Below, one piece after another: positions 1 through 47,353 of a stretch of DNA of 47,353 nucleotides. The stretch lies in the NCBI GenBank assembly GCA_028345295.1, contig JAOMDA010000010.1, forward strand, positions 1 through 47,353, given 5' to 3'. Origin of the DNA: Candidatus Nitrosopelagicus sp. GTDB lineage: Archaea; Thermoproteota; Nitrososphaeria; Nitrososphaerales; Nitrosopumilaceae. Each line of letters opens with the position of its first letter. Position 1 is the stretch's first letter. Under the pieces are notes generated by a model, which was given only the letters and a program-made list of their open reading frames with translations, did no database searches and was not told where the DNA came from. A program made the translations under genes and the position numbers.

Positions 1-489
1 CTCTGAACCATATGCTGCTGTTGCAATTAGACAGCCACCGCCTTCGGATGTTTGCAATTCTGTCTCATTTGTTGGGGATGATTCAGTAATTGTATTCTCA
101 TTTACATCTTCAACAATTATCATTCCAGTTGCCCATGGGTGAATCATGCAAAAATAATTGTATGTTCCAGATTTATAGAATTTTTTTGAAAATGTGTTAT
201 TATCTGATGTGACTATACCAATTAAACCACTATCAAAGTCACCAGAAGGACCATCATATGGAGAACCACTTGTTATAGTGTGCATTACCGCATCCTCATT
301 TACAAAATTTACAATAGTGCCTACATCCACTTTTAGTACACTAGGTGTCATACATGAATTGTTTGTCTCACATCCTGGTAAGTCTGTATTATAATTCATC
401 AAAACTGTTGATTCATTCTCAGCAAATGCATAAGGCAATAAAATAATTCCAACCAAGCCAATTAAGATTAAAGTGACTGTATTACTCAT
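1..489 (-). CDS. Secreted plastocyanin-like copper protein with CFI-box tail (partial)
   Basis: The gene runs off the left edge; 163 codons are visible from the ATG at 489. Residues 1-23 form a signal peptide (hydrophobic core ILIGLVGIILLPYAFA). The body is a cupredoxin fold with the type I copper ligands in order: H70 (MHTIT), C114, H117 and M123 in NYFCMIHPWATGM. After a Thr/Glu-rich linker the visible end reads GGGCLIATAAYGSE (150-163), the start of the CFI-box C-terminal domain found on archaeal and bacterial exported proteins. In ammonia-oxidising archaea such proteins are thought to carry electrons outside the membrane in place of cytochrome c; that role is inferred. A possible TATA (about 505-519) precedes the start. 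Confidence 0.9.
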   Translation of the reverse strand, partial: MSNTVTLILIGLVGIILLPYAFAENESTVLMNYNTDLPGCETNNSCMTPSVLKVDVGTIVNFVNEDAVMHTITSGSPYDGPSGDFDSGLIGIVTSDNNTFSKKFYKSGTYNYFCMIHPWATGMIIVEDVNENTITESSPTNETELQTSEGGGCLIATAAYGSE

Positions 490-561
490 ATACCAAGTTA
501 CCAATATAGAAAATAAAAGGTAGGTGATAACTTAATTCTAATAATGACTAGCCATAATTCA

Positions 562-570
562 TATAATTTA
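562..570 (+). promoter_or_regulatory. TATA box of HIT gene
   Basis: The A/T element TATAATTTA is centred about 30 nt before the ATG at 596, the spacing expected for a leaderless archaeal transcript. Confidence 0.5.
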
Positions 571-595
571 TATCAAAATTTTAATACGCTTTGGT

Positions 596-1000
596 ATGAC
601 TACAATCTTCACAGAGATTATAGAAAGAAAAATTCCTGGATTTTTCATCTATGAAGACGAAAATCATGTTGCAATTTTAGACAAATATCCAATTGATCAT
701 GGACATACACTAGTAATACCAAAAAAACCATATGAGTTAATTACCGAAATGCCATCAAATGAGGTTGCAAAATTATTTTCTCTAGTACCCATTATAGCAA
801 ACGCAGTTAAAAAAGGAACTGGTGCTGACGCATTTAGTATTGCACAAAATAATGGTAAAGCTGCAAAACAGATTATTCCACATGTTCATGTTCATATTAT
901 ACCACGTTATTCCAACAAAGGTACTGTCTGGACAAAACGAAGTATTCCATCTGATTCAGAGCTAAAAGAGTTGTCAGAAAATATTAAGAATCAATTCTAA
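596..1000 (+). CDS. HIT family nucleotide hydrolase/transferase
   Basis: A 134-aa protein, normal length for the histidine-triad family. The HIT signature H96-V-H98-V-H100 followed by IIPRY is intact, and the N-terminal half has the usual FxIYED...VAILDKYPIDHGHTLVIPK core. Family members hydrolyse or transfer nucleotide monophosphates (for example AMP from adenosine phosphoramidates); the substrate here cannot be read from sequence. It is convergent with the aRF1 gene, with one base between stops. The ATG follows a TATA element by about 30 nt, so it is probably leaderless. Family assignment is firm, exact substrate unknown. Confidence 0.93.
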   Translation: MTTIFTEIIERKIPGFFIYEDENHVAILDKYPIDHGHTLVIPKKPYELITEMPSNEVAKLFSLVPIIANAVKKGTGADAFSIAQNNGKAAKQIIPHVHVHIIPRYSNKGTVWTKRSIPSDSELKELSENIKNQF

Positions 1001-1001
1001 C

Positions 1002-2276
1002 CTAATTGAAATTTGGATTATAACGTAGAATTGCTGCAATTTTACCAAGACTTGAAAGCATTACACCATGCTCTGCTTTTCCGGCAATAACTTCAATCTT
1101 AGTACCTGTTTGACCGGCAATAAGTGCCAAGTAATCTACAATATCTTGTTCTGATAATTCCATATCCATGCTTTTACAATCAGGACACGGTTCTCCAAGT
1201 AGTTGAGTTTTCTTAGGAATAATTTGTGGTCTCTCTAGTATTTCTTCACGAATATTCTGACATCTTTTACATTTTAACTCAATTCTATACAAATTAGTAT
1301 CATCGGTTATAATCACTGTATCAGCAATATTATTTTTTAGCATTTCAATTACTTCCTTTAATCCATAACTACCAAGACCTGAATTGGAATTAATTTGCTG
1401 AAATAATTTTTCGATGATTTTTTTTTCCTCAACCATTCTAAAATCAGAAAGTATATCACCTGATTTGGCAAATGCTTCTCTAATACCCTCTGAGCCAGAA
1501 TATGATGCATCAATAGTTGAAAGTATCATTTCTTGTAACCGATATTCAAGATAGTTATTATTAATGAAATCTTCTTTAGTTGGGCCAGGTCCTGAAATAA
1601 TCAAACCTTTAATTTTGTAAATATCAATAAAATATTCTCTTGTAATTGCTGCAACACGATTAAAATAATATGTAAGTTCCATTTCACGTAGTTTTTGGAA
1701 TCTTTTTGCTGATTGACCACCCTGCCTATGTTTACCAGCAACTCCTGAACCAGTTTCTTTTAGTACCTCTAATTTATCACCATGCAATATACCCCATCCT
1801 GCATCCTTTGCATCAATTGCTAAAATACCAATCATGTTATCATCTTTTAACATATCTTTGAGAATATCAACGTGAAAATGATCATCACATCGATAAAGAA
1901 ATGTTGTTAAATCCTTTGGTGGATCAATTTCAAAAATTTTGACAATCTCACTTCCTGGTGGTCCACCACCTTCCCTTGGTAACGCACCACAAAAAACAAC
2001 CAATCCTCGTTCAGGTGTTTTTTTGTAAAGTTTTAATCTTTGAACTACTTTTGATAAGGAATCTACTACGTGTGTTCTAGTCAAATCAGATTTGATATTA
2101 TCAGCTGTTCCCTGTTCCTCTCGTAAGTTAGTTATTACTTCATGCAATTGTTTTCCTTTTGGAATATAAACCGTAATCAATTCTGTTCCATGACCAGTTT
2201 GTTGTGAAAGATCATTTAGGGTCTTTCTGATCTTATATAATTTAACAGAGTCAGGCTTGGCAGAATTTTTATCCAT
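1002..2276 (-). CDS. prf1: Peptide chain release factor aRF1
   Basis: A 424-aa archaeal release factor of class 1. The stop-codon-reading NIKS motif is at residues 60-63 (TADNIKS) and the peptidyl-tRNA hydrolysis motif GGQ at 186-188 (GKHRQGGQSAKRF). The C-terminal domain carries a zinc-ribbon-like CxxC...CxxC pair (CKRC near residue 338 and CPDC near residue 367). It recognises all three stop codons and triggers release of the finished protein in the ribosomal A site. Length and domain order match archaeal and eukaryotic eRF1. The downstream neighbour on the same strand is separate; TFB lies 60 bp upstream on the same strand. Confidence 0.97.
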   Translation of the reverse strand: MDKNSAKPDSVKLYKIRKTLNDLSQQTGHGTELITVYIPKGKQLHEVITNLREEQGTADNIKSDLTRTHVVDSLSKVVQRLKLYKKTPERGLVVFCGALPREGGGPPGSEIVKIFEIDPPKDLTTFLYRCDDHFHVDILKDMLKDDNMIGILAIDAKDAGWGILHGDKLEVLKETGSGVAGKHRQGGQSAKRFQKLREMELTYYFNRVAAITREYFIDIYKIKGLIISGPGPTKEDFINNNYLEYRLQEMILSTIDASYSGSEGIREAFAKSGDILSDFRMVEEKKIIEKLFQQINSNSGLGSYGLKEVIEMLKNNIADTVIITDDTNLYRIELKCKRCQNIREEILERPQIIPKKTQLLGEPCPDCKSMDMELSEQDIVDYLALIAGQTGTKIEVIAGKAEHGVMLSSLGKIAAILRYNPNFN

Positions 2277-2336
2277 TTTTTATTTTATTCTTGTTAGGAT
2301 ATTAACTATATTGATGTTAATTAATTGGAGAGAAAT

Positions 2337-3263
2337 TTAGTTTTCTATTACCAATTCTTTTGATTTCTTAAATACTCGGCATAAATTCCTGATAGTCACA
2401 CTACTAATTTCAGAAGCATTTGCTACTTGTGTTTGAGTGATTTTCTGATTATTTGATATTGCAGAAAGATAAATTACTGTTGCAGCAATTGCCATTGGGT
2501 TTTTACCACTAGTGACCATTAATGATTCTGCTTTTATCAAGATCTTTATAGCATCTCTTTTTGTTTTTTCGTTAACGTTTAATGTGCTTGAAATTCTTGA
2601 AATGAATTCAATTGGATTATACGTCTCTACTTTAAGATCTAGTTGTCTAACTAGTAATCTATACATTCTGTGTATTGTTGTTCTTTTGATATTGGTTGCA
2701 TTTGCTACATCTTGAATTGTTCTGGGGGTATTAGTAAACCTACATGCTGCATAAACTGATGCACTCATTATCACTGGAATACTTCGGCCACGTCCAATCT
2801 TTTTACCCAATGCTTTTCGATAAATATAGGCAGACTTTTCTACAGATGCCTCAGTCAATGATAATTTAGCTTTTAATCCCTCTAAAACTGTGAACGCTTT
2901 TTGCATATTTCTCTGACCTGGACGGGCCTTGCTATTTCTATCCCACATTCTTAGTCTGTAAAATGTTCTTTTCATTTCACCTGAAAGACCTTTTCCAGTT
3001 GAATCTTTGTCTGCTTGTTGAATTACTGTTGAAAGTCCCATATCGTTAAATGCTAATGTTGATTTTCTACCAACTCTTGATCTACCTAAATAATCTTCAG
3101 ACGAATGTAATGAATACTCTGCGCCACTATCCTCTAATCTTTCAGTCAGAACATGACCACAATTTGCACACATTATTTCCCCAGTATTAGTATCTGTAAT
3201 CAGTGAAATTTTTGTTGATTTGTTACTTGAACACTCGTGTGCAAATTCATTAGTAGATTTCAT
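2337..3263 (-). CDS. tfb: Transcription initiation factor IIB (TFB)
   Basis: A 308-aa TFB. TFB bridges the TATA-binding protein and RNA polymerase and sets transcription direction by reading the BRE. Two cyclin-like repeats fill roughly residues 110-300, with a B-reader/linker-like stretch before them (GRSRVGRKSTLAFNDMGLSTVI). The N-terminal zinc ribbon is unusual: the second pair C32-A-N-C35 is present, but instead of a first CxxC pair only C11 and a nearby H9 are seen. Archaea of this group have several TFB copies, so this may be a specialised one (inference). A TATA-like element is at 3283-3291 and a recurring TTGGCACTA element is at 3304-3312, 41 nt before the ATG. Confidence 0.96.
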   Translation of the reverse strand: MKSTNEFAHECSSNKSTKISLITDTNTGEIMCANCGHVLTERLEDSGAEYSLHSSEDYLGRSRVGRKSTLAFNDMGLSTVIQQADKDSTGKGLSGEMKRTFYRLRMWDRNSKARPGQRNMQKAFTVLEGLKAKLSLTEASVEKSAYIYRKALGKKIGRGRSIPVIMSASVYAACRFTNTPRTIQDVANATNIKRTTIHRMYRLLVRQLDLKVETYNPIEFISRISSTLNVNEKTKRDAIKILIKAESLMVTSGKNPMAIAATVIYLSAISNNQKITQTQVANASEISSVTIRNLCRVFKKSKELVIEN

Positions 3264-3303
3264 GAATGATTATGGTTATTTTGAATTAATTAGGAATGTT
3301 ATC

Positions 3304-3312
3304 TAGTGCCAA
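3304..3312 (-). promoter_or_regulatory. Recurring TTRGCACTA element upstream of tfb
   Basis: Reads TAGTGCCAA on the + strand. It begins 41 nt upstream of the tfb start and 12 nt beyond its TATA-like box. The same 9-mer, with small variations, recurs upstream of several other genes in the window at 25551, 28170, 30302, 30321 and 31240. It may be a regulator-binding site; the regulator is unknown. Confidence 0.4.
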
Positions 3313-3359
3313 AATTAGAAAATTAGCATTACAAATCAATTTTGATGGTTCTCAATCAG

Positions 3360-3368
3360 TTTAATAAT
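3360..3368 (+). promoter_or_regulatory. TATA box before the TTG-started membrane protein and ilvD
   Basis: TTTAATAAT centred about 28 nt before the TTG at 3392. The spacing supports TTG as the true start on a leaderless transcript that would continue into ilvD. Confidence 0.45.
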
Positions 3369-3391
3369 CCCATTTTCAAATTCAATGTAAA

Positions 3392-3991
3392 TTGGGCAGA
3401 AATAGGAGAGAGCGTAGAGAAGAGGAGCGTGAAAGCTTTGCTGCAAAACGTACATCACAAAAAAGAAGTAGTAATCTAAAAGCCATAGGTGTGCTGGCGA
3501 TCATTGCAGCAATAGGTAGCTATGCAGGTTATACATTTCTTACAATGGAAGGCAGTGATATGGGTGCTCCTAAAGATGCGGGTAGATTAGGTGATGAGCA
3601 TGAACATGCATCATTACTAGTAAGAATTTTTGGTGATAAATTTGATTTTTCATTGCCAAATTATCAGATAAAGTCAAGCTGGATTCACTTTGAAGATCAG
3701 GATGGTGATACAATTCATAGACACTCATCTGGTGTTGAACTAGAATTTTTGTTCAATTCATTACAAATTGGTCTAAATGAGAAATGTTTCATATTTGCAG
3801 ATGGACGACAATTCTGTACAAATGATGATTATTCATTGAAATACTTTATCAACCATGAACCAGTTAATGATATACGTAAATATGTTATACAAGAAGATGA
3901 TAGAATATTGATTACCTATGGAAATGCTGACGAAGAAGAAATTGAGGAACAATTAGCAGAACTTGACTCACAGATAATAAATAAAAAATAA
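3392..3991 (+). CDS. Conserved membrane-anchored protein, His-rich outer domain
   Basis: A 199-aa protein of unknown function starting at TTG. Residues 1-29 are strongly basic, residues 30-50 form one membrane helix ([20 protein letters not shown]), and the remainder is likely outside the cell. That domain has clustered histidines (H70, H72, H99, H109, H111) and two cysteines, C132 and C142, that could form a disulfide or bind metal. The C-terminus is acidic ([12 protein letters not shown]). Similar archaeal proteins are sometimes labelled thiol-disulfide isomerase, but no CxxC thioredoxin motif is present, so that label is not supported. Its stop overlaps the ilvD start (TAATG), which implies translational coupling. 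Confidence 0.8.
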
Positions 3992-5670
3992 TGACTATTA
4001 CAAGTAGAAACGTAGTAGAAGGAACTGCTCGAGCACCACATAGAGCAATGTACAAAGCTATGGGATTGACAGATGATGATCTTAGTAAATCGTTTATTGG
4101 TGTTTGTCATACAGGTAATGAAGCAACACCGTGTAACATACATTTACCATCTCTAGCACAAAAAGCAAAGCAGGGAGTAACTGACGGTGGTGCTACACCA
4201 CGAGAATTTAGTACGATAGCAGTAAGTGATGGAATAGCCATGGGTCATGAAGGTATGAAATCATCATTGGTGAGTAGAGAGGTTATTGCTGATTCTATTG
4301 AACTAATGGTTCGTGCTCATCAATATGATGCAATAGTTGGCATTGCAGGATGTGATAAAAGTTTACCAGGTACAATGATGGCTATGGCTAGATTGAATAT
4401 TCCATCTGTATTTGTTTATGGTGGAACAATTATGCCAGGAATGTTAAATGGTGAAGAACTAACAGTAGTTGATGTATACGAAGCTGTGGGTGCATATGAT
4501 GCTGGAAAAATTTCTCTTGAAGAATTAAAAAATATTGAAAATGTTGCATGCCCAAATGCAGGTTCCTGTGGAGGAATGTTTACGGCTAATACAATGGCAT
4601 CCATTTCAGAAGCTATAGGTCTAGCGTTACCAGGAAGTGCAAGCCCTCCTGCTGAAGATGATAGACGAGAAAAAATTGTTTATGATACTGGTCTGGCATG
4701 TGCAAACCTACTAGAATTAGGAATTAAACCTCTAGAAATTCTCACATTTGAGGCATTTGAAAATGCAATTACAATGCTAAATGCAGTTGGCGGTTCCACA
4801 AATGGTATTTTACATCTACTTGCATTATCACATGAAGCTGGAATAAAATTATCATATGATGATTTTGAAAGAATACGAAAGAACACTCCACATCTTGCAG
4901 ATATGAAACCTGGAGGAAACTATGTGATGAACAGTCTAGATAAAATTGGTGGAATACCATTTGTATTAAAAAAACTTTTAGATAAAAAATTGATTCATGG
5001 AGATGCAATAACAGTTACAGGAAAAACTTTACAAGAAAACATAAATGAATTTTCAATGCCTGATGCACCAAAACAACAGATAGTTAAGTCAACAGAAAAC
5101 CCAATTCATAATGTTGGTACAGCAGTAATACTGAAAGGAACATTAGCTCCTGATGGAGCTGTTATTAAAACAGCTGGTGTTGAAATGACTGAATTTACAG
5201 GTACTGCCAAAGTATTTGATCGAGAAGAGTTAGCATTTGATGCAGTTTCAAAAGGAGAAATTGATCAAGGAGATGTTGTAGTTATTCGTTATGAAGGACC
5301 AAAAGGCGGACCTGGTATGAGAGAAATGCTTGCAACCACAGCTGCTCTTGTTGGGCAAGGATTAGGAAAAAAAGTTGCAATGGTTACAGATGGTAGATTT
5401 TCAGGAGGAACACGCGGATTCATGGTTGGTCATATTGCACCAGAAGCATTTGTTGGAGGACCTATTGCCTTGATAAAAGATGGTGACAAAATTAGTATTA
5501 GTACAGATAATAATTCAATAGATCTTCATGTTTCAGAGGATCAGCTTCAAAAAAGAAAACAAGAATGGAAAAAACCAACTCCTAACTATGCATCAGGTGC
5601 ATTAGCAAAATATGCCTCATTAGTTGGCTCTGCAGCAGAAGGTGCAATTACAACACCAGTTAATTATTAA
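3991..5670 (+). CDS. ilvD: Dihydroxy-acid dehydratase
   Basis: A 559-aa enzyme, full length for IlvD. It dehydrates 2,3-dihydroxy-isovalerate and 2,3-dihydroxy-3-methylvalerate to the 2-oxo acids, the third step of valine and isoleucine synthesis. Cysteines expected to hold the Fe-S cluster are visible at C48 (ATPCN), C121 (AGCDKSLPG) and C193 ([14 protein letters not shown]). Other family signatures are [11 protein letters not shown] and [12 protein letters not shown] near the C-terminus. Its ATG overlaps the stop of the preceding membrane protein, and it is convergent with a small zinc-protein gene 6 bp downstream. No other branched-chain biosynthesis genes lie in the window. Confidence 0.97.
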
Positions 5671-5676
5671 ATAAAA

Positions 5677-5793
5677 TTAAGATAAAGAACAGCCTTTATG
5701 ATTTTCAAGTTTCCATTTCCCAGTTTGCCTATGAAATTCTTGACTCCAAGATAATCCATCGGTTCCACATCTATAGCATGTGCTTTTTTCCAT
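5677..5793 (-). CDS. Small zinc-ribbon-like protein (38 aa)
   Basis: A 38-codon ORF from an ATG at 5793. It carries C6-x-x-C9 (CYRCG) and later H21, H32 and C35, a pattern fitting one small zinc site. Tryptophans and aromatics (LSWSQEFH, GKWKLENH) suggest a folded domain rather than chance. A clear TATA (TTTTATATAC, 5814-5823) is centred about 25 nt before the ATG, and two adjacent near-palindromes lie directly beyond it. The function is unknown. Convergent with ilvD. Confidence 0.7.
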   Translation of the reverse strand: MEKSTCYRCGTDGLSWSQEFHRQTGKWKLENHKGCSLS

Positions 5794-5813
5794 GAAATGT
5801 AATATCTCCTAAT

Positions 5814-5823
5814 GTATATAAAA
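5814..5823 (-). promoter_or_regulatory. TATA box of the 38-aa zinc-protein gene
   Basis: Reads TTTTATATAC on the minus strand, centred about 25 nt upstream of the ATG at 5793, which supports a leaderless transcript. Confidence 0.5.
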
Positions 5824-5842
5824 GTACGGTACTATACGGTAT
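5823..5842. promoter_or_regulatory. Two adjacent near-palindromes, operator-like
   Basis: AGTAC-G-GTACT (5823-5833) is followed without a gap by ATAC-G-GTAT (5834-5842). Each has perfect arms around a single central base. They abut the upstream edge of the TATA box of the small zinc-protein gene, where a dimeric regulator would compete with TFB. No regulator is identified. Confidence 0.45.
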
Positions 5843-5923
5843 AATAATAAAAGTGGGTTTGGTCTTTACTACTCTCTGTTTAGTGTATTTGTAATTTTGA
5901 GCATAGTTTTTAGACCAATTAAC

Positions 5924-5938
5924 TGCGAATGAATCGCA
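5924..5938. repeat. Inverted repeat TGCGA-N5-TCGCA
   Basis: Five-base perfect arms around ATGAA, in the 277-base gene-free region between the 38-aa gene and the Lys-rich gene. It may be a protein-binding site; it is too AT-flanked and short to be a strong hairpin terminator. Confidence 0.35.
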
Positions 5939-5979
5939 ATTTTCTGCACTTTGTTAGTAAATACATTCATGTAATTTGA

Positions 5980-6001
5980 TACTATTATGGATCTAATAGT
6001 A
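5980..6001. repeat. Inverted repeat TACTATTA-N6-TAATAGTA
   Basis: Eight-base perfect arms around TGGATC, about 70 bp upstream of the Lys-rich gene and 40 bp upstream of its TATA. Position and symmetry suggest an operator. The rest of 5794-6070 holds no ORF that looks real. Confidence 0.45.
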
Positions 6002-6040
6002 GATCGCTTAAAATTACTTGATTAACGAGTAAATCATAAC

Positions 6041-6051
6041 TTAAATACCAA
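6041..6051 (+). promoter_or_regulatory. TATA box of Lys-rich gene
   Basis: TTAAATACCAA starts 30 nt before the ATG at 6071. The identical 11-mer recurs before trpE at 6429. Confidence 0.5.
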
Positions 6052-6070
6052 AAACGAGCCTGTAGGCATC

Positions 6071-6328
6071 ATGGAATATGAAATTAAAAAGAAGATCCAT
6101 ATTACATGCCCTCATTGTGAAAAAGCAATAGAGTCTGAAATTGAAATCGAATTAGAAATCGAAGACAAGAAGAAAAATAAGAAAAAAGACGAGAAGAAAT
6201 CTACGAAGCCAAAGAAGGCAAAGAAATCTACGAAGCCAAAGAAGGAAAAGAAATCTACGAAGTCAAAGAAGGCAAAGAAATCTACGAAGTCAAAGAAGGC
6301 AAAGAAATCTACGAAGATTCGTGGTTGA
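6071..6328 (+). CDS. Lys-rich repeat protein with CxxC head
   Basis: An 85-aa protein. Residues 1-32 have a CxxC (ITCPHCEKA, C13 and C16) followed by an acidic strand-like stretch (ESEIEIELEIED). Residues 33-85 are almost wholly basic: the nonapeptide KKSTK(P/S)KKA repeats four times (residues 42-77) plus a partial fifth copy, much like a histone-H1 or bacterial nucleoid-protein tail. Nucleic-acid binding is likely from composition alone; the function is otherwise unknown. After the TGA at 6326-6328 the same frame stays open for 32 more sense codons (6329-6424), so the gene may once have been longer. A TATA 30 nt upstream supports the start. Confidence 0.8.
   Translation: MEYEIKKKIHITCPHCEKAIESEIEIELEIEDKKKNKKKDEKKSTKPKKAKKSTKPKKEKKSTKSKKAKKSTKSKKAKKSTKIRG
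6194..6316 (+). repeat. 27-bp tandem repeat coding for KKSTKxKKA
   Basis: About 4.5 copies of a 27-bp unit starting AAGAAATCTACGAAG, nearly identical at the DNA level and in frame with the Lys-rich protein. The near identity implies recent expansion by slippage or unequal exchange. Confidence 0.85.
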
Positions 6329-6372
6329 ACCAAGGTTCCGTTTGAGGCCGTGAATGACATGATAAAGAATAT

Positions 6373-6412
6373 AGGTGATCAGGTTGAAACATTTCGAATT
6401 GTAGGAACAAGG
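6373..6412 (+). pseudogene. Near-copy of a 40-bp trpE segment
   Basis: This stretch matches trpE positions 7240-7279 at 36 of 40 bases. Read in the frame of the Lys-rich gene it gives GDQVETFRIVGTR, against GDQIETFPIAGTR in TrpE, a conserved chorismate-binding motif. It lies between the Lys-rich gene and the trp promoter. It is best explained as a fragment duplicated from trpE and then diverged; the flanks show no convincing further match. Confidence 0.6.
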
Positions 6413-6428
6413 AACCTATACGAATGAT

Positions 6429-6439
6429 TAAATACCAAC
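6429..6439 (+). promoter_or_regulatory. TATA box of trp operon
   Basis: TTAAATACCAA is centred about 27 nt before the trpE ATG at 6461, giving a leaderless or nearly leaderless mRNA. With so short a leader, bacterial-style attenuation is not possible here. Confidence 0.55.
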
Positions 6440-6460
6440 AAATTTTGAAACCTTCTATGA

Positions 6461-7819
6461 ATGGTGAACGTCTTTGGACAGCCAAGCACTCCTAAGATAA
6501 TTTCTCTATCGTTAGATGGAAACCAATTTGAGATCTATAACAAAATTTCCCGAAACTACTCACATTCATTTCTCTTTGAATCATTAACTGGCCCAGAGGA
6601 ATTAGCAGAAACTTCAATCATGGGATTTGACCCTGAATTTATTGTTAAAGGCTACTATGATAGAGTTACAATTGAAAACAGAGATGGAAATGTAGAAACA
6701 ATCACAACAACAGACCCACTAAATAAAATCAAAGAACTAGTTCTAAAAACATCTGATCAGACATATAGATATCTTGGTGGTGCAGTTGGGCATATCAATT
6801 ATGATGCAATTAGACTATGGGAAAAAATTCCAAAAAATCACCCAATCAATGAAACAATAATGGAATTTGGAATATATACAGATGGTATATTGTTTGACAA
6901 CAAACAAAAAAAATCATTCTACTTTTACTATGAAAAAAATAGAGTTGATGAAATCAAAAGTTCAGAATCAAAATTTAATGAATTCGCAATGTCTGAAATT
7001 ACCAGTAATCTGGATGAAGATAAATTTGCAAGTATTGTAGAAAAAGCAAAAAAATACATCTACGATGGTGATATATTTCAAGTTGTTCTATCTAGAAAAT
7101 TTTCATTTAATGCAGATGGTGATTATTTGAAAGTATATGAAAAATTACGTACACTAAATCCATCACCATATTTGTATCATATGAAAATGAATCAAAAAAC
7201 AATAATTGGTGCTAGTCCAGAGATGTTAATTCGTGTTACAGGTGATCAGATTGAAACATTTCCAATTGCAGGAACAAGAAAAATTACGGAAGACGAAGAA
7301 AAAAATGATGAAATGCAAAAAGAACTAGTTAATGATGAAAAAGAACTAGCAGAGCACACAATGCTCGTTGATTTAGGCAGAAATGATATTGGTAGGGTTT
7401 GTGATTATGGAACTGTATATGTAAAATCATTAATGGAAGTAAAAAGATTCAGTCATGTTCAACATATGGTTACACATGTAGTTGGTAAATTAAGTAAGAA
7501 ATTTGACATGTATGACGCATTCAAGGCAGTATTTCCTGCAGGAACAGTATCTGGTGCTCCAAAAGTGAGAGCCATGGAAATAATAGATGAATTAGAACCT
7601 GAATCTAGAGGTCCATATGCTGGTGCCGTAGGTTACTTTTCATTCAATGGTTGCTGTGATTTTGCCATAGCAATTAGAAGTATTTTTGCTGATGGTAAAT
7701 CAGGATTTGTACAAGCTGGTGCTGGAATTGTTTTTGATTCTATTGCAAAAAATGAGCTTAATGAAACAGAACATAAAGCAAATGCAATGATTACTGCACT
7801 AAAGGAGGCATCAAAATGA
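6461..7819 (+). CDS. trpE: Anthranilate synthase component I
   Basis: A 452-aa chorismate-binding subunit. With TrpG it converts chorismate and glutamine to anthranilate, the first committed step to tryptophan. Visible signatures: NPSPYLYHM, GASPEMLIRV, GDQIETFPIAGTR, ELAEHTMLVDLGRNDIGRV, FPAGTVSGAPKVRAMEII and GPYAGAVGYFSF, all in the usual order. The N-terminal part has LFESLTGPEELAETSIMG, the region that in other TrpE proteins binds feedback tryptophan. First gene of a tight trpEGDCBA operon; its stop overlaps trpG by 4 nt. A segment of this gene has a diverged near-copy at 6373-6412. Confidence 0.98.
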   Translation: MVNVFGQPSTPKIISLSLDGNQFEIYNKISRNYSHSFLFESLTGPEELAETSIMGFDPEFIVKGYYDRVTIENRDGNVETITTTDPLNKIKELVLKTSDQTYRYLGGAVGHINYDAIRLWEKIPKNHPINETIMEFGIYTDGILFDNKQKKSFYFYYEKNRVDEIKSSESKFNEFAMSEITSNLDEDKFASIVEKAKKYIYDGDIFQVVLSRKFSFNADGDYLKVYEKLRTLNPSPYLYHMKMNQKTIIGASPEMLIRVTGDQIETFPIAGTRKITEDEEKNDEMQKELVNDEKELAEHTMLVDLGRNDIGRVCDYGTVYVKSLMEVKRFSHVQHMVTHVVGKLSKKFDMYDAFKAVFPAGTVSGAPKVRAMEIIDELEPESRGPYAGAVGYFSFNGCCDFAIAIRSIFADGKSGFVQAGAGIVFDSIAKNELNETEHKANAMITALKEASK

Positions 7820-8415
7820 AATTCCTAATTATAGACAATTATGATTCCTTTGTATATAATTTAGCACAAAGACTTGGTGAGCTTGGTGTAACATCAGATG
7901 TGATCCGAAATGATCAACTTACTATAGAGCAGGTAAGAAATGCAAATTATGATGCAATAATTATCTCACCTGGTCCTGGAACTCCTGATGATAAAAGATA
8001 CTTCGGTGTATGTAAAGAAGTAATACAGGAACTTGGATCTACCACTCCAATATTAGGAGTTTGTCTTGGTCATCAAGGAATAATATCATGTTTTGGTGGA
8101 AAAGTTGTTAATGCAGGAAATGTTCGACATGGAAAAACAAGTCAGGTCAAACATTATGATGATTCAATATTTAATGGAATAAAAAATCCATTTAGAGCAA
8201 CTAGATATCATTCTTTGGTAGGTGATAAAACTATAATTCCAGATTCACTCAAAATTACTGCTGTTGCAGAAGATGATGGTGAAGTGATGGGTGTAAGTCA
8301 TAAAAAATATTTGATTGAAGGTGTACAATTTCATCCAGAATCAATACTAACAGATGAAGGCACAAAAATTCTAGGAAATTTCATAGAGAGGGTTAAAAAT
8401 AATGAAAAAAATTAA
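7816..8415 (+). CDS. trpG: Anthranilate synthase glutamine amidotransferase subunit
   Basis: A 199-aa class I glutamine amidotransferase. It releases ammonia from glutamine for TrpE. The catalytic triad is recognisable: the nucleophile Cys in GVCLGHQG, and His and Glu in VQFHPES. The N-terminal FLIIDNYDSFVYNLAQ and IIISPGPGTP motifs are typical of TrpG/PabA. The ATG overlaps the trpE stop by 4 nt, and its own end overlaps trpD by 14 nt, so the operon is translationally coupled. It could also serve a PabB partner, but its position makes TrpE the natural one. Confidence 0.97.
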   Translation: MKFLIIDNYDSFVYNLAQRLGELGVTSDVIRNDQLTIEQVRNANYDAIIISPGPGTPDDKRYFGVCKEVIQELGSTTPILGVCLGHQGIISCFGGKVVNAGNVRHGKTSQVKHYDDSIFNGIKNPFRATRYHSLVGDKTIIPDSLKITAVAEDDGEVMGVSHKKYLIEGVQFHPESILTDEGTKILGNFIERVKNNEKN

Positions 8416-9421
8416 TGGTGATTTAACATTCGAAGAAATGTCATCTGAAATGAGTGACATTCTAAATGGAAAAAACAATGATGATGAGATTGCAGAGTTT
8501 CTTAGAAGTTTATCAGAAAAAGGAGAAACAGATGAAGAGTTACAAGCAATGCTTACTAAAATGAATGAATATTCAGTTAGGATTTCTCCACGTTGTCATG
8601 GAAGTTTAATTGATGTTTGTGGAACAGGTGGAGACAATCTACAAACATTCAACATTTCAACTGCAGCATCATTTGTTATTGCCGGGGCAGGCGGAAATGT
8701 TGCAAAACATGGAAATCGCTCAGTGTCAGGAATTTCAGGAAGTGCCGATATTTTCGAATATTTTGGCTTCAATCTACAGTCAGAAACATGTGTAGTCGAA
8801 GAAATGATAGAGAAATTGGGAATAGGATTCATGTTTGCACCAACGTTTCATCCAGCCATGAAAAATGTTGCGCCTGCAAGAAAGATTCTGGGAAAGAGAA
8901 CTGCTTTCAATCTTTTAGGCCCATTATGTAATCCAGCAAATGTAAAACATCAATTGATAGGAGTTTTTGCAGATGATTACATCAAAAGAATTGTTATGAT
9001 TATGCAAAAGAATCATTCTGAAACAATTTTAGCTGTAAGATCAGTAGATGGCATGGATGAATTAACAACTACGTCAAAAAATAAAGTATGCATGCTAAAA
9101 AATAATGAGATTTCAGAATTCATTATCAATCCAGAAGAATACAATATGGAGAATGGTAATCTATCAGACATACAAATTTCAACAAAACAAGATGCAATAG
9201 ATGCGTTTGTGAACGTACTAAATAACACATCAAATAAGACAATGAAAGAGATTACAATATTGAATGCAGCAGGAGGAATGATAGTTGGTGGACTTTGTGA
9301 TGAATTTAAGGATGGTGTTGAACTAGCGGCAGAAACAATCAACAATGGAAAAGCATTTGAAAAGCTAAAACAATTTGCCAAAGAAAATAATGCACATGAA
9401 AAATTAGAGGAGATAAAATAA
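8402..9421 (+). CDS. trpD: Anthranilate phosphoribosyltransferase
   Basis: A 339-aa enzyme that joins anthranilate to PRPP to make phosphoribosyl-anthranilate. The PRPP-binding GTGGD is at residues 74-78 (DVCGTGGDNLQTFNIST), followed by KHGNRSVSG (102-110) and the LGKRTAFNLLGPLCNPA motif. Length and N-terminal helical domain (residues 1-65) fit the family. It overlaps the trpG end by 14 nt and is followed by trpC after one base, within the same operon. Confidence 0.97.
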   Translation: MKKINGDLTFEEMSSEMSDILNGKNNDDEIAEFLRSLSEKGETDEELQAMLTKMNEYSVRISPRCHGSLIDVCGTGGDNLQTFNISTAASFVIAGAGGNVAKHGNRSVSGISGSADIFEYFGFNLQSETCVVEEMIEKLGIGFMFAPTFHPAMKNVAPARKILGKRTAFNLLGPLCNPANVKHQLIGVFADDYIKRIVMIMQKNHSETILAVRSVDGMDELTTTSKNKVCMLKNNEISEFIINPEEYNMENGNLSDIQISTKQDAIDAFVNVLNNTSNKTMKEITILNAAGGMIVGGLCDEFKDGVELAAETINNGKAFEKLKQFAKENNAHEKLEEIK

Positions 9422-9422
9422 A

Positions 9423-10196
9423 ATGGAAAATATTTTGGAAAAACTAGTCAATAATTCAAAAAAAGCAATTGGAGATGAAATTTATGACATTGATGAATCA
9501 CTGCCTAACTCTGGAACAGATTTAAAAAATATAATAACAAAATCAAAACATGCAACATTAATTACTGAAGTAAAATTCTCTTCTCCGGCATTAGGTAATA
9601 TTAGAAAGATAACAGATCCGGTAGAAATTGCATTAAAGATGGTTAATGGAGGTGCATCTGCGCTTTCAGTGTTAACACAACCATACATGTTTGATGGTTC
9701 ACCAGAATTCTTTATGAAAATAAGAAAAATGGTGAAAGTTCCAATGCTAATGAAAGACATAACAGTAGATAGAGTTCAAATTGATGCTGCCAAAAAAATT
9801 GGGGCTGATTATTTTCTATTAATTCAATCAATATTTGATAAGGGTCTAGTAAATGATATTGATGACCTGATAGATTATGGGCATAATTTGGGTCTTAAAG
9901 TACTAATTGAGGCACATACAAAACAAGAATTCGAAAATTCATGTAATACTAGTGCAGACATTATAGGAATAAACAACAGAAATCTTGATACAATGAAAAT
10001 TGATCTAAACACAACAAAAGAGATTCTTCATGATGCAAAAAAAACAAAACTAGTCATATCAGAAAGCGGAATTTCAACTTCTGATGATATTCGATTTCTT
10101 CATAAATGTGGTGCTGACGCATATTTAGTAGGTAGTAGTATTATGAAAACAGATAACATACAACAAACCGTGGAAAATTTGGTGAATGCAATATGA
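9423..10196 (+). CDS. trpC: Indole-3-glycerol phosphate synthase
   Basis: A 257-aa TIM-barrel enzyme that closes the ring of carboxyphenylaminodeoxyribulose phosphate to indole-glycerol phosphate. Motifs in order: [14 protein letters not shown] (catalytic Lys on strand 1), [32 protein letters not shown] and the phosphate-binding [12 protein letters not shown]. It is single-function: no phosphoribosylanthranilate isomerase (TrpF) part is attached. The stop overlaps the trpB ATG by 4 nt. Confidence 0.97.
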
Positions 10197-11389
10197 AAAT
10201 AGGTATTCCAAAAGATGGTAGATTTGGTGATTTTGGTGGAAAATACATACCAGAAACTCTAGCACCAGCAATTGAAGATCTTGAAAACAATTATTTGAAA
10301 ATTAGAAATGATCTTACATTCAAAAAAGAATTGAACAAATTTCTTGCAGAGTATGCAGGACGCCCAACCCCATTATACTTGGCTAAAAATTTGACCAAAA
10401 AAATTGGTGGGGCAAAAATCTATCTAAAAAGAGAAGATCTCCTACATGGTGGGGCTCACAAAATAAACAATACCCTTGGACAAGCATTACTTGCAAAAAG
10501 GATGGGTAAAAAAAGAATAATTGCAGAAACTGGTGCAGGACAGCATGGAGTAGCTACAGCAATGGCATGTGCATGCCTTGATTTGAAAGCTGAAATTTAC
10601 ATGGGATATGTAGATACAGAAAGACAAAAACAAAATGTGTTTCGTATGGAACTACTAGGGGCAAAAGTTCATTCAGTTAAATCTGGTTCACAAACTCTGA
10701 AAGATGCAATAAATGAGGCAATGAGAGATTGGATTACAAATGTGAACTCAACATATTATCTTCTAGGTTCTGCGGTTGGACCACACCCTTATCCCTTGAT
10801 GGTAAGAGACTTTCAATCAGTTATAGGCAATGAAATTAAAAAACAAATGAAAAAAATTCCTGACACTGTAATTGCATGTGTTGGTGGTGGTTCTAATGCA
10901 ATTGGAACATTTTATCCACTGATTGATTCCAAGGCAGAAATAATAGGAATTGAGGCAGGAGGTAAAGGATTAAACACACTACATCATTCAGCACCACTTG
11001 CCGCAGGAACCAAGGGTGTTTTACATGGCATGATGACATATTTGATGCAAGATGCACAAGGCCAAATTCAAGAAACACATAGCATCTCAGCTGGTTTAGA
11101 TTATCCAGGTGTTGGACCAGAGCACTCGTATCTTAAAGATAAAAAACGTGTAAAATACAAAGCAATTACTGATGATGAAGTAATAGATGCGTTCTTAATT
11201 CTAACAAGAACAGAAGGAATTATACCAGCACTAGAATCTGCACATGCAATCGCATATGCAATGAAAATTGCAAAAAAAATGAAAAAAACACAATCAATTG
11301 TAGTTACATTATCAGGACGTGGTGACAAGGATATTGGAATCGTACAGGAATATATGAAAAAAAATGTCAAGAATAAAAGAAAAATTTAG
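10193..11389 (+). CDS. trpB: Tryptophan synthase beta chain
   Basis: A 398-aa PLP enzyme (TrpB1 type) that condenses indole with serine. The PLP lysine is K90 in [14 protein letters not shown]; the phosphate cradle is [12 protein letters not shown], and [13 protein letters not shown] holds the catalytic Glu region. The start [23 protein letters not shown] is typical. It pairs with TrpA, whose gene begins 26 nt before the trpB stop, so the two chains should be made together. Confidence 0.98.
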
Positions 11390-12161
11390 TGAATTAAAAT
11401 CCAAAAAGGAAAAAGCTTTAGTGTCTTACATTATGGTAGGATATCCATCCGAAAGTGCAACGTTATCAGCTATAAGAGGATTAGTAAAAGGTGGGGCAGA
11501 TATTATTGAACTTGGATTCCCATTTTCTGATCCTATTGCTGATGGTCCGGTAATACAAAAAGCAAGTACTGGCTCACTAAACAATGGAATTAAAATTGAA
11601 AAATTTTTCAAACTTGTAAAAAAAATTAGAAGTGAAACTAACATTCCTCTCATACTAATGACATATACAAATATTCTGTATAAACAAGGATATCAAAAAT
11701 TCATTAAAACTGCAAAAAATGCTGGCATTGATGGATTAATTTTACCTGACATGGCGATAGAAGAATCAAAGGGTTATCTTTTAGCGGCAAAAAAACAGAA
11801 GATGGATACAATATTTCTTGTTTCACCTAACACACAAAAAAATAGATTGTTGAAAATTGCTAAAGCAACATCTGGCTTTCTATACATGGTTGCAGTTTTT
11901 GGCACAACTGGCATTCAAACCAAAATCCATCAATACACTATTGATGCATTAAAATCGACAAAAAGAACAGTAAAGAATGTTCCAGTCGGTGTCGGATTTG
12001 GAATATCTAATGAAAAAGATGTAAAAAAATACGTGTCTGTTGGGGCTGATGCAGTAATTGTTGGTAGTGCAAATATCAAAATCATGGAAAACACGCCTAA
12101 ATCAAAATTAGAAGGGACCGTTTTTAGATTCACAAAAAAATTGAAACACCAGACCAAATAA
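11364..12161 (+). CDS. trpA: Tryptophan synthase alpha chain
   Basis: A 265-aa TIM-barrel subunit that cleaves indole-glycerol phosphate to indole and glyceraldehyde 3-phosphate. The catalytic residues E49 and D60 are in [22 protein letters not shown]; the phosphate-binding end is GVGFGIS...[10 protein letters not shown]. The ATG at 11364 overlaps trpB by 26 nt, and the frame gives the normal N-terminus, so the overlap is real. Last gene of the trp operon; pyrG follows after 38 bp with its own likely promoter. Confidence 0.97.
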
Positions 12162-12199
12162 AACGAATAAAATAAAAATAGGATAATTCTTTCAATTAT

Positions 12200-13801
12200 G
12201 TGCAGACGAAGTTTATTTTTGTAACTGGCGGAGTAATGTCCGGGCTTGGAAAGGGAGTAGTCTCATCATCAATCTCTAAATTACTACAACTTTCAAATCA
12301 AAAAGTCTCTTGTGTAAAAATTGATCCATATCTAAATTATGATGCGGGTACCATGAACCCAATTGCACATGGTGAAGTCTTTGTTACCGAAGATGGTGGC
12401 GAATGTGATATGGATATGGGTAACTATGAAAGATTTCTTAACCAAAATATTCCAAAATCTCATAATATCACTACTGCACAAATCTATTCTAGTGTAATTG
12501 ATGCTGAAAGGAAAGGTGAATATCTTGGAGCATGCGTCCAAATTATTCCTCATGTAACTGATGAAATAAAAAATAGAATTAGGACAATTGCAGAAGAAGA
12601 ATCGCTTGATATCTTAATAGTTGAATGTGGAGGAACCGTTGGTGATATTGAAAGTTTACCATTTTTAGAAGCACTAAGACAAATTAGAGTTGAAGAAGGT
12701 TCTGAAAACGTTATATTTGTTCATGTAACATTAGCACCGTCATTAGATGTTGTTGGTGAACAAAAAACAAAACCTACACAGCACAGTGTTCAAGAATTGA
12801 GAAGAATTGGAATTCAACCTGATGTTCTTTGCGTTAGATGTTCAAGTAAACTCCAAGAAAAAACAAGAAAGAAAATATCAATGTTTACTAACGTAACAGA
12901 GAAGGATGTTTTTTCGTGCCATGATGTTCAATCGATTTTAATGGTACCACAAATTTTATTTGAGCAAGGATTAGTAGACTTAGTTTTCAAAAAGTTTTCT
13001 AAAGTAGGTTATGTTGATGCATCAAAAAATTGGGACAAATGGAATAATATTGTAAATTCTATGGAATCTGATGGTGATATAATAAATATTGCAATGGTTG
13101 GAAAATATGTTACACTTGCAGATAGTTATGTCAGTGTAAATCATGCACTAAAACATGCAGGAGCATCAATAAATCGACCTGTAAAAATAGACTGGATTGA
13201 TTCTGAAACACTAAATGGTAATATTGAAACACTGAAAAAATATAATGGAATTTTAGTTCCTGGAGGATTTGGAACTCGTGGTTCAGAAGGAATAATTAAG
13301 ACATCCAATTTTGCTAGAGAGAATAATATACCATATTTAGGAATATGTTTTGGATTTCAACTTGCTGCTGTTTCATTTGCAAGAAACGTTTGTAATCTTC
13401 CAAATGCAAATTCAACAGAAATTGAGAATGAAACTAATGATCCAATAATAGATTTACTGCCTGAACAAGATGGTGTTTCAGATTTAGGTGGTTCACTAAG
13501 ACTCGGTGCAAATACAATAAACATTCAAGAAAATTCTATGGCTCATAAGATCTATGATTCAAATAAAATTTCAAAAAGGCATAGGCATCGTTATGAATTC
13601 AATAAAAAATACCTAGATTCGTTTGCCAAAAATGGAATGGTGTTTTCAGGTGAAAGTGACGGTGGACGTAGGATGGAAATGCTAGAAATTCCATCTCATA
13701 AATTCTTCCTAGGTGTTCAGTTTCACCCAGAATTCAATAGTCGCCCAGGATTTCCAGAACAGTCTTTTAAGGCATTTATCACTGCTGCAGGAACTGACTA
13801 A
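12200..13801 (+). CDS. pyrG: CTP synthase
   Basis: A 533-aa enzyme making CTP from UTP, ATP and glutamine. The synthetase half opens with KFIFVTGGVMSGLGKGVVSSSI (P-loop) and has DPYLNYDAGTMNP and GGTVGDIES. The glutaminase half has the nucleophile Cys in LGICFGFQLA and the His/Glu of VQFHPEFNSRP. The start is GTG at 12200; the ATG two bases earlier is out of frame. An A/T-rich element at about 12168-12180 sits at TATA distance. The stop overlaps the end of a small convergent gene by 4 nt. Confidence 0.97.
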   Translation: MQTKFIFVTGGVMSGLGKGVVSSSISKLLQLSNQKVSCVKIDPYLNYDAGTMNPIAHGEVFVTEDGGECDMDMGNYERFLNQNIPKSHNITTAQIYSSVIDAERKGEYLGACVQIIPHVTDEIKNRIRTIAEEESLDILIVECGGTVGDIESLPFLEALRQIRVEEGSENVIFVHVTLAPSLDVVGEQKTKPTQHSVQELRRIGIQPDVLCVRCSSKLQEKTRKKISMFTNVTEKDVFSCHDVQSILMVPQILFEQGLVDLVFKKFSKVGYVDASKNWDKWNNIVNSMESDGDIINIAMVGKYVTLADSYVSVNHALKHAGASINRPVKIDWIDSETLNGNIETLKKYNGILVPGGFGTRGSEGIIKTSNFARENNIPYLGICFGFQLAAVSFARNVCNLPNANSTEIENETNDPIIDLLPEQDGVSDLGGSLRLGANTINIQENSMAHKIYDSNKISKRHRHRYEFNKKYLDSFAKNGMVFSGESDGGRRMEMLEIPSHKFFLGVQFHPEFNSRPGFPEQSFKAFITAAGTD

Positions 13802-13941
13802 TTAGATTCTTTTTTGTGTTTTTGCTTTAGATCTTTCTGACGCTTAGCAAGATTCTTTGCATTATCATGCTCTTTGTCTAATTCTTCAAAAAATTTGTTT
13901 GAAAAACCTTTTTTATCAATTGAACGTGTTTCTTTTACCAA
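13798..13941 (-). CDS. Small charged protein (47 aa), TTG start
   Basis: A 47-codon ORF beginning with TTG directly after the stop of the RAM-domain gene and ending 4 nt inside the convergent pyrG stop. It is highly charged and probably helical (FFEELDKEHDNAKNLAKRQ), ending in a Lys-rich tail. No known domain is visible. Its tight placement at the end of the purQ-purL-purF-RAM run suggests it is translated by coupling. The coding composition resembles its neighbours, but 47 codons is short, so confidence is moderate. Confidence 0.6.
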   Translation of the reverse strand: MVKETRSIDKKGFSNKFFEELDKEHDNAKNLAKRQKDLKQKHKKESN

Positions 13942-14187
13942 TTACTCTTTTCCCTGTTCTGGTATAATAGAAATTGTAGTGGTTGTTGTAACATTCGGAA
14001 TAGTTCTAATCTTCTTTGTAATAGTTTGCTCAATTACTGGAGTACTTTCTGCCTCAATTTTTACCAAAATATCATAATACCCAAATGTTCCTTTAGCATC
14101 TCTTACCAAATCAATTTCTAACAATTGTTTTAAAACCTCCATTTCATGTGCCATTTTACATTGAACCAGGACATATGCAATTTCCAT
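13942..14187 (-). CDS. Stand-alone Lrp/AsnC-type RAM domain protein
   Basis: An 81-aa protein consisting only of the ligand-sensing RAM (AsnC C-terminal) domain: AYVLVQCKMAHEMEVLKQL, the FGYYDILVKIEAES core, then IRTIPNVTTTTTIS. It lacks the helix-turn-helix of full Lrp regulators. Such single domains form dimers to octamers and may bind amino acids or modulate full-length Lrp proteins. It starts immediately after the purF stop, so it should be co-transcribed with purine genes; a role in sensing a purine-pathway metabolite is conjecture. Confidence 0.88.
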   Translation of the reverse strand: MEIAYVLVQCKMAHEMEVLKQLLEIDLVRDAKGTFGYYDILVKIEAESTPVIEQTITKKIRTIPNVTTTTTISIIPEQGKE

Positions 14188-15621
14188 TTAATCGCCTTTC
14201 ATCTCTTTTCTGGTTTTAAAGGCAGGTGTAATACCTAATGGCTCATAGTTACCTGTTGAACATGTAAAACACATTGAATCGATTGGAATTCCCACAGCAT
14301 TAGCAAGATTTTCTGCATCATTATACGCAAGAAAATCTGCACCTATGTCATTTCGAACTTTTTCAATTATTTCTTGCTCAGAATATTCTTTACTATCAGT
14401 AAATGTTGCTAATTCTTCTTGTGATGGAAAATCAATTCCTGCATAGCATGGATATTTTATTGGTGGGTATGTAATCATCATACTGATTTTTTTAGCACCT
14501 GAACGACGCAATGCTTTGATAATAGCTTTAGAACTTGTACCCCTAACAAGGCTATCATCTATTACCACAACATGTTTTCCCTCTATTACTTCAGGTATAG
14601 GTATAATCCATCGATTAATTTCAACACGGTCACTTTGATGAGGTTCAATGAAACTCCTCAAAGGTCCTTTCTTGCTATAACGATCTTTCAACAACCCCTC
14701 ATCAAATTGAATGCCAAGTTCTTGTGCATATCCTAATGCCGCTGGTCTTGCAGAATCTGGAACTGGAATTACAAGATCTGCATCTTTTAATGGATATTTT
14801 TTTGCTAGAAATTGCCCTATTCTTTTTCTTGCTAAATAGATGTTAGTTCCTTCCATTTTGCTAGATGGCTGAGCAAAATAAGTAAATTCAAACGAACAAT
14901 GTGCACGCTGTTTTTCTTCAGAAAACATTTCTGTTTCTAATCCATCACTACTAATCTTGATTAATTCACCTGGACTTACATCTCGAACTAATTTTGCACC
15001 TATTGCTGAAAGAGCAGAAGATTCAGATGCGACTATATGAAGAGACTGACTTTCTTTATGGCCTAAAACCATTGGCCTAAAACCTTTTGGATCACGTGCC
15101 GCATAAACTGCATCATCATCTGATAAAAACGTAAAACAGTAAGATCCAACCATTTCATTTTTTAATATTGACAATGCACTACCAAGTTTACCATTTTCAC
15201 TAATTAATGACACCAACCTCTGTGCGGCAACTAATGTATCACTTGCATTTTGTGGAGTAAATGTACATCCACCTACTAGATTAGATAGTTCCTCAACATT
15301 GGCAATTGTACCATTATGTGCAATACATAGATCCTTTACCTTTAATGGCTGTGCATTTTCAAGTTGACTTTTACCCACAGTAGAATACCTAACATGCCCA
15401 ATTGCAGAATGAGAAGAATACTCTTCTGTGATTTTTTTAAATTCGTTGGATGAAGCTGAGACTAAACCTATCTTTTTTAATGGTGCCTTGTTTGGAATAG
15501 CTATTCCCCATGCTTCCTGACCACGATGCTGTAAAGCACGAAGTGAGTCAATTACCATTGGAATTACATTAACATCTTCGTTAGAGAAAATACCTACTAC
15601 ACCACAGTTTTCCTTAACCAT
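14188..15621 (-). CDS. purF: Amidophosphoribosyltransferase
   Basis: A 477-aa enzyme that starts purine synthesis by transferring glutamine ammonia to PRPP. The N-terminal nucleophile glutaminase begins MVKENCGVVGIF; Cys6 would become the first residue after removal of a short propeptide, as in other PurF. Further motifs are LQHRGQEAWGIA, GHVRYSTVGKSQLENAQP and the PRPP loop VVVIDDSLVRGTSSKAI. Cysteines near the C-terminus (CYAGID, MCFTCSTG) fit the Fe-S type. It overlaps the purL stop by 8 nt. Confidence 0.97.
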   Translation of the reverse strand: MVKENCGVVGIFSNEDVNVIPMVIDSLRALQHRGQEAWGIAIPNKAPLKKIGLVSASSNEFKKITEEYSSHSAIGHVRYSTVGKSQLENAQPLKVKDLCIAHNGTIANVEELSNLVGGCTFTPQNASDTLVAAQRLVSLISENGKLGSALSILKNEMVGSYCFTFLSDDDAVYAARDPKGFRPMVLGHKESQSLHIVASESSALSAIGAKLVRDVSPGELIKISSDGLETEMFSEEKQRAHCSFEFTYFAQPSSKMEGTNIYLARKRIGQFLAKKYPLKDADLVIPVPDSARPAALGYAQELGIQFDEGLLKDRYSKKGPLRSFIEPHQSDRVEINRWIIPIPEVIEGKHVVVIDDSLVRGTSSKAIIKALRRSGAKKISMMITYPPIKYPCYAGIDFPSQEELATFTDSKEYSEQEIIEKVRNDIGADFLAYNDAENLANAVGIPIDSMCFTCSTGNYEPLGITPAFKTRKEMKGD

Positions 15622-17773
15622 TATGAATAATCTTCTCCAATGAATTTAGATAAAGATTTTCTGCTTTATCAACTCTTAGTTTCAAAACTGGTTTTGTTAC
15701 AAATTCAAACATAATCTGATCGCCAGTGAAGATTCCAATTTGTGAAAAATGACATTTATTTTTTGATAACAAATCTTTGACGTGTTTTAGATTTTTTTTC
15801 TCGACCACCAAAATATATCTTGAATGACTTTCTGAGAATAAAGATTCCTCAGGTGGCATATCAGACACATTCTTCAAATTAACATTACACCCTATTTTTC
15901 CAGAGATACATAACTCTGATAATGCAATAGCAAGTCCACCTTTTGAACAGTCATGTACATTTTTTAGTAATTTTTTTGAAATCAATGTAAGCACTGATTT
16001 CATATTTTTCTTTGATGCAGTAATATCTACTTGAGGTACAGAACCACCAATAAAATTATGAATGTATTCATAATATTCAGAACCACCAAGTTCGATTTTA
16101 GTTTCTCCAACCAATATAATTACATCGTTTTTTGTAGGTGATGTTGGTAGTAACGGAGAATTTTCTATTAATCCTAGTACACCAATTAATGGAGTTGGTT
16201 TAATTGGACCATCATTAGTTTCGTTGTAGAAACTTACCTTCCCACCAACACATGGTATATTCATTGATTTTGCAAAATCAGTTATACCTTCAATTGATTC
16301 CATAAATGTCCAAAATATTTCAGGATCCTCTGGATTTCCAAATTGAAGGTGATCAACCATTCCTATTGGTTTTGCGCCACTACAGACAACATTTCTACAT
16401 GCTTCCTCAAAGCAACCTATTGCACCATATCTAGGATTAAGATAGCAGTGTTTTGGATTTCCATCTATTTTGACAGATAATGATTTACCATTATCTAAAC
16501 GCAGAACAGAGCTATCAAATCCAGGTTTTAGTACGGTACGAATGCCTACTTCGTGATCATATTGACGAAATACCCAATGCTTACTGGCAATATTTGGGGA
16601 TGCAAGTAACTGTGACAGAATTTTCGAAAGTGGTTTTTGGGTTTTTTTCTTTGGGGTGGAGGGTATTCTGGATAGATATTTTGGTTTAGATTTTGGTCTA
16701 TCAATTAATGGACCGCGTGCAACAAAGTTTGCGGGGAGTAATGCAAGTGTTTCATTACCATTTTTTACATGCATCATTTTATCTTTTTTTACCTTACCAA
16801 TTGCAGAACACTGAATTCTAAATTTTTTACAAATTTGTTTTATCTTTGAAAATTTTTTTTGACTTGTAATAACTAGCATTCGCTCTTGTGATTCAGATAT
16901 CATTATTTCATCTGGTGATAAATCTGATTCACGGAGATGTACATTTTGTACATCTAGCTCAATTCCAATTCCTAGGCTTTCAGCAATCTCAGATATTGCA
17001 CATGAAAGTCCACCGCCACCCAAGTCTTTCATTGCATTAATACATTTTTCATCGCGTGCTTCTAATATTGCCTCTATGATCAATTTTTCAATAAAAGGAT
17101 CAGGGATTTGAACAGCAGAGCGATCTTCTCCTTCTAATGCATCAGATGCAAATTGAGAGCCACCCACACCATCACGTCCAGTTGAACCACCAATTAGTAA
17201 AACCAAGTCACCAGTATTTGCATGATTTTTTATCAATTTTGATTTTTTGCCAAATCCAACTGATGCAACATCAACTAGAGCATAATTTTTGTAACATGTA
17301 TCAAATTCAACCTCACCTCCAATTGTGGGAATTCCAAGACAGTTTCCATAATTTGCAATTCCTGCAACCGCATTTTTGAATAACCATCTTGCATGTGTAT
17401 CATTTTCTATATCACCAAACCTTAATCCATCAAATAGTGCAATTGGTCGTGTTCCTGCAGATAGGATGTCACGAATTACTCCACCCACACCAGTTGCTGC
17501 ACCACCGAATGGTTCAACTGCAGAGGGATGATTGTGGCTTTCAATATGAACAGTGATAACATAACCATCTCCTACATCTAACACACCAGAATCATAACCC
17601 TTTTCAACAATTACATTTGGTCCAGTAGTGGGAAGCATTCGCAGATGTTTTTTTGATGACTTGTATGAGCAATGCTCAGACCACTCAGCTGCTAATACTT
17701 GTACCTCAGTTTTGGTTAAATTACGTTTGATGTTCTGTTTAATGTGTAATTTTTCGTGTTTTTGAAAACTCAA
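15614..17773 (-). CDS. purL: Phosphoribosylformylglycinamidine synthase subunit PurL
   Basis: A 719-aa small-type PurL, the ATP-binding synthetase subunit of the PurL-PurQ-PurS complex that turns FGAR into FGAM. Motifs: EWSEHCSYKSSKKHL, HIESHNHPSAVEPFGGAATG, GGSTGRDGVGGSQFAS, then a second half with DHLQFGNPEDPEIFW and HDCSKGGLAIALSE. Length fits the bacterial/archaeal small form, which needs separate PurQ and PurS. The ATG overlaps the purQ stop by 4 nt. Confidence 0.97.
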   Translation of the reverse strand: MSFQKHEKLHIKQNIKRNLTKTEVQVLAAEWSEHCSYKSSKKHLRMLPTTGPNVIVEKGYDSGVLDVGDGYVITVHIESHNHPSAVEPFGGAATGVGGVIRDILSAGTRPIALFDGLRFGDIENDTHARWLFKNAVAGIANYGNCLGIPTIGGEVEFDTCYKNYALVDVASVGFGKKSKLIKNHANTGDLVLLIGGSTGRDGVGGSQFASDALEGEDRSAVQIPDPFIEKLIIEAILEARDEKCINAMKDLGGGGLSCAISEIAESLGIGIELDVQNVHLRESDLSPDEIMISESQERMLVITSQKKFSKIKQICKKFRIQCSAIGKVKKDKMMHVKNGNETLALLPANFVARGPLIDRPKSKPKYLSRIPSTPKKKTQKPLSKILSQLLASPNIASKHWVFRQYDHEVGIRTVLKPGFDSSVLRLDNGKSLSVKIDGNPKHCYLNPRYGAIGCFEEACRNVVCSGAKPIGMVDHLQFGNPEDPEIFWTFMESIEGITDFAKSMNIPCVGGKVSFYNETNDGPIKPTPLIGVLGLIENSPLLPTSPTKNDVIILVGETKIELGGSEYYEYIHNFIGGSVPQVDITASKKNMKSVLTLISKKLLKNVHDCSKGGLAIALSELCISGKIGCNVNLKNVSDMPPEESLFSESHSRYILVVEKKNLKHVKDLLSKNKCHFSQIGIFTGDQIMFEFVTKPVLKLRVDKAENLYLNSLEKIIHNG

Positions 17774-18450
17774 TTTTTTACACCAATTGTTTGAATTAGC
17801 GACTCAAAGATTAATGAGGAAGGCTTATGATCGATTTGATTTATTTCTTTTTCAGCTGCTCTCTCAGGATGTGGCATCATCCCCACAACATTTCCATCTG
17901 AATTACATACTCCAGCAATTTGTGACACAGAACCATTAACCTTGTTTTCGTACGAAAATACTATTTGGTTATTAATTTTTAATCGATTAAGGGTTTTTTT
18001 GTCTACATAGTATCTTCCTTCACCATTTGCAATGGGTATTGGAATTTTCTGATTTAGTTTTAGTTTGTTAGTAAATGGTGTTTTATTGTTTTTTACAATT
18101 AAATTAGTCCATTCACACATAAAATTTAGAGATTCATTTTTGAGTAAAACCCCAGGAAGTAATCCGGCTTCTACTAGAATTTGAAACCCATTACATACAC
18201 CAAGAATTGGAATTCCTTTCTCTGCCATTTTTTTTATATCAGAAATAATTGGGCTGTTTGCTGCAATTACTCCTGCACGTAATCTATCACCATAAGAGAA
18301 ACCTCCAGGTAAAACTACTGCGTCTATGTTTTTTGGAAGATTTTTTTCATGCCAAAAGAATTTTGCCTTTAAATTAAAGACATCCGTTAATACGTGATAC
18401 ATATCACGATCACAATTACTGCCAGGAAAAACAATAACCCCGACTTTCAC
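17770..18450 (-). CDS. purQ: Phosphoribosylformylglycinamidine synthase glutaminase subunit PurQ
   Basis: A 226-aa class I glutamine amidotransferase supplying ammonia to PurL. Visible: VGVIVFPGSNCDRD at the N-terminus, LPGGFSYGDRLRAG, the nucleophile Cys in LGVCNGFQILVEAGLLPG, and MMPHPERAAE with the catalytic His. The start is GTG at 18450; a TATA-like AATTTTATAGC lies about 27 nt upstream. First gene of the leftward purQ-purL-purF unit, divergent from the CBS-domain gene. Confidence 0.97.
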   Translation of the reverse strand: MKVGVIVFPGSNCDRDMYHVLTDVFNLKAKFFWHEKNLPKNIDAVVLPGGFSYGDRLRAGVIAANSPIISDIKKMAEKGIPILGVCNGFQILVEAGLLPGVLLKNESLNFMCEWTNLIVKNNKTPFTNKLKLNQKIPIPIANGEGRYYVDKKTLNRLKINNQIVFSYENKVNGSVSQIAGVCNSDGNVVGMMPHPERAAEKEINQIDHKPSSLIFESLIQTIGVKN

Positions 18451-18469
18451 AGTTTATCTTACAAATAGA

Positions 18470-18504
18470 GCTATAAAATTGCTCAGATGACATCTTTTTA
18501 TTTT
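18470..18504. promoter_or_regulatory. Divergent promoters purQ / CBS gene
   Basis: Two separate A/T elements lie in the 74-bp gap. ATAAAATTG at about 18471-18480 serves purQ on the minus strand, and TTTTTATTTT at 18495-18504 is about 26 nt before the CBS-protein ATG. The elements are close enough that occupancy of one could affect the other. Confidence 0.45.
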
Positions 18505-18524
18505 AGAAATCTGCTGAAGTAATT

Positions 18525-18941
18525 ATGGGACAAATACGTGACATAATGGAGAAAAATGTTATAACCATTGAAAAAGATAAAACTGCGCAAGATGCAGCCA
18601 AAATTATTGCTGAAAAAGATATTAGTTTTCTCGTAGTTATGAATGATGGACTGCCAGTAGGTGTACTAAGTGAAAGTGATTTTGTTCGTAAAATTGTGAC
18701 GGAGGATAAAAAATCAAGTGATGTATCAATTTCAGATATAATGTCTTACAAATTTCGTTCCGTAGGGCCAACTACAACAATAGAAGACGCAATTCAAAAA
18801 ATGCTAAACAACAATATTCGAAGATTACTAATTCTTGAAGACGATAAACTTGTTGGAGTTATAACTCAAACAGATCTTGCAAGTTATCTAAGAGACCAAC
18901 TCTTAGTAGATGGTACAATTAAGAGTATTAGCAGCGATTAA
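18525..18941 (+). CDS. Two-CBS-domain protein
   Basis: A 138-aa protein made only of two CBS motifs (residues about 1-60 and 70-130), with typical IMEKNVITIEKDKTAQDAAKII and DKLVGVITQTDLASYL patterns. CBS pairs bind adenine nucleotides such as AMP, ATP or S-adenosylmethionine and act as energy or metabolite sensors. It sits between purQ (divergent) and purS (convergent, overlapping by 14 nt), so an adenylate-sensing link with purine synthesis is attractive but unproven. A TATA about 26 nt upstream supports the ATG. Confidence 0.92.
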   Translation: MGQIRDIMEKNVITIEKDKTAQDAAKIIAEKDISFLVVMNDGLPVGVLSESDFVRKIVTEDKKSSDVSISDIMSYKFRSVGPTTTIEDAIQKMLNNNIRRLLILEDDKLVGVITQTDLASYLRDQLLVDGTIKSISSD

Positions 18942-19197
18942 CGTTTCCAACAGTTGCAGTTATCTTACTTACCAGTGGATTGTAAATTCTCATTTCATCG
19001 CAGATCTTCATAACTTTATCTTTTGCAGTTTTTTCATTTTTTTCACTAATTAAAAATTTTAAAATTGTTCCAGAGTGAATTTTTTTTATATTTCTGTTCT
19101 TACCTTTCAAAACAAGATCATTTAATATTGTATCACCCTCTGGATCACTAATTCCAGGTTTATTTTCAATGATAACACTCACAACATAATCTGTCAT
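18928..19197 (-). CDS. purS: Phosphoribosylformylglycinamidine synthase subunit PurS
   Basis: An 89-aa PurS, the small subunit that holds PurL and PurQ together. The family signature DPEGDTILNDLVLKG is present, as are an N-terminal strand YVVSVIIENKPG and the C-terminal NPLVSKITATV. I use the ATG at 19197; the frame also opens at a TTG one codon earlier. The gene is apart from purQ-purL, separated by the opposite-strand CBS gene whose end it overlaps by 14 nt. A TATA-like AAGTATAATTC at about 19223-19232 fits its promoter. Confidence 0.94.
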   Translation of the reverse strand: MTDYVVSVIIENKPGISDPEGDTILNDLVLKGKNRNIKKIHSGTILKFLISEKNEKTAKDKVMKICDEMRIYNPLVSKITATVGNVNRC

Positions 19198-19283
19198 CAA
19201 TTTTGATTAAAACTGGTATTATTAGAATTATACTTAATTCAACTATAGAATTGATTTTATAACGGTGGGACAAATCCCAAGTA

Positions 19284-19745
19284 ATGAAGAGATTCAGGTA
19301 TTGGAAATTAACACATGAAGAAGTTGGAAAATTATCATACAATCCAGATAATATTCTGAATTGGGATATAAAATGTACTAGAGGTAAAGATGAAGATGCA
19401 CAATTTTTTGGGGTATTTTTGTATAGAAATGGTACACCACATGATTATGAAACAAAAAAAGGTCTAGTGTATTATTACAACAATATAGAGAGAGATGAAT
19501 TACCATCAATTACACAATTTCTTAAGAAGCGGTATGGTGGTGATGCAAAAGAAAAAGGAGAGCGTATTTTTCTTGATGGCTCAAAAGAAATCTATTCTGG
19601 GATGGAAATTTCAACACTAGCAAAAGAATTAGAAGATTCACTTAATGTTACAGCTGTTATTACAATGGAAATTCATGATACAACACAAGATGAATTAAAA
19701 AAATGGGGATTTCCAGAAGCAAAGTTATTACCTATACCAACATGA
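19284..19745 (+). CDS. Conserved protein of unknown function
   Basis: A 153-aa soluble protein that I do not recognise. It begins MKRFRYWKLTHEEVGKL and has a mixed alpha/beta look with a C-terminal VTAVITMEIHDTTQDELKKW. No cysteine pairs, membrane helices or nucleotide loops are seen. A TATA-like GATTTTATAAC about 27 nt upstream supports the ATG. It precedes tatC by 35 bp on the same strand and may share its transcript. Confidence 0.75.
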   Translation: MKRFRYWKLTHEEVGKLSYNPDNILNWDIKCTRGKDEDAQFFGVFLYRNGTPHDYETKKGLVYYYNNIERDELPSITQFLKKRYGGDAKEKGERIFLDGSKEIYSGMEISTLAKELEDSLNVTAVITMEIHDTTQDELKKWGFPEAKLLPIPT

Positions 19746-19780
19746 AACATTTTTCTAGAGTAATTCAATAGGATTTGTAG

Positions 19781-20572
19781 ATGTCAGAACTTAGTCAGAT
19801 AAATTTACATCTAGATGAACTAAGACGTAGAATTATCAAAATTGTCATTGCCATAGGTGGTATTACAATATTTTTACTTACATTTCATGCAACACCATTT
19901 GAAATTTTTGGGTTAACTCTATACTATCCATTTCCAGAACCACTTGATAATATTGCAGCTCAGATAACAAATGTTATGAGAGCAGAATTAGTACCTGAAA
20001 AGGTTCAACTAATACAAACTGCACCTGGTCAAGCATTTTTCTCACAAGTTTACATTGCTGCACTGGTAGGAATTGTAGCAAGTGTACCATTAATAATAAG
20101 AGAATTTGCTGCATTTCTAAAACCTGCTCTAAAAGAAGCTGAAATTAAAGTTGGTCGAACAATAACAATTCCTTCAATAGCATTATTTGTTTCGGGATGT
20201 ATTTTTGCATATACATTAGTAATCCCATATATTCTAGACTTCCTTTACAAATATGGTGAATCTGCAGGGCTTGTAACATTTCTGAATATTATGGATTTTG
20301 TTAGTTTCATCTTACAATTTTTATTAGCATTTGGAATTTCATTTCAACTACCATTAATCATGTATGCAATTAGTCAATCAGGAATGACTGATACAAAATT
20401 CTGGAGAAAAAATATTAGATATGCAATTGTTGCTATTGTTATTTTTGGTGCAATTATTACACCAGATGGAAGTGGAGTAACAATGTGGTTTATTGCTGGA
20501 CCAATGATAGGGTTATACCTAGCAGGCATGTTCATAGTAGAGCGTAAAGAACGTCAGACCATCAAGACTTAA
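19781..20572 (+). CDS. tatC: Sec-independent translocase subunit TatC
   Basis: A 263-aa membrane protein with six predicted helices, the receptor for twin-arginine signal peptides. The family N-terminus INLHLDELRRRIIK (the HLxELRxR motif) is intact. The first extracytoplasmic loop (about residues 40-85) is somewhat longer than in E. coli TatC. It moves folded proteins, often with metal cofactors, across the membrane together with TatA, encoded 26 bp downstream. Confidence 0.96.
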   Translation: MSELSQINLHLDELRRRIIKIVIAIGGITIFLLTFHATPFEIFGLTLYYPFPEPLDNIAAQITNVMRAELVPEKVQLIQTAPGQAFFSQVYIAALVGIVASVPLIIREFAAFLKPALKEAEIKVGRTITIPSIALFVSGCIFAYTLVIPYILDFLYKYGESAGLVTFLNIMDFVSFILQFLLAFGISFQLPLIMYAISQSGMTDTKFWRKNIRYAIVAIVIFGAIITPDGSGVTMWFIAGPMIGLYLAGMFIVERKERQTIKT

Positions 20573-20598
20573 ATTTGAAAAAGGGGGTTTAGAAACAA

Positions 20599-20793
20599 AT
20601 GTTGTTTAATTTGGCAAATTTCATTGCAGGTCAAGAATGGATTTTTATAATTATCATAGCAGTTGTTTTCATTTTTGGTGCAAAAAAAATTCCAGAATTA
20701 GCTAAAACTTTTGGTAAAGCCAAAGGTGAGTATAAAAAAGGTGAAATAGAAGCTGATGAAGAGTTAAAAAAATTCAAAGATAATAAAGAATAA
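20599..20793 (+). CDS. tatA: Twin-arginine translocase subunit TatA
   Basis: A 64-aa protein with the TatA layout: one membrane helix (residues 13-26, WIFIIIIAVVFIFG), the hinge FGAKKIPELAKTFGKA that opens an amphipathic helix, and a charged tail. It polymerises to form the translocation site with TatC, whose gene is directly upstream. Convergent with the SRPBCC gene, with no gap. Confidence 0.95.
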   Translation: MLFNLANFIAGQEWIFIIIIAVVFIFGAKKIPELAKTFGKAKGEYKKGEIEADEELKKFKDNKE

Positions 20794-21234
20794 TTAATCC
20801 CCTATAACATCCACAAATTTTTGATATAATTTTTCTAATTCACTACTGTAATCAAGTTTTTTGAAAGTACCTTTCAACCCTCGTGAAGTCTTAATTTCTG
20901 CATTTATGATAAGTTTAGTCTGTGTATTTAACGAATTACTGTCTGTTAATGGGATTATTGATTCAGTTATGTAACTTCCTTTAATATCCCCCCCAATAAC
21001 TCTCATTTGATGCTGATTGGGTTTTTCGGTGAAATGTTTAGCCATTATAACAAATTCATTTCCACATAGATGCAAATGTTCTACAACTAGTGAACTTTCA
21101 TCTCTTGTTGATTTTACAGTGATCGACGAATAAAATTCTGGTAATATATTCTCAAAATTTTCAAAATTCGTTAGAACATCAAATGTTTTTTGTGCATCAG
21201 CATTAATAATTTTCTCAAAAGTGATTTTTGGCAT
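20794..21234 (-). CDS. SRPBCC (START-like) family protein
   Basis: A 146-aa protein starting MPKITFEKIINADAQKTFDVL, the usual opening of SRPBCC/polyketide-cyclase-like lipid or ligand pockets. The reading frame extends upstream to 21288, but that would run inside ubiX; the ATG at 21234 gives the family N-terminus and matches the paralogue at 28228. The FENILPEFYSSITVKSTR stretch resembles coenzyme-Q-binding COQ10-like members. Its place right after ubiX might connect it to isoprenoid quinones (inference). One of three SRPBCC proteins in the window. Confidence 0.85.
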   Translation of the reverse strand: MPKITFEKIINADAQKTFDVLTNFENFENILPEFYSSITVKSTRDESSLVVEHLHLCGNEFVIMAKHFTEKPNQHQMRVIGGDIKGSYITESIIPLTDSNSLNTQTKLIINAEIKTSRGLKGTFKKLDYSSELEKLYQKFVDVIGD

Positions 21235-21272
21235 TAATGAAAATTGATTTGTTACAATGTAAGTTTTTTTAC

Positions 21273-21830
21273 TTATTGTGAACCCCATCTTGTGAATAAA
21301 TCATGCTCAATATCAAATTGATCTAAACACTTTCCAACAATATGATCAATCATTGCATCAATTGATGTGGGGTTTGTATAAAATTCTGTAACTGGAGGCA
21401 TTATAACAACTCCTAAACGTGCTAGTTTAAGCATGTTTTCTAGATTTATTGCAGTTAATGGTGTTTCTCTAGCAACTAAAATTAACTTTCTTGACTCCTT
21501 CAAAGTTACACCCGCAGCTCGTGCAACTAAAGTCTCATCATACCCATTTGCAATACTTGATAATGACTTCATACTACACGGAATTACAATCATACCATCA
21601 GTTTTATGAGTTCCACTAGAAACACTTGCAGCCATATTTTTCTCATCTGATATACTTGCAGCAAGAGATTTAACATATTCAACGTCATGTTTTGTTTCCA
21701 TTGATATGCATTTTTGAGCCCATTCTGACATTATTAGATGTGTTTCAATTCCTTTTTCTTTTAGTATTTCTAGCATCTTTATGCCATAAATCACTCCAGT
21801 ACTTCCTGTGATTGCAATTATCAATTTCAT
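21273..21830 (-). CDS. ubiX: UbiX-type flavin prenyltransferase
   Basis: A 185-aa flavoprotein. UbiX attaches a dimethylallyl group to FMN to make the prenylated flavin used by UbiD decarboxylases. Visible: IAITGSTGVIYGIKMLE (FMN-binding N-terminus), the SSGTHKTDGMIVIPCSMKSL segment and LVARETPLTAINLENMLKLA near the C-terminus. Length is normal. In this genome it may serve quinone synthesis, as futalosine-route genes lie further right; no ubiD gene is in the window. Confidence 0.94.
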   Translation of the reverse strand: MKLIIAITGSTGVIYGIKMLEILKEKGIETHLIMSEWAQKCISMETKHDVEYVKSLAASISDEKNMAASVSSGTHKTDGMIVIPCSMKSLSSIANGYDETLVARAAGVTLKESRKLILVARETPLTAINLENMLKLARLGVVIMPPVTEFYTNPTSIDAMIDHIVGKCLDQFDIEHDLFTRWGSQ

Positions 21831-21876
21831 GTAATATTTGAATTAAATTTTACAATATAATAATGAAGATCCGAAA

Positions 21877-22005
21877 TTACGCATGAGAATTATCTACGAC
21901 ATCATTATTTTCCTTTTCTTTTCTTTTATTCAACCAAATTTTTACTGCACCTGCAGTCATTCCTGAAAATAAAATAATTCCAACCAGGACCATTTCTGTA
22001 TTCAT
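21877..22005 (-). CDS. Small single-helix membrane protein (42 aa)
   Basis: A 42-codon ORF from an ATG at 22005. Residues 5-21 form one membrane helix (MVLVGIILFSGMTAGAV), followed by a basic then acidic tail (KRKEKENNDVVDN). The positive-inside rule puts the tail in the cytoplasm. No family is recognised. It fills most of the 267-bp gap between ubiX and purP; the rest holds only the purP promoter. Confidence 0.6.
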   Translation of the reverse strand: MNTEMVLVGIILFSGMTAGAVKIWLNKRKEKENNDVVDNSHA

Positions 22006-22067
22006 TGTAAATTATTAGATGCAACATCTAAAAAACACTGTCCTTGTGTATGAAGCAATCTCAATCA

Positions 22068-22077
22068 TTTAAAATAC
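22068..22077 (+). promoter_or_regulatory. TATA box of purP
   Basis: TTTAAAATAC is centred about 26 nt before the ATG at 22098, which fits a leaderless purP mRNA. Confidence 0.5.
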
Positions 22078-22097
22078 GGTGTTAGTTTTAACAGAAT

Positions 22098-23198
22098 ATG
22101 ATTAAAAGATCTGATATGCAAAAAATTGTGAACGGTTATTCGGATCTGTCAGGTTTCCGTATAGGGGTACTAGGTAGTCATTCAGCACTAGAAGTGATGG
22201 ACGGTGCAAAAGATGAAAATCTTGATACTGTTGTATTCTGCCAAAAGGGTAGAGAGGTTCCTTACCAGCGCTTTGGAAGAATTGCTGATGAAATAATGAT
22301 TTTAAAAAAATTCAAAGATATTGCGTCTGCATCAAACCAAAAAAAACTTAGAGATACAGGTACACTGATTATACCACACCGCTCACTTACCGCATATCTA
22401 GGATATGATATATTAGAAAATAAACTAAAAGTTCCAATTTTTGGTAATAGAGCACTATTTCAAGCAGAGGAACGGTATAATAAAAAAAATCAGTATTACT
22501 TACTTAAGAAAGCTGGAATAAAATATCCAAAAATATTCAAAGACCCAAAAACCATTAACAAGCCAGCAATTGTTAAGGTTCAAGAGAAAAATAGAAAATT
22601 AGAACGTGCGTTCTTTACAGTCTCTTCATATTCTGATTTTAAGAAAAAATCGGAGGAGAAAATAAAGAATGGAATAATTTCAAGAAAAGATTTGAATGAG
22701 TCAAGTATAGAAGAACTTGCTATAGGTACATACCTGAACTTCAATTATTTTTATACACCAATTTCTGAAAATGTTGATTTCATTGGAATTGAACGTAGGC
22801 TACAAACAAACATTCATGATTATAATGCACTTCCTGCAAAACAACAACTTGAGATGGATATAGGACTTCAGAACATAGAAGTTGGGCATACCCCAGCTAG
22901 CATTCGTGAATCATTATTGGATAAAGTCCTGAAAATGGGAGATAAATTTGTTAAAGCAGTTAAAAAAGAATATTCGCCTGGAATTATAGGTCCGTTTTCG
23001 TTACAAAGTGTAATCACAAAAGATCTTGAACTAATAGTATATGATGTCTCATTACGAGTTCCAGGCAATCCGATTGTTGCCACAACAAGTCCATATACAA
23101 AATATCAATATGGCACAACATTTGGTATTGGAAGACGTATTGCCATGGAAATTAACAAAGCAATTGATGAAGATAGACTCAGTGAAATAGTTACTTAG
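22098..23198 (+). CDS. purP: Formate-dependent FAICAR synthetase PurP
   Basis: A 366-aa ATP-grasp enzyme specific to archaea that formylates AICAR with free formate and ATP, replacing the folate-dependent PurH step. Features: LGSHSALEVMDGAKDENLDTV near the N-terminus, GNRALFQAEERYNKKNQYYLL, KPAIVKVQEKNRK (ATP-binding lysines), IGIERRLQTNIHDYNALPA and the C-terminal VIVYDVSLRVPGNPIV-like core. It belongs to the same pathway as purQ/L/F/S upstream but has its own promoter. Confidence 0.95.
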   Translation: MIKRSDMQKIVNGYSDLSGFRIGVLGSHSALEVMDGAKDENLDTVVFCQKGREVPYQRFGRIADEIMILKKFKDIASASNQKKLRDTGTLIIPHRSLTAYLGYDILENKLKVPIFGNRALFQAEERYNKKNQYYLLKKAGIKYPKIFKDPKTINKPAIVKVQEKNRKLERAFFTVSSYSDFKKKSEEKIKNGIISRKDLNESSIEELAIGTYLNFNYFYTPISENVDFIGIERRLQTNIHDYNALPAKQQLEMDIGLQNIEVGHTPASIRESLLDKVLKMGDKFVKAVKKEYSPGIIGPFSLQSVITKDLELIVYDVSLRVPGNPIVATTSPYTKYQYGTTFGIGRRIAMEINKAIDEDRLSEIVT

Positions 23199-23625
23199 AT
23201 AAATTTTCTATAGGATCCTGTAATAGTGTTTTTCTCACCAAAATTGGAATATTATAGTAAACAGCCAATGCAACTGCATCTGATGCCCTATAATTTCTCA
23301 ATACTAAATCTTTTTTTCCAGAAAGGTAGAGGTTTGCACGTAGTGCATCACCGCTATCATAAATTTTTACTTTAACAAGAACTTGTTCATTTTGTTCACA
23401 GATATCTTCTAGCATTTTATATATTGTTGGAACAGAATCATGATCACCATCCATAAAACTTGCAATATGACGTGAAACTTCGCCTGAGAACGCCCGCATA
23501 TGAAACTCTTTGTTATTATCAGACTTCAAGACAACTAAACCTTCATTGCCATACGGATCAACAAATCCAAGATTTGTAATTCTTACCACATCATAATCTA
23601 AGTCTTGACTCTCATCAATTTTCAT
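23191..23625 (-). CDS. DUF151 / bifunctional-nuclease-like protein
   Basis: A 144-aa protein of the DUF151 (BFN) family: GLVVLKSDNNKEFHMRAFSGEVSRHIASF, then ALRANLYLSG and NYRASDAVALAVYYNIPILV near the end, all typical. Some members have nuclease activity; the role here is unknown. The frame opens upstream to 23694, but the ATG at 23625 gives the family N-terminus and lies about 31 nt from a TATA element shared with the divergent membrane-protein gene. It is convergent with purP, overlapping by 8 nt. Confidence 0.85.
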   Translation of the reverse strand: MKIDESQDLDYDVVRITNLGFVDPYGNEGLVVLKSDNNKEFHMRAFSGEVSRHIASFMDGDHDSVPTIYKMLEDICEQNEQVLVKVKIYDSGDALRANLYLSGKKDLVLRNYRASDAVALAVYYNIPILVRKTLLQDPIENLSK

Positions 23626-23650
23626 TCTAATCAAATTGATAATTGATTTC

Positions 23651-23662
23651 TTAAAAATATAT
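23651..23662. promoter_or_regulatory. Shared bidirectional TATA element
   Basis: TTAAAAATATAT is the only clear TATA in the 59-bp gap between two divergent start codons, about 30 nt from each (23625 on minus, 23685 on plus). It could drive leaderless transcripts both ways. Confidence 0.45.
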
Positions 23663-23684
23663 TGAACAGAAAGAAAGATCCCAT

Positions 23685-24494
23685 ATGAAGACAAAGACTG
23701 CCTCAGGTAGTCAAAATGAAAAAAAATTGATAGTTTTAGGTTTTATTTCAATTGTAGTTTTATTTATCATATATGCAAGATTTGAAAATCCTGGCATTAC
23801 ACCCGACGCAATAAGCTCTATTGAAAGACTTGGTATTTCATTTTACATTTTACTCGCATTATCATTTGGGATAATTGGTATAGGGTTAAGAAAATATCAA
23901 AGGAAAGCAGCCGCTACTGGTAATCGAACTGCTATCTCAATGATCTGCAGTTCAACAATTAGCAAGAATTCATTAAAAGTATTCATAATCACATTTGTAC
24001 TCTATGGATTCTTCTTTTCTATGACGTCAGGAATTTTGGTTTACCAACCAGAAGTTATATTTTCGTATCATTATGGTGCGGAAATTCCATCTGCACATAT
24101 TGCCCCATGCTGTGGACCTGTAGGATACATGCCAAAGATTATCGGATATATGACAGAGCATGTTGGATTACAAATTATTCCAATAAATTTGGTATTACAA
24201 GTGACCGTATCATATCTTGTTGCAGTAAATACATCTCTAGCTGTAAATGCAATTTCTATCACAAAAAAAAGTGGTGGTTTAGGAAGTATTGGTGCAGTTA
24301 CAGGGTTATTTATTGCATGCCCCACATGCGTTGGCTCATTTCTTTCATTATTTGTAGGTGCAACAAGTGTTGTAGCTTTTACAATTGCAGTGACTGAATT
24401 ACAAACACTATTCATTGCGATTACGATTCCAATTCTGATCTTAACTCCGTTTATAATATCAAGGAAGGTGATACGAACCCAGAATAAAAACTAG
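23685..24494 (+). CDS. Polytopic membrane protein with CC and CPTC motifs
   Basis: A 269-aa protein with about six membrane helices (residues 14-30, 50-68, 98-118, 165-185, 200-225, 228-258). Between helices 3 and 4 it has AHIAPCCGPVGYMP (C142, C143), and inside a later helix GLFIACPTCVGSFLS (C212, C215). Paired cysteines in or next to membrane segments suggest metal binding or thiol redox work, but I recognise no family. Start ATG at 23685 is about 29 nt from the shared TATA. It is convergent with the next gene, overlapping by 4 nt. Confidence 0.8.
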   Translation: MKTKTASGSQNEKKLIVLGFISIVVLFIIYARFENPGITPDAISSIERLGISFYILLALSFGIIGIGLRKYQRKAAATGNRTAISMICSSTISKNSLKVFIITFVLYGFFFSMTSGILVYQPEVIFSYHYGAEIPSAHIAPCCGPVGYMPKIIGYMTEHVGLQIIPINLVLQVTVSYLVAVNTSLAVNAISITKKSGGLGSIGAVTGLFIACPTCVGSFLSLFVGATSVVAFTIAVTELQTLFIAITIPILILTPFIISRKVIRTQNKN

Positions 24495-24745
24495 GAAGAT
24501 TTTGGTGTAATTTGTGGATTCTGGAAGTTTCCTATATCAAATCCATCACGACGCAAATACTTGAGAACTAGCTTGTAAATTAACTCATCATGGTCAACTT
24601 CTATGAGTAATTCTGACCATGCAAATTTTCCTTTTTGAATAATTTTATTTTTTAAATTTTTATTGATTGTTTCTGCGATTTTCTTACAATCCTCATATGA
24701 GTTACCATTAAGATATGATGTTTTTCTACCAGAGCATATCTTCAT
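24491..24745 (-). CDS. Small conserved protein (84 aa), unknown
   Basis: An 84-aa soluble protein, starting MKICSGRKTSYLNGNSYED, basic in the first half, with a compact helix-strand pattern (CKKIAETINKNLKN; WSELLIEVDHDELIYKLVLKYLRRDG). No cysteine pair beyond C4 and C19 and no known domain. It may be a small nucleic-acid-binding protein given its charge, but nothing proves this. Confidence 0.65.
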   Translation of the reverse strand: MKICSGRKTSYLNGNSYEDCKKIAETINKNLKNKIIQKGKFAWSELLIEVDHDELIYKLVLKYLRRDGFDIGNFQNPQITPKSS

Positions 24746-24788
24746 AAAAATTATGAAAAAATCATAGATAAAAGTAATTCCTTACTAA

Positions 24789-25508
24789 TCATTTTCGTAA
24801 TTTACGATATATACCGAATATAATCAATCCTAAAATCCCAATAAAAATTCCAATTGCGATTATAGCAGAAAAGTAGTCATTAACAAATAGTTTTGTTGCT
24901 AACCACGCATAAGGTAAAAGTGTAAAAAAATCATATGCAGAAAAATCTTCAATTGTTCCTATAGCTAATGCATATTTTCCTGGATTTGAGTTTCTGTCAA
25001 AAACTGACAAATAATAAGTTCCGTCAGCAGGTAAATCAAATGTGATTTCTTGTCTTTCCCAATATGTTATTTGCCCAAACGGTTCATAGAATTCCTTTGA
25101 TGGAAAAGACCCAGAATAATCAAAAACATATGCATCAAATCCTTCAGGTAAAGTATATGGGAAATTTTTGTTTGAATTATCAATTTCATATCCTTTAATT
25201 AATTCCAAATGTGATTCGTAACCAATGAATGCAAGTGACGGAGAAAAATTTTTGAGTGTTTCAATTTTTGGAATTACAATACTTGCAAAAAACATATCCC
25301 CTTTTTTTCCATCAAATGTGTAATACAATTCATTGTCATTAATCTCTTCATAGACAGCCCATGATATCTTATGATCACTGATCATTAACCCATTTTCTAA
25401 TGAATTATTTGAACCATTTGTAGGAATAAGTTTATGAGCAAATGCTGTTGATGGAATGAACACTAATATTCCAATTACCAGAATTAATACTGGAATTTTT
25501 TTATTCAT
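24789..25508 (-). CDS. Exported protein with C-terminal membrane anchor
   Basis: A 239-aa protein from the ATG at 25508, which sits 27 nt from a TATA (25532-25539); an ATG two codons earlier also exists. Residues 1-24 are a signal peptide ending in STAFAHK. The outer domain is beta-rich, with TYYLSVFDRNSNPGKYALAIG like pre-peptidase C-terminal or carbohydrate-type beta sandwiches. A membrane helix near the end (FSAIIAIGIFIGILGLIIFG) and a basic tail anchor it. Function unknown. A recurring TTAGCACTA element lies 43 nt before the start. Confidence 0.78.
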   Translation of the reverse strand: MNKKIPVLILVIGILVFIPSTAFAHKLIPTNGSNNSLENGLMISDHKISWAVYEEINDNELYYTFDGKKGDMFFASIVIPKIETLKNFSPSLAFIGYESHLELIKGYEIDNSNKNFPYTLPEGFDAYVFDYSGSFPSKEFYEPFGQITYWERQEITFDLPADGTYYLSVFDRNSNPGKYALAIGTIEDFSAYDFFTLLPYAWLATKLFVNDYFSAIIAIGIFIGILGLIIFGIYRKLRK

Positions 25509-25550
25509 TATCATAATTATACTGCTAGATAATATAATGTAGAAAGATCA

Positions 25551-25559
25551 TAGTGCTAA
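25551..25559 (-). promoter_or_regulatory. Recurring TTAGCACTA element
   Basis: Reads TAGTGCTAA on plus. It lies 12 nt beyond the TATA of the exported-protein gene on the minus strand, the same spacing as at the tfb site (3304), and also about 25 nt upstream of the TATA (TTATTATATATTC, 25578-25590) of the divergent gene at 25610. It could act on either. Confidence 0.45.
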
Positions 25560-25609
25560 CTTTGATTCAGAGATTTCTTTATTATATATTCAAAAAATGA
25601 ATTTCTCAT

Positions 25610-25945
25610 GTGGAAAAACCTAAACCTCCAATAAAATTTGAGATAGAACTTACTAGTATTAGAAAAGAAAATATCCATGGAACTGTAATTTTTCATAATA
25701 CACGATTCAAAATTACTGTTAAACCAACAGAAAGTATAGAAATTATGAAAATACCGTTCACCATACTTGGAATTATGAATGAAATTCATTTAGTACGTTT
25801 TTCAGGTGTAACTGGTGCATATACTGAATATAGGCCTATGATTCAAGATTCGCCAAAAGGCATAGAAATTGAATCAGATGAAATTCTAAATGATTTGGCT
25901 AAATCAAAAAAGAAATACGATACGGTAGAGATATTTGTCAATTAA
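25610..25945 (+). CDS. Small conserved protein (111 aa), unknown, GTG start
   Basis: A 111-aa soluble protein beginning at GTG, about 26 nt after a TATA, so the GTG is credible. It looks beta-rich in the first half (KFEIELTSIRKENIHGTVIFHNTRF) with an acidic end (DEILNDLAKSKKKYDTVEIFVN). I recognise no domain. It is convergent with the oxygenase gene, one base apart. Confidence 0.68.
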   Translation: MEKPKPPIKFEIELTSIRKENIHGTVIFHNTRFKITVKPTESIEIMKIPFTILGIMNEIHLVRFSGVTGAYTEYRPMIQDSPKGIEIESDEILNDLAKSKKKYDTVEIFVN

Positions 25946-25946
25946 T

Positions 25947-26720
25947 TTAAGCCCAACACACCAATGCTTGTTCATTAGTTGGGGCAAAAAAGAATCCTGT
26001 ACTTATCCTATCATGCTTTCCTTTGATTTTAGAAATTGTGTGGTAATGAATTGGATTTATGATTATTACGTCACCTATTTCAGGCTTAATTTTTATAGAT
26101 GTTATATCATGGACAACTTTTTCTGAATAACCAAAATATGGTGATCTATACTTTTCATCGTCACTAGTCCAAATTTTTCTATATAAAATTAATTCACCAC
26201 CATATTCAGCCTTCTGTAAATGTAACACAGCAGAAAATTGCAATGGAAACTTTGATACTTGATAACCTACTGCTTCATAATATGCAGAGTCCCTATGAAT
26301 TTTGAATGATTCATCAGATCCATGAAATCTAAAAACACCTTTAGAATAATTTAAGTTATTTTCCTTTGCAACTCTAGTTTCCATTGTAAACACAGTTGAC
26401 AGTAAATTCTGCATTAGGATTCTCGGATCTTCATTATATGAAAAATACTGCTCAAGTTTTTTATCTATGAATTTAGTTTTTTCAAAATATGCACCTTTTT
26501 TATTAATGAATGAATTCAAAGACACACCTATTTTCTTTTCAATTCCTGGACCACTGGAAATGTAATTGAAGCCTAAAATTTTTTCAGTGATTTTCTTACA
26601 AGTTTTCAGTGAAAATGCTTTCTTAAGAATTAATGCTGGAATATTCCCACTAGATAATTCATTAATAAATTCGAATTTTTGGTTTTTATTTAGATAAATT
26701 GGTGCCCACTGCTTAACCAA
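25947..26720 (-). CDS. 2-oxoglutarate/Fe(II)-dependent oxygenase-like protein
   Basis: A 257-aa protein with the double-stranded beta-helix facial triad: H142-R-D144 (SFKIHRDSAYYE), a distal His in IINPIHYHTIS (H225 or H227), and R238 (HDRISTGFFF), which would hold 2-oxoglutarate. LHLQKAEYGGELILY between them is typical of the prolyl-4-hydroxylase-like class. The substrate is unknown. Start is TTG directly after the stop of the preceding gene, so the pair is coupled. No signal peptide, so it acts in the cytoplasm. Confidence 0.82.
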   Translation of the reverse strand: MVKQWAPIYLNKNQKFEFINELSSGNIPALILKKAFSLKTCKKITEKILGFNYISSGPGIEKKIGVSLNSFINKKGAYFEKTKFIDKKLEQYFSYNEDPRILMQNLLSTVFTMETRVAKENNLNYSKGVFRFHGSDESFKIHRDSAYYEAVGYQVSKFPLQFSAVLHLQKAEYGGELILYRKIWTSDDEKYRSPYFGYSEKVVHDITSIKIKPEIGDVIIINPIHYHTISKIKGKHDRISTGFFFAPTNEQALVCWA

Positions 26721-27008
26721 TTAATAGCCACCTGCACCTGAATGAAATACCTTACAATTCAATGTATTATCATCTAATCGTGAAATAACTTCACATTTAA
26801 TGAATTTACCATTTATTGCATCTTGAATCTGTTGGATGGTTCGTAAACTGGATTCTGCTGGAAGACTCATTATATCAATTTCAGTAAAAATAACTATTTC
26901 ACTATCAGCATAACTAACTTTGTTATCTTCTTTTCTGTGAGTTACATTAATTTCAAACTTATTGTTTGCAGTAACTTTTGTTACAGTTCCCCAAATTATA
27001 TCAGTCAT
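26721..27008 (-). CDS. Small protein (95 aa) coupled to the oxygenase
   Basis: A 95-aa soluble protein: strands IIWGTVTKVTANNKFEINVTH, then SEIVIFTEIDIMSLPA, and NGKFIKCEVISRLDDNTLNCKVF. The pattern loosely resembles the OB-fold core of staphylococcal-nuclease-like proteins, but catalytic residues cannot be placed, so this is a weak suggestion. Its stop adjoins the TTG start of the oxygenase, so the two probably work together. Confidence 0.68.
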   Translation of the reverse strand: MTDIIWGTVTKVTANNKFEINVTHRKEDNKVSYADSEIVIFTEIDIMSLPAESSLRTIQQIQDAINGKFIKCEVISRLDDNTLNCKVFHSGAGGY

Positions 27009-27029
27009 TTTAGTAAATTAATCTTAAAA

Positions 27030-28004
27030 TTAAGGAACTACTACAAGTTTCAACGGTAAATCAATACTACCGAATGGTTCTTGAATTCTTAATGAATACT
27101 CCTTTCCAGAGTCATACAAAAAGTCCTCATAACTACCGTAACCTATTGCAGGGCCCCATAAAATATTTAGAAATCTATTTTGCCCTTCTTTGAGAACAAC
27201 ATTTCCTGATGTAAAGTCTGAACCAGAATTAACCCATTTATGATCACCGTCCCATACGTTATAGTTACAGAGAGATGGACTGGTACATGTCATTGTTACA
27301 TTACTAGATGAACCTGTATTTTCAGCTAAAAGTTTGAGATTAAGTAGAGCTTGTCCAGTGGCAGTATAAGAAATATTATTGTACTGCTTTAGAACACCTT
27401 TAGTTTCTTCCTGCCAATCTGGTGCATAATAATATGTAATTGGACCTACTTGAAATGATGTACTGTTAGATTTGTATTGTTTAAGATTATAATCTTCTTT
27501 TATTGCCTTTTCACAATCCCTGACTAATCTTGGATTTTCTTCACTTTGACATACTACAAGCATTTGATCTAATGAATCATCTCCAGTTTTGTTAACGGTA
27601 CTTGACGATTGAGTTTTTGGTTCTTGATATTGTGATTGTTGACTCATATCGTCACCTACAGAACCTGCACTAACACTCATAATTCCAGTTTTTATCAAGT
27701 ATTGTATTGCATTGATGAAGTCATTCTCTGATATTTCATCATTTGACCACCACCCCGCTGTATTCTTTACCCAATCTGGTATACTATCAGAAGTTGATGC
27801 ACTACGTGTTGTAGATGGAACCGTGATTATTCCCTCCTCAATTAGAAATTGTATTCCAGAGACAAATGCTTGATTATCTATCTGACCACTTGACCACCAA
27901 CCTGCATTATTTTTTACCCAATCTGGAACATTAGCAGCATCAGCATAACCAATTAATGAGGTCAAGATAACTACGCTTGCCAATATGCCGATAATTTTAG
28001 CCAA
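27030..28004 (-). CDS. Secreted protein with two PDWVKN...GWW repeats
   Basis: A 324-aa exported protein starting at TTG. Residues 1-24 are a signal peptide (IIGILASVVILTSLIGYADA). Two copies of a short domain follow, VPDWVKNNAGWWSSGQID (from 26) and IPDWVKNTAGWWSNDEIS (from 75), each with an FxxxIQ(F/Y)LI..GI tail. A Ser/Gln-rich linker leads to a beta-rich domain (residues about 145-324) with C154, C163, and C273/C279-region cysteines. The repeat is frequent in this archaeal group and may mediate surface attachment; this is an inference. The TTG overlaps the end of a 40-codon ORF, which suggests coupled translation. Confidence 0.85.
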   Translation of the reverse strand: MAKIIGILASVVILTSLIGYADAANVPDWVKNNAGWWSSGQIDNQAFVSGIQFLIEEGIITVPSTTRSASTSDSIPDWVKNTAGWWSNDEISENDFINAIQYLIKTGIMSVSAGSVGDDMSQQSQYQEPKTQSSSTVNKTGDDSLDQMLVVCQSEENPRLVRDCEKAIKEDYNLKQYKSNSTSFQVGPITYYYAPDWQEETKGVLKQYNNISYTATGQALLNLKLLAENTGSSSNVTMTCTSPSLCNYNVWDGDHKWVNSGSDFTSGNVVLKEGQNRFLNILWGPAIGYGSYEDFLYDSGKEYSLRIQEPFGSIDLPLKLVVVP

Positions 28005-28119
28005 TTAATTCACATGCCTGATCTTTTTTTGTCATGAATAATGTTGTAATTTGTCTTATAATGCGTGATGAAGCTAAGTACTCACTATGATTACGCGTGT
28101 AAATATTATAATAATTCAT
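27997..28119 (-). CDS. Possible 40-aa leader ORF
   Basis: An ORF from an ATG at 28119, ending 8 nt inside the TTG-started secreted-protein gene. Without it that gene would have a leader over 110 nt, unusual among the leaderless genes here. A strong TATA (TTATATA, 28141-28147) lies about 25 nt upstream, and the paired TTRGCACTA-like elements stand at exactly the same distances (32 and 51 nt) as those of the zinc-protein gene at 30270. The peptide (MNYYNIYTRNHSEYLASSR...) has no recognised domain. Confidence 0.45.
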   Translation of the reverse strand: MNYYNIYTRNHSEYLASSRIIRQITTLFMTKKDQACELIG

Positions 28120-28150
28120 AAGTTTTAACTCCAAAAATAGTATATAAGGC

Positions 28151-28178
28151 AAGTGCCCATTTTTTTATCTAGTGCTAA
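28151..28178 (-). promoter_or_regulatory. Paired TTRGCACTA-like elements, 19-bp spacing
   Basis: On plus: AAGTGCCCA at 28151-28159 and TAGTGCTAA at 28170-28178, separated by a T-rich spacer ending ATC. The proximal copy is 3 nt from the TATA box of the ORF at 28119. The same 19-bp arrangement occurs at 30302/30321. About two helical turns apart, so a dimer or tandem binder could contact one DNA face. The remainder of 28004-28228 shows nothing else. Confidence 0.5.
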
Positions 28179-28227
28179 CTAATTTGATAATTTAACAAAT
28201 TTAATTGCTAAGATAAAAAATAACTAT

Positions 28228-28665
28228 ATGGTAAAATTTGAATTCATAAAGATTGTAAATATAGATAGAGATTTAATTTTTGAAATTAGTACAAAATACA
28301 AAAATTTTACAAAAATACTTCCTGATTACTTTAAAAAATTAGAAATACTTGAAAAAAATGAAAATAGCACAAAAATTTCCGAGACAATAAATTTTTTGGG
28401 TCGAACCACAACTGTTCTGACAAAACATGTTGTAATAAAGCCAGATCGACATATAGTAACAATGCTTGATGGATCAGCTAAAGGAAGTAATTTTGATGAA
28501 ATATATGAGAAGGTTGGTACTCAAACTAAAATTACAATTAAGGTGGATTTCATATTACATGGGAGTTTGAAATTACTTGGATTCTTTGTAAAAGGAAAAA
28601 TTAAAACACAGATGGATAATGTAATGAATGAATTTGTAGATTATGCTAAGAAAAATTCAAATTAA
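28228..28665 (+). CDS. SRPBCC (START-like) family protein
   Basis: A 145-aa protein beginning MVKFEFIKIVNIDRDLIFEI, with YKNFTKILPDYFKKLEILEK, paralogous to the protein at 20794-21234 (MPKITFEKIINADAQ...; FENILPEFYSSI). The SRPBCC fold forms a deep pocket for lipids or other hydrophobic ligands. The ligand here is not known. It is convergent with the flavoprotein gene with no gap. Confidence 0.85.
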   Translation: MVKFEFIKIVNIDRDLIFEISTKYKNFTKILPDYFKKLEILEKNENSTKISETINFLGRTTTVLTKHVVIKPDRHIVTMLDGSAKGSNFDEIYEKVGTQTKITIKVDFILHGSLKLLGFFVKGKIKTQMDNVMNEFVDYAKKNSN

Positions 28666-30003
28666 TTATTTTGATAAATACTCCATAATTTTTGGATGAG
28701 CTAAAATTGAACTATGGGCGGCAGAATCAGTACCTATACCATAACTGATAGTTGAATCTCCAACAAAAAATAATCCGTCTACATTTTCAACTGAATGAGG
28801 CATTTTATTTTTCCAAACTAAACCTGGTTCTTTGACTACTGCCTCAACTAGTTTCCATGCCATTGCACGCTCCCAAAGTAGGGCTGAATCAAACTCAGGA
28901 TATATTTCAGAAAGTTCTTGTTTCATCTGTGTTACAATCTCTTTAATTCGTAATGGATTGTCAGTTTCTTCTGGTTTTATTGGTGTTCCCACAATTAACA
29001 GATGTTCTCCAGGTGGAGATACCGATGGAGTGATATTAGAAATAAAGAATATTCCTTTCGATGCATAATCCTTTCCCACTGGAAAAACAACTTGTCTAGA
29101 ATCAATTTTTTTCGATAATGCAAAATGAACCTCTACGACTGATGTTGTTTTATCAAGCCTGTTAATCTTCTTAATGAATTCATTATCAAAAATTCCATCA
29201 TCAAACAATTGATTTATTGCGTGATACGCAGGATAAGATACAATTACACAGTCAGTTTCCATTAATGTATCATCATTCAATATTATGCCGTTAACTTTAC
29301 CATCTGAAATTGAAATTTTTTTAATTGGTTTTTCCAGATGAACCCCAGACTTAGTTTCTCTTATGTAATCTGCCATTACTTGTGATATTCTATCATAACC
29401 ACCCATGTCAGGGTAGGCAAATTCGCTTGTGCCACCCTTAAATGGATTTGCTCTAATTATGGTTCTTGCAAATTCACCAAGTGATATATGATCTGGAGTG
29501 TCAGCAAATGCTAACATGCAAACTGCATCAAAAAAACGCTTTGAGTGATAATCTAACTTTCTTGTAACCTCAGTTAATGGTATCTTATCAAGTTCTTCTG
29601 TTTTCTCCATACTGGTAAATGCCATTGGTAATAAAATTTTGAGTAATGATAGTCTGCTTTTAAATGGAATCAATGACATTTGAAGAATATCTGTAATGCC
29701 TTTTGGGTATTTATGGAAACCTGCACCATCATAAAATGCAATATCACTAACTATAGCTAACTTTAATCTTGATTCTATATTTGCCTCTTTCATTACATCA
29801 TATATTGCAGATTTTTTATAGAATGGCATAATATGGAATCCATTATCTAAAATATGGTTTCTGTAAGTTACTGATGATGTTCTACCTCCTACCTTTTTGC
29901 TTTTTTCAAAAATTTCTACTTTAATATCCCTATTTACTAAAAGTACACCTGTTGATAGTCCACCTATCCCTGCACCTATAATTACAACTGGTTTGTTACT
30001 CAT
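28666..30003 (-). CDS. FAD-dependent oxidoreductase, phytoene-desaturase-like
   Basis: A 445-aa flavoprotein from ATG 30003 (TATA at about 30030-30040; the frame also opens at 30024). The N-terminus VVIIGAGIGGLSTGVLL and EIFEKSKKVGGRTSS form the FAD-binding Rossmann motif and the GGR loop; the C-terminus GLFFVGDSTISYGIGTDSAAHSS closes the FAD site. The family includes CrtI-type carotenoid desaturases, protoporphyrinogen oxidase and other amine oxidase-like enzymes. Which substrate applies cannot be told from sequence. A carotenoid role would fit the B12 light-sensor-like gene 340 bp upstream (inference). Confidence 0.85.
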   Translation of the reverse strand: MSNKPVVIIGAGIGGLSTGVLLVNRDIKVEIFEKSKKVGGRTSSVTYRNHILDNGFHIMPFYKKSAIYDVMKEANIESRLKLAIVSDIAFYDGAGFHKYPKGITDILQMSLIPFKSRLSLLKILLPMAFTSMEKTEELDKIPLTEVTRKLDYHSKRFFDAVCMLAFADTPDHISLGEFARTIIRANPFKGGTSEFAYPDMGGYDRISQVMADYIRETKSGVHLEKPIKKISISDGKVNGIILNDDTLMETDCVIVSYPAYHAINQLFDDGIFDNEFIKKINRLDKTTSVVEVHFALSKKIDSRQVVFPVGKDYASKGIFFISNITPSVSPPGEHLLIVGTPIKPEETDNPLRIKEIVTQMKQELSEIYPEFDSALLWERAMAWKLVEAVVKEPGLVWKNKMPHSVENVDGLFFVGDSTISYGIGTDSAAHSSILAHPKIMEYLSK

Positions 30004-30033
30004 TATGTAAAATAATCCTGGCATGAATTAATT

Positions 30034-30270
30034 TTATGCGATAGAAAAATTTGTCCCGTTAAAATCATCAGTATCATTATCAGAATAGAGTCTTTTCTTA
30101 TTCCTTGCCTTTGTTCTTAATATCATCCTACAACATGGACAACGAATTTCTTCAGTTGACAAAAACACTTCACACCAACTACATCTTTTCAATCCATATT
30201 CGTATTTCTTTGAATTTGGAATTGGACTATGCTTCATTTGTGCGCAAATTCCTTTGCATGATGCTCCCAT
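30034..30270 (-). CDS. Small Cys-rich zinc-binding protein (78 aa)
   Basis: A 78-aa protein with C5 and C9 (CKGIC), C30-x-x-C33 (CSWC), and C44-x-x-C47-C48 (CPCC). The last two pairs make a rubredoxin-like zinc ribbon (KRCSWCEVFLSTEEIRCPCCRM). The tail is basic, then acidic. Regulation or nucleic-acid binding is plausible; the function is unknown. Its TATA (30291-30297) is preceded by two TTRGCACTA-type elements at 30302 and 30321. Confidence 0.82.
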   Translation of the reverse strand: MGASCKGICAQMKHSPIPNSKKYEYGLKRCSWCEVFLSTEEIRCPCCRMILRTKARNKKRLYSDNDTDDFNGTNFSIA

Positions 30271-30301
30271 AACATTGTATACAAACCATCATATATAATT
30301 C

Positions 30302-30329
30302 TAGTGTTAATTTTAATATCTAGTGCCAA
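30302..30329 (-). promoter_or_regulatory. Paired TTRGCACTA-like elements, 19-bp spacing
   Basis: On plus: TAGTGTTAA at 30302-30310 and TAGTGCCAA at 30321-30329. The proximal copy begins 32 nt before the zinc-protein ATG and 4 nt from its TATA box. The same arrangement is seen at 28151/28170. Confidence 0.5.
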
Positions 30330-30343
30330 TTTTCTTAACTATG

Positions 30344-31201
30344 TTATTTCTTTTTTCTTGTTTTCATAATCCTAGGTAAATGTGTTAATGAATTAATGTC
30401 GTCTATCACGTTTGCATCAAACTTAGCCTTAGAACCATCTTTGAATGCTTGCCCACCTACATATATTGGAATTTTCTTACTGAACTCTCTAATTTTTTTA
30501 GTCAATCTTTGACCTGATGGAATACTATCAGGTAATGTAATTGAGATAATTATTGCATCAGGAGTGATACTTCTCATAAAATTTAAAACAGATTCAGCTG
30601 GTGTTGATGGTGACAAATTAAATGTTGTAAACCCCTTATTTAGTAAAAATGATTCCATAACACTACAACCAAGATTGTGCTCCTCCCCCACAGGTGTCGT
30701 TAAAATTATTTTACCATGTAATGATCTTCCCTTTTTTTCTTCTGAAATTATTTTTACAAGACTATGAGCAATATTACTTGAGACATGTTCAGTTGCTACA
30801 GAAAGAATTCCATTTGACCACATCGTACCTATTTTTTCCATTACAGGATTTAGGATTTTTTCATAAAACTGATCTAATGAATTATCGTTTAAAAATGCAC
30901 GATAAGTTTTTTTTGCTCCATCTAAATCGCCTTCTGTTAAACATGAAAAAATTTGTAGTTGTAATTTTTCTATTATTTTCTCTCTTTTCTCTCTATCCTT
31001 TGGGGTATTTTCTAATAGGAATGCCTGTATTTTAGGATCATTTCTATATTCTTCTGGTATATCTTCTTGTGTTACATTGTTAATTGCACCTAAATACTTG
31101 ATAGTTTCCTGCCTAGACGTTTTGTGAATCTTATCCCATGTACTTTTTACTAAATATAAGTAATCAACATTCTTTACATTCTTTTTTCTAATGTAAACCA
31201 A
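30344..31201 (-). CDS. B12-binding protein with CarH-type W-x9-EH motif
   Basis: A 285-aa protein starting at TTG. Residues 76-155 are a helical cap domain (B12-binding_2) containing W128-SNGILSVAT-E138-H139, the W-x9-EH motif that marks CarH/LitR adenosylcobalamin photoreceptors. Residues 162-275 are a Rossmann B12 fold with VGEEHNLG, i.e. E173-x-H175-x-x-G178 in place of the usual DxHxxG; H175 would be the lower cobalt ligand. The N-terminal 75 residues (VDYLYLVKSTWDKIHKTSRQETIKYLG) are not the MerR helix-turn-helix of CarH. The His that follows the Trp in Thermus CarH is Ser here. Light or cobalamin sensing is inferred. A TTAGCACTA element abuts its TATA box. Confidence 0.8.
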   Translation of the reverse strand: MVYIRKKNVKNVDYLYLVKSTWDKIHKTSRQETIKYLGAINNVTQEDIPEEYRNDPKIQAFLLENTPKDREKREKIIEKLQLQIFSCLTEGDLDGAKKTYRAFLNDNSLDQFYEKILNPVMEKIGTMWSNGILSVATEHVSSNIAHSLVKIISEEKKGRSLHGKIILTTPVGEEHNLGCSVMESFLLNKGFTTFNLSPSTPAESVLNFMRSITPDAIIISITLPDSIPSGQRLTKKIREFSKKIPIYVGGQAFKDGSKAKFDANVIDDINSLTHLPRIMKTRKKK

Positions 31202-31239
31202 TATTGTTTTTAAGATTAGTAATGCCTAATAAACATTTA

Positions 31240-31248
31240 TAGTGCTAA
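31240..31248 (-). promoter_or_regulatory. TTAGCACTA element abutting TATA of the B12 gene
   Basis: Reads TAGTGCTAA on plus and overlaps the upstream edge of a TATA (ATAAATGT, 31233-31240). It lies 39 nt before the TTG at 31201. A degenerate companion (TAATGCCTAA, 31220-31229) lies 20 bp nearer. Confidence 0.45.
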
Positions 31249-31304
31249 CTTTTAGTGAAATTAGTAAAATCAGACATATTTGTATATTGATTATAAAATA
31301 AATT

Positions 31305-31586
31305 CTAAAATATTTTTAATTTCTCTAATACAATCTTAAAAATTTCATCATTATCAAGCAATATACATGGTAGATTATTTTCTTCACATGCTTGACCACT
31401 TTCAGTATCACGTGTTACCAAAATCATATCATGCTCCCTAGCATAATTAATGACAGAATAATCTGCATTGAGTTTTTTCCCATCTGCACGTAATTTCTTT
31501 ACGCTAAATGCATCATAACCCAATTCACGTAATTTTTTATCCATCCCATCATCCATCTCATCAATTAGAATTTTTTTTCTAATCAT
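31305..31586 (-). CDS. PIN-like DUF5615-type protein
   Basis: A 93-aa protein with the layout of DUF5615/Mut7-C PIN-like nucleases: KILIDEMDDGMDKKLRELGY (acidic residues on strand 1), NADYSVINYAREHDMILVTRD (second acidic centre), then LLDNDEI. These domains often act as RNases, sometimes as toxins with a partner. No antitoxin-like gene is next to it: the upstream neighbour looks like a roadblock-type protein. Assignment by motif; function uncertain. Confidence 0.72.
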   Translation of the reverse strand: MIRKKILIDEMDDGMDKKLRELGYDAFSVKKLRADGKKLNADYSVINYAREHDMILVTRDTESGQACEENNLPCILLDNDEIFKIVLEKLKIF

Positions 31587-31606
31587 AATTTTTTATTAAT
31601 TATTGA

Positions 31607-31984
31607 TTATTTTAAAGTTAAAATGATCTTTTTGATTTTCATAATAACATTAGCTTTTGTACTACTTGTAATTTCAGGTTCTGCAGTAATAAAAAATGAA
31701 TGTGACTTTGAGTACACTACAAATTGGGTAATATTCTCACGTTCAACATGTACATAATCTACTTTCCCTAATTTTTTATCGAATTCATGCCTCATATTAC
31801 GCCTAACTGCAACATGTTGACAAAATTTTTCTTCATTAGTTTTTTTTAAAAGTGACTGTAAATCTGGCTTCATTTCAGATACAATAATTTTTCCATCTAG
31901 ATCAATTATTGAAACAAATCGAATCTTATTATTCATCTTAAAAATTTGTGAAATGATAGACTTAAAATTTTGATTTTTAGTCAT
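31607..31984 (-). CDS. Roadblock-like conserved protein (125 aa)
   Basis: A 125-aa protein. RFVSIIDLDGKIIVSEMKPDL and FVVYSKSHSFFITAEPEI alternate in the way of a roadblock/longin strand-helix core, and members of this type are common in these archaea. It has no catalytic motif. It might be a partner for a small GTPase or a sensory complex; nothing nearby confirms this. It lies in a run of leftward genes from 31305 to 33362. Confidence 0.65.
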   Translation of the reverse strand: MTKNQNFKSIISQIFKMNNKIRFVSIIDLDGKIIVSEMKPDLQSLLKKTNEEKFCQHVAVRRNMRHEFDKKLGKVDYVHVERENITQFVVYSKSHSFFITAEPEITSSTKANVIMKIKKIILTLK

Positions 31985-32022
31985 TCTTTTATTCTGATTT
32001 TAGTCTTCAATATAATCATTAT

Positions 32023-32454
32023 TTAAAAAAATGGATCATATGCCCATTGTAATAATGCTTGCCGTTGTTTTATTCTGCATGAATAATCACCAGCACTACA
32101 ATTTTTTTTGATACCACCTATATGACGTGGACCAAATGCTTTCCATCTTTCAATTTGAATTCTATCAATTCTTGGAATACGTCGTCCCATAGTGTATCTA
32201 CAATACCATTGAAACCAACCTAATGGGTCCTCAGAAAATATCCATCCTTTCGTTTTCCATTCTAATCTAGAAAGTCCTGCCTTTACACCAAAGTAATTTA
32301 GATTTTCATCAAACTGATTTTTACCAAGTTTTGCATTTTTGAACCAGTATTTTGGATACTCATCAATATCTGTACCAAAATACCATCCACCGAATACACC
32401 AAATTCTAACATCTTTTTTGGTGTGAGTTGCGCTTTGAATGATTTTGTTGCCAT
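32023..32454 (-). CDS. Conserved Trp-rich protein (143 aa), unknown
   Basis: A 143-aa soluble protein rich in tryptophan and tyrosine: FGVFGGWYFGTD, YPKYWFKNA, LGWFQWYCRYTMGRR and AYDPFF at the end. Two cysteines near the end (NCSAGDYSCR) could pair. Strong conservation of such aromatic motifs would point to an enzyme or binding pocket, but I know no function for this family. It follows the next upstream gene by 3 bp and is probably in one operon with it. Confidence 0.75.
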   Translation of the reverse strand: MATKSFKAQLTPKKMLEFGVFGGWYFGTDIDEYPKYWFKNAKLGKNQFDENLNYFGVKAGLSRLEWKTKGWIFSEDPLGWFQWYCRYTMGRRIPRIDRIQIERWKAFGPRHIGGIKKNCSAGDYSCRIKQRQALLQWAYDPFF

Positions 32455-32457
32455 AGA

Positions 32458-32802
32458 CTACTCTAGTTTTTTACAAGTATTCTCAATTTCTTTGATATGC
32501 CATTTAATTTCATCCATTTCTTCGGATGGAATTTTCTCATCCCATTTCTCAAGAACTGTTTTTGATATTTCAGCACAATTGTAAAGCAATGCCCAGTATG
32601 GATGATGCTCTGCAGTGGTATATGCTAATTCTGATACGTCATTAAGCCCAGTTTTAGCTCTTAATACTGAGTTAATTTTCTCACCAAAAATTTTTACAAA
32701 TTCATAATCTAGATCTTCTTCAACTTTAATCATAACTTTCTGCTTTTCATACTTCTCTACGAGCGTAAGTAATTCATCAAAAAATAATTTGAATGTGGTC
32801 AT
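32458..32802 (-). CDS. Conserved helical protein (114 aa), unknown
   Basis: A 114-aa, mostly alpha-helical, acidic protein (LFFDELLTLVEKYEKQ; SEEMDEIKWHIKEIENTCKKLE) with one Cys in YNCAEIS and a His pair in TAEHHPYW. No known domain recognised. It overlaps the CoA-binding-protein gene by 4 nt (stop on start) and precedes the Trp-rich gene by 3 bp, so the three may act together. Confidence 0.7.
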   Translation of the reverse strand: MTTFKLFFDELLTLVEKYEKQKVMIKVEEDLDYEFVKIFGEKINSVLRAKTGLNDVSELAYTTAEHHPYWALLYNCAEISKTVLEKWDEKIPSEEMDEIKWHIKEIENTCKKLE

Positions 32803-33209
32803 ATCAATCGTTGATGTTCAGCTAACATACATCTATTATAAACAACAGCAATTCCTGCACTTCTTGCTAAATTTTCTGCCTCAATATTATGAATTCCTTC
32901 TTGTAGCCACATTACTTTAGGTTTTTTCTTTACTATTCCATTAATTATATCAGACACATCCTTAGATGGTCTAAATACATCAATAATGTCTATAGCATAT
33001 GGAACATCAGTAATTTCTGCGTAGCATTTTCTTTCAAGAATTTCATCTGTTGTAGGATTAACAGGGGTTATATCATATCCATTTTGAAGTAAATACTTTG
33101 GAACAAAATGTGCTGCCTTTTCTTCATACTTTGACATACCAATTATCGCAACTTTTTTCATTTTTAGAATGTTCATAATACTTTCATCTGAGTGTGAATC
33201 AATATTCAT
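32799..33209 (-). CDS. CoA-binding domain protein (YccU-like)
   Basis: A 136-aa protein of the CoA-binding Rossmann family: MKKVAIIGMSKYEEKAAHFV, LLQNGYDITPVNPTTDEI, AIDIIDVFRPSKDVSDII, VMWLQEGIHNIEAENLARSAG and the final NRCMLAEHQRL. These small proteins resemble the CoA-ligase alpha-subunit nucleotide domain. The exact role is not known. First gene of a likely three-gene unit. Confidence 0.88.
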   Translation of the reverse strand: MNIDSHSDESIMNILKMKKVAIIGMSKYEEKAAHFVPKYLLQNGYDITPVNPTTDEILERKCYAEITDVPYAIDIIDVFRPSKDVSDIINGIVKKKPKVMWLQEGIHNIEAENLARSAGIAVVYNRCMLAEHQRLI

Positions 33210-33242
33210 ACAAAATCAAAATAAATATTTTTATAATTATAG

Positions 33243-33362
33243 TTATTGCTTATGCTGATGTTCAGTTTGGTGACAATCACAATTACATAATTCAGTCGTA
33301 TGGTTATTCTGACAATCTATACATTCGTAATGTTTATGATTTTCACAGTTAGCACATATCAT
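33243..33362 (-). CDS. Small Cys/His-rich protein (39 aa)
   Basis: A 39-codon ORF from an ATG at 33362: C3-x-x-C6, C14-x-x-C17, then C26-x-C28-x-C30-H31, and several further histidines near the end. The first two pairs, spaced like a zinc ribbon, and the dense metal ligands make chance unlikely. It may bind zinc or copper. The promoter is unclear: a TATATAATAA element is only about 10 nt upstream. Confidence 0.6.
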   Translation of the reverse strand: MICANCENHKHYECIDCQNNHTTELCNCDCHQTEHQHKQ

Positions 33363-33430
33363 AATTTATTATATAGGAACAGTTTGAAAAGCTTTTTCCC
33401 CCTTATCACCAGTTGGTAGATAATTCTAAT

Positions 33431-33440
33431 GTTATTTATT
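33431..33440 (+). promoter_or_regulatory. TATA-like element of mqnD
   Basis: GTTATTTATT is centred about 27 nt before the GTG at 33462, supporting the GTG as a leaderless start. Confidence 0.45.
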
Positions 33441-33461
33441 ACCAAATTTTAGTGATAAGTT

Positions 33462-34295
33462 GTGGAAATTTCTGTTGGACACACCCCTGATTCAGATGAC
33501 GCATTCATGTTTTACGCTATGCTTACTGGTAAGATAAAATCTGATGATTTTGCTGTTAAGCATGTAATTGGTGATATCGAGGATCTGAATTCCAGAGCAA
33601 AGAATCCAGAGCTTGATGTCACAGCAGTTTCTGTTCATGCGTGTGCGTATATTCCAAACTATACAATACTTAGAAGTGGAGGAAGTTTTGGAATAGGCTA
33701 TGGACCAATTGTCACTGCGACAAAACAGATGTCAGTAGATGAAATAAAAAAATCCAAAATTGCAATACCGGGAAAAATGACATCTGCATTTTTGCTACTG
33801 CAGTTAATGATTGGAAAGTTTGATTATGTAGAAATGAATTTTAGTGAAATTCCAAAGGCAGTAAAAAATGGTCAGGTTGATGTTGGTTTAGTAATTCATG
33901 AAACACAGTTATCATTTGAACAGGAGGGCATTATGAAAATACTTGATGTTGGTGAATGGTGGGATAAAGAAACTGGTGGATTGCCAGTTCCTCTTGGAAT
34001 TAATGTTATGAGTAACAAATTTGACAAACAAACAATTAAAAAATTTGACATATATTTGAAAAACTCAATTGAATTTGCACTAAAACACGACAAAGATGCG
34101 TTGGAATATGCAATGCAGTACAGTAGAGGAAAATCAAAGGAGTTAATTGAAAAATTTGTTAAAATGTATGTTAATCCTGTAACAGTAAACATGGGAAGTG
34201 ATGGAGAAGAATCTATCCGAAAAATGTTTGAAATGGCACATGAAAAAGATCTAGTTCCTGAATTTGAAATTAAGATCTCAGAGTCTTTAGACTGA
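33462..34295 (+). CDS. mqnD: 1,4-dihydroxy-6-naphthoate synthase (MqnD-like)
   Basis: A 277-aa protein of the MqnA/MqnD fold, starting at GTG. ISVGHTPDSDDAFMFYAMLTGK is the MqnD N-terminal pattern; then SVHACAYIPNYTILRSG, IAIPGKMTSAFLLLQL, GLVIHETQLSFE and LPVPLGINVM follow. MqnD converts cyclic dehypoxanthine futalosine into dihydroxynaphthoate in the futalosine route to menaquinone. The futalosine-route gene mqnE lies 1.3 kb downstream on the opposite strand. It overlaps dus by 9 nt, convergently. Confidence 0.9.
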   Translation: MEISVGHTPDSDDAFMFYAMLTGKIKSDDFAVKHVIGDIEDLNSRAKNPELDVTAVSVHACAYIPNYTILRSGGSFGIGYGPIVTATKQMSVDEIKKSKIAIPGKMTSAFLLLQLMIGKFDYVEMNFSEIPKAVKNGQVDVGLVIHETQLSFEQEGIMKILDVGEWWDKETGGLPVPLGINVMSNKFDKQTIKKFDIYLKNSIEFALKHDKDALEYAMQYSRGKSKELIEKFVKMYVNPVTVNMGSDGEESIRKMFEMAHEKDLVPEFEIKISESLD

Positions 34296-35252
34296 AACTG
34301 TTTGAATTAGAATTCTTTTCAATTCATCAATATTTTTTGTAGTTGATAATCTTTTTCGTAATATACTACCACCGATGGTACCTTTTGTAAATCGAATTGC
34401 CTGCTCCTTTATGTTTACAAATTTTATTTTATATTTTGATGTTGCATCAACATAATCTAAAAATGCTTCTAGTCTATCAGAGAAATTATAATTTTTGTAG
34501 ACACCGTATTTCAGATAATCGTTAATCTGTTCAAAAATAAATGGGTTTCCCATTGCACCTCTGCCTATCATAATATAATCACACCCAGTTTGCTCAATCA
34601 TGTTTTTAGCAATTTCAGGAGTTGTGATATCACCGTTTCCAACAATTGGAACATCAACAGTTTCTTTTAATTTTTTTATCATACTCCAGTCAGAATGACC
34701 AGAATATCCCTGTGAGACAGTCCTAGGATGTAGTGTTATCATTTTAATTCCCTCCTGCTCTGCAATTTTTGCGATTTCCTTGAATAGTAATTTGTTAGAA
34801 TCAGAAACGCCTATACGCATTTTTAGCGATACCGGTCTGGTTGTCGAATTTACCATAGTTCTAAAAATTTTACGTGTTAAACCAGAATCCTGTAAAAGTG
34901 CACCACCTGCCATCTGCTTTGTTATATGTGGTGCAGGGCATCCCATATTGTAATCAATTATGTCAAAGAATGGCTCCACAATTTTTGTTGCCTTTTCCAG
35001 TGCGAGAAGATCTGAGCCAAATAATTGTACTGACAGTGGACGCTCTTTTTCAGAAAATTCCAAAAATTCTGTGATATTTTTCATTTGAGTTTTTAATTGC
35101 TCTTCTTTGGCAATAATTGCATGAATACTGGTTAATTCTGTAATAACCAGACCTGCACCCATATTTTTACAGATTAGCCGTAATGCCGGGTCACTCACAC
35201 CAGCCATTGGTGCCAAAAATGCCCTGCTTGAGAAATATGGTAACTCTGACAT
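34287..35252 (-). CDS. dus: tRNA-dihydrouridine synthase
   Basis: A 321-aa flavoenzyme that reduces uridines in tRNA loops. Visible: the N-terminal FLAPMAGVSDPALRLICKN (FMN-binding), ITELTSI, VQLFGSD, the catalytic Cys in YNMGCPAPHITKQMAGGALL (C105), MRIGVSDSN, HPRTVSQGYSG, GNGDITT and MIGRGAMGNPFIF. Closest in pattern to the DusB type. Convergent with mqnD; the opposite neighbour at 35331 is divergent. A TGTGCCAG sequence 29 nt before the ATG weakly resembles the recurring TAGTGCYAA element. Confidence 0.95.
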   Translation of the reverse strand: MSELPYFSSRAFLAPMAGVSDPALRLICKNMGAGLVITELTSIHAIIAKEEQLKTQMKNITEFLEFSEKERPLSVQLFGSDLLALEKATKIVEPFFDIIDYNMGCPAPHITKQMAGGALLQDSGLTRKIFRTMVNSTTRPVSLKMRIGVSDSNKLLFKEIAKIAEQEGIKMITLHPRTVSQGYSGHSDWSMIKKLKETVDVPIVGNGDITTPEIAKNMIEQTGCDYIMIGRGAMGNPFIFEQINDYLKYGVYKNYNFSDRLEAFLDYVDATSKYKIKFVNIKEQAIRFTKGTIGGSILRKRLSTTKNIDELKRILIQTVSV

Positions 35253-35330
35253 ATGATTTCTAATATTTTTTGTTTTTTAAATGTGCCAGTTTCGCTTTTC
35301 TTAAATTAAGCAGATAATTAATTACTCTAA

Positions 35331-35609
35331 ATGCTAGTTGATAAGAAAATTCTAGTTGGTGGACTGACAATGATTATTGTGGGCATTGCATTATCCGCTA
35401 TTCTTGGTGAGGCTACACCAATAGGTCAGGGTGGAATGACTCCTGAAGAGGAACTGGAATTCCTGATGGCAGAGCAACAAAACACTGACTCCAAGACACT
35501 TTCTGGAATCTTAATTGGTGTTGGGTTCCTTCTTGTTCTGATTAGTTTTGGTGCAAGGAGAAAGAAAAAGGGTGGTGCGAAAAAAACCGAAAAGAAACCA
35601 GCTACTTAA
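35331..35609 (+). CDS. Small two-helix membrane protein (92 aa)
   Basis: A 92-aa protein with membrane helices at about residues 8-25 (VGGLTMIIVGIALSAILG) and 58-76 (LSGILIGVGFLLVLISFGA), an external Gly/Glu loop between them, and a Lys-rich cytoplasmic tail (RRKKKGGAKKTEKKPAT). No family recognised. TATA CTTAAATTAAG at about 35300-35309 gives leaderless spacing to the ATG. Overlaps the end of mqnE by 8 nt, convergently. Confidence 0.75.
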   Translation: MLVDKKILVGGLTMIIVGIALSAILGEATPIGQGGMTPEEELEFLMAEQQNTDSKTLSGILIGVGFLLVLISFGARRKKKGGAKKTEKKPAT

Positions 35610-36702
35610 AATGCTGGATTTGATCAAAAAATGTATTTCTCTGGACTGGATTTCTCTTGATTTCTTTTACCAAGTTAGATAATTCAATTAATGATGAATT
35701 TGTTGGTTTGCCAGCTGCACGATAAATTTCTTCAGAAAATGCAGTACCAACTAGATCACTTCCACCGTTACACAATGCAACTTGTGCCAGTTTTTTTCCA
35801 TATGCAACCCAATAAACAGAAATATTATTCAAAGCACCAGCAAGCATTAACCTTGACAATGCAATAATTTTAAGATCATATAAGGATGAACACTCTTGTG
35901 TAACTTTGTGTTCGTTTTCCAATTCTGTATTATCAAGACTGAATTTCAAAGGTATGAAAGTAAGAAACCCCTTAGTTCTTTTTTGTAATTCACGAATTTT
36001 GATCAAATGATCAATCACATGTTCAGGTTTTTCAATATGACCGTAAAGCATTGTTGCATTACTTTTTATTCCTAGATTATGTGCAATCTCAATTGTATCA
36101 AGCCATTCTTGGCCAGTGCATTTCCCTCTTACAATTTTGTTCCTAATTTCTGGATGAAATAATTCTGCACCGCCTCCTGGCATTGAATCAAGTCCTGCAT
36201 TTTTTAGTCTGGTAAGAATTTCTTTAATAGAATTTTTTGTAAGCTTTGATAAATAGAAAATCTCTGCGGCAGTAAATGCCTTGATTGTTAGGTTCTTGTG
36301 TTTTTGCTTTATTGCTTTCATCATTTCTTCATAGTAATCAAGTGGTAAATCTGGATGAAAGCCTCCAACAATGTGTACTTCTGTTGCACCTAGTTGCTCT
36401 GCAGATGAAACACGTTTTTCAATCTCTTCTGGTGATAATGTGTATGCATCGTCTTCATCACCTTTTCTGTAGAATGCACACATCTGACAACTTGCAGCAC
36501 AAACATTTGTGTAATTCATATAATATGACGCTGTAAATGTTACATCATCTCCGACCAATTTTTGCCTAGTTAATTCGGCAGTTGCTCCAAGCATATGGAT
36601 ATTTTCATAATTCATTAATTCCATTCCATCATCAAATGTGAGTTCTTCACCTGCTACAGCACGATCGATTGCTGCAGATTTTCCAATCATACTTTCTAGC
36701 AT
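35602..36702 (-). CDS. mqnE: Aminofutalosine synthase (radical SAM, MqnE)
   Basis: A 366-aa radical SAM enzyme. I use the ATG at 36702, which is about 25 nt from a TATA; earlier in-frame ATGs (36711, 36735) are too close to it. The cluster-binding C68-x3-C72-x2-C75 (VCAASCQMCAF) is intact. GLDSMPGGGAELFHPEIR and TMLYGHIEKPEHVIDHL are typical of MqnE rather than MqnC. It joins 3-(1-carboxyvinyl)oxybenzoate to SAM to give aminofutalosine, on the path to menaquinone. Together with mqnD it shows this organism uses the futalosine route. Confidence 0.92.
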   Translation of the reverse strand: MLESMIGKSAAIDRAVAGEELTFDDGMELMNYENIHMLGATAELTRQKLVGDDVTFTASYYMNYTNVCAASCQMCAFYRKGDEDDAYTLSPEEIEKRVSSAEQLGATEVHIVGGFHPDLPLDYYEEMMKAIKQKHKNLTIKAFTAAEIFYLSKLTKNSIKEILTRLKNAGLDSMPGGGAELFHPEIRNKIVRGKCTGQEWLDTIEIAHNLGIKSNATMLYGHIEKPEHVIDHLIKIRELQKRTKGFLTFIPLKFSLDNTELENEHKVTQECSSLYDLKIIALSRLMLAGALNNISVYWVAYGKKLAQVALCNGGSDLVGTAFSEEIYRAAGKPTNSSLIELSNLVKEIKRNPVQRNTFFDQIQHFK

Positions 36703-36721
36703 AAAACCCATGTTTTTGATC

Positions 36722-36732
36722 AAAATATAAAA
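36722..36732. promoter_or_regulatory. Shared bidirectional TATA element
   Basis: AAAATATAAAA is centred at 36727, 25 nt from the mqnE ATG (36702, minus) and 26 nt from the zinc-finger ATG (36753, plus). It is the only TATA in the 50-bp gap and nearly symmetric. Confidence 0.5.
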
Positions 36733-36752
36733 CATGACAATTTACTGGTTAC

Positions 36753-36926
36753 ATGGTTCTGCCTTTAGTTGATGAAGATAAGCCAAAGTGCTTTTTATGC
36801 CATATTATGTTTGAAAGCATAAAAGAACTAAAAAATCACCAAAAAACAGATCATAAAGATTTTTTTGAATTCCATGAAAATGAACAAAAAAGAGAGCCCG
36901 CACCTGGCGACGTTTCTATTTTTTAA
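36753..36926 (+). CDS. C2H2 zinc-finger protein (57 aa)
   Basis: A 57-codon ORF with a textbook classical finger: C13-x2-C16-x3-F20-x5-L26-x2-H29-x4-H34 (CFLCHIMFESIKELKNHQ..). All conserved hydrophobic positions match. Classical C2H2 fingers bind DNA, RNA or proteins; a single finger in a prokaryote is usually part of a small regulator. An acidic and proline tail follows. The start is 26 nt from the shared TATA. It overlaps the end of the convergent TPR gene by 11 nt. Confidence 0.8.
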   Translation: MVLPLVDEDKPKCFLCHIMFESIKELKNHQKTDHKDFFEFHENEQKREPAPGDVSIF

Positions 36927-37401
36927 TTTTTTTTGAGTCTAATAGCTTTAAGGCAGTTTCTTTGCTAATGCTTGCTAATTCAAGATCCTTATCAATTGAT
37001 AATGCTTTTTTGAAGTATCTCAGTGCATCATTTATTTTTCCTTGTTCACCTAATGTCAAGCCTTTGTATGCATATGTTAATGCAAATTTTTTATTTATTT
37101 TAAGTGCTAAATCGTAAAGAGTAATTGCATCATCATATTTTTTTAAAGCATGTAAAACTGAGCCTTTCCCAATTAATGCATTAACATTTTTTGGATCAAT
37201 TTCCAGTGCAGAGTCAAAAAATTCTATTGATTTCTTATTCTCCCCAATCCTTTGTAATGTAGTAGCTTTATCAATCAGTGCTCCTATATTTTTTGAATCA
37301 TTATTTAATACTCTATCATAAATTTTTATTGCTTCAGAAAATTCCTGATTATCACATAATTCTGCTGCATTCTCTAACATTTCATTAAAATATTTTTTCA
37401 A
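36916..37401 (-). CDS. TPR repeat protein (161 aa)
   Basis: A 161-aa protein with about four tetratricopeptide repeats (EFSEAIKIYDRVLNNDSKN, ENKKSIEFFDSALEIDPKN, KYDDAITLYDLALKINKK, KINDALRYFKKALSIDKD). TPRs form a groove for binding another protein. No signal peptide or other domain. A second, shorter TPR gene lies upstream, probably in the same transcript. Partner unknown. Confidence 0.92.
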   Translation of the reverse strand: MKKYFNEMLENAAELCDNQEFSEAIKIYDRVLNNDSKNIGALIDKATTLQRIGENKKSIEFFDSALEIDPKNVNALIGKGSVLHALKKYDDAITLYDLALKINKKFALTYAYKGLTLGEQGKINDALRYFKKALSIDKDLELASISKETALKLLDSKKIKK

Positions 37402-37453
37402 TACACTTTATCATTTTAACTAAAGTATATGCATTAGTAATTTTTGCTATCAA

Positions 37454-37681
37454 TTAGGAAGATGCTTTATCTCGTGGATCTAACTCAAGTGATTTATTAT
37501 AACAATCTAATGCCTCATCATATCTACCAAGACTCCGTAATGCAGCACCTTTAAGATTTAATAAATTTGGATTTTTAGGATCTAAAAGCAATGATTGCTC
37601 AAAACAGCCTAATGCATCAGTGAATTTACCTTCTACAAGATACTTTTTTCCAGATTTAACTAATTCATTGATTGATCGCAT
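37454..37681 (-). CDS. Short TPR protein (75 aa)
   Basis: A 75-aa protein with two tetratricopeptide repeats (KFTDALGCFEQSLLLDPKN and RYDEALDCYNKSLELDPRD) after a short helix. It is complete, ending at a stop after RDKASS. It is separated by 52 bp from the longer TPR gene downstream. It may be the product of a local duplication, or a small adaptor. Confidence 0.82.
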   Translation of the reverse strand: MRSINELVKSGKKYLVEGKFTDALGCFEQSLLLDPKNPNLLNLKGAALRSLGRYDEALDCYNKSLELDPRDKASS

Positions 37682-37717
37682 GTCTTAGTATACAACTAAC
37701 TAATAGATAATCTTCGT

Positions 37718-39034
37718 CTAAGTTGAAACTCTATAGTAATCCCATTTCTCAGGATCAAACTTCTTTACAAATTCAATAGTCTTTTCATATTTTGTTCTAT
37801 GTTGTATTACATCACGCATAGCAAAACTAGTCATGTATTTGTAACCCTTAGAATGAACCTGCAACATGAATAATTGACGAATTTCACGACCACCATGAAA
37901 TCCCCAATAGCCATTCTTTATTGCAATTGGTTCTAAAAATATTGTATTATTCTTACCATAATTTTTATCATTTATTTCAGATTGGAAATTATATGATTCC
38001 AATGGACCACCCTTTGCAAACCCAATAACTGATCCTTTAGAATTTCCAACACGTAATGTATTTAGAATTGTCTCTTCATCATGAACTGAATCAACAAAAT
38101 CTTCTCTAGTAAATTGGAGTGGTTTTGGCAACTCCCTATAAATTTCCAATAATGAATCAATCAATTCCTCATTAGTGGTTTTTTCAATACATGGAATCAA
38201 AGCAAGTCCTTCATAAGTAAATTTATTATAAATTTGAATTTCTTCTTGACGTAATTTCATAAAACTAGTAATATTATCAAGAAAATTTTTTCGCATGTGT
38301 TTTGGTAAACCGTTTAAAAGTAATTCACACATTTCTGCATCATTGTTAAGCATATCTTCAAAAAATGAAACAGATCTTCTAACAATCAATGCAGGATGCC
38401 ATCCAGATGCATGTGCATTCATCTTTGCCATCTCCATTGCCTTTCCAAAATCACCAAGTGAGTAACCGCCAACACGATCACCGACTGAGAGAAAATGTCC
38501 AAGCATTTTAAAATGATCATGTAATTCAGGTTTATTTTTTGTTACAGATGATGTGTTAAAATAATTTTTCATTTGTTTTTCAGTTATAATTTTCGTATCG
38601 CCAGACCATGGATAAACAGTTCTTGAAATTAATGCACAAATAATAGAAGGATCAAGTTTTACATTTTTTAAAAGTAGTTGTATGGTTTCATCTTTTGTGA
38701 TAAATTGAATAACATTTTTCTCGTGAGGTTTATCGGCAGATTTGGAAGGATCAAAATCATGTAATAGTGCAGATGCAAATAGATACTTTACATCATCTAG
38801 GGAAATTTTCTTTTGTACGAGTAAATTTGTTGCTGATAGTAATGTAACATAAGTTACCTCTAGTTCATGATCAATGTTATGGTATCCATAATAATCACTT
38901 GATAACCCATTTTTGTTGAATAATTCAGTAGTATAATCAAGCAATTTGATAGTATCATCAGTTGCAAGGTTAATTGATGATAAAAGATCAAATATTCCAT
39001 TTCTGAGTGAATGGTAATTTGCAAATTCTTGCAT
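37718..39034 (-). CDS. HD-domain protein with C-terminal GNAT-like region
   Basis: A 438-aa protein. Residues 25-190 look like an HD/PDEase metal-dependent phosphohydrolase: YGYHNIDHELEV (H52, H56), then ASALLHDFDPS (H92-D93) and a later H in PELHDHFKMLGHFLSVGDR. Residues about 300-438 resemble a GNAT acetyltransferase: GSVIGFAKGGPLESY, TIFLEPIAIKNGYWGFHG, GREIRQLFMLQVHSKGYKYM. The order of the two halves in one chain is unusual. Cyclic-nucleotide or nucleotide turnover is possible for the first half; the acyl acceptor for the second is unknown. Both calls rest on motif reading. Confidence 0.7.
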   Translation of the reverse strand: MQEFANYHSLRNGIFDLLSSINLATDDTIKLLDYTTELFNKNGLSSDYYGYHNIDHELEVTYVTLLSATNLLVQKKISLDDVKYLFASALLHDFDPSKSADKPHEKNVIQFITKDETIQLLLKNVKLDPSIICALISRTVYPWSGDTKIITEKQMKNYFNTSSVTKNKPELHDHFKMLGHFLSVGDRVGGYSLGDFGKAMEMAKMNAHASGWHPALIVRRSVSFFEDMLNNDAEMCELLLNGLPKHMRKNFLDNITSFMKLRQEEIQIYNKFTYEGLALIPCIEKTTNEELIDSLLEIYRELPKPLQFTREDFVDSVHDEETILNTLRVGNSKGSVIGFAKGGPLESYNFQSEINDKNYGKNNTIFLEPIAIKNGYWGFHGGREIRQLFMLQVHSKGYKYMTSFAMRDVIQHRTKYEKTIEFVKKFDPEKWDYYRVST

Positions 39035-39088
39035 TAGGATCGGATCAAATAGGTTGTTTTTAAGTTATTTTCTTAGCATGAAAATAAG

Positions 39089-39097
39089 TTATAAACT
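39089..39097 (+). promoter_or_regulatory. TATA box of permease operon
   Basis: TTATAAACT is centred 25 nt before the TTG at 39118, favouring TTG as the start of the first permease. Confidence 0.5.
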
Positions 39098-39117
39098 AAA
39101 TTATTATTTTTAGGGTA

Positions 39118-40173
39118 TTGAGTCTTAAAAGATACCTAGCTACAAGAGCAGCCACAATGTTTGGTGTGTTAATGATCACATTACTTTTGACAATTTTATT
39201 AGTTGGTTCCAATATGGATATAATTCTCAAACAGGGAGTAATGTTTCAAGTAAGAGCAGAAATTATTGAAAATCCCTCAATAGCAGAAAGTTTTGCAAGT
39301 CCAGAAGAGTTTGAGATATTTGTTCAGAATGAAATTGATGAGAGGATTAAAATTCTTGGACTAGACAAACCATGGTATTCGCCAGAACGTGTTGGATTAA
39401 CAATGTATAAGATTTTAATTTTAGATTTTGGTAATGCCACATTTCTAACCAGTGATTCAGGTTCATCAAATGTAGGTGACATTCTCTTGGAAAAAATTCC
39501 ACGTACTATTTTACTATTTACAACTGCAACTATAATTATCTCAATTATTGGAATATTCTTAGGTGCTGCATCAAGTAATAAAATTGGTTCCATTACTGAT
39601 AGAATAACTTCAACATTTGCAATTGTAAGCAGTAGCTTCCCAGTATGGTGGATAGGAATGTTGATGATCTTTCTTTTTGCATTTGTATATCAAATTTTTC
39701 CTGCAAGAGCAACACCAACTATAGATTCAAGTGATCCTGGTTATATTTTCTCACTACTATATCATATGACACTACCACTAATCACAATTTCATTAATAGG
39801 GTTTGGTTCATGGGCATATTTAGTAAGAAACTTCATGGTAGGAATACTACAAGAGGATTACATAACTGCAAAAAAAATTATGGGAATAAGTAAAAAGAAA
39901 ATAATATACAAACATGCATTAAAAAATGCTGCCCCACCAATTGTAACAGTACTTGCATTAAGTTTATCTGGTTCATTAGGTGGTGCTATAATTACTGAGG
40001 CAGTATTTGATTGGCCTGGTATGGGACGATTATATTTTGATGCTATTGGAGTAATGGATTTACCTATAATAATTGGATCAACATACATACTGACAGTTCT
40101 ATTTCTTGTGAGTATTTTTATTGCAGATTTACTATATGGATACTTTGATCCCAGAGTGAGAAAAGGAAATTGA
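39118..40173 (+). CDS. ABC transporter permease, DppB type
   Basis: A 351-aa membrane protein starting at TTG. RYLATRAATMFGVLMITLLLT is the typical DppB N-terminal helix; the coupling helix region near the end has EDYITAKKIMGISKKKIIYKHALKNAAPP (EAA motif), followed by GSLGGAIITEAVFDWPGMGRL. It forms half of the membrane channel of a peptide/nickel-type importer. Its stop overlaps the next permease's TTG start (TTGA), so the two halves are made together. No solute-binding protein or ATPase genes lie in the window. Confidence 0.93.
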   Translation: MSLKRYLATRAATMFGVLMITLLLTILLVGSNMDIILKQGVMFQVRAEIIENPSIAESFASPEEFEIFVQNEIDERIKILGLDKPWYSPERVGLTMYKILILDFGNATFLTSDSGSSNVGDILLEKIPRTILLFTTATIIISIIGIFLGAASSNKIGSITDRITSTFAIVSSSFPVWWIGMLMIFLFAFVYQIFPARATPTIDSSDPGYIFSLLYHMTLPLITISLIGFGSWAYLVRNFMVGILQEDYITAKKIMGISKKKIIYKHALKNAAPPIVTVLALSLSGSLGGAIITEAVFDWPGMGRLYFDAIGVMDLPIIIGSTYILTVLFLVSIFIADLLYGYFDPRVRKGN

Positions 40174-41534
40174 GTCTAAATTCTTCAGTGGATATTAAAA
40201 ATGAATTTATGAGAAGTAAGATAGGAATTACAGGTATATTTATCCTATTAACGTTAATTGTAGTCTCAATTTTTACTATAATTACAATTCCTTCAGAAAC
40301 ATTTCAAGATTGGAATAATCCTGAAAAATGGGTTTCATACCCAAAAACTTCAGTTCCAAACTGGATTAACATGTTTATGTTTGAAAAAATTCCAGAACAT
40401 AAAATACTTGAACCAGAAAATATTACTGATAGACATGATGGAATTTTTGTAACATCACAACAATTTAGATTCAATTACGAGTTTAATGATTTTCCTAGTG
40501 ATTTTATGTATAAATTTAATTTAGAATATATTGGTTCACCGTTAGTAGAGATTAATGTTATAAGACCAGATGGACTAATGTTGGAATTACTTCAGACATC
40601 ACTACCACATACAAAAGAATTAACCGTATATGAACAACGAATTTTTTCTAGTGATAGTTTAATAAGAAAAAATCTTACCATGCAATCTCAATTATATGAA
40701 TTTGAAATTAATAAATTAAACTCAACCGATCTAATTTTTTCAAATAAAATAGAACGCGAAGTTCTCAATGGTGATTATGTATTTATGATAAATGTATATG
40801 ATCTTGAATCTCAAAATAAATTTCTTGACTCACAACTAATTATTGGTGGAAAAGCATTTGGTGCAATGGGTACCGATGAACTACGAAGAGATCTAGCAAT
40901 AGGCCTCTTATGGGGAACTCCATTAGCACTGTTCATTGGAATTTCTGTCTCAATAGGTTCTGTTGTTGTTGGACTAGTTTATGGAGTTTATTCAGGATAC
41001 AAAGGGAAAAAAACAGATGAGGTGATGATGCGATTTAATGATGTTATTTACGCATTACCAGCATTACCTTTTTTGATTATTCTAGCAGTAACAATAAGTA
41101 ACAGCATATTCCTCATGATAGGATTTTTGATGATTTTTAGTTGGGTTGGTATTGCAAAAGTTTCTAGAAGTATGTCACTACAAATTAAAACTAGACAGTA
41201 TGTAGAGGCAGCAAAAATCATGGGTCAAAAGGACTCAAAGATTATCTTCAGGCATATTATACCTCAGATGTTACCTTATGTCTTTGCAAGTGTTGCTATT
41301 TCTGTACCTGCTGCAATAACCACTGAAGCAGGATTAAGCTTTCTTGGACTTGGTGATCCATCATTTCCAACATGGGGTCAAATTCTACATGATGCTAATA
41401 CATATGGTGCTGCAGCACAAGGCTTTTGGTGGTGGATTATTCCACCTGGACTACTAATAGCAGTAACAGGTCTAGCTTTTGTCTTTATAGGAAATGCACT
41501 TGACACAATTGTTAACCCAAAATTAAAACGTTAG
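40170..41534 (+). CDS. ABC transporter permease, DppC type, with long external insert
   Basis: A 454-aa permease. The C-terminal two thirds (from about 240) are a normal DppC channel: DLAIGLLWGTPLALFIGIS, the EAA-type AAKIMGQKDSKIIFRHIIPQ and EAGLSFLGLGDPSFPTWGQIL. Between the first helix (20-40) and the second lies an extra region of about 150-180 residues (about 45-235), beta-rich and probably external. Usual DppC proteins are about 300 aa. The insert could bind substrate or replace a binding protein (inference). Starts at TTG coupled to DppB. Confidence 0.9.
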   Translation: MSLNSSVDIKNEFMRSKIGITGIFILLTLIVVSIFTIITIPSETFQDWNNPEKWVSYPKTSVPNWINMFMFEKIPEHKILEPENITDRHDGIFVTSQQFRFNYEFNDFPSDFMYKFNLEYIGSPLVEINVIRPDGLMLELLQTSLPHTKELTVYEQRIFSSDSLIRKNLTMQSQLYEFEINKLNSTDLIFSNKIEREVLNGDYVFMINVYDLESQNKFLDSQLIIGGKAFGAMGTDELRRDLAIGLLWGTPLALFIGISVSIGSVVVGLVYGVYSGYKGKKTDEVMMRFNDVIYALPALPFLIILAVTISNSIFLMIGFLMIFSWVGIAKVSRSMSLQIKTRQYVEAAKIMGQKDSKIIFRHIIPQMLPYVFASVAISVPAAITTEAGLSFLGLGDPSFPTWGQILHDANTYGAAAQGFWWWIIPPGLLIAVTGLAFVFIGNALDTIVNPKLKR

Positions 41535-41870
41535 TCAGTTTTCAGTACTAAATTTTCGTATAACACCAATAGTATTATCATTTAGTTTAATTGTATATGT
41601 TGCAGCATTTGGATCAGAATCTTTTTCATTGTTTAACATTTCAGCAAATTTTGTTTTCTGTTCTTCAACAGCACCTGCCTCATGTGCACATAAATTAAAT
41701 GCCTTTAAATGTAAATTATTCTCAAGTAAATAAGAAATAAATTTTTTATAATTATCTATGTTAAACCAATCCATATTCTTTTCTTCGCATGCTGAAATCC
41801 AGACATCAATTGAGTTATGGAAAAAAACTTTTTTACGAATTGTATCTAATGCTAATTCTGTATTTGACAT
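41535..41870 (-). CDS. Conserved protein (111 aa), unknown
   Basis: A 111-aa protein from ATG 41870; the frame opens 7 codons upstream, overlapping the zinc-ribbon gene. ELALDTIRKKVFFHNSIDVWISACEEKNM and LLENNLHLKAFNLCAHEAGAVEEQ suggest a helical core with a C-terminal strand pair. No domain recognised. Its end adjoins the dppC-type stop on the other strand without a gap. Confidence 0.7.
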   Translation of the reverse strand: MSNTELALDTIRKKVFFHNSIDVWISACEEKNMDWFNIDNYKKFISYLLENNLHLKAFNLCAHEAGAVEEQKTKFAEMLNNEKDSDPNAATYTIKLNDNTIGVIRKFSTEN

Positions 41871-41877
41871 TTTATTA

Positions 41878-42213
41878 CTAAAACATTGCACGCTTCATTG
41901 ATGAACCACAACGTGGACATTCTCGTGCATTGTAAACTTTGTGACACACTAAACATTCATACTTGATCTTCGATGAATTTTCTGAGTTTTGACCAAATAA
42001 GCCACCGAATCTACCACCAGAGCCTGAACCAGTGCCACCGCCATATCCTCCACGCATTCTATTCATCATTCGGCGTCTAAGAATCAGTGGAAATGCAATA
42101 AATAATGCTAATGCTGCACCTAGACCATATGGAAAAGGTAAAACCATTTGCAATCCTATGCTTACAGCTAATGATGCAAAAAGGAATATTAAATAAGATT
42201 TGTAGTTAATCAA
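41878..42213 (-). CDS. Membrane protein with C-terminal zinc ribbon
   Basis: A protein with two membrane helices (SYLIFLFASLAVSIGLQMV and GLGAALALFIAFPLIL), a Gly-rich flexible stretch (RGGYGGGTGSGSGGRFGG), and a zinc ribbon at the very C-terminus (YECLVCHKVYNARECPRCGS). The frame continues upstream to 42342 but overlaps the JAMM gene; the TTG at 42213 starts just before the first helix and lies about 20-30 nt after TATA-like elements. The start is uncertain. It ends the coiled-coil/JAMM run. Confidence 0.78.
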   Translation of the reverse strand: MINYKSYLIFLFASLAVSIGLQMVLPFPYGLGAALALFIAFPLILRRRMMNRMRGGYGGGTGSGSGGRFGGLFGQNSENSSKIKYECLVCHKVYNARECPRCGSSMKRAMF

Positions 42214-42277
42214 GATACGTAAATTTATTTTAAAAAGAATATAAGGTTTATTCAAAAATTCTCTCGTCAGACTTGAT

Positions 42278-42679
42278 CTAATCAGAAAAAGTGAGAGGGA
42301 TTGAATTTCCATTACTGTCCCAAGCAAAAATATCATCATCATTATATGGTGATTTAACAGTTAATGAAATAAGGCCAAAAAAATTATTTAATTCATCAAT
42401 AGAAGGTTTTTCTGAGCCTGTTGGATGTGAGTGCACAATTCCAATATAACTAAGATCCAATGGAAGAAATGATGAAGGAAATCCTGCAAATGTTGGACTG
42501 GTATGATTAAATGGAGGAATTACAAGACCGTCAATATTAATAATTGAGTTTTTTGATTTTCCTTTTAGGATCAAAACCATCTCATTTGGGTGATTAATTT
42601 TGCAATATGAAATAATTCCATCTTTACTATCATTTTTTATTATTACCTTCCGCTCTGATTTATTGTGTTTAAAGAGCAT
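42278..42679 (-). CDS. JAMM/MPN+ metalloprotease-like protein
   Basis: A 133-aa JAB/MPN domain. Glu33 (NEMVLIL) is the general base; H83-S-H85-P and a C-terminal S93-I-D95-E96 complete the zinc site, as in H-x-H-x7-S-x2-D, but the ligand position holds E96 with D95 beside it. Such domains remove ubiquitin-like modifiers or cleave cofactors in archaea. I start at ATG 42679, one base after the coiled-coil gene's stop; a longer frame to 42718 overlaps it. No ubiquitin-like or E1 gene is in the window. Confidence 0.85.
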   Translation of the reverse strand: MLFKHNKSERKVIIKNDSKDGIISYCKINHPNEMVLILKGKSKNSIINIDGLVIPPFNHTSPTFAGFPSSFLPLDLSYIGIVHSHPTGSEKPSIDELNNFFGLISLTVKSPYNDDDIFAWDSNGNSIPLTFSD

Positions 42680-42680
42680 G

Positions 42681-43970
42681 TCAATCTGAGATAATTTTGT
42701 ATGAAATTGATGATGCACTCTTTAAGCTAGTTTCTAGTGTAGAGAAAATGTTAGAAAGTGAATCAACATTTTCCTTGATTTGCTGCAAGAGACCAGTGTG
42801 TTTTGTTGTAATATTAGCAATTTCATCTTTAGATTTTTGTATTCCATCCCTACATAACTTGAAACTATCAAAATCAAATTTTTTCAGTTCATCTATGTAT
42901 GTTAACTTGTTCTGGTAAAAATCATTTTTTTCTTTAATTAGGTTAGATAGAATATCTTTTACATCTTTAATTTGTTGAACAGATTTTTCAGTGTCCTTTA
43001 CAGATATGGCACCTGATGATACAGATGCTTGGACTGAATTTAAAATTGTGATTATATCAGAACTTTTAACTTCAGAAAGTACATCATATGGTGATACCAA
43101 TAATTTTTCATTTAAAATTTTTAATGGTTTATCAAGTGATGAAATATGGACATACTTGTTTAATGGTCTTGAAATTTTTACAAAATGTTCATCTATACTA
43201 TAACGAAGTTGTTTCTCTTCTGAATCTAAACTGTCTAATTTTGATTTAGTCGTAATATACTCATTATAATCTGGCGATGATGTAATTTTAGATTCTTTAC
43301 TGGATAATTCTTCCAGTTTTGAGGATTCATGTTGCAATAAGTTCTCTAATTCAGTTTTTCGCTTATTTTGTTTAGATATCATGCTTCGTGTAGTAGAAAC
43401 TTTCTCCAAATTTTCCCTGATTATGGATAAAAATTCTTGATTTGATTTGTAATTAGCAGTTAGATTTTTTATTTCTTGAAGATAACTGTCAAGAATTTCC
43501 AATGCATCTTTAAATTTTCTTGCATATTTTTTTGCAAAAAGGGCAATCCCTGTTTTATGCTTACGTAATACATCAACAACCTTTTTAATTGCCTTCGTTG
43601 CCTTTTTTTCAAATTCAAGAACATCATTAAGTGATTTAATTTCGGCATAGGATGTTTGAAATTCTTTTTGTATTGTTGAACTTACGTCTGATATAGCTCT
43701 ACTCAAAATAATTTTTAAATGATTATCCATATCATCAGTCTTTAAATTATCATTTTTTAGTTGATTTGCAATAGAAAGTAGGTTTTTTCTGTCAGTGTCG
43801 ATTTTATTTCTAAATGTCTTGATTTCAGCAATTAATGTTTTTTGTCTTAACTGCTCAATATCATTTAATATATTTGGAATTTCTGAAAGTGTAATTTCTG
43901 AATTAGTAGATGTGACAACTTCAATTTGATCATCTGATGTTTGATTTTTCTTTCCCCATCCAAATACCAT
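42681..43970 (-). CDS. Long coiled-coil protein (429 aa)
   Basis: A 429-aa protein starting MVFGWGKKNQ, then mainly heptad-rich helix with Lys/Glu/Ser, including a coiled coil at about residues 195-260 (KRKTELENLLQHESSKLEEL and onwards). It lacks a nucleotide-binding head, so labels such as SMC or SbcC are not supported. The start resembles a number of short membrane- or filament-associated archaeal proteins, but no domain can be named. First gene of a unit with the JAMM protein and the membrane zinc-ribbon protein. Confidence 0.8.
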   Translation of the reverse strand: MVFGWGKKNQTSDDQIEVVTSTNSEITLSEIPNILNDIEQLRQKTLIAEIKTFRNKIDTDRKNLLSIANQLKNDNLKTDDMDNHLKIILSRAISDVSSTIQKEFQTSYAEIKSLNDVLEFEKKATKAIKKVVDVLRKHKTGIALFAKKYARKFKDALEILDSYLQEIKNLTANYKSNQEFLSIIRENLEKVSTTRSMISKQNKRKTELENLLQHESSKLEELSSKESKITSSPDYNEYITTKSKLDSLDSEEKQLRYSIDEHFVKISRPLNKYVHISSLDKPLKILNEKLLVSPYDVLSEVKSSDIITILNSVQASVSSGAISVKDTEKSVQQIKDVKDILSNLIKEKNDFYQNKLTYIDELKKFDFDSFKLCRDGIQKSKDEIANITTKHTGLLQQIKENVDSLSNIFSTLETSLKSASSISYKIISD

Positions 43971-44020
43971 AATAATATTTTTAATTTTACATGATTAAAT
44001 GTTTTAGAATCATTTCTATC

Positions 44021-44030
44021 AAATATAATA
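44021..44030 (+). promoter_or_regulatory. TATA box of SRPBCC gene
   Basis: AAATATAATA is centred about 27 nt before the ATG at 44053. Confidence 0.5.
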
Positions 44031-44052
44031 ACATGATACTTCAATTTATGCT

Positions 44053-44499
44053 ATGGAAAAAGCATTCTACTCTAACACACTAAAAAAATCAATCAGAATT
44101 TCTACTACTACTGATAATGCATGGAACATGATAAGTAAAATTGGAGAATTACAGTGGTTAGATGGAATTAAATCTTCCAAGTATTTATCAAATAAAAAAA
44201 GAGGTGTTGGGGCAATTCGGAGTATTTCCTTTCTAGATGGAACAGTTGTTAAAGAAATAATTGTTGGATGGCGACCAAAAAAATACTTTTCATATATTGC
44301 AATTTCAGGACTTCCACTTAGAGGATACCATGCCACTATTTCTATAATTCAAACAAAAAATAATAAGATTAAGGTTGAATGGGAATCATTCTTTTCAAGT
44401 GAATCAATGAAAAAAAATGAGTTTGCTGATTTTGTTAAACTATTAACAAATTTCTACATCGAATCGTTGAATAACCTTAAGCACAGCCTAGAGAAATAA
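44053..44499 (+). CDS. SRPBCC (START-like) family protein
   Basis: A 148-aa protein with the SRPBCC layout: KKSIRISTTTDNAWNMISKIGELQWL, RGVGAIRSISFLDGTVVKEIIVGWRPKKYFSYIA and a long C-terminal helix (FADFVKLLTNFYIESLNNLKH). It matches polyketide-cyclase/dehydrase-type members that bind hydrophobic ligands. Third such gene in the window, less like the other two. Ligand unknown. Convergent with the next gene without a gap. Confidence 0.87.
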   Translation: MEKAFYSNTLKKSIRISTTTDNAWNMISKIGELQWLDGIKSSKYLSNKKRGVGAIRSISFLDGTVVKEIIVGWRPKKYFSYIAISGLPLRGYHATISIIQTKNNKIKVEWESFFSSESMKKNEFADFVKLLTNFYIESLNNLKHSLEK

Positions 44500-44928
44500 C
44501 TATTTTTGCTCAACAATAATTTTAGGTTTAGACTCACTAGGATCATGTATTTCAATTTTTAAACTAATTTTTCCAAATTCTGAATGTTGAATTTCTAATA
44601 TGACTGGTGTTGTTTTCCATCCATACTTTGGTATTTCTTGTAAACTCACTTCTTCAATAAAACTTGAATCATAATCAAATGTGTATTCTTGATGATATGT
44701 AACATCCATTCCTAAAATTTCTAATATAGCAAATTTGGTATTGTTAGTTTTATCTTTGAATGATATTTTAACCATATGTTCATTTTCTAGATAAACTGCA
44801 TCAAATTCAATTTGATCTAAAATGATTAAGTTATCCTTAGATTCAAAAAAGTTATTCATAGAAAAGAAAATCACGCCGATTATTAGTATTATGATTGTAA
44901 TACTGAGGTATTTTTTTTTATATTGCAT
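44500..44928 (-). CDS. Membrane-anchored protein (142 aa), unknown
   Basis: A 142-aa protein with an N-terminal membrane helix (residues 8-23, LSITIIILIIGVIFFS) and an external beta-rich domain (KDNLIILDQIEFDAVYLENEHMVKI; ILEIQHSEFGKISLKIEIHD). No cysteines and no catalytic motif. Its ATG overlaps the aminopeptidase stop by one base (TAATG), so it is translated from the same transcript. It may be an accessory to that enzyme, or independent. Confidence 0.72.
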   Translation of the reverse strand: MQYKKKYLSITIIILIIGVIFFSMNNFFESKDNLIILDQIEFDAVYLENEHMVKISFKDKTNNTKFAILEILGMDVTYHQEYTFDYDSSFIEEVSLQEIPKYGWKTTPVILEIQHSEFGKISLKIEIHDPSESKPKIIVEQK

Positions 44929-47353
44929 TATGCAAATTCTTTTTTCAATGATTTAAGAAAATTTGAGTGTATTCTAACTCGTTCAAGCATTTGATCTAAT
45001 GCCATTTCTGTTCCCTGTACTGGATTACCTTTGAAGAATTTTCTAACTTCTTTTTCTTGACTTGAATCCAGAATGTTTCCAATACTTTCAACTACTCTTT
45101 TTAATAATGGATTTCCTTTACCTGCTTTTTTGAGAATTTTTTTCCAATTGTTTTTTAACCAGGGCCACATGAATTCTTTACCATATATATTTGAATTAAT
45201 TCTCATTATAGGAAGTTGAATATTTTGTGAACGTACATCAGGTCCTAATGTAAATTGTAGTGTCTTCAGTAACAGCTTTTTCTGTCTAAAACTACACATT
45301 GCCCCAAGAAATCGGAGTTTTTCTTCCTGTGAACTTGCCTTTTTGAAAAGTGTGATTAATTTTGTGTGTAATTTCTCATCTCCATTCCATGCAACTAGGC
45401 TAAATACTGCTTCCTGAAGATCCGCGGATAAACTGTTTTTATCCTTCAAATATTTCTTAAAACGTATTTGTGCTTCTGAGTTAATCTGTCTATCACCAAG
45501 TTTACCCATTCCAACAATTGCAAAACTTCTCAACAATGAATCTGTGTGTGGTTCATTCTTCTTCTTATCCCAACCAAGTCGATCAAATATTATTCCCAAG
45601 AAGTTAATAGCATACTGTCGTAACTCATCAGCAAATTTTTCTTTGTGTGATAATATGTAAAGTGAATACAAATTATGGGCTAAGCTTAATGATGAAATAT
45701 AATTATCCTCATCATAGTATGCACTGGTAAAATCTAGATATTCTTGAACACTCTTTTTTCCAGAAACAGTTTGAACAAAATAATCATTTTGAAGGCTCCA
45801 ACGATCAACATAATTTAGGATTTTCTCATCAATTAATAATGAAAGATTTTCAAGTGTTTCCTTGTCATATTGAATTCGGTAAAAACCAGTTCTACCAGAA
45901 TTTATGATGAAATTCCTATCTTTATTTTTTAGTTGAATTTTCTCAGATTTTTTCGTCATAAGTTTCTTCATTCTTTGACTACCCTCTTCAATTACCAATG
46001 GAATGAACCAAGTTTTGTTGGGTAAATTTTTACTATCTTCAAGTAAGAATCTAGATTGTTTCAAAGTTAGTGTTGAATTATTCCTTTTAACCTGTAATAA
46101 TGGGAAACCTACTTGATTAATCCAGGTCTTCATCATTTTATCAATTGGTTGCTTAGATACTTGTCCTACTGCATTCCATAAGTCACTTCCTTGTGCATTG
46201 TCATATTGGTGCTTTGTTAGATATTTTTGAAGTCCTTTTTGGAAATTTTTCTCCCCTACAAAATGCTCAAGCATTCTAAGTATACATCCACCCTTGTCAT
46301 AAGAAATAGAATCAAAAATCTCACGAATCTCTGATGGATGATTAACCTTGACATCAATAGGGTGCGATGTTTTTAATGCATCCAAGCTCATTGCGGTGTT
46401 CATTGCATCATCAAGAAATTGATCCCAGTAATCCCACTCAGGATAGAACCTATCAACTATTTTTGTTGCCATAAATGTTGCAAAACTCTCGTTTAGCCAC
46501 AAATCATTCCACCATTTCATTGTAACCAAATTCCCAAACCATTGATGTGCTAATTCATGTGATATAACTTCTGCAATGTACTGTTTCGTTCTAGTGGAAG
46601 ATGTTTTTGGATCATAGAGTAAGATTGTCTCACGAAATGTTATTGCCCCCCAATTTTCCATTGCACCTGCTGCAAAATCTGGTATTGCAAGCATATCCAA
46701 TTTTGGTAATGGGTATTTAATTCCAAAATATTTCTCATACTCTGCAAGAAATTTCTTTGTAAGATCTAAAGACAATTTAGCCTTACTTTTTTTTCCTCTA
46801 GTTGTAACAACTCTGATCTTAATGTTTCGTAACTTCGTTTCAAGAAATTCAAAGTCGCCTACTCCAAGATAAAGTAGATATGTAGACATTACTGGGGTTC
46901 TCTCAAATTCAACTAATGTTTTAGTACCAGACTTCTTTGTAGTTTTTTGTGGCATATTAGAAATAGCAGAAAGTTCCTTATCGATAATTAGTGATACATC
47001 AAATGTTGCTTTTACAGCAGGTTCATCCCAACATGGAAAAGCTCGTCTTGCATCAGCAGCCTCAAATTGTGTAGTAGCAAGATATTTTTTCTTACCAGAT
47101 TTGTCCTTGTACTGACTTCTGTAAAAACCTAAAAGTCGATCATTTAAAATTCCAGTAAACTCTATGCATAGTTTTACTTTACCATTGATTATTTTTTCTG
47201 AAGTAATACTTAATTCTTCTTTTTTTTCGTCAGTGGTGAACTTTGCATATATTGTTTTTCCATTCTTAATTATGTAACATTTTTTGATTTTTAATTCGGC
47301 AGAATTTAATTTAATATTCCTGATTGGTTTTGATGTAGTAAATGAAATGATCT
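44928..47353 (-). CDS. M1 family aminopeptidase (N-terminus outside window)
   Basis: A gluzincin aminopeptidase whose frame stays open to the right edge of the window, so the ATG at 46955 is an internal Met. Upstream of it the frame has GFYRSQYKD and FEAADARRAFPCWDEPAVKATF, the M1 N-terminal domain signature. Further: GAMENWGAITF (46667-46653 for GAMEN), HELAHQWFGN (zinc-binding HExxH at 46559-46545), and WLNESFA with the second Glu ligand. The C-terminal HEAT-like domain is complete. It removes N-terminal residues from peptides; it is likely cytoplasmic, since no signal is visible in the part shown. Confidence 0.96.
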   Translation of the reverse strand, partial: IISFTTSKPIRNIKLNSAELKIKKCYIIKNGKTIYAKFTTDEKKEELSITSEKIINGKVKLCIEFTGILNDRLLGFYRSQYKDKSGKKKYLATTQFEAADARRAFPCWDEPAVKATFDVSLIIDKELSAISNMPQKTTKKSGTKTLVEFERTPVMSTYLLYLGVGDFEFLETKLRNIKIRVVTTRGKKSKAKLSLDLTKKFLAEYEKYFGIKYPLPKLDMLAIPDFAAGAMENWGAITFRETILLYDPKTSSTRTKQYIAEVISHELAHQWFGNLVTMKWWNDLWLNESFATFMATKIVDRFYPEWDYWDQFLDDAMNTAMSLDALKTSHPIDVKVNHPSEIREIFDSISYDKGGCILRMLEHFVGEKNFQKGLQKYLTKHQYDNAQGSDLWNAVGQVSKQPIDKMMKTWINQVGFPLLQVKRNNSTLTLKQSRFLLEDSKNLPNKTWFIPLVIEEGSQRMKKLMTKKSEKIQLKNKDRNFIINSGRTGFYRIQYDKETLENLSLLIDEKILNYVDRWSLQNDYFVQTVSGKKSVQEYLDFTSAYYDEDNYISSLSLAHNLYSLYILSHKEKFADELRQYAINFLGIIFDRLGWDKKKNEPHTDSLLRSFAIVGMGKLGDRQINSEAQIRFKKYLKDKNSLSADLQEAVFSLVAWNGDEKLHTKLITLFKKASSQEEKLRFLGAMCSFRQKKLLLKTLQFTLGPDVRSQNIQLPIMRINSNIYGKEFMWPWLKNNWKKILKKAGKGNPLLKRVVESIGNILDSSQEKEVRKFFKGNPVQGTEMALDQMLERVRIHSNFLKSLKKEFA

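Follow-up and report, generated by a model that had tools for sequence, protein, structure and literature searches.

The putative regulator gene and its predicted cobalamin-binding module

The window, by which we mean the whole stretch of 47,353 nucleotides analysed here, belongs to a genome of 1.07 Mb in 24 contigs that is 92% complete. It carries on the minus strand, at 30344-31201, a gene with a TTG start encoding a protein of 285 residues, which domain, family, PDB and fold searches identify as a CarH-like B12-binding protein, and which we interpret as a one-component regulator. The reading frame that an earlier note on this DNA had described exists as claimed, and the two motifs on which that note was built, W128-x9-E138-H139 and E-x-H175-x-x-G, were located in it (W128 at 30818-30820, E138-H139 at 30785-30790 and H175 at 30677-30679). 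Three parts can be distinguished, all encoded on the minus strand: an N-terminal domain (residues 1-66; 31004-31201), delimited by a structural model and a sequence profile, which is a putative DNA-binding head; a B12-binding_2 four-helix cap containing W128, E138 and H139 (residues 83-152; 30746-30955; Pfam, 1.8e-10); and a B12-binding Rossmann domain (residues 163-254; 30440-30715; Pfam, 2e-9), with the predicted lower ligand H175 in the motif E173-x-H175-x-x-G178. The limits of the last two domains are supported by Pfam, alignment and model, whereas the DNA binding of the first is inferred.

The best curated family is the CarH model of NCBIfam (2.1e-21), which matches residues 77-273, i.e. 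the B12 module only, and the next-ranked corrinoid family reaches 1.4e-9, but the score remains far below the CarH equivalog cut-off (76 bits versus 400). Thermus CarH heads the PDB sequence matches (3e-15), and the closest named relatives are found in Candidatus Nitrosopelagicus and other marine thaumarchaeal genomes. Structure prediction, which had been proposed as a check, gave an alignment-based AlphaFold model (pLDDT 88.5) with an N-terminal three-stranded antiparallel sheet and a helix, followed by the four-helix cap and the Rossmann domain, and a Foldseek search with this model retrieved a photocobilin first (1e-13) and CarH (1e-12, TM by target ~0.83). Pfam, AlphaFold and Foldseek are thus consistent in that the cap and Rossmann B12 module of CarH/LitR is present.

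The likeness to CarH and class I LitR proteins, e.g. that of Thermus thermophilus, includes the cap and Rossmann fold and the W-x9-EH and E-x-H lower-ligand motifs. The gene's own promoter also holds tandem repeats, a putative operator, but with starts 19 bp apart. In Thermus CarH the residues matching W128 and E138 hold the adenosyl group, and the lower ligand, His177, matches H175 (PMC10442372). In contrast, the upper ligand His132 of Thermus CarH is absent, its place being taken by S129, and so is the Arg176-Asp201 pair of the Thermus dimer (PMC10442372), which aligns with E174 and S199. The MerR helix-turn-helix of CarH is also missing. The photocobilins SasPcob and AbPcob, the best structural match, share the W...EH and E/DxH motifs, but the present protein has no globin/bilin domain and carries a DNA-binding-like head instead.

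Conservation of the pocket and the N-terminal domain

We surveyed 250 genomes of the archaeon's family, counting as members those proteins with an E-value below 1e-30 and taking weaker matches as other B12 proteins; by this definition about 122 of the 250 (a count made from the table) carry the regulator or a paralogue. Sixty-six members were aligned, 54 from the main orthologue clade and 12 from a paralogue clade. In the main clade W128, E138, H139, S142, N143, E173, H175 and G190 do not vary (54/54), so that the light-sensor reading survived the alignment named beforehand as able to refute it, namely one in which W128 or E138-H139 is not conserved. Beyond this family, all eight full-length members found in two other families of ammonia-oxidising archaea (AOA), which belong to the same order, keep the W-x9-EH motif, read by eye, and have the same domain arrangement. 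The earlier observation of a Ser following the Trp, where Thermus CarH has a His, holds for the whole aligned family, which never has His at position 129 but Ala, Ser or another residue. The three adenosyl-pocket residues W, E and H have been lost jointly in the paralogue clade, while H175 is kept in 11 of 12 members, and one member is no longer matched by the cap-domain model. It should be kept in mind that many of the genomes are MAGs and that they are closely related by descent.

Several further features of the paralogues were observed. They occur in L039, L041, L042, L055, L056, L061 and L063, among others, and have the N-terminal domain in common with the regulator. A number of their genes adjoin a photolyase, a DICT-domain protein and a MEDS/winged-helix pair, and a different conserved motif, GGTACTCAtcaAGGTGCGTAAT, is present upstream.

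The N-terminal region of about 75 residues had been described as a replacement for the MerR domain, with a profile search proposed to identify it. This description stands: the search matched no Pfam family, MerR included, there was no PDB sequence match, and the model shows strands at residues 2-9, 12-23 and 28-39 and a helix at 56-65. A single-sequence prediction of the domain was helical (pLDDT 66), in conflict with the alignment-based model, and was discarded. When a profile of the domain was run against a sample of 398 genomes from the phylum, proteins built in the same way appeared in the three AOA families, and elsewhere only weak matches were obtained. Four of these were read: two are small stand-alone proteins and two head transposase-like frames, the N-terminal-type region being followed by a DDE_Tnp_1 match in L167 and by a DDE-like part, recognised by eye, in L170. 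Both frames match the pattern YxRxKxVK...YLYLVKS...KxxSxQxxxKYLG of the domain, with weak E-values of about 1e-6 to 1e-9. Since two of the four weak matches head such frames, a transposase-type DNA-binding origin of the domain is suggested by sequence, on weak E-values. The N-terminal domain of such transposases is of the IS4/IS1634-like kind; the regulator lacks their DDE domain. A 74-residue stand-alone copy of the domain, without the B12 module, adjoins an SDR gene at L166:5253-5477 (plus strand); it may be either a regulator that has been cut short or a DNA-binding protein in its own right.

Neighbouring genes and a proposed tandem operator

The regulator gene and several of its neighbours have a tandem operator immediately before the TATA box, with the consensus TTAGCACTA(G/T)-N9-TTAGgCATTA. 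Across species, the promoters of the regulator contain TTAGCACTA, then, 19 bp further on (start to start), TTAGCATTA or TTAGGCATTA, and then a TATA-like box. This arrangement differs from CarH, which uses contiguous 11-bp repeats, and it stands in an archaeal promoter context. In the window, the operator of the regulator (31220-31248, minus strand) is formed by TTAGCACTA at 31240-31248 and TTAGGCATTA at 31220-31229, so that the region 31230-31250, proposed earlier for a DNA-binding test, contains the conserved half-site and has its partner next to it; binding by the regulator is inferred. A second tandem operator (30302-30332, minus strand), composed of AAATTGGCACTA at 30321-30332 and AAATTAACACTA at 30302-30313, lies beside a TATA-like box and precedes, on the same strand, a 78-residue CxxC zinc-ribbon-like protein (30034-30270) and an FAD-dependent amine-oxidase or CrtI-HpnE-like oxidoreductase (28666-30024), the order being the same in the relatives L003 and L004.

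Single sites were found on the minus strand at three further genes, also on the minus strand. A TTAGCACTAG site (28169-28178; TTRGCACTAG in L003 and L004) is upstream of the gene at 27030-28004 for an exported-type protein with WVKNNAGWW repeats, which belongs to a mixed cluster of repeat proteins with the site in 26 of 41 promoters. AAGTTAGCACTA (25551-25562) lies 37 bp upstream of a gene for a membrane or exported protein (24789-25514), a probable regulon member, and TTGGCACTAG (3303-3312) lies 40 bp upstream of a gene for the transcription initiation factor TFB (2337-3263), a possible one; in other genomes, 6 of 13 promoters of TFB genes near the regulator contain the site. Four of the window promoters, i.e. 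those of the regulator, of the zinc-ribbon/FAD pair, and of the genes at 27030-28004 and 24789-25514, keep the site in L003 and L004, and that of the regulator reads TTAGGCACTA in L004.

Because three sites of the window served to define the motif at the start, counts in the window are partly circular, and the independent evidence comes from other genomes and from positions on which no selection was made. Twelve genomes that carry the regulator have 75 exact TTAGCACTAG sites between them, and 38 of these are no more than 20 kb away from its gene, where 1.9 would be expected; roughly ten of the 38 are in its own promoter. The 118 promoter sites of the collected loci have nothing but G or T at position 10, for which they had not been selected, and they show a clear second half-site and a TATA-like block of A/T. 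Of 27 regulator promoters, 20 contain the second half-site (1.4 expected from shuffles), and 18 of these 20 have the spacing of 19. A looser pattern, TTRSCACTAK, gave counts equal to those of a reversed-pattern control, and the statistics were restricted to the stricter forms. The operator is tied to the regulator by genomic association only, with no binding data, and two genomes without the regulator still hold sites (eight in G041 and six in G237). An exact 12-mer site in G000:C18 falls within a reading frame and was put down to chance. An exact copy at G000 contig C4:725-737 (L090), 55 bp upstream of a gene for a 106-residue membrane-anchored protein, was also observed, and this gene is a possible distant regulon member.

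The recurrent neighbours of the regulator are an NmrA-type SDR with a membrane tail, the FAD amine-oxidase-like enzyme, an SRPBCC-like protein, DUF1722, photolyase and TFB, of which Pfam confirms DUF1722, the NmrA-type SDR and photolyase; the SRPBCC-like protein of the window (28228-28665, plus strand) matches Pfam weakly, below the cut-off. The order SDR-regulator-FAD is also found in L159, a genome of another AOA family. Photolyase is present in 53 of the 250 genomes, of which 51 have the regulator family, versus 71 of the 197 without photolyase (p ~1e-16, uncorrected for kinship), and in 23 genomes it lies at most 4 kb from the regulator. Photolyase genes are rarely preceded directly by the site (1/6). 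At DUF1722 promoters the site has the opposite orientation (15/15) and lies within a region common to divergent genes, so its role there is ambiguous. This gene content strongly resembles the light-induced LitR clusters of Pseudomonas, without any claim of common origin. The class II LitR (PplR/PmlR) regulon contains photolyase, SDR, FAD-dependent oxidoreductase and DUF1722 (RudS), with phrB, SDR and FAD oxidoreductase in the pmlR1 cluster (PMC9758184) and the DUF1722-containing RudS in LitR/photolyase operons (PMC11417400). However, class II LitR retains the four-helix bundle alone, probably does not bind B12, receives its signal from a LOV protein, and has a MerR DNA-binding domain.

In the window's own genome (92% complete), neither a photolyase nor an SQS_PSY phytoene/squalene synthase was found. 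Control of carotenoid synthesis as in CarH was rejected for this genome, given the missing SQS_PSY and an FAD neighbour that scores far under the CrtI cut-offs. A comparison of this oxidoreductase with plasmid records returned one distant, uninformative match. Two other minus-strand genes deserve mention. Directly upstream of the regulator, 31305-31586 encodes a DUF5615/Mut7-C PIN-like protein, a relative of which is near the regulator in L003. The gene at 25947-26720 encodes a 2OG-Fe(II) enzyme matching the Pfam halogenase family WelO5 (2e-23). Halogenases carry H-x-G at the position where H-R-D was read by eye in this protein, which on sequence makes it more likely a hydroxylase than a halogenase.

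Proposed function and alternatives

Taken together, the fold, the invariant residues, the photolyase linkage, the operator and a PduO-type cobalamin adenosyltransferase encoded in the window's genome make a variant B12-based light sensor of this ammonia oxidiser, one of the possibilities raised earlier, the best-supported reading, in which light response and B12 binding remain inferred. We consider it likely that the protein is an adenosylcobalamin (AdoCbl)-dependent, light-responsive one-component transcription regulator of AOA with a regulon and an operator, its B12 binding, photochemistry, DNA binding and sign of regulation all being inferences. AdoCbl is a plausible cofactor, judging from the adenosyltransferase gene. 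Because the proximal half-site directly borders the TATA/BRE position, binding would most likely hinder TFB and repress; activation is possible, and on this ground we lean modestly towards repression in the dark. Blue to green light would then cleave the Co-C bond, the helix with E138-H139 would shift, the oligomer would loosen and release the DNA, and a photo-protection regulon would be expressed, predicted in the window to include the regulator, the zinc-ribbon/FAD-oxidoreductase pair, two exported or membrane proteins, and a TFB.

Against a light regulator stands the lack of equivalents of His132 and Arg176-Asp201, and the Thermus H132A variant mostly remains tetrameric in light (PMC10442372). 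SasPcob, on the other hand, photo-converts to a monomeric light state with water- or hydroxide-ligated, not bis-His, cobalamin (PMC10979010). In view of this precedent, the missing His at position 129 would not be fatal to light sensing. With no step measured, AdoCbl photolysis may be expected to give a photocobilin-like light state, probably aqua- or hydroxo-cobalamin, and the oligomer interface to differ from the one in Thermus CarH. Also against this reading, the classic targets photolyase and phytoene synthase are missing in this genome, photolyase genes elsewhere rarely carry the site directly, and sites occur in G041 and G237, which have no regulator.

The S129 substitution and the missing photolyase would suit a light-independent sensor of AdoCbl or B12 status that reports cofactor supply and controls B12-related or redox genes, as would the ability of AOA to synthesise B12 themselves (PMC7554672) and the existence of a paralogue clade whose module has lost the pocket residues. 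We nevertheless regard this as rather unlikely: the neighbours and operator-bearing genes are photolyase, DUF1722, SDR and FAD oxidoreductase rather than genes of B12 synthesis or transport, the regulator family accompanies photolyase in 51 of 53 genomes, and characterised photoreceptors have the same W-x9-EH adenosyl pocket (PMC10979010). An enzymatic role, such as methyl transfer by an MtaC- or MetH-like corrinoid protein that is no regulator, would fit the B12-binding_2 plus B12-binding architecture and the weak matches to MtgC, MtaC and MetH, but seems very improbable given that W-x9-EH, H175 and the best matches point to CarH, the N-terminal domain is conserved and the gene has an operator in its own promoter. 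The specific role of a corrinoid methyltransferase was rejected, as the MtaC and MtgC scores are far below every cut-off and no methyltransferase partner is among the recurrent neighbours.

The operator raises a separate question, since the protein could be a B12 photoreceptor while TTAGCACTA belongs to another factor, e.g. a dedicated TFB or the nearby wHTH/MEDS proteins, and the sheet domain binds RNA or protein. That the second half-site abuts the TATA/BRE position, that a TFB gene itself bears the operator, and that binding data for the regulator are lacking leave room for this. Still, such a division of roles seems rather unlikely beside binding by the regulator itself, around which the sites cluster in 12 genomes; autogenous tandem sites 19 bp apart suit an oligomeric binder, and the N-terminal domain resembles transposase N-termini. 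In our view, the photoreceptor reading can be extended, with even chances of being right, to a lineage in three AOA families that arose when a CarH-type AdoCbl sensor was fused to a DNA-binding domain of transposase type, does not need a bis-His switch, and governs a light-response regulon, with photolyase operons and the general transcription factor TFB among its members, through the 19-bp-spaced tandem operator at archaeal promoters.

A full-text search, limited to open-licence papers, found none describing a B12 light sensor in AOA, and the family appears new as a CarH/LitR-like variant with a new head, although earlier annotation under another name is not excluded. If it is a B12 photoreceptor, CarH-type light sensing would extend to archaea with a new output domain, and would include a light switch for archaeal or eukaryote-like (TATA/TFB) promoters that needs no His ligand. 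The operator and the gene list would be concrete material for testing light control of AOA. These archaea are among the most abundant cells of the ocean, and their inhibition by light has been reported. The regulator would give light-sensitive ocean AOA a route for sensing sunlight, and the sites and neighbours suggest that it may control a response to light damage.
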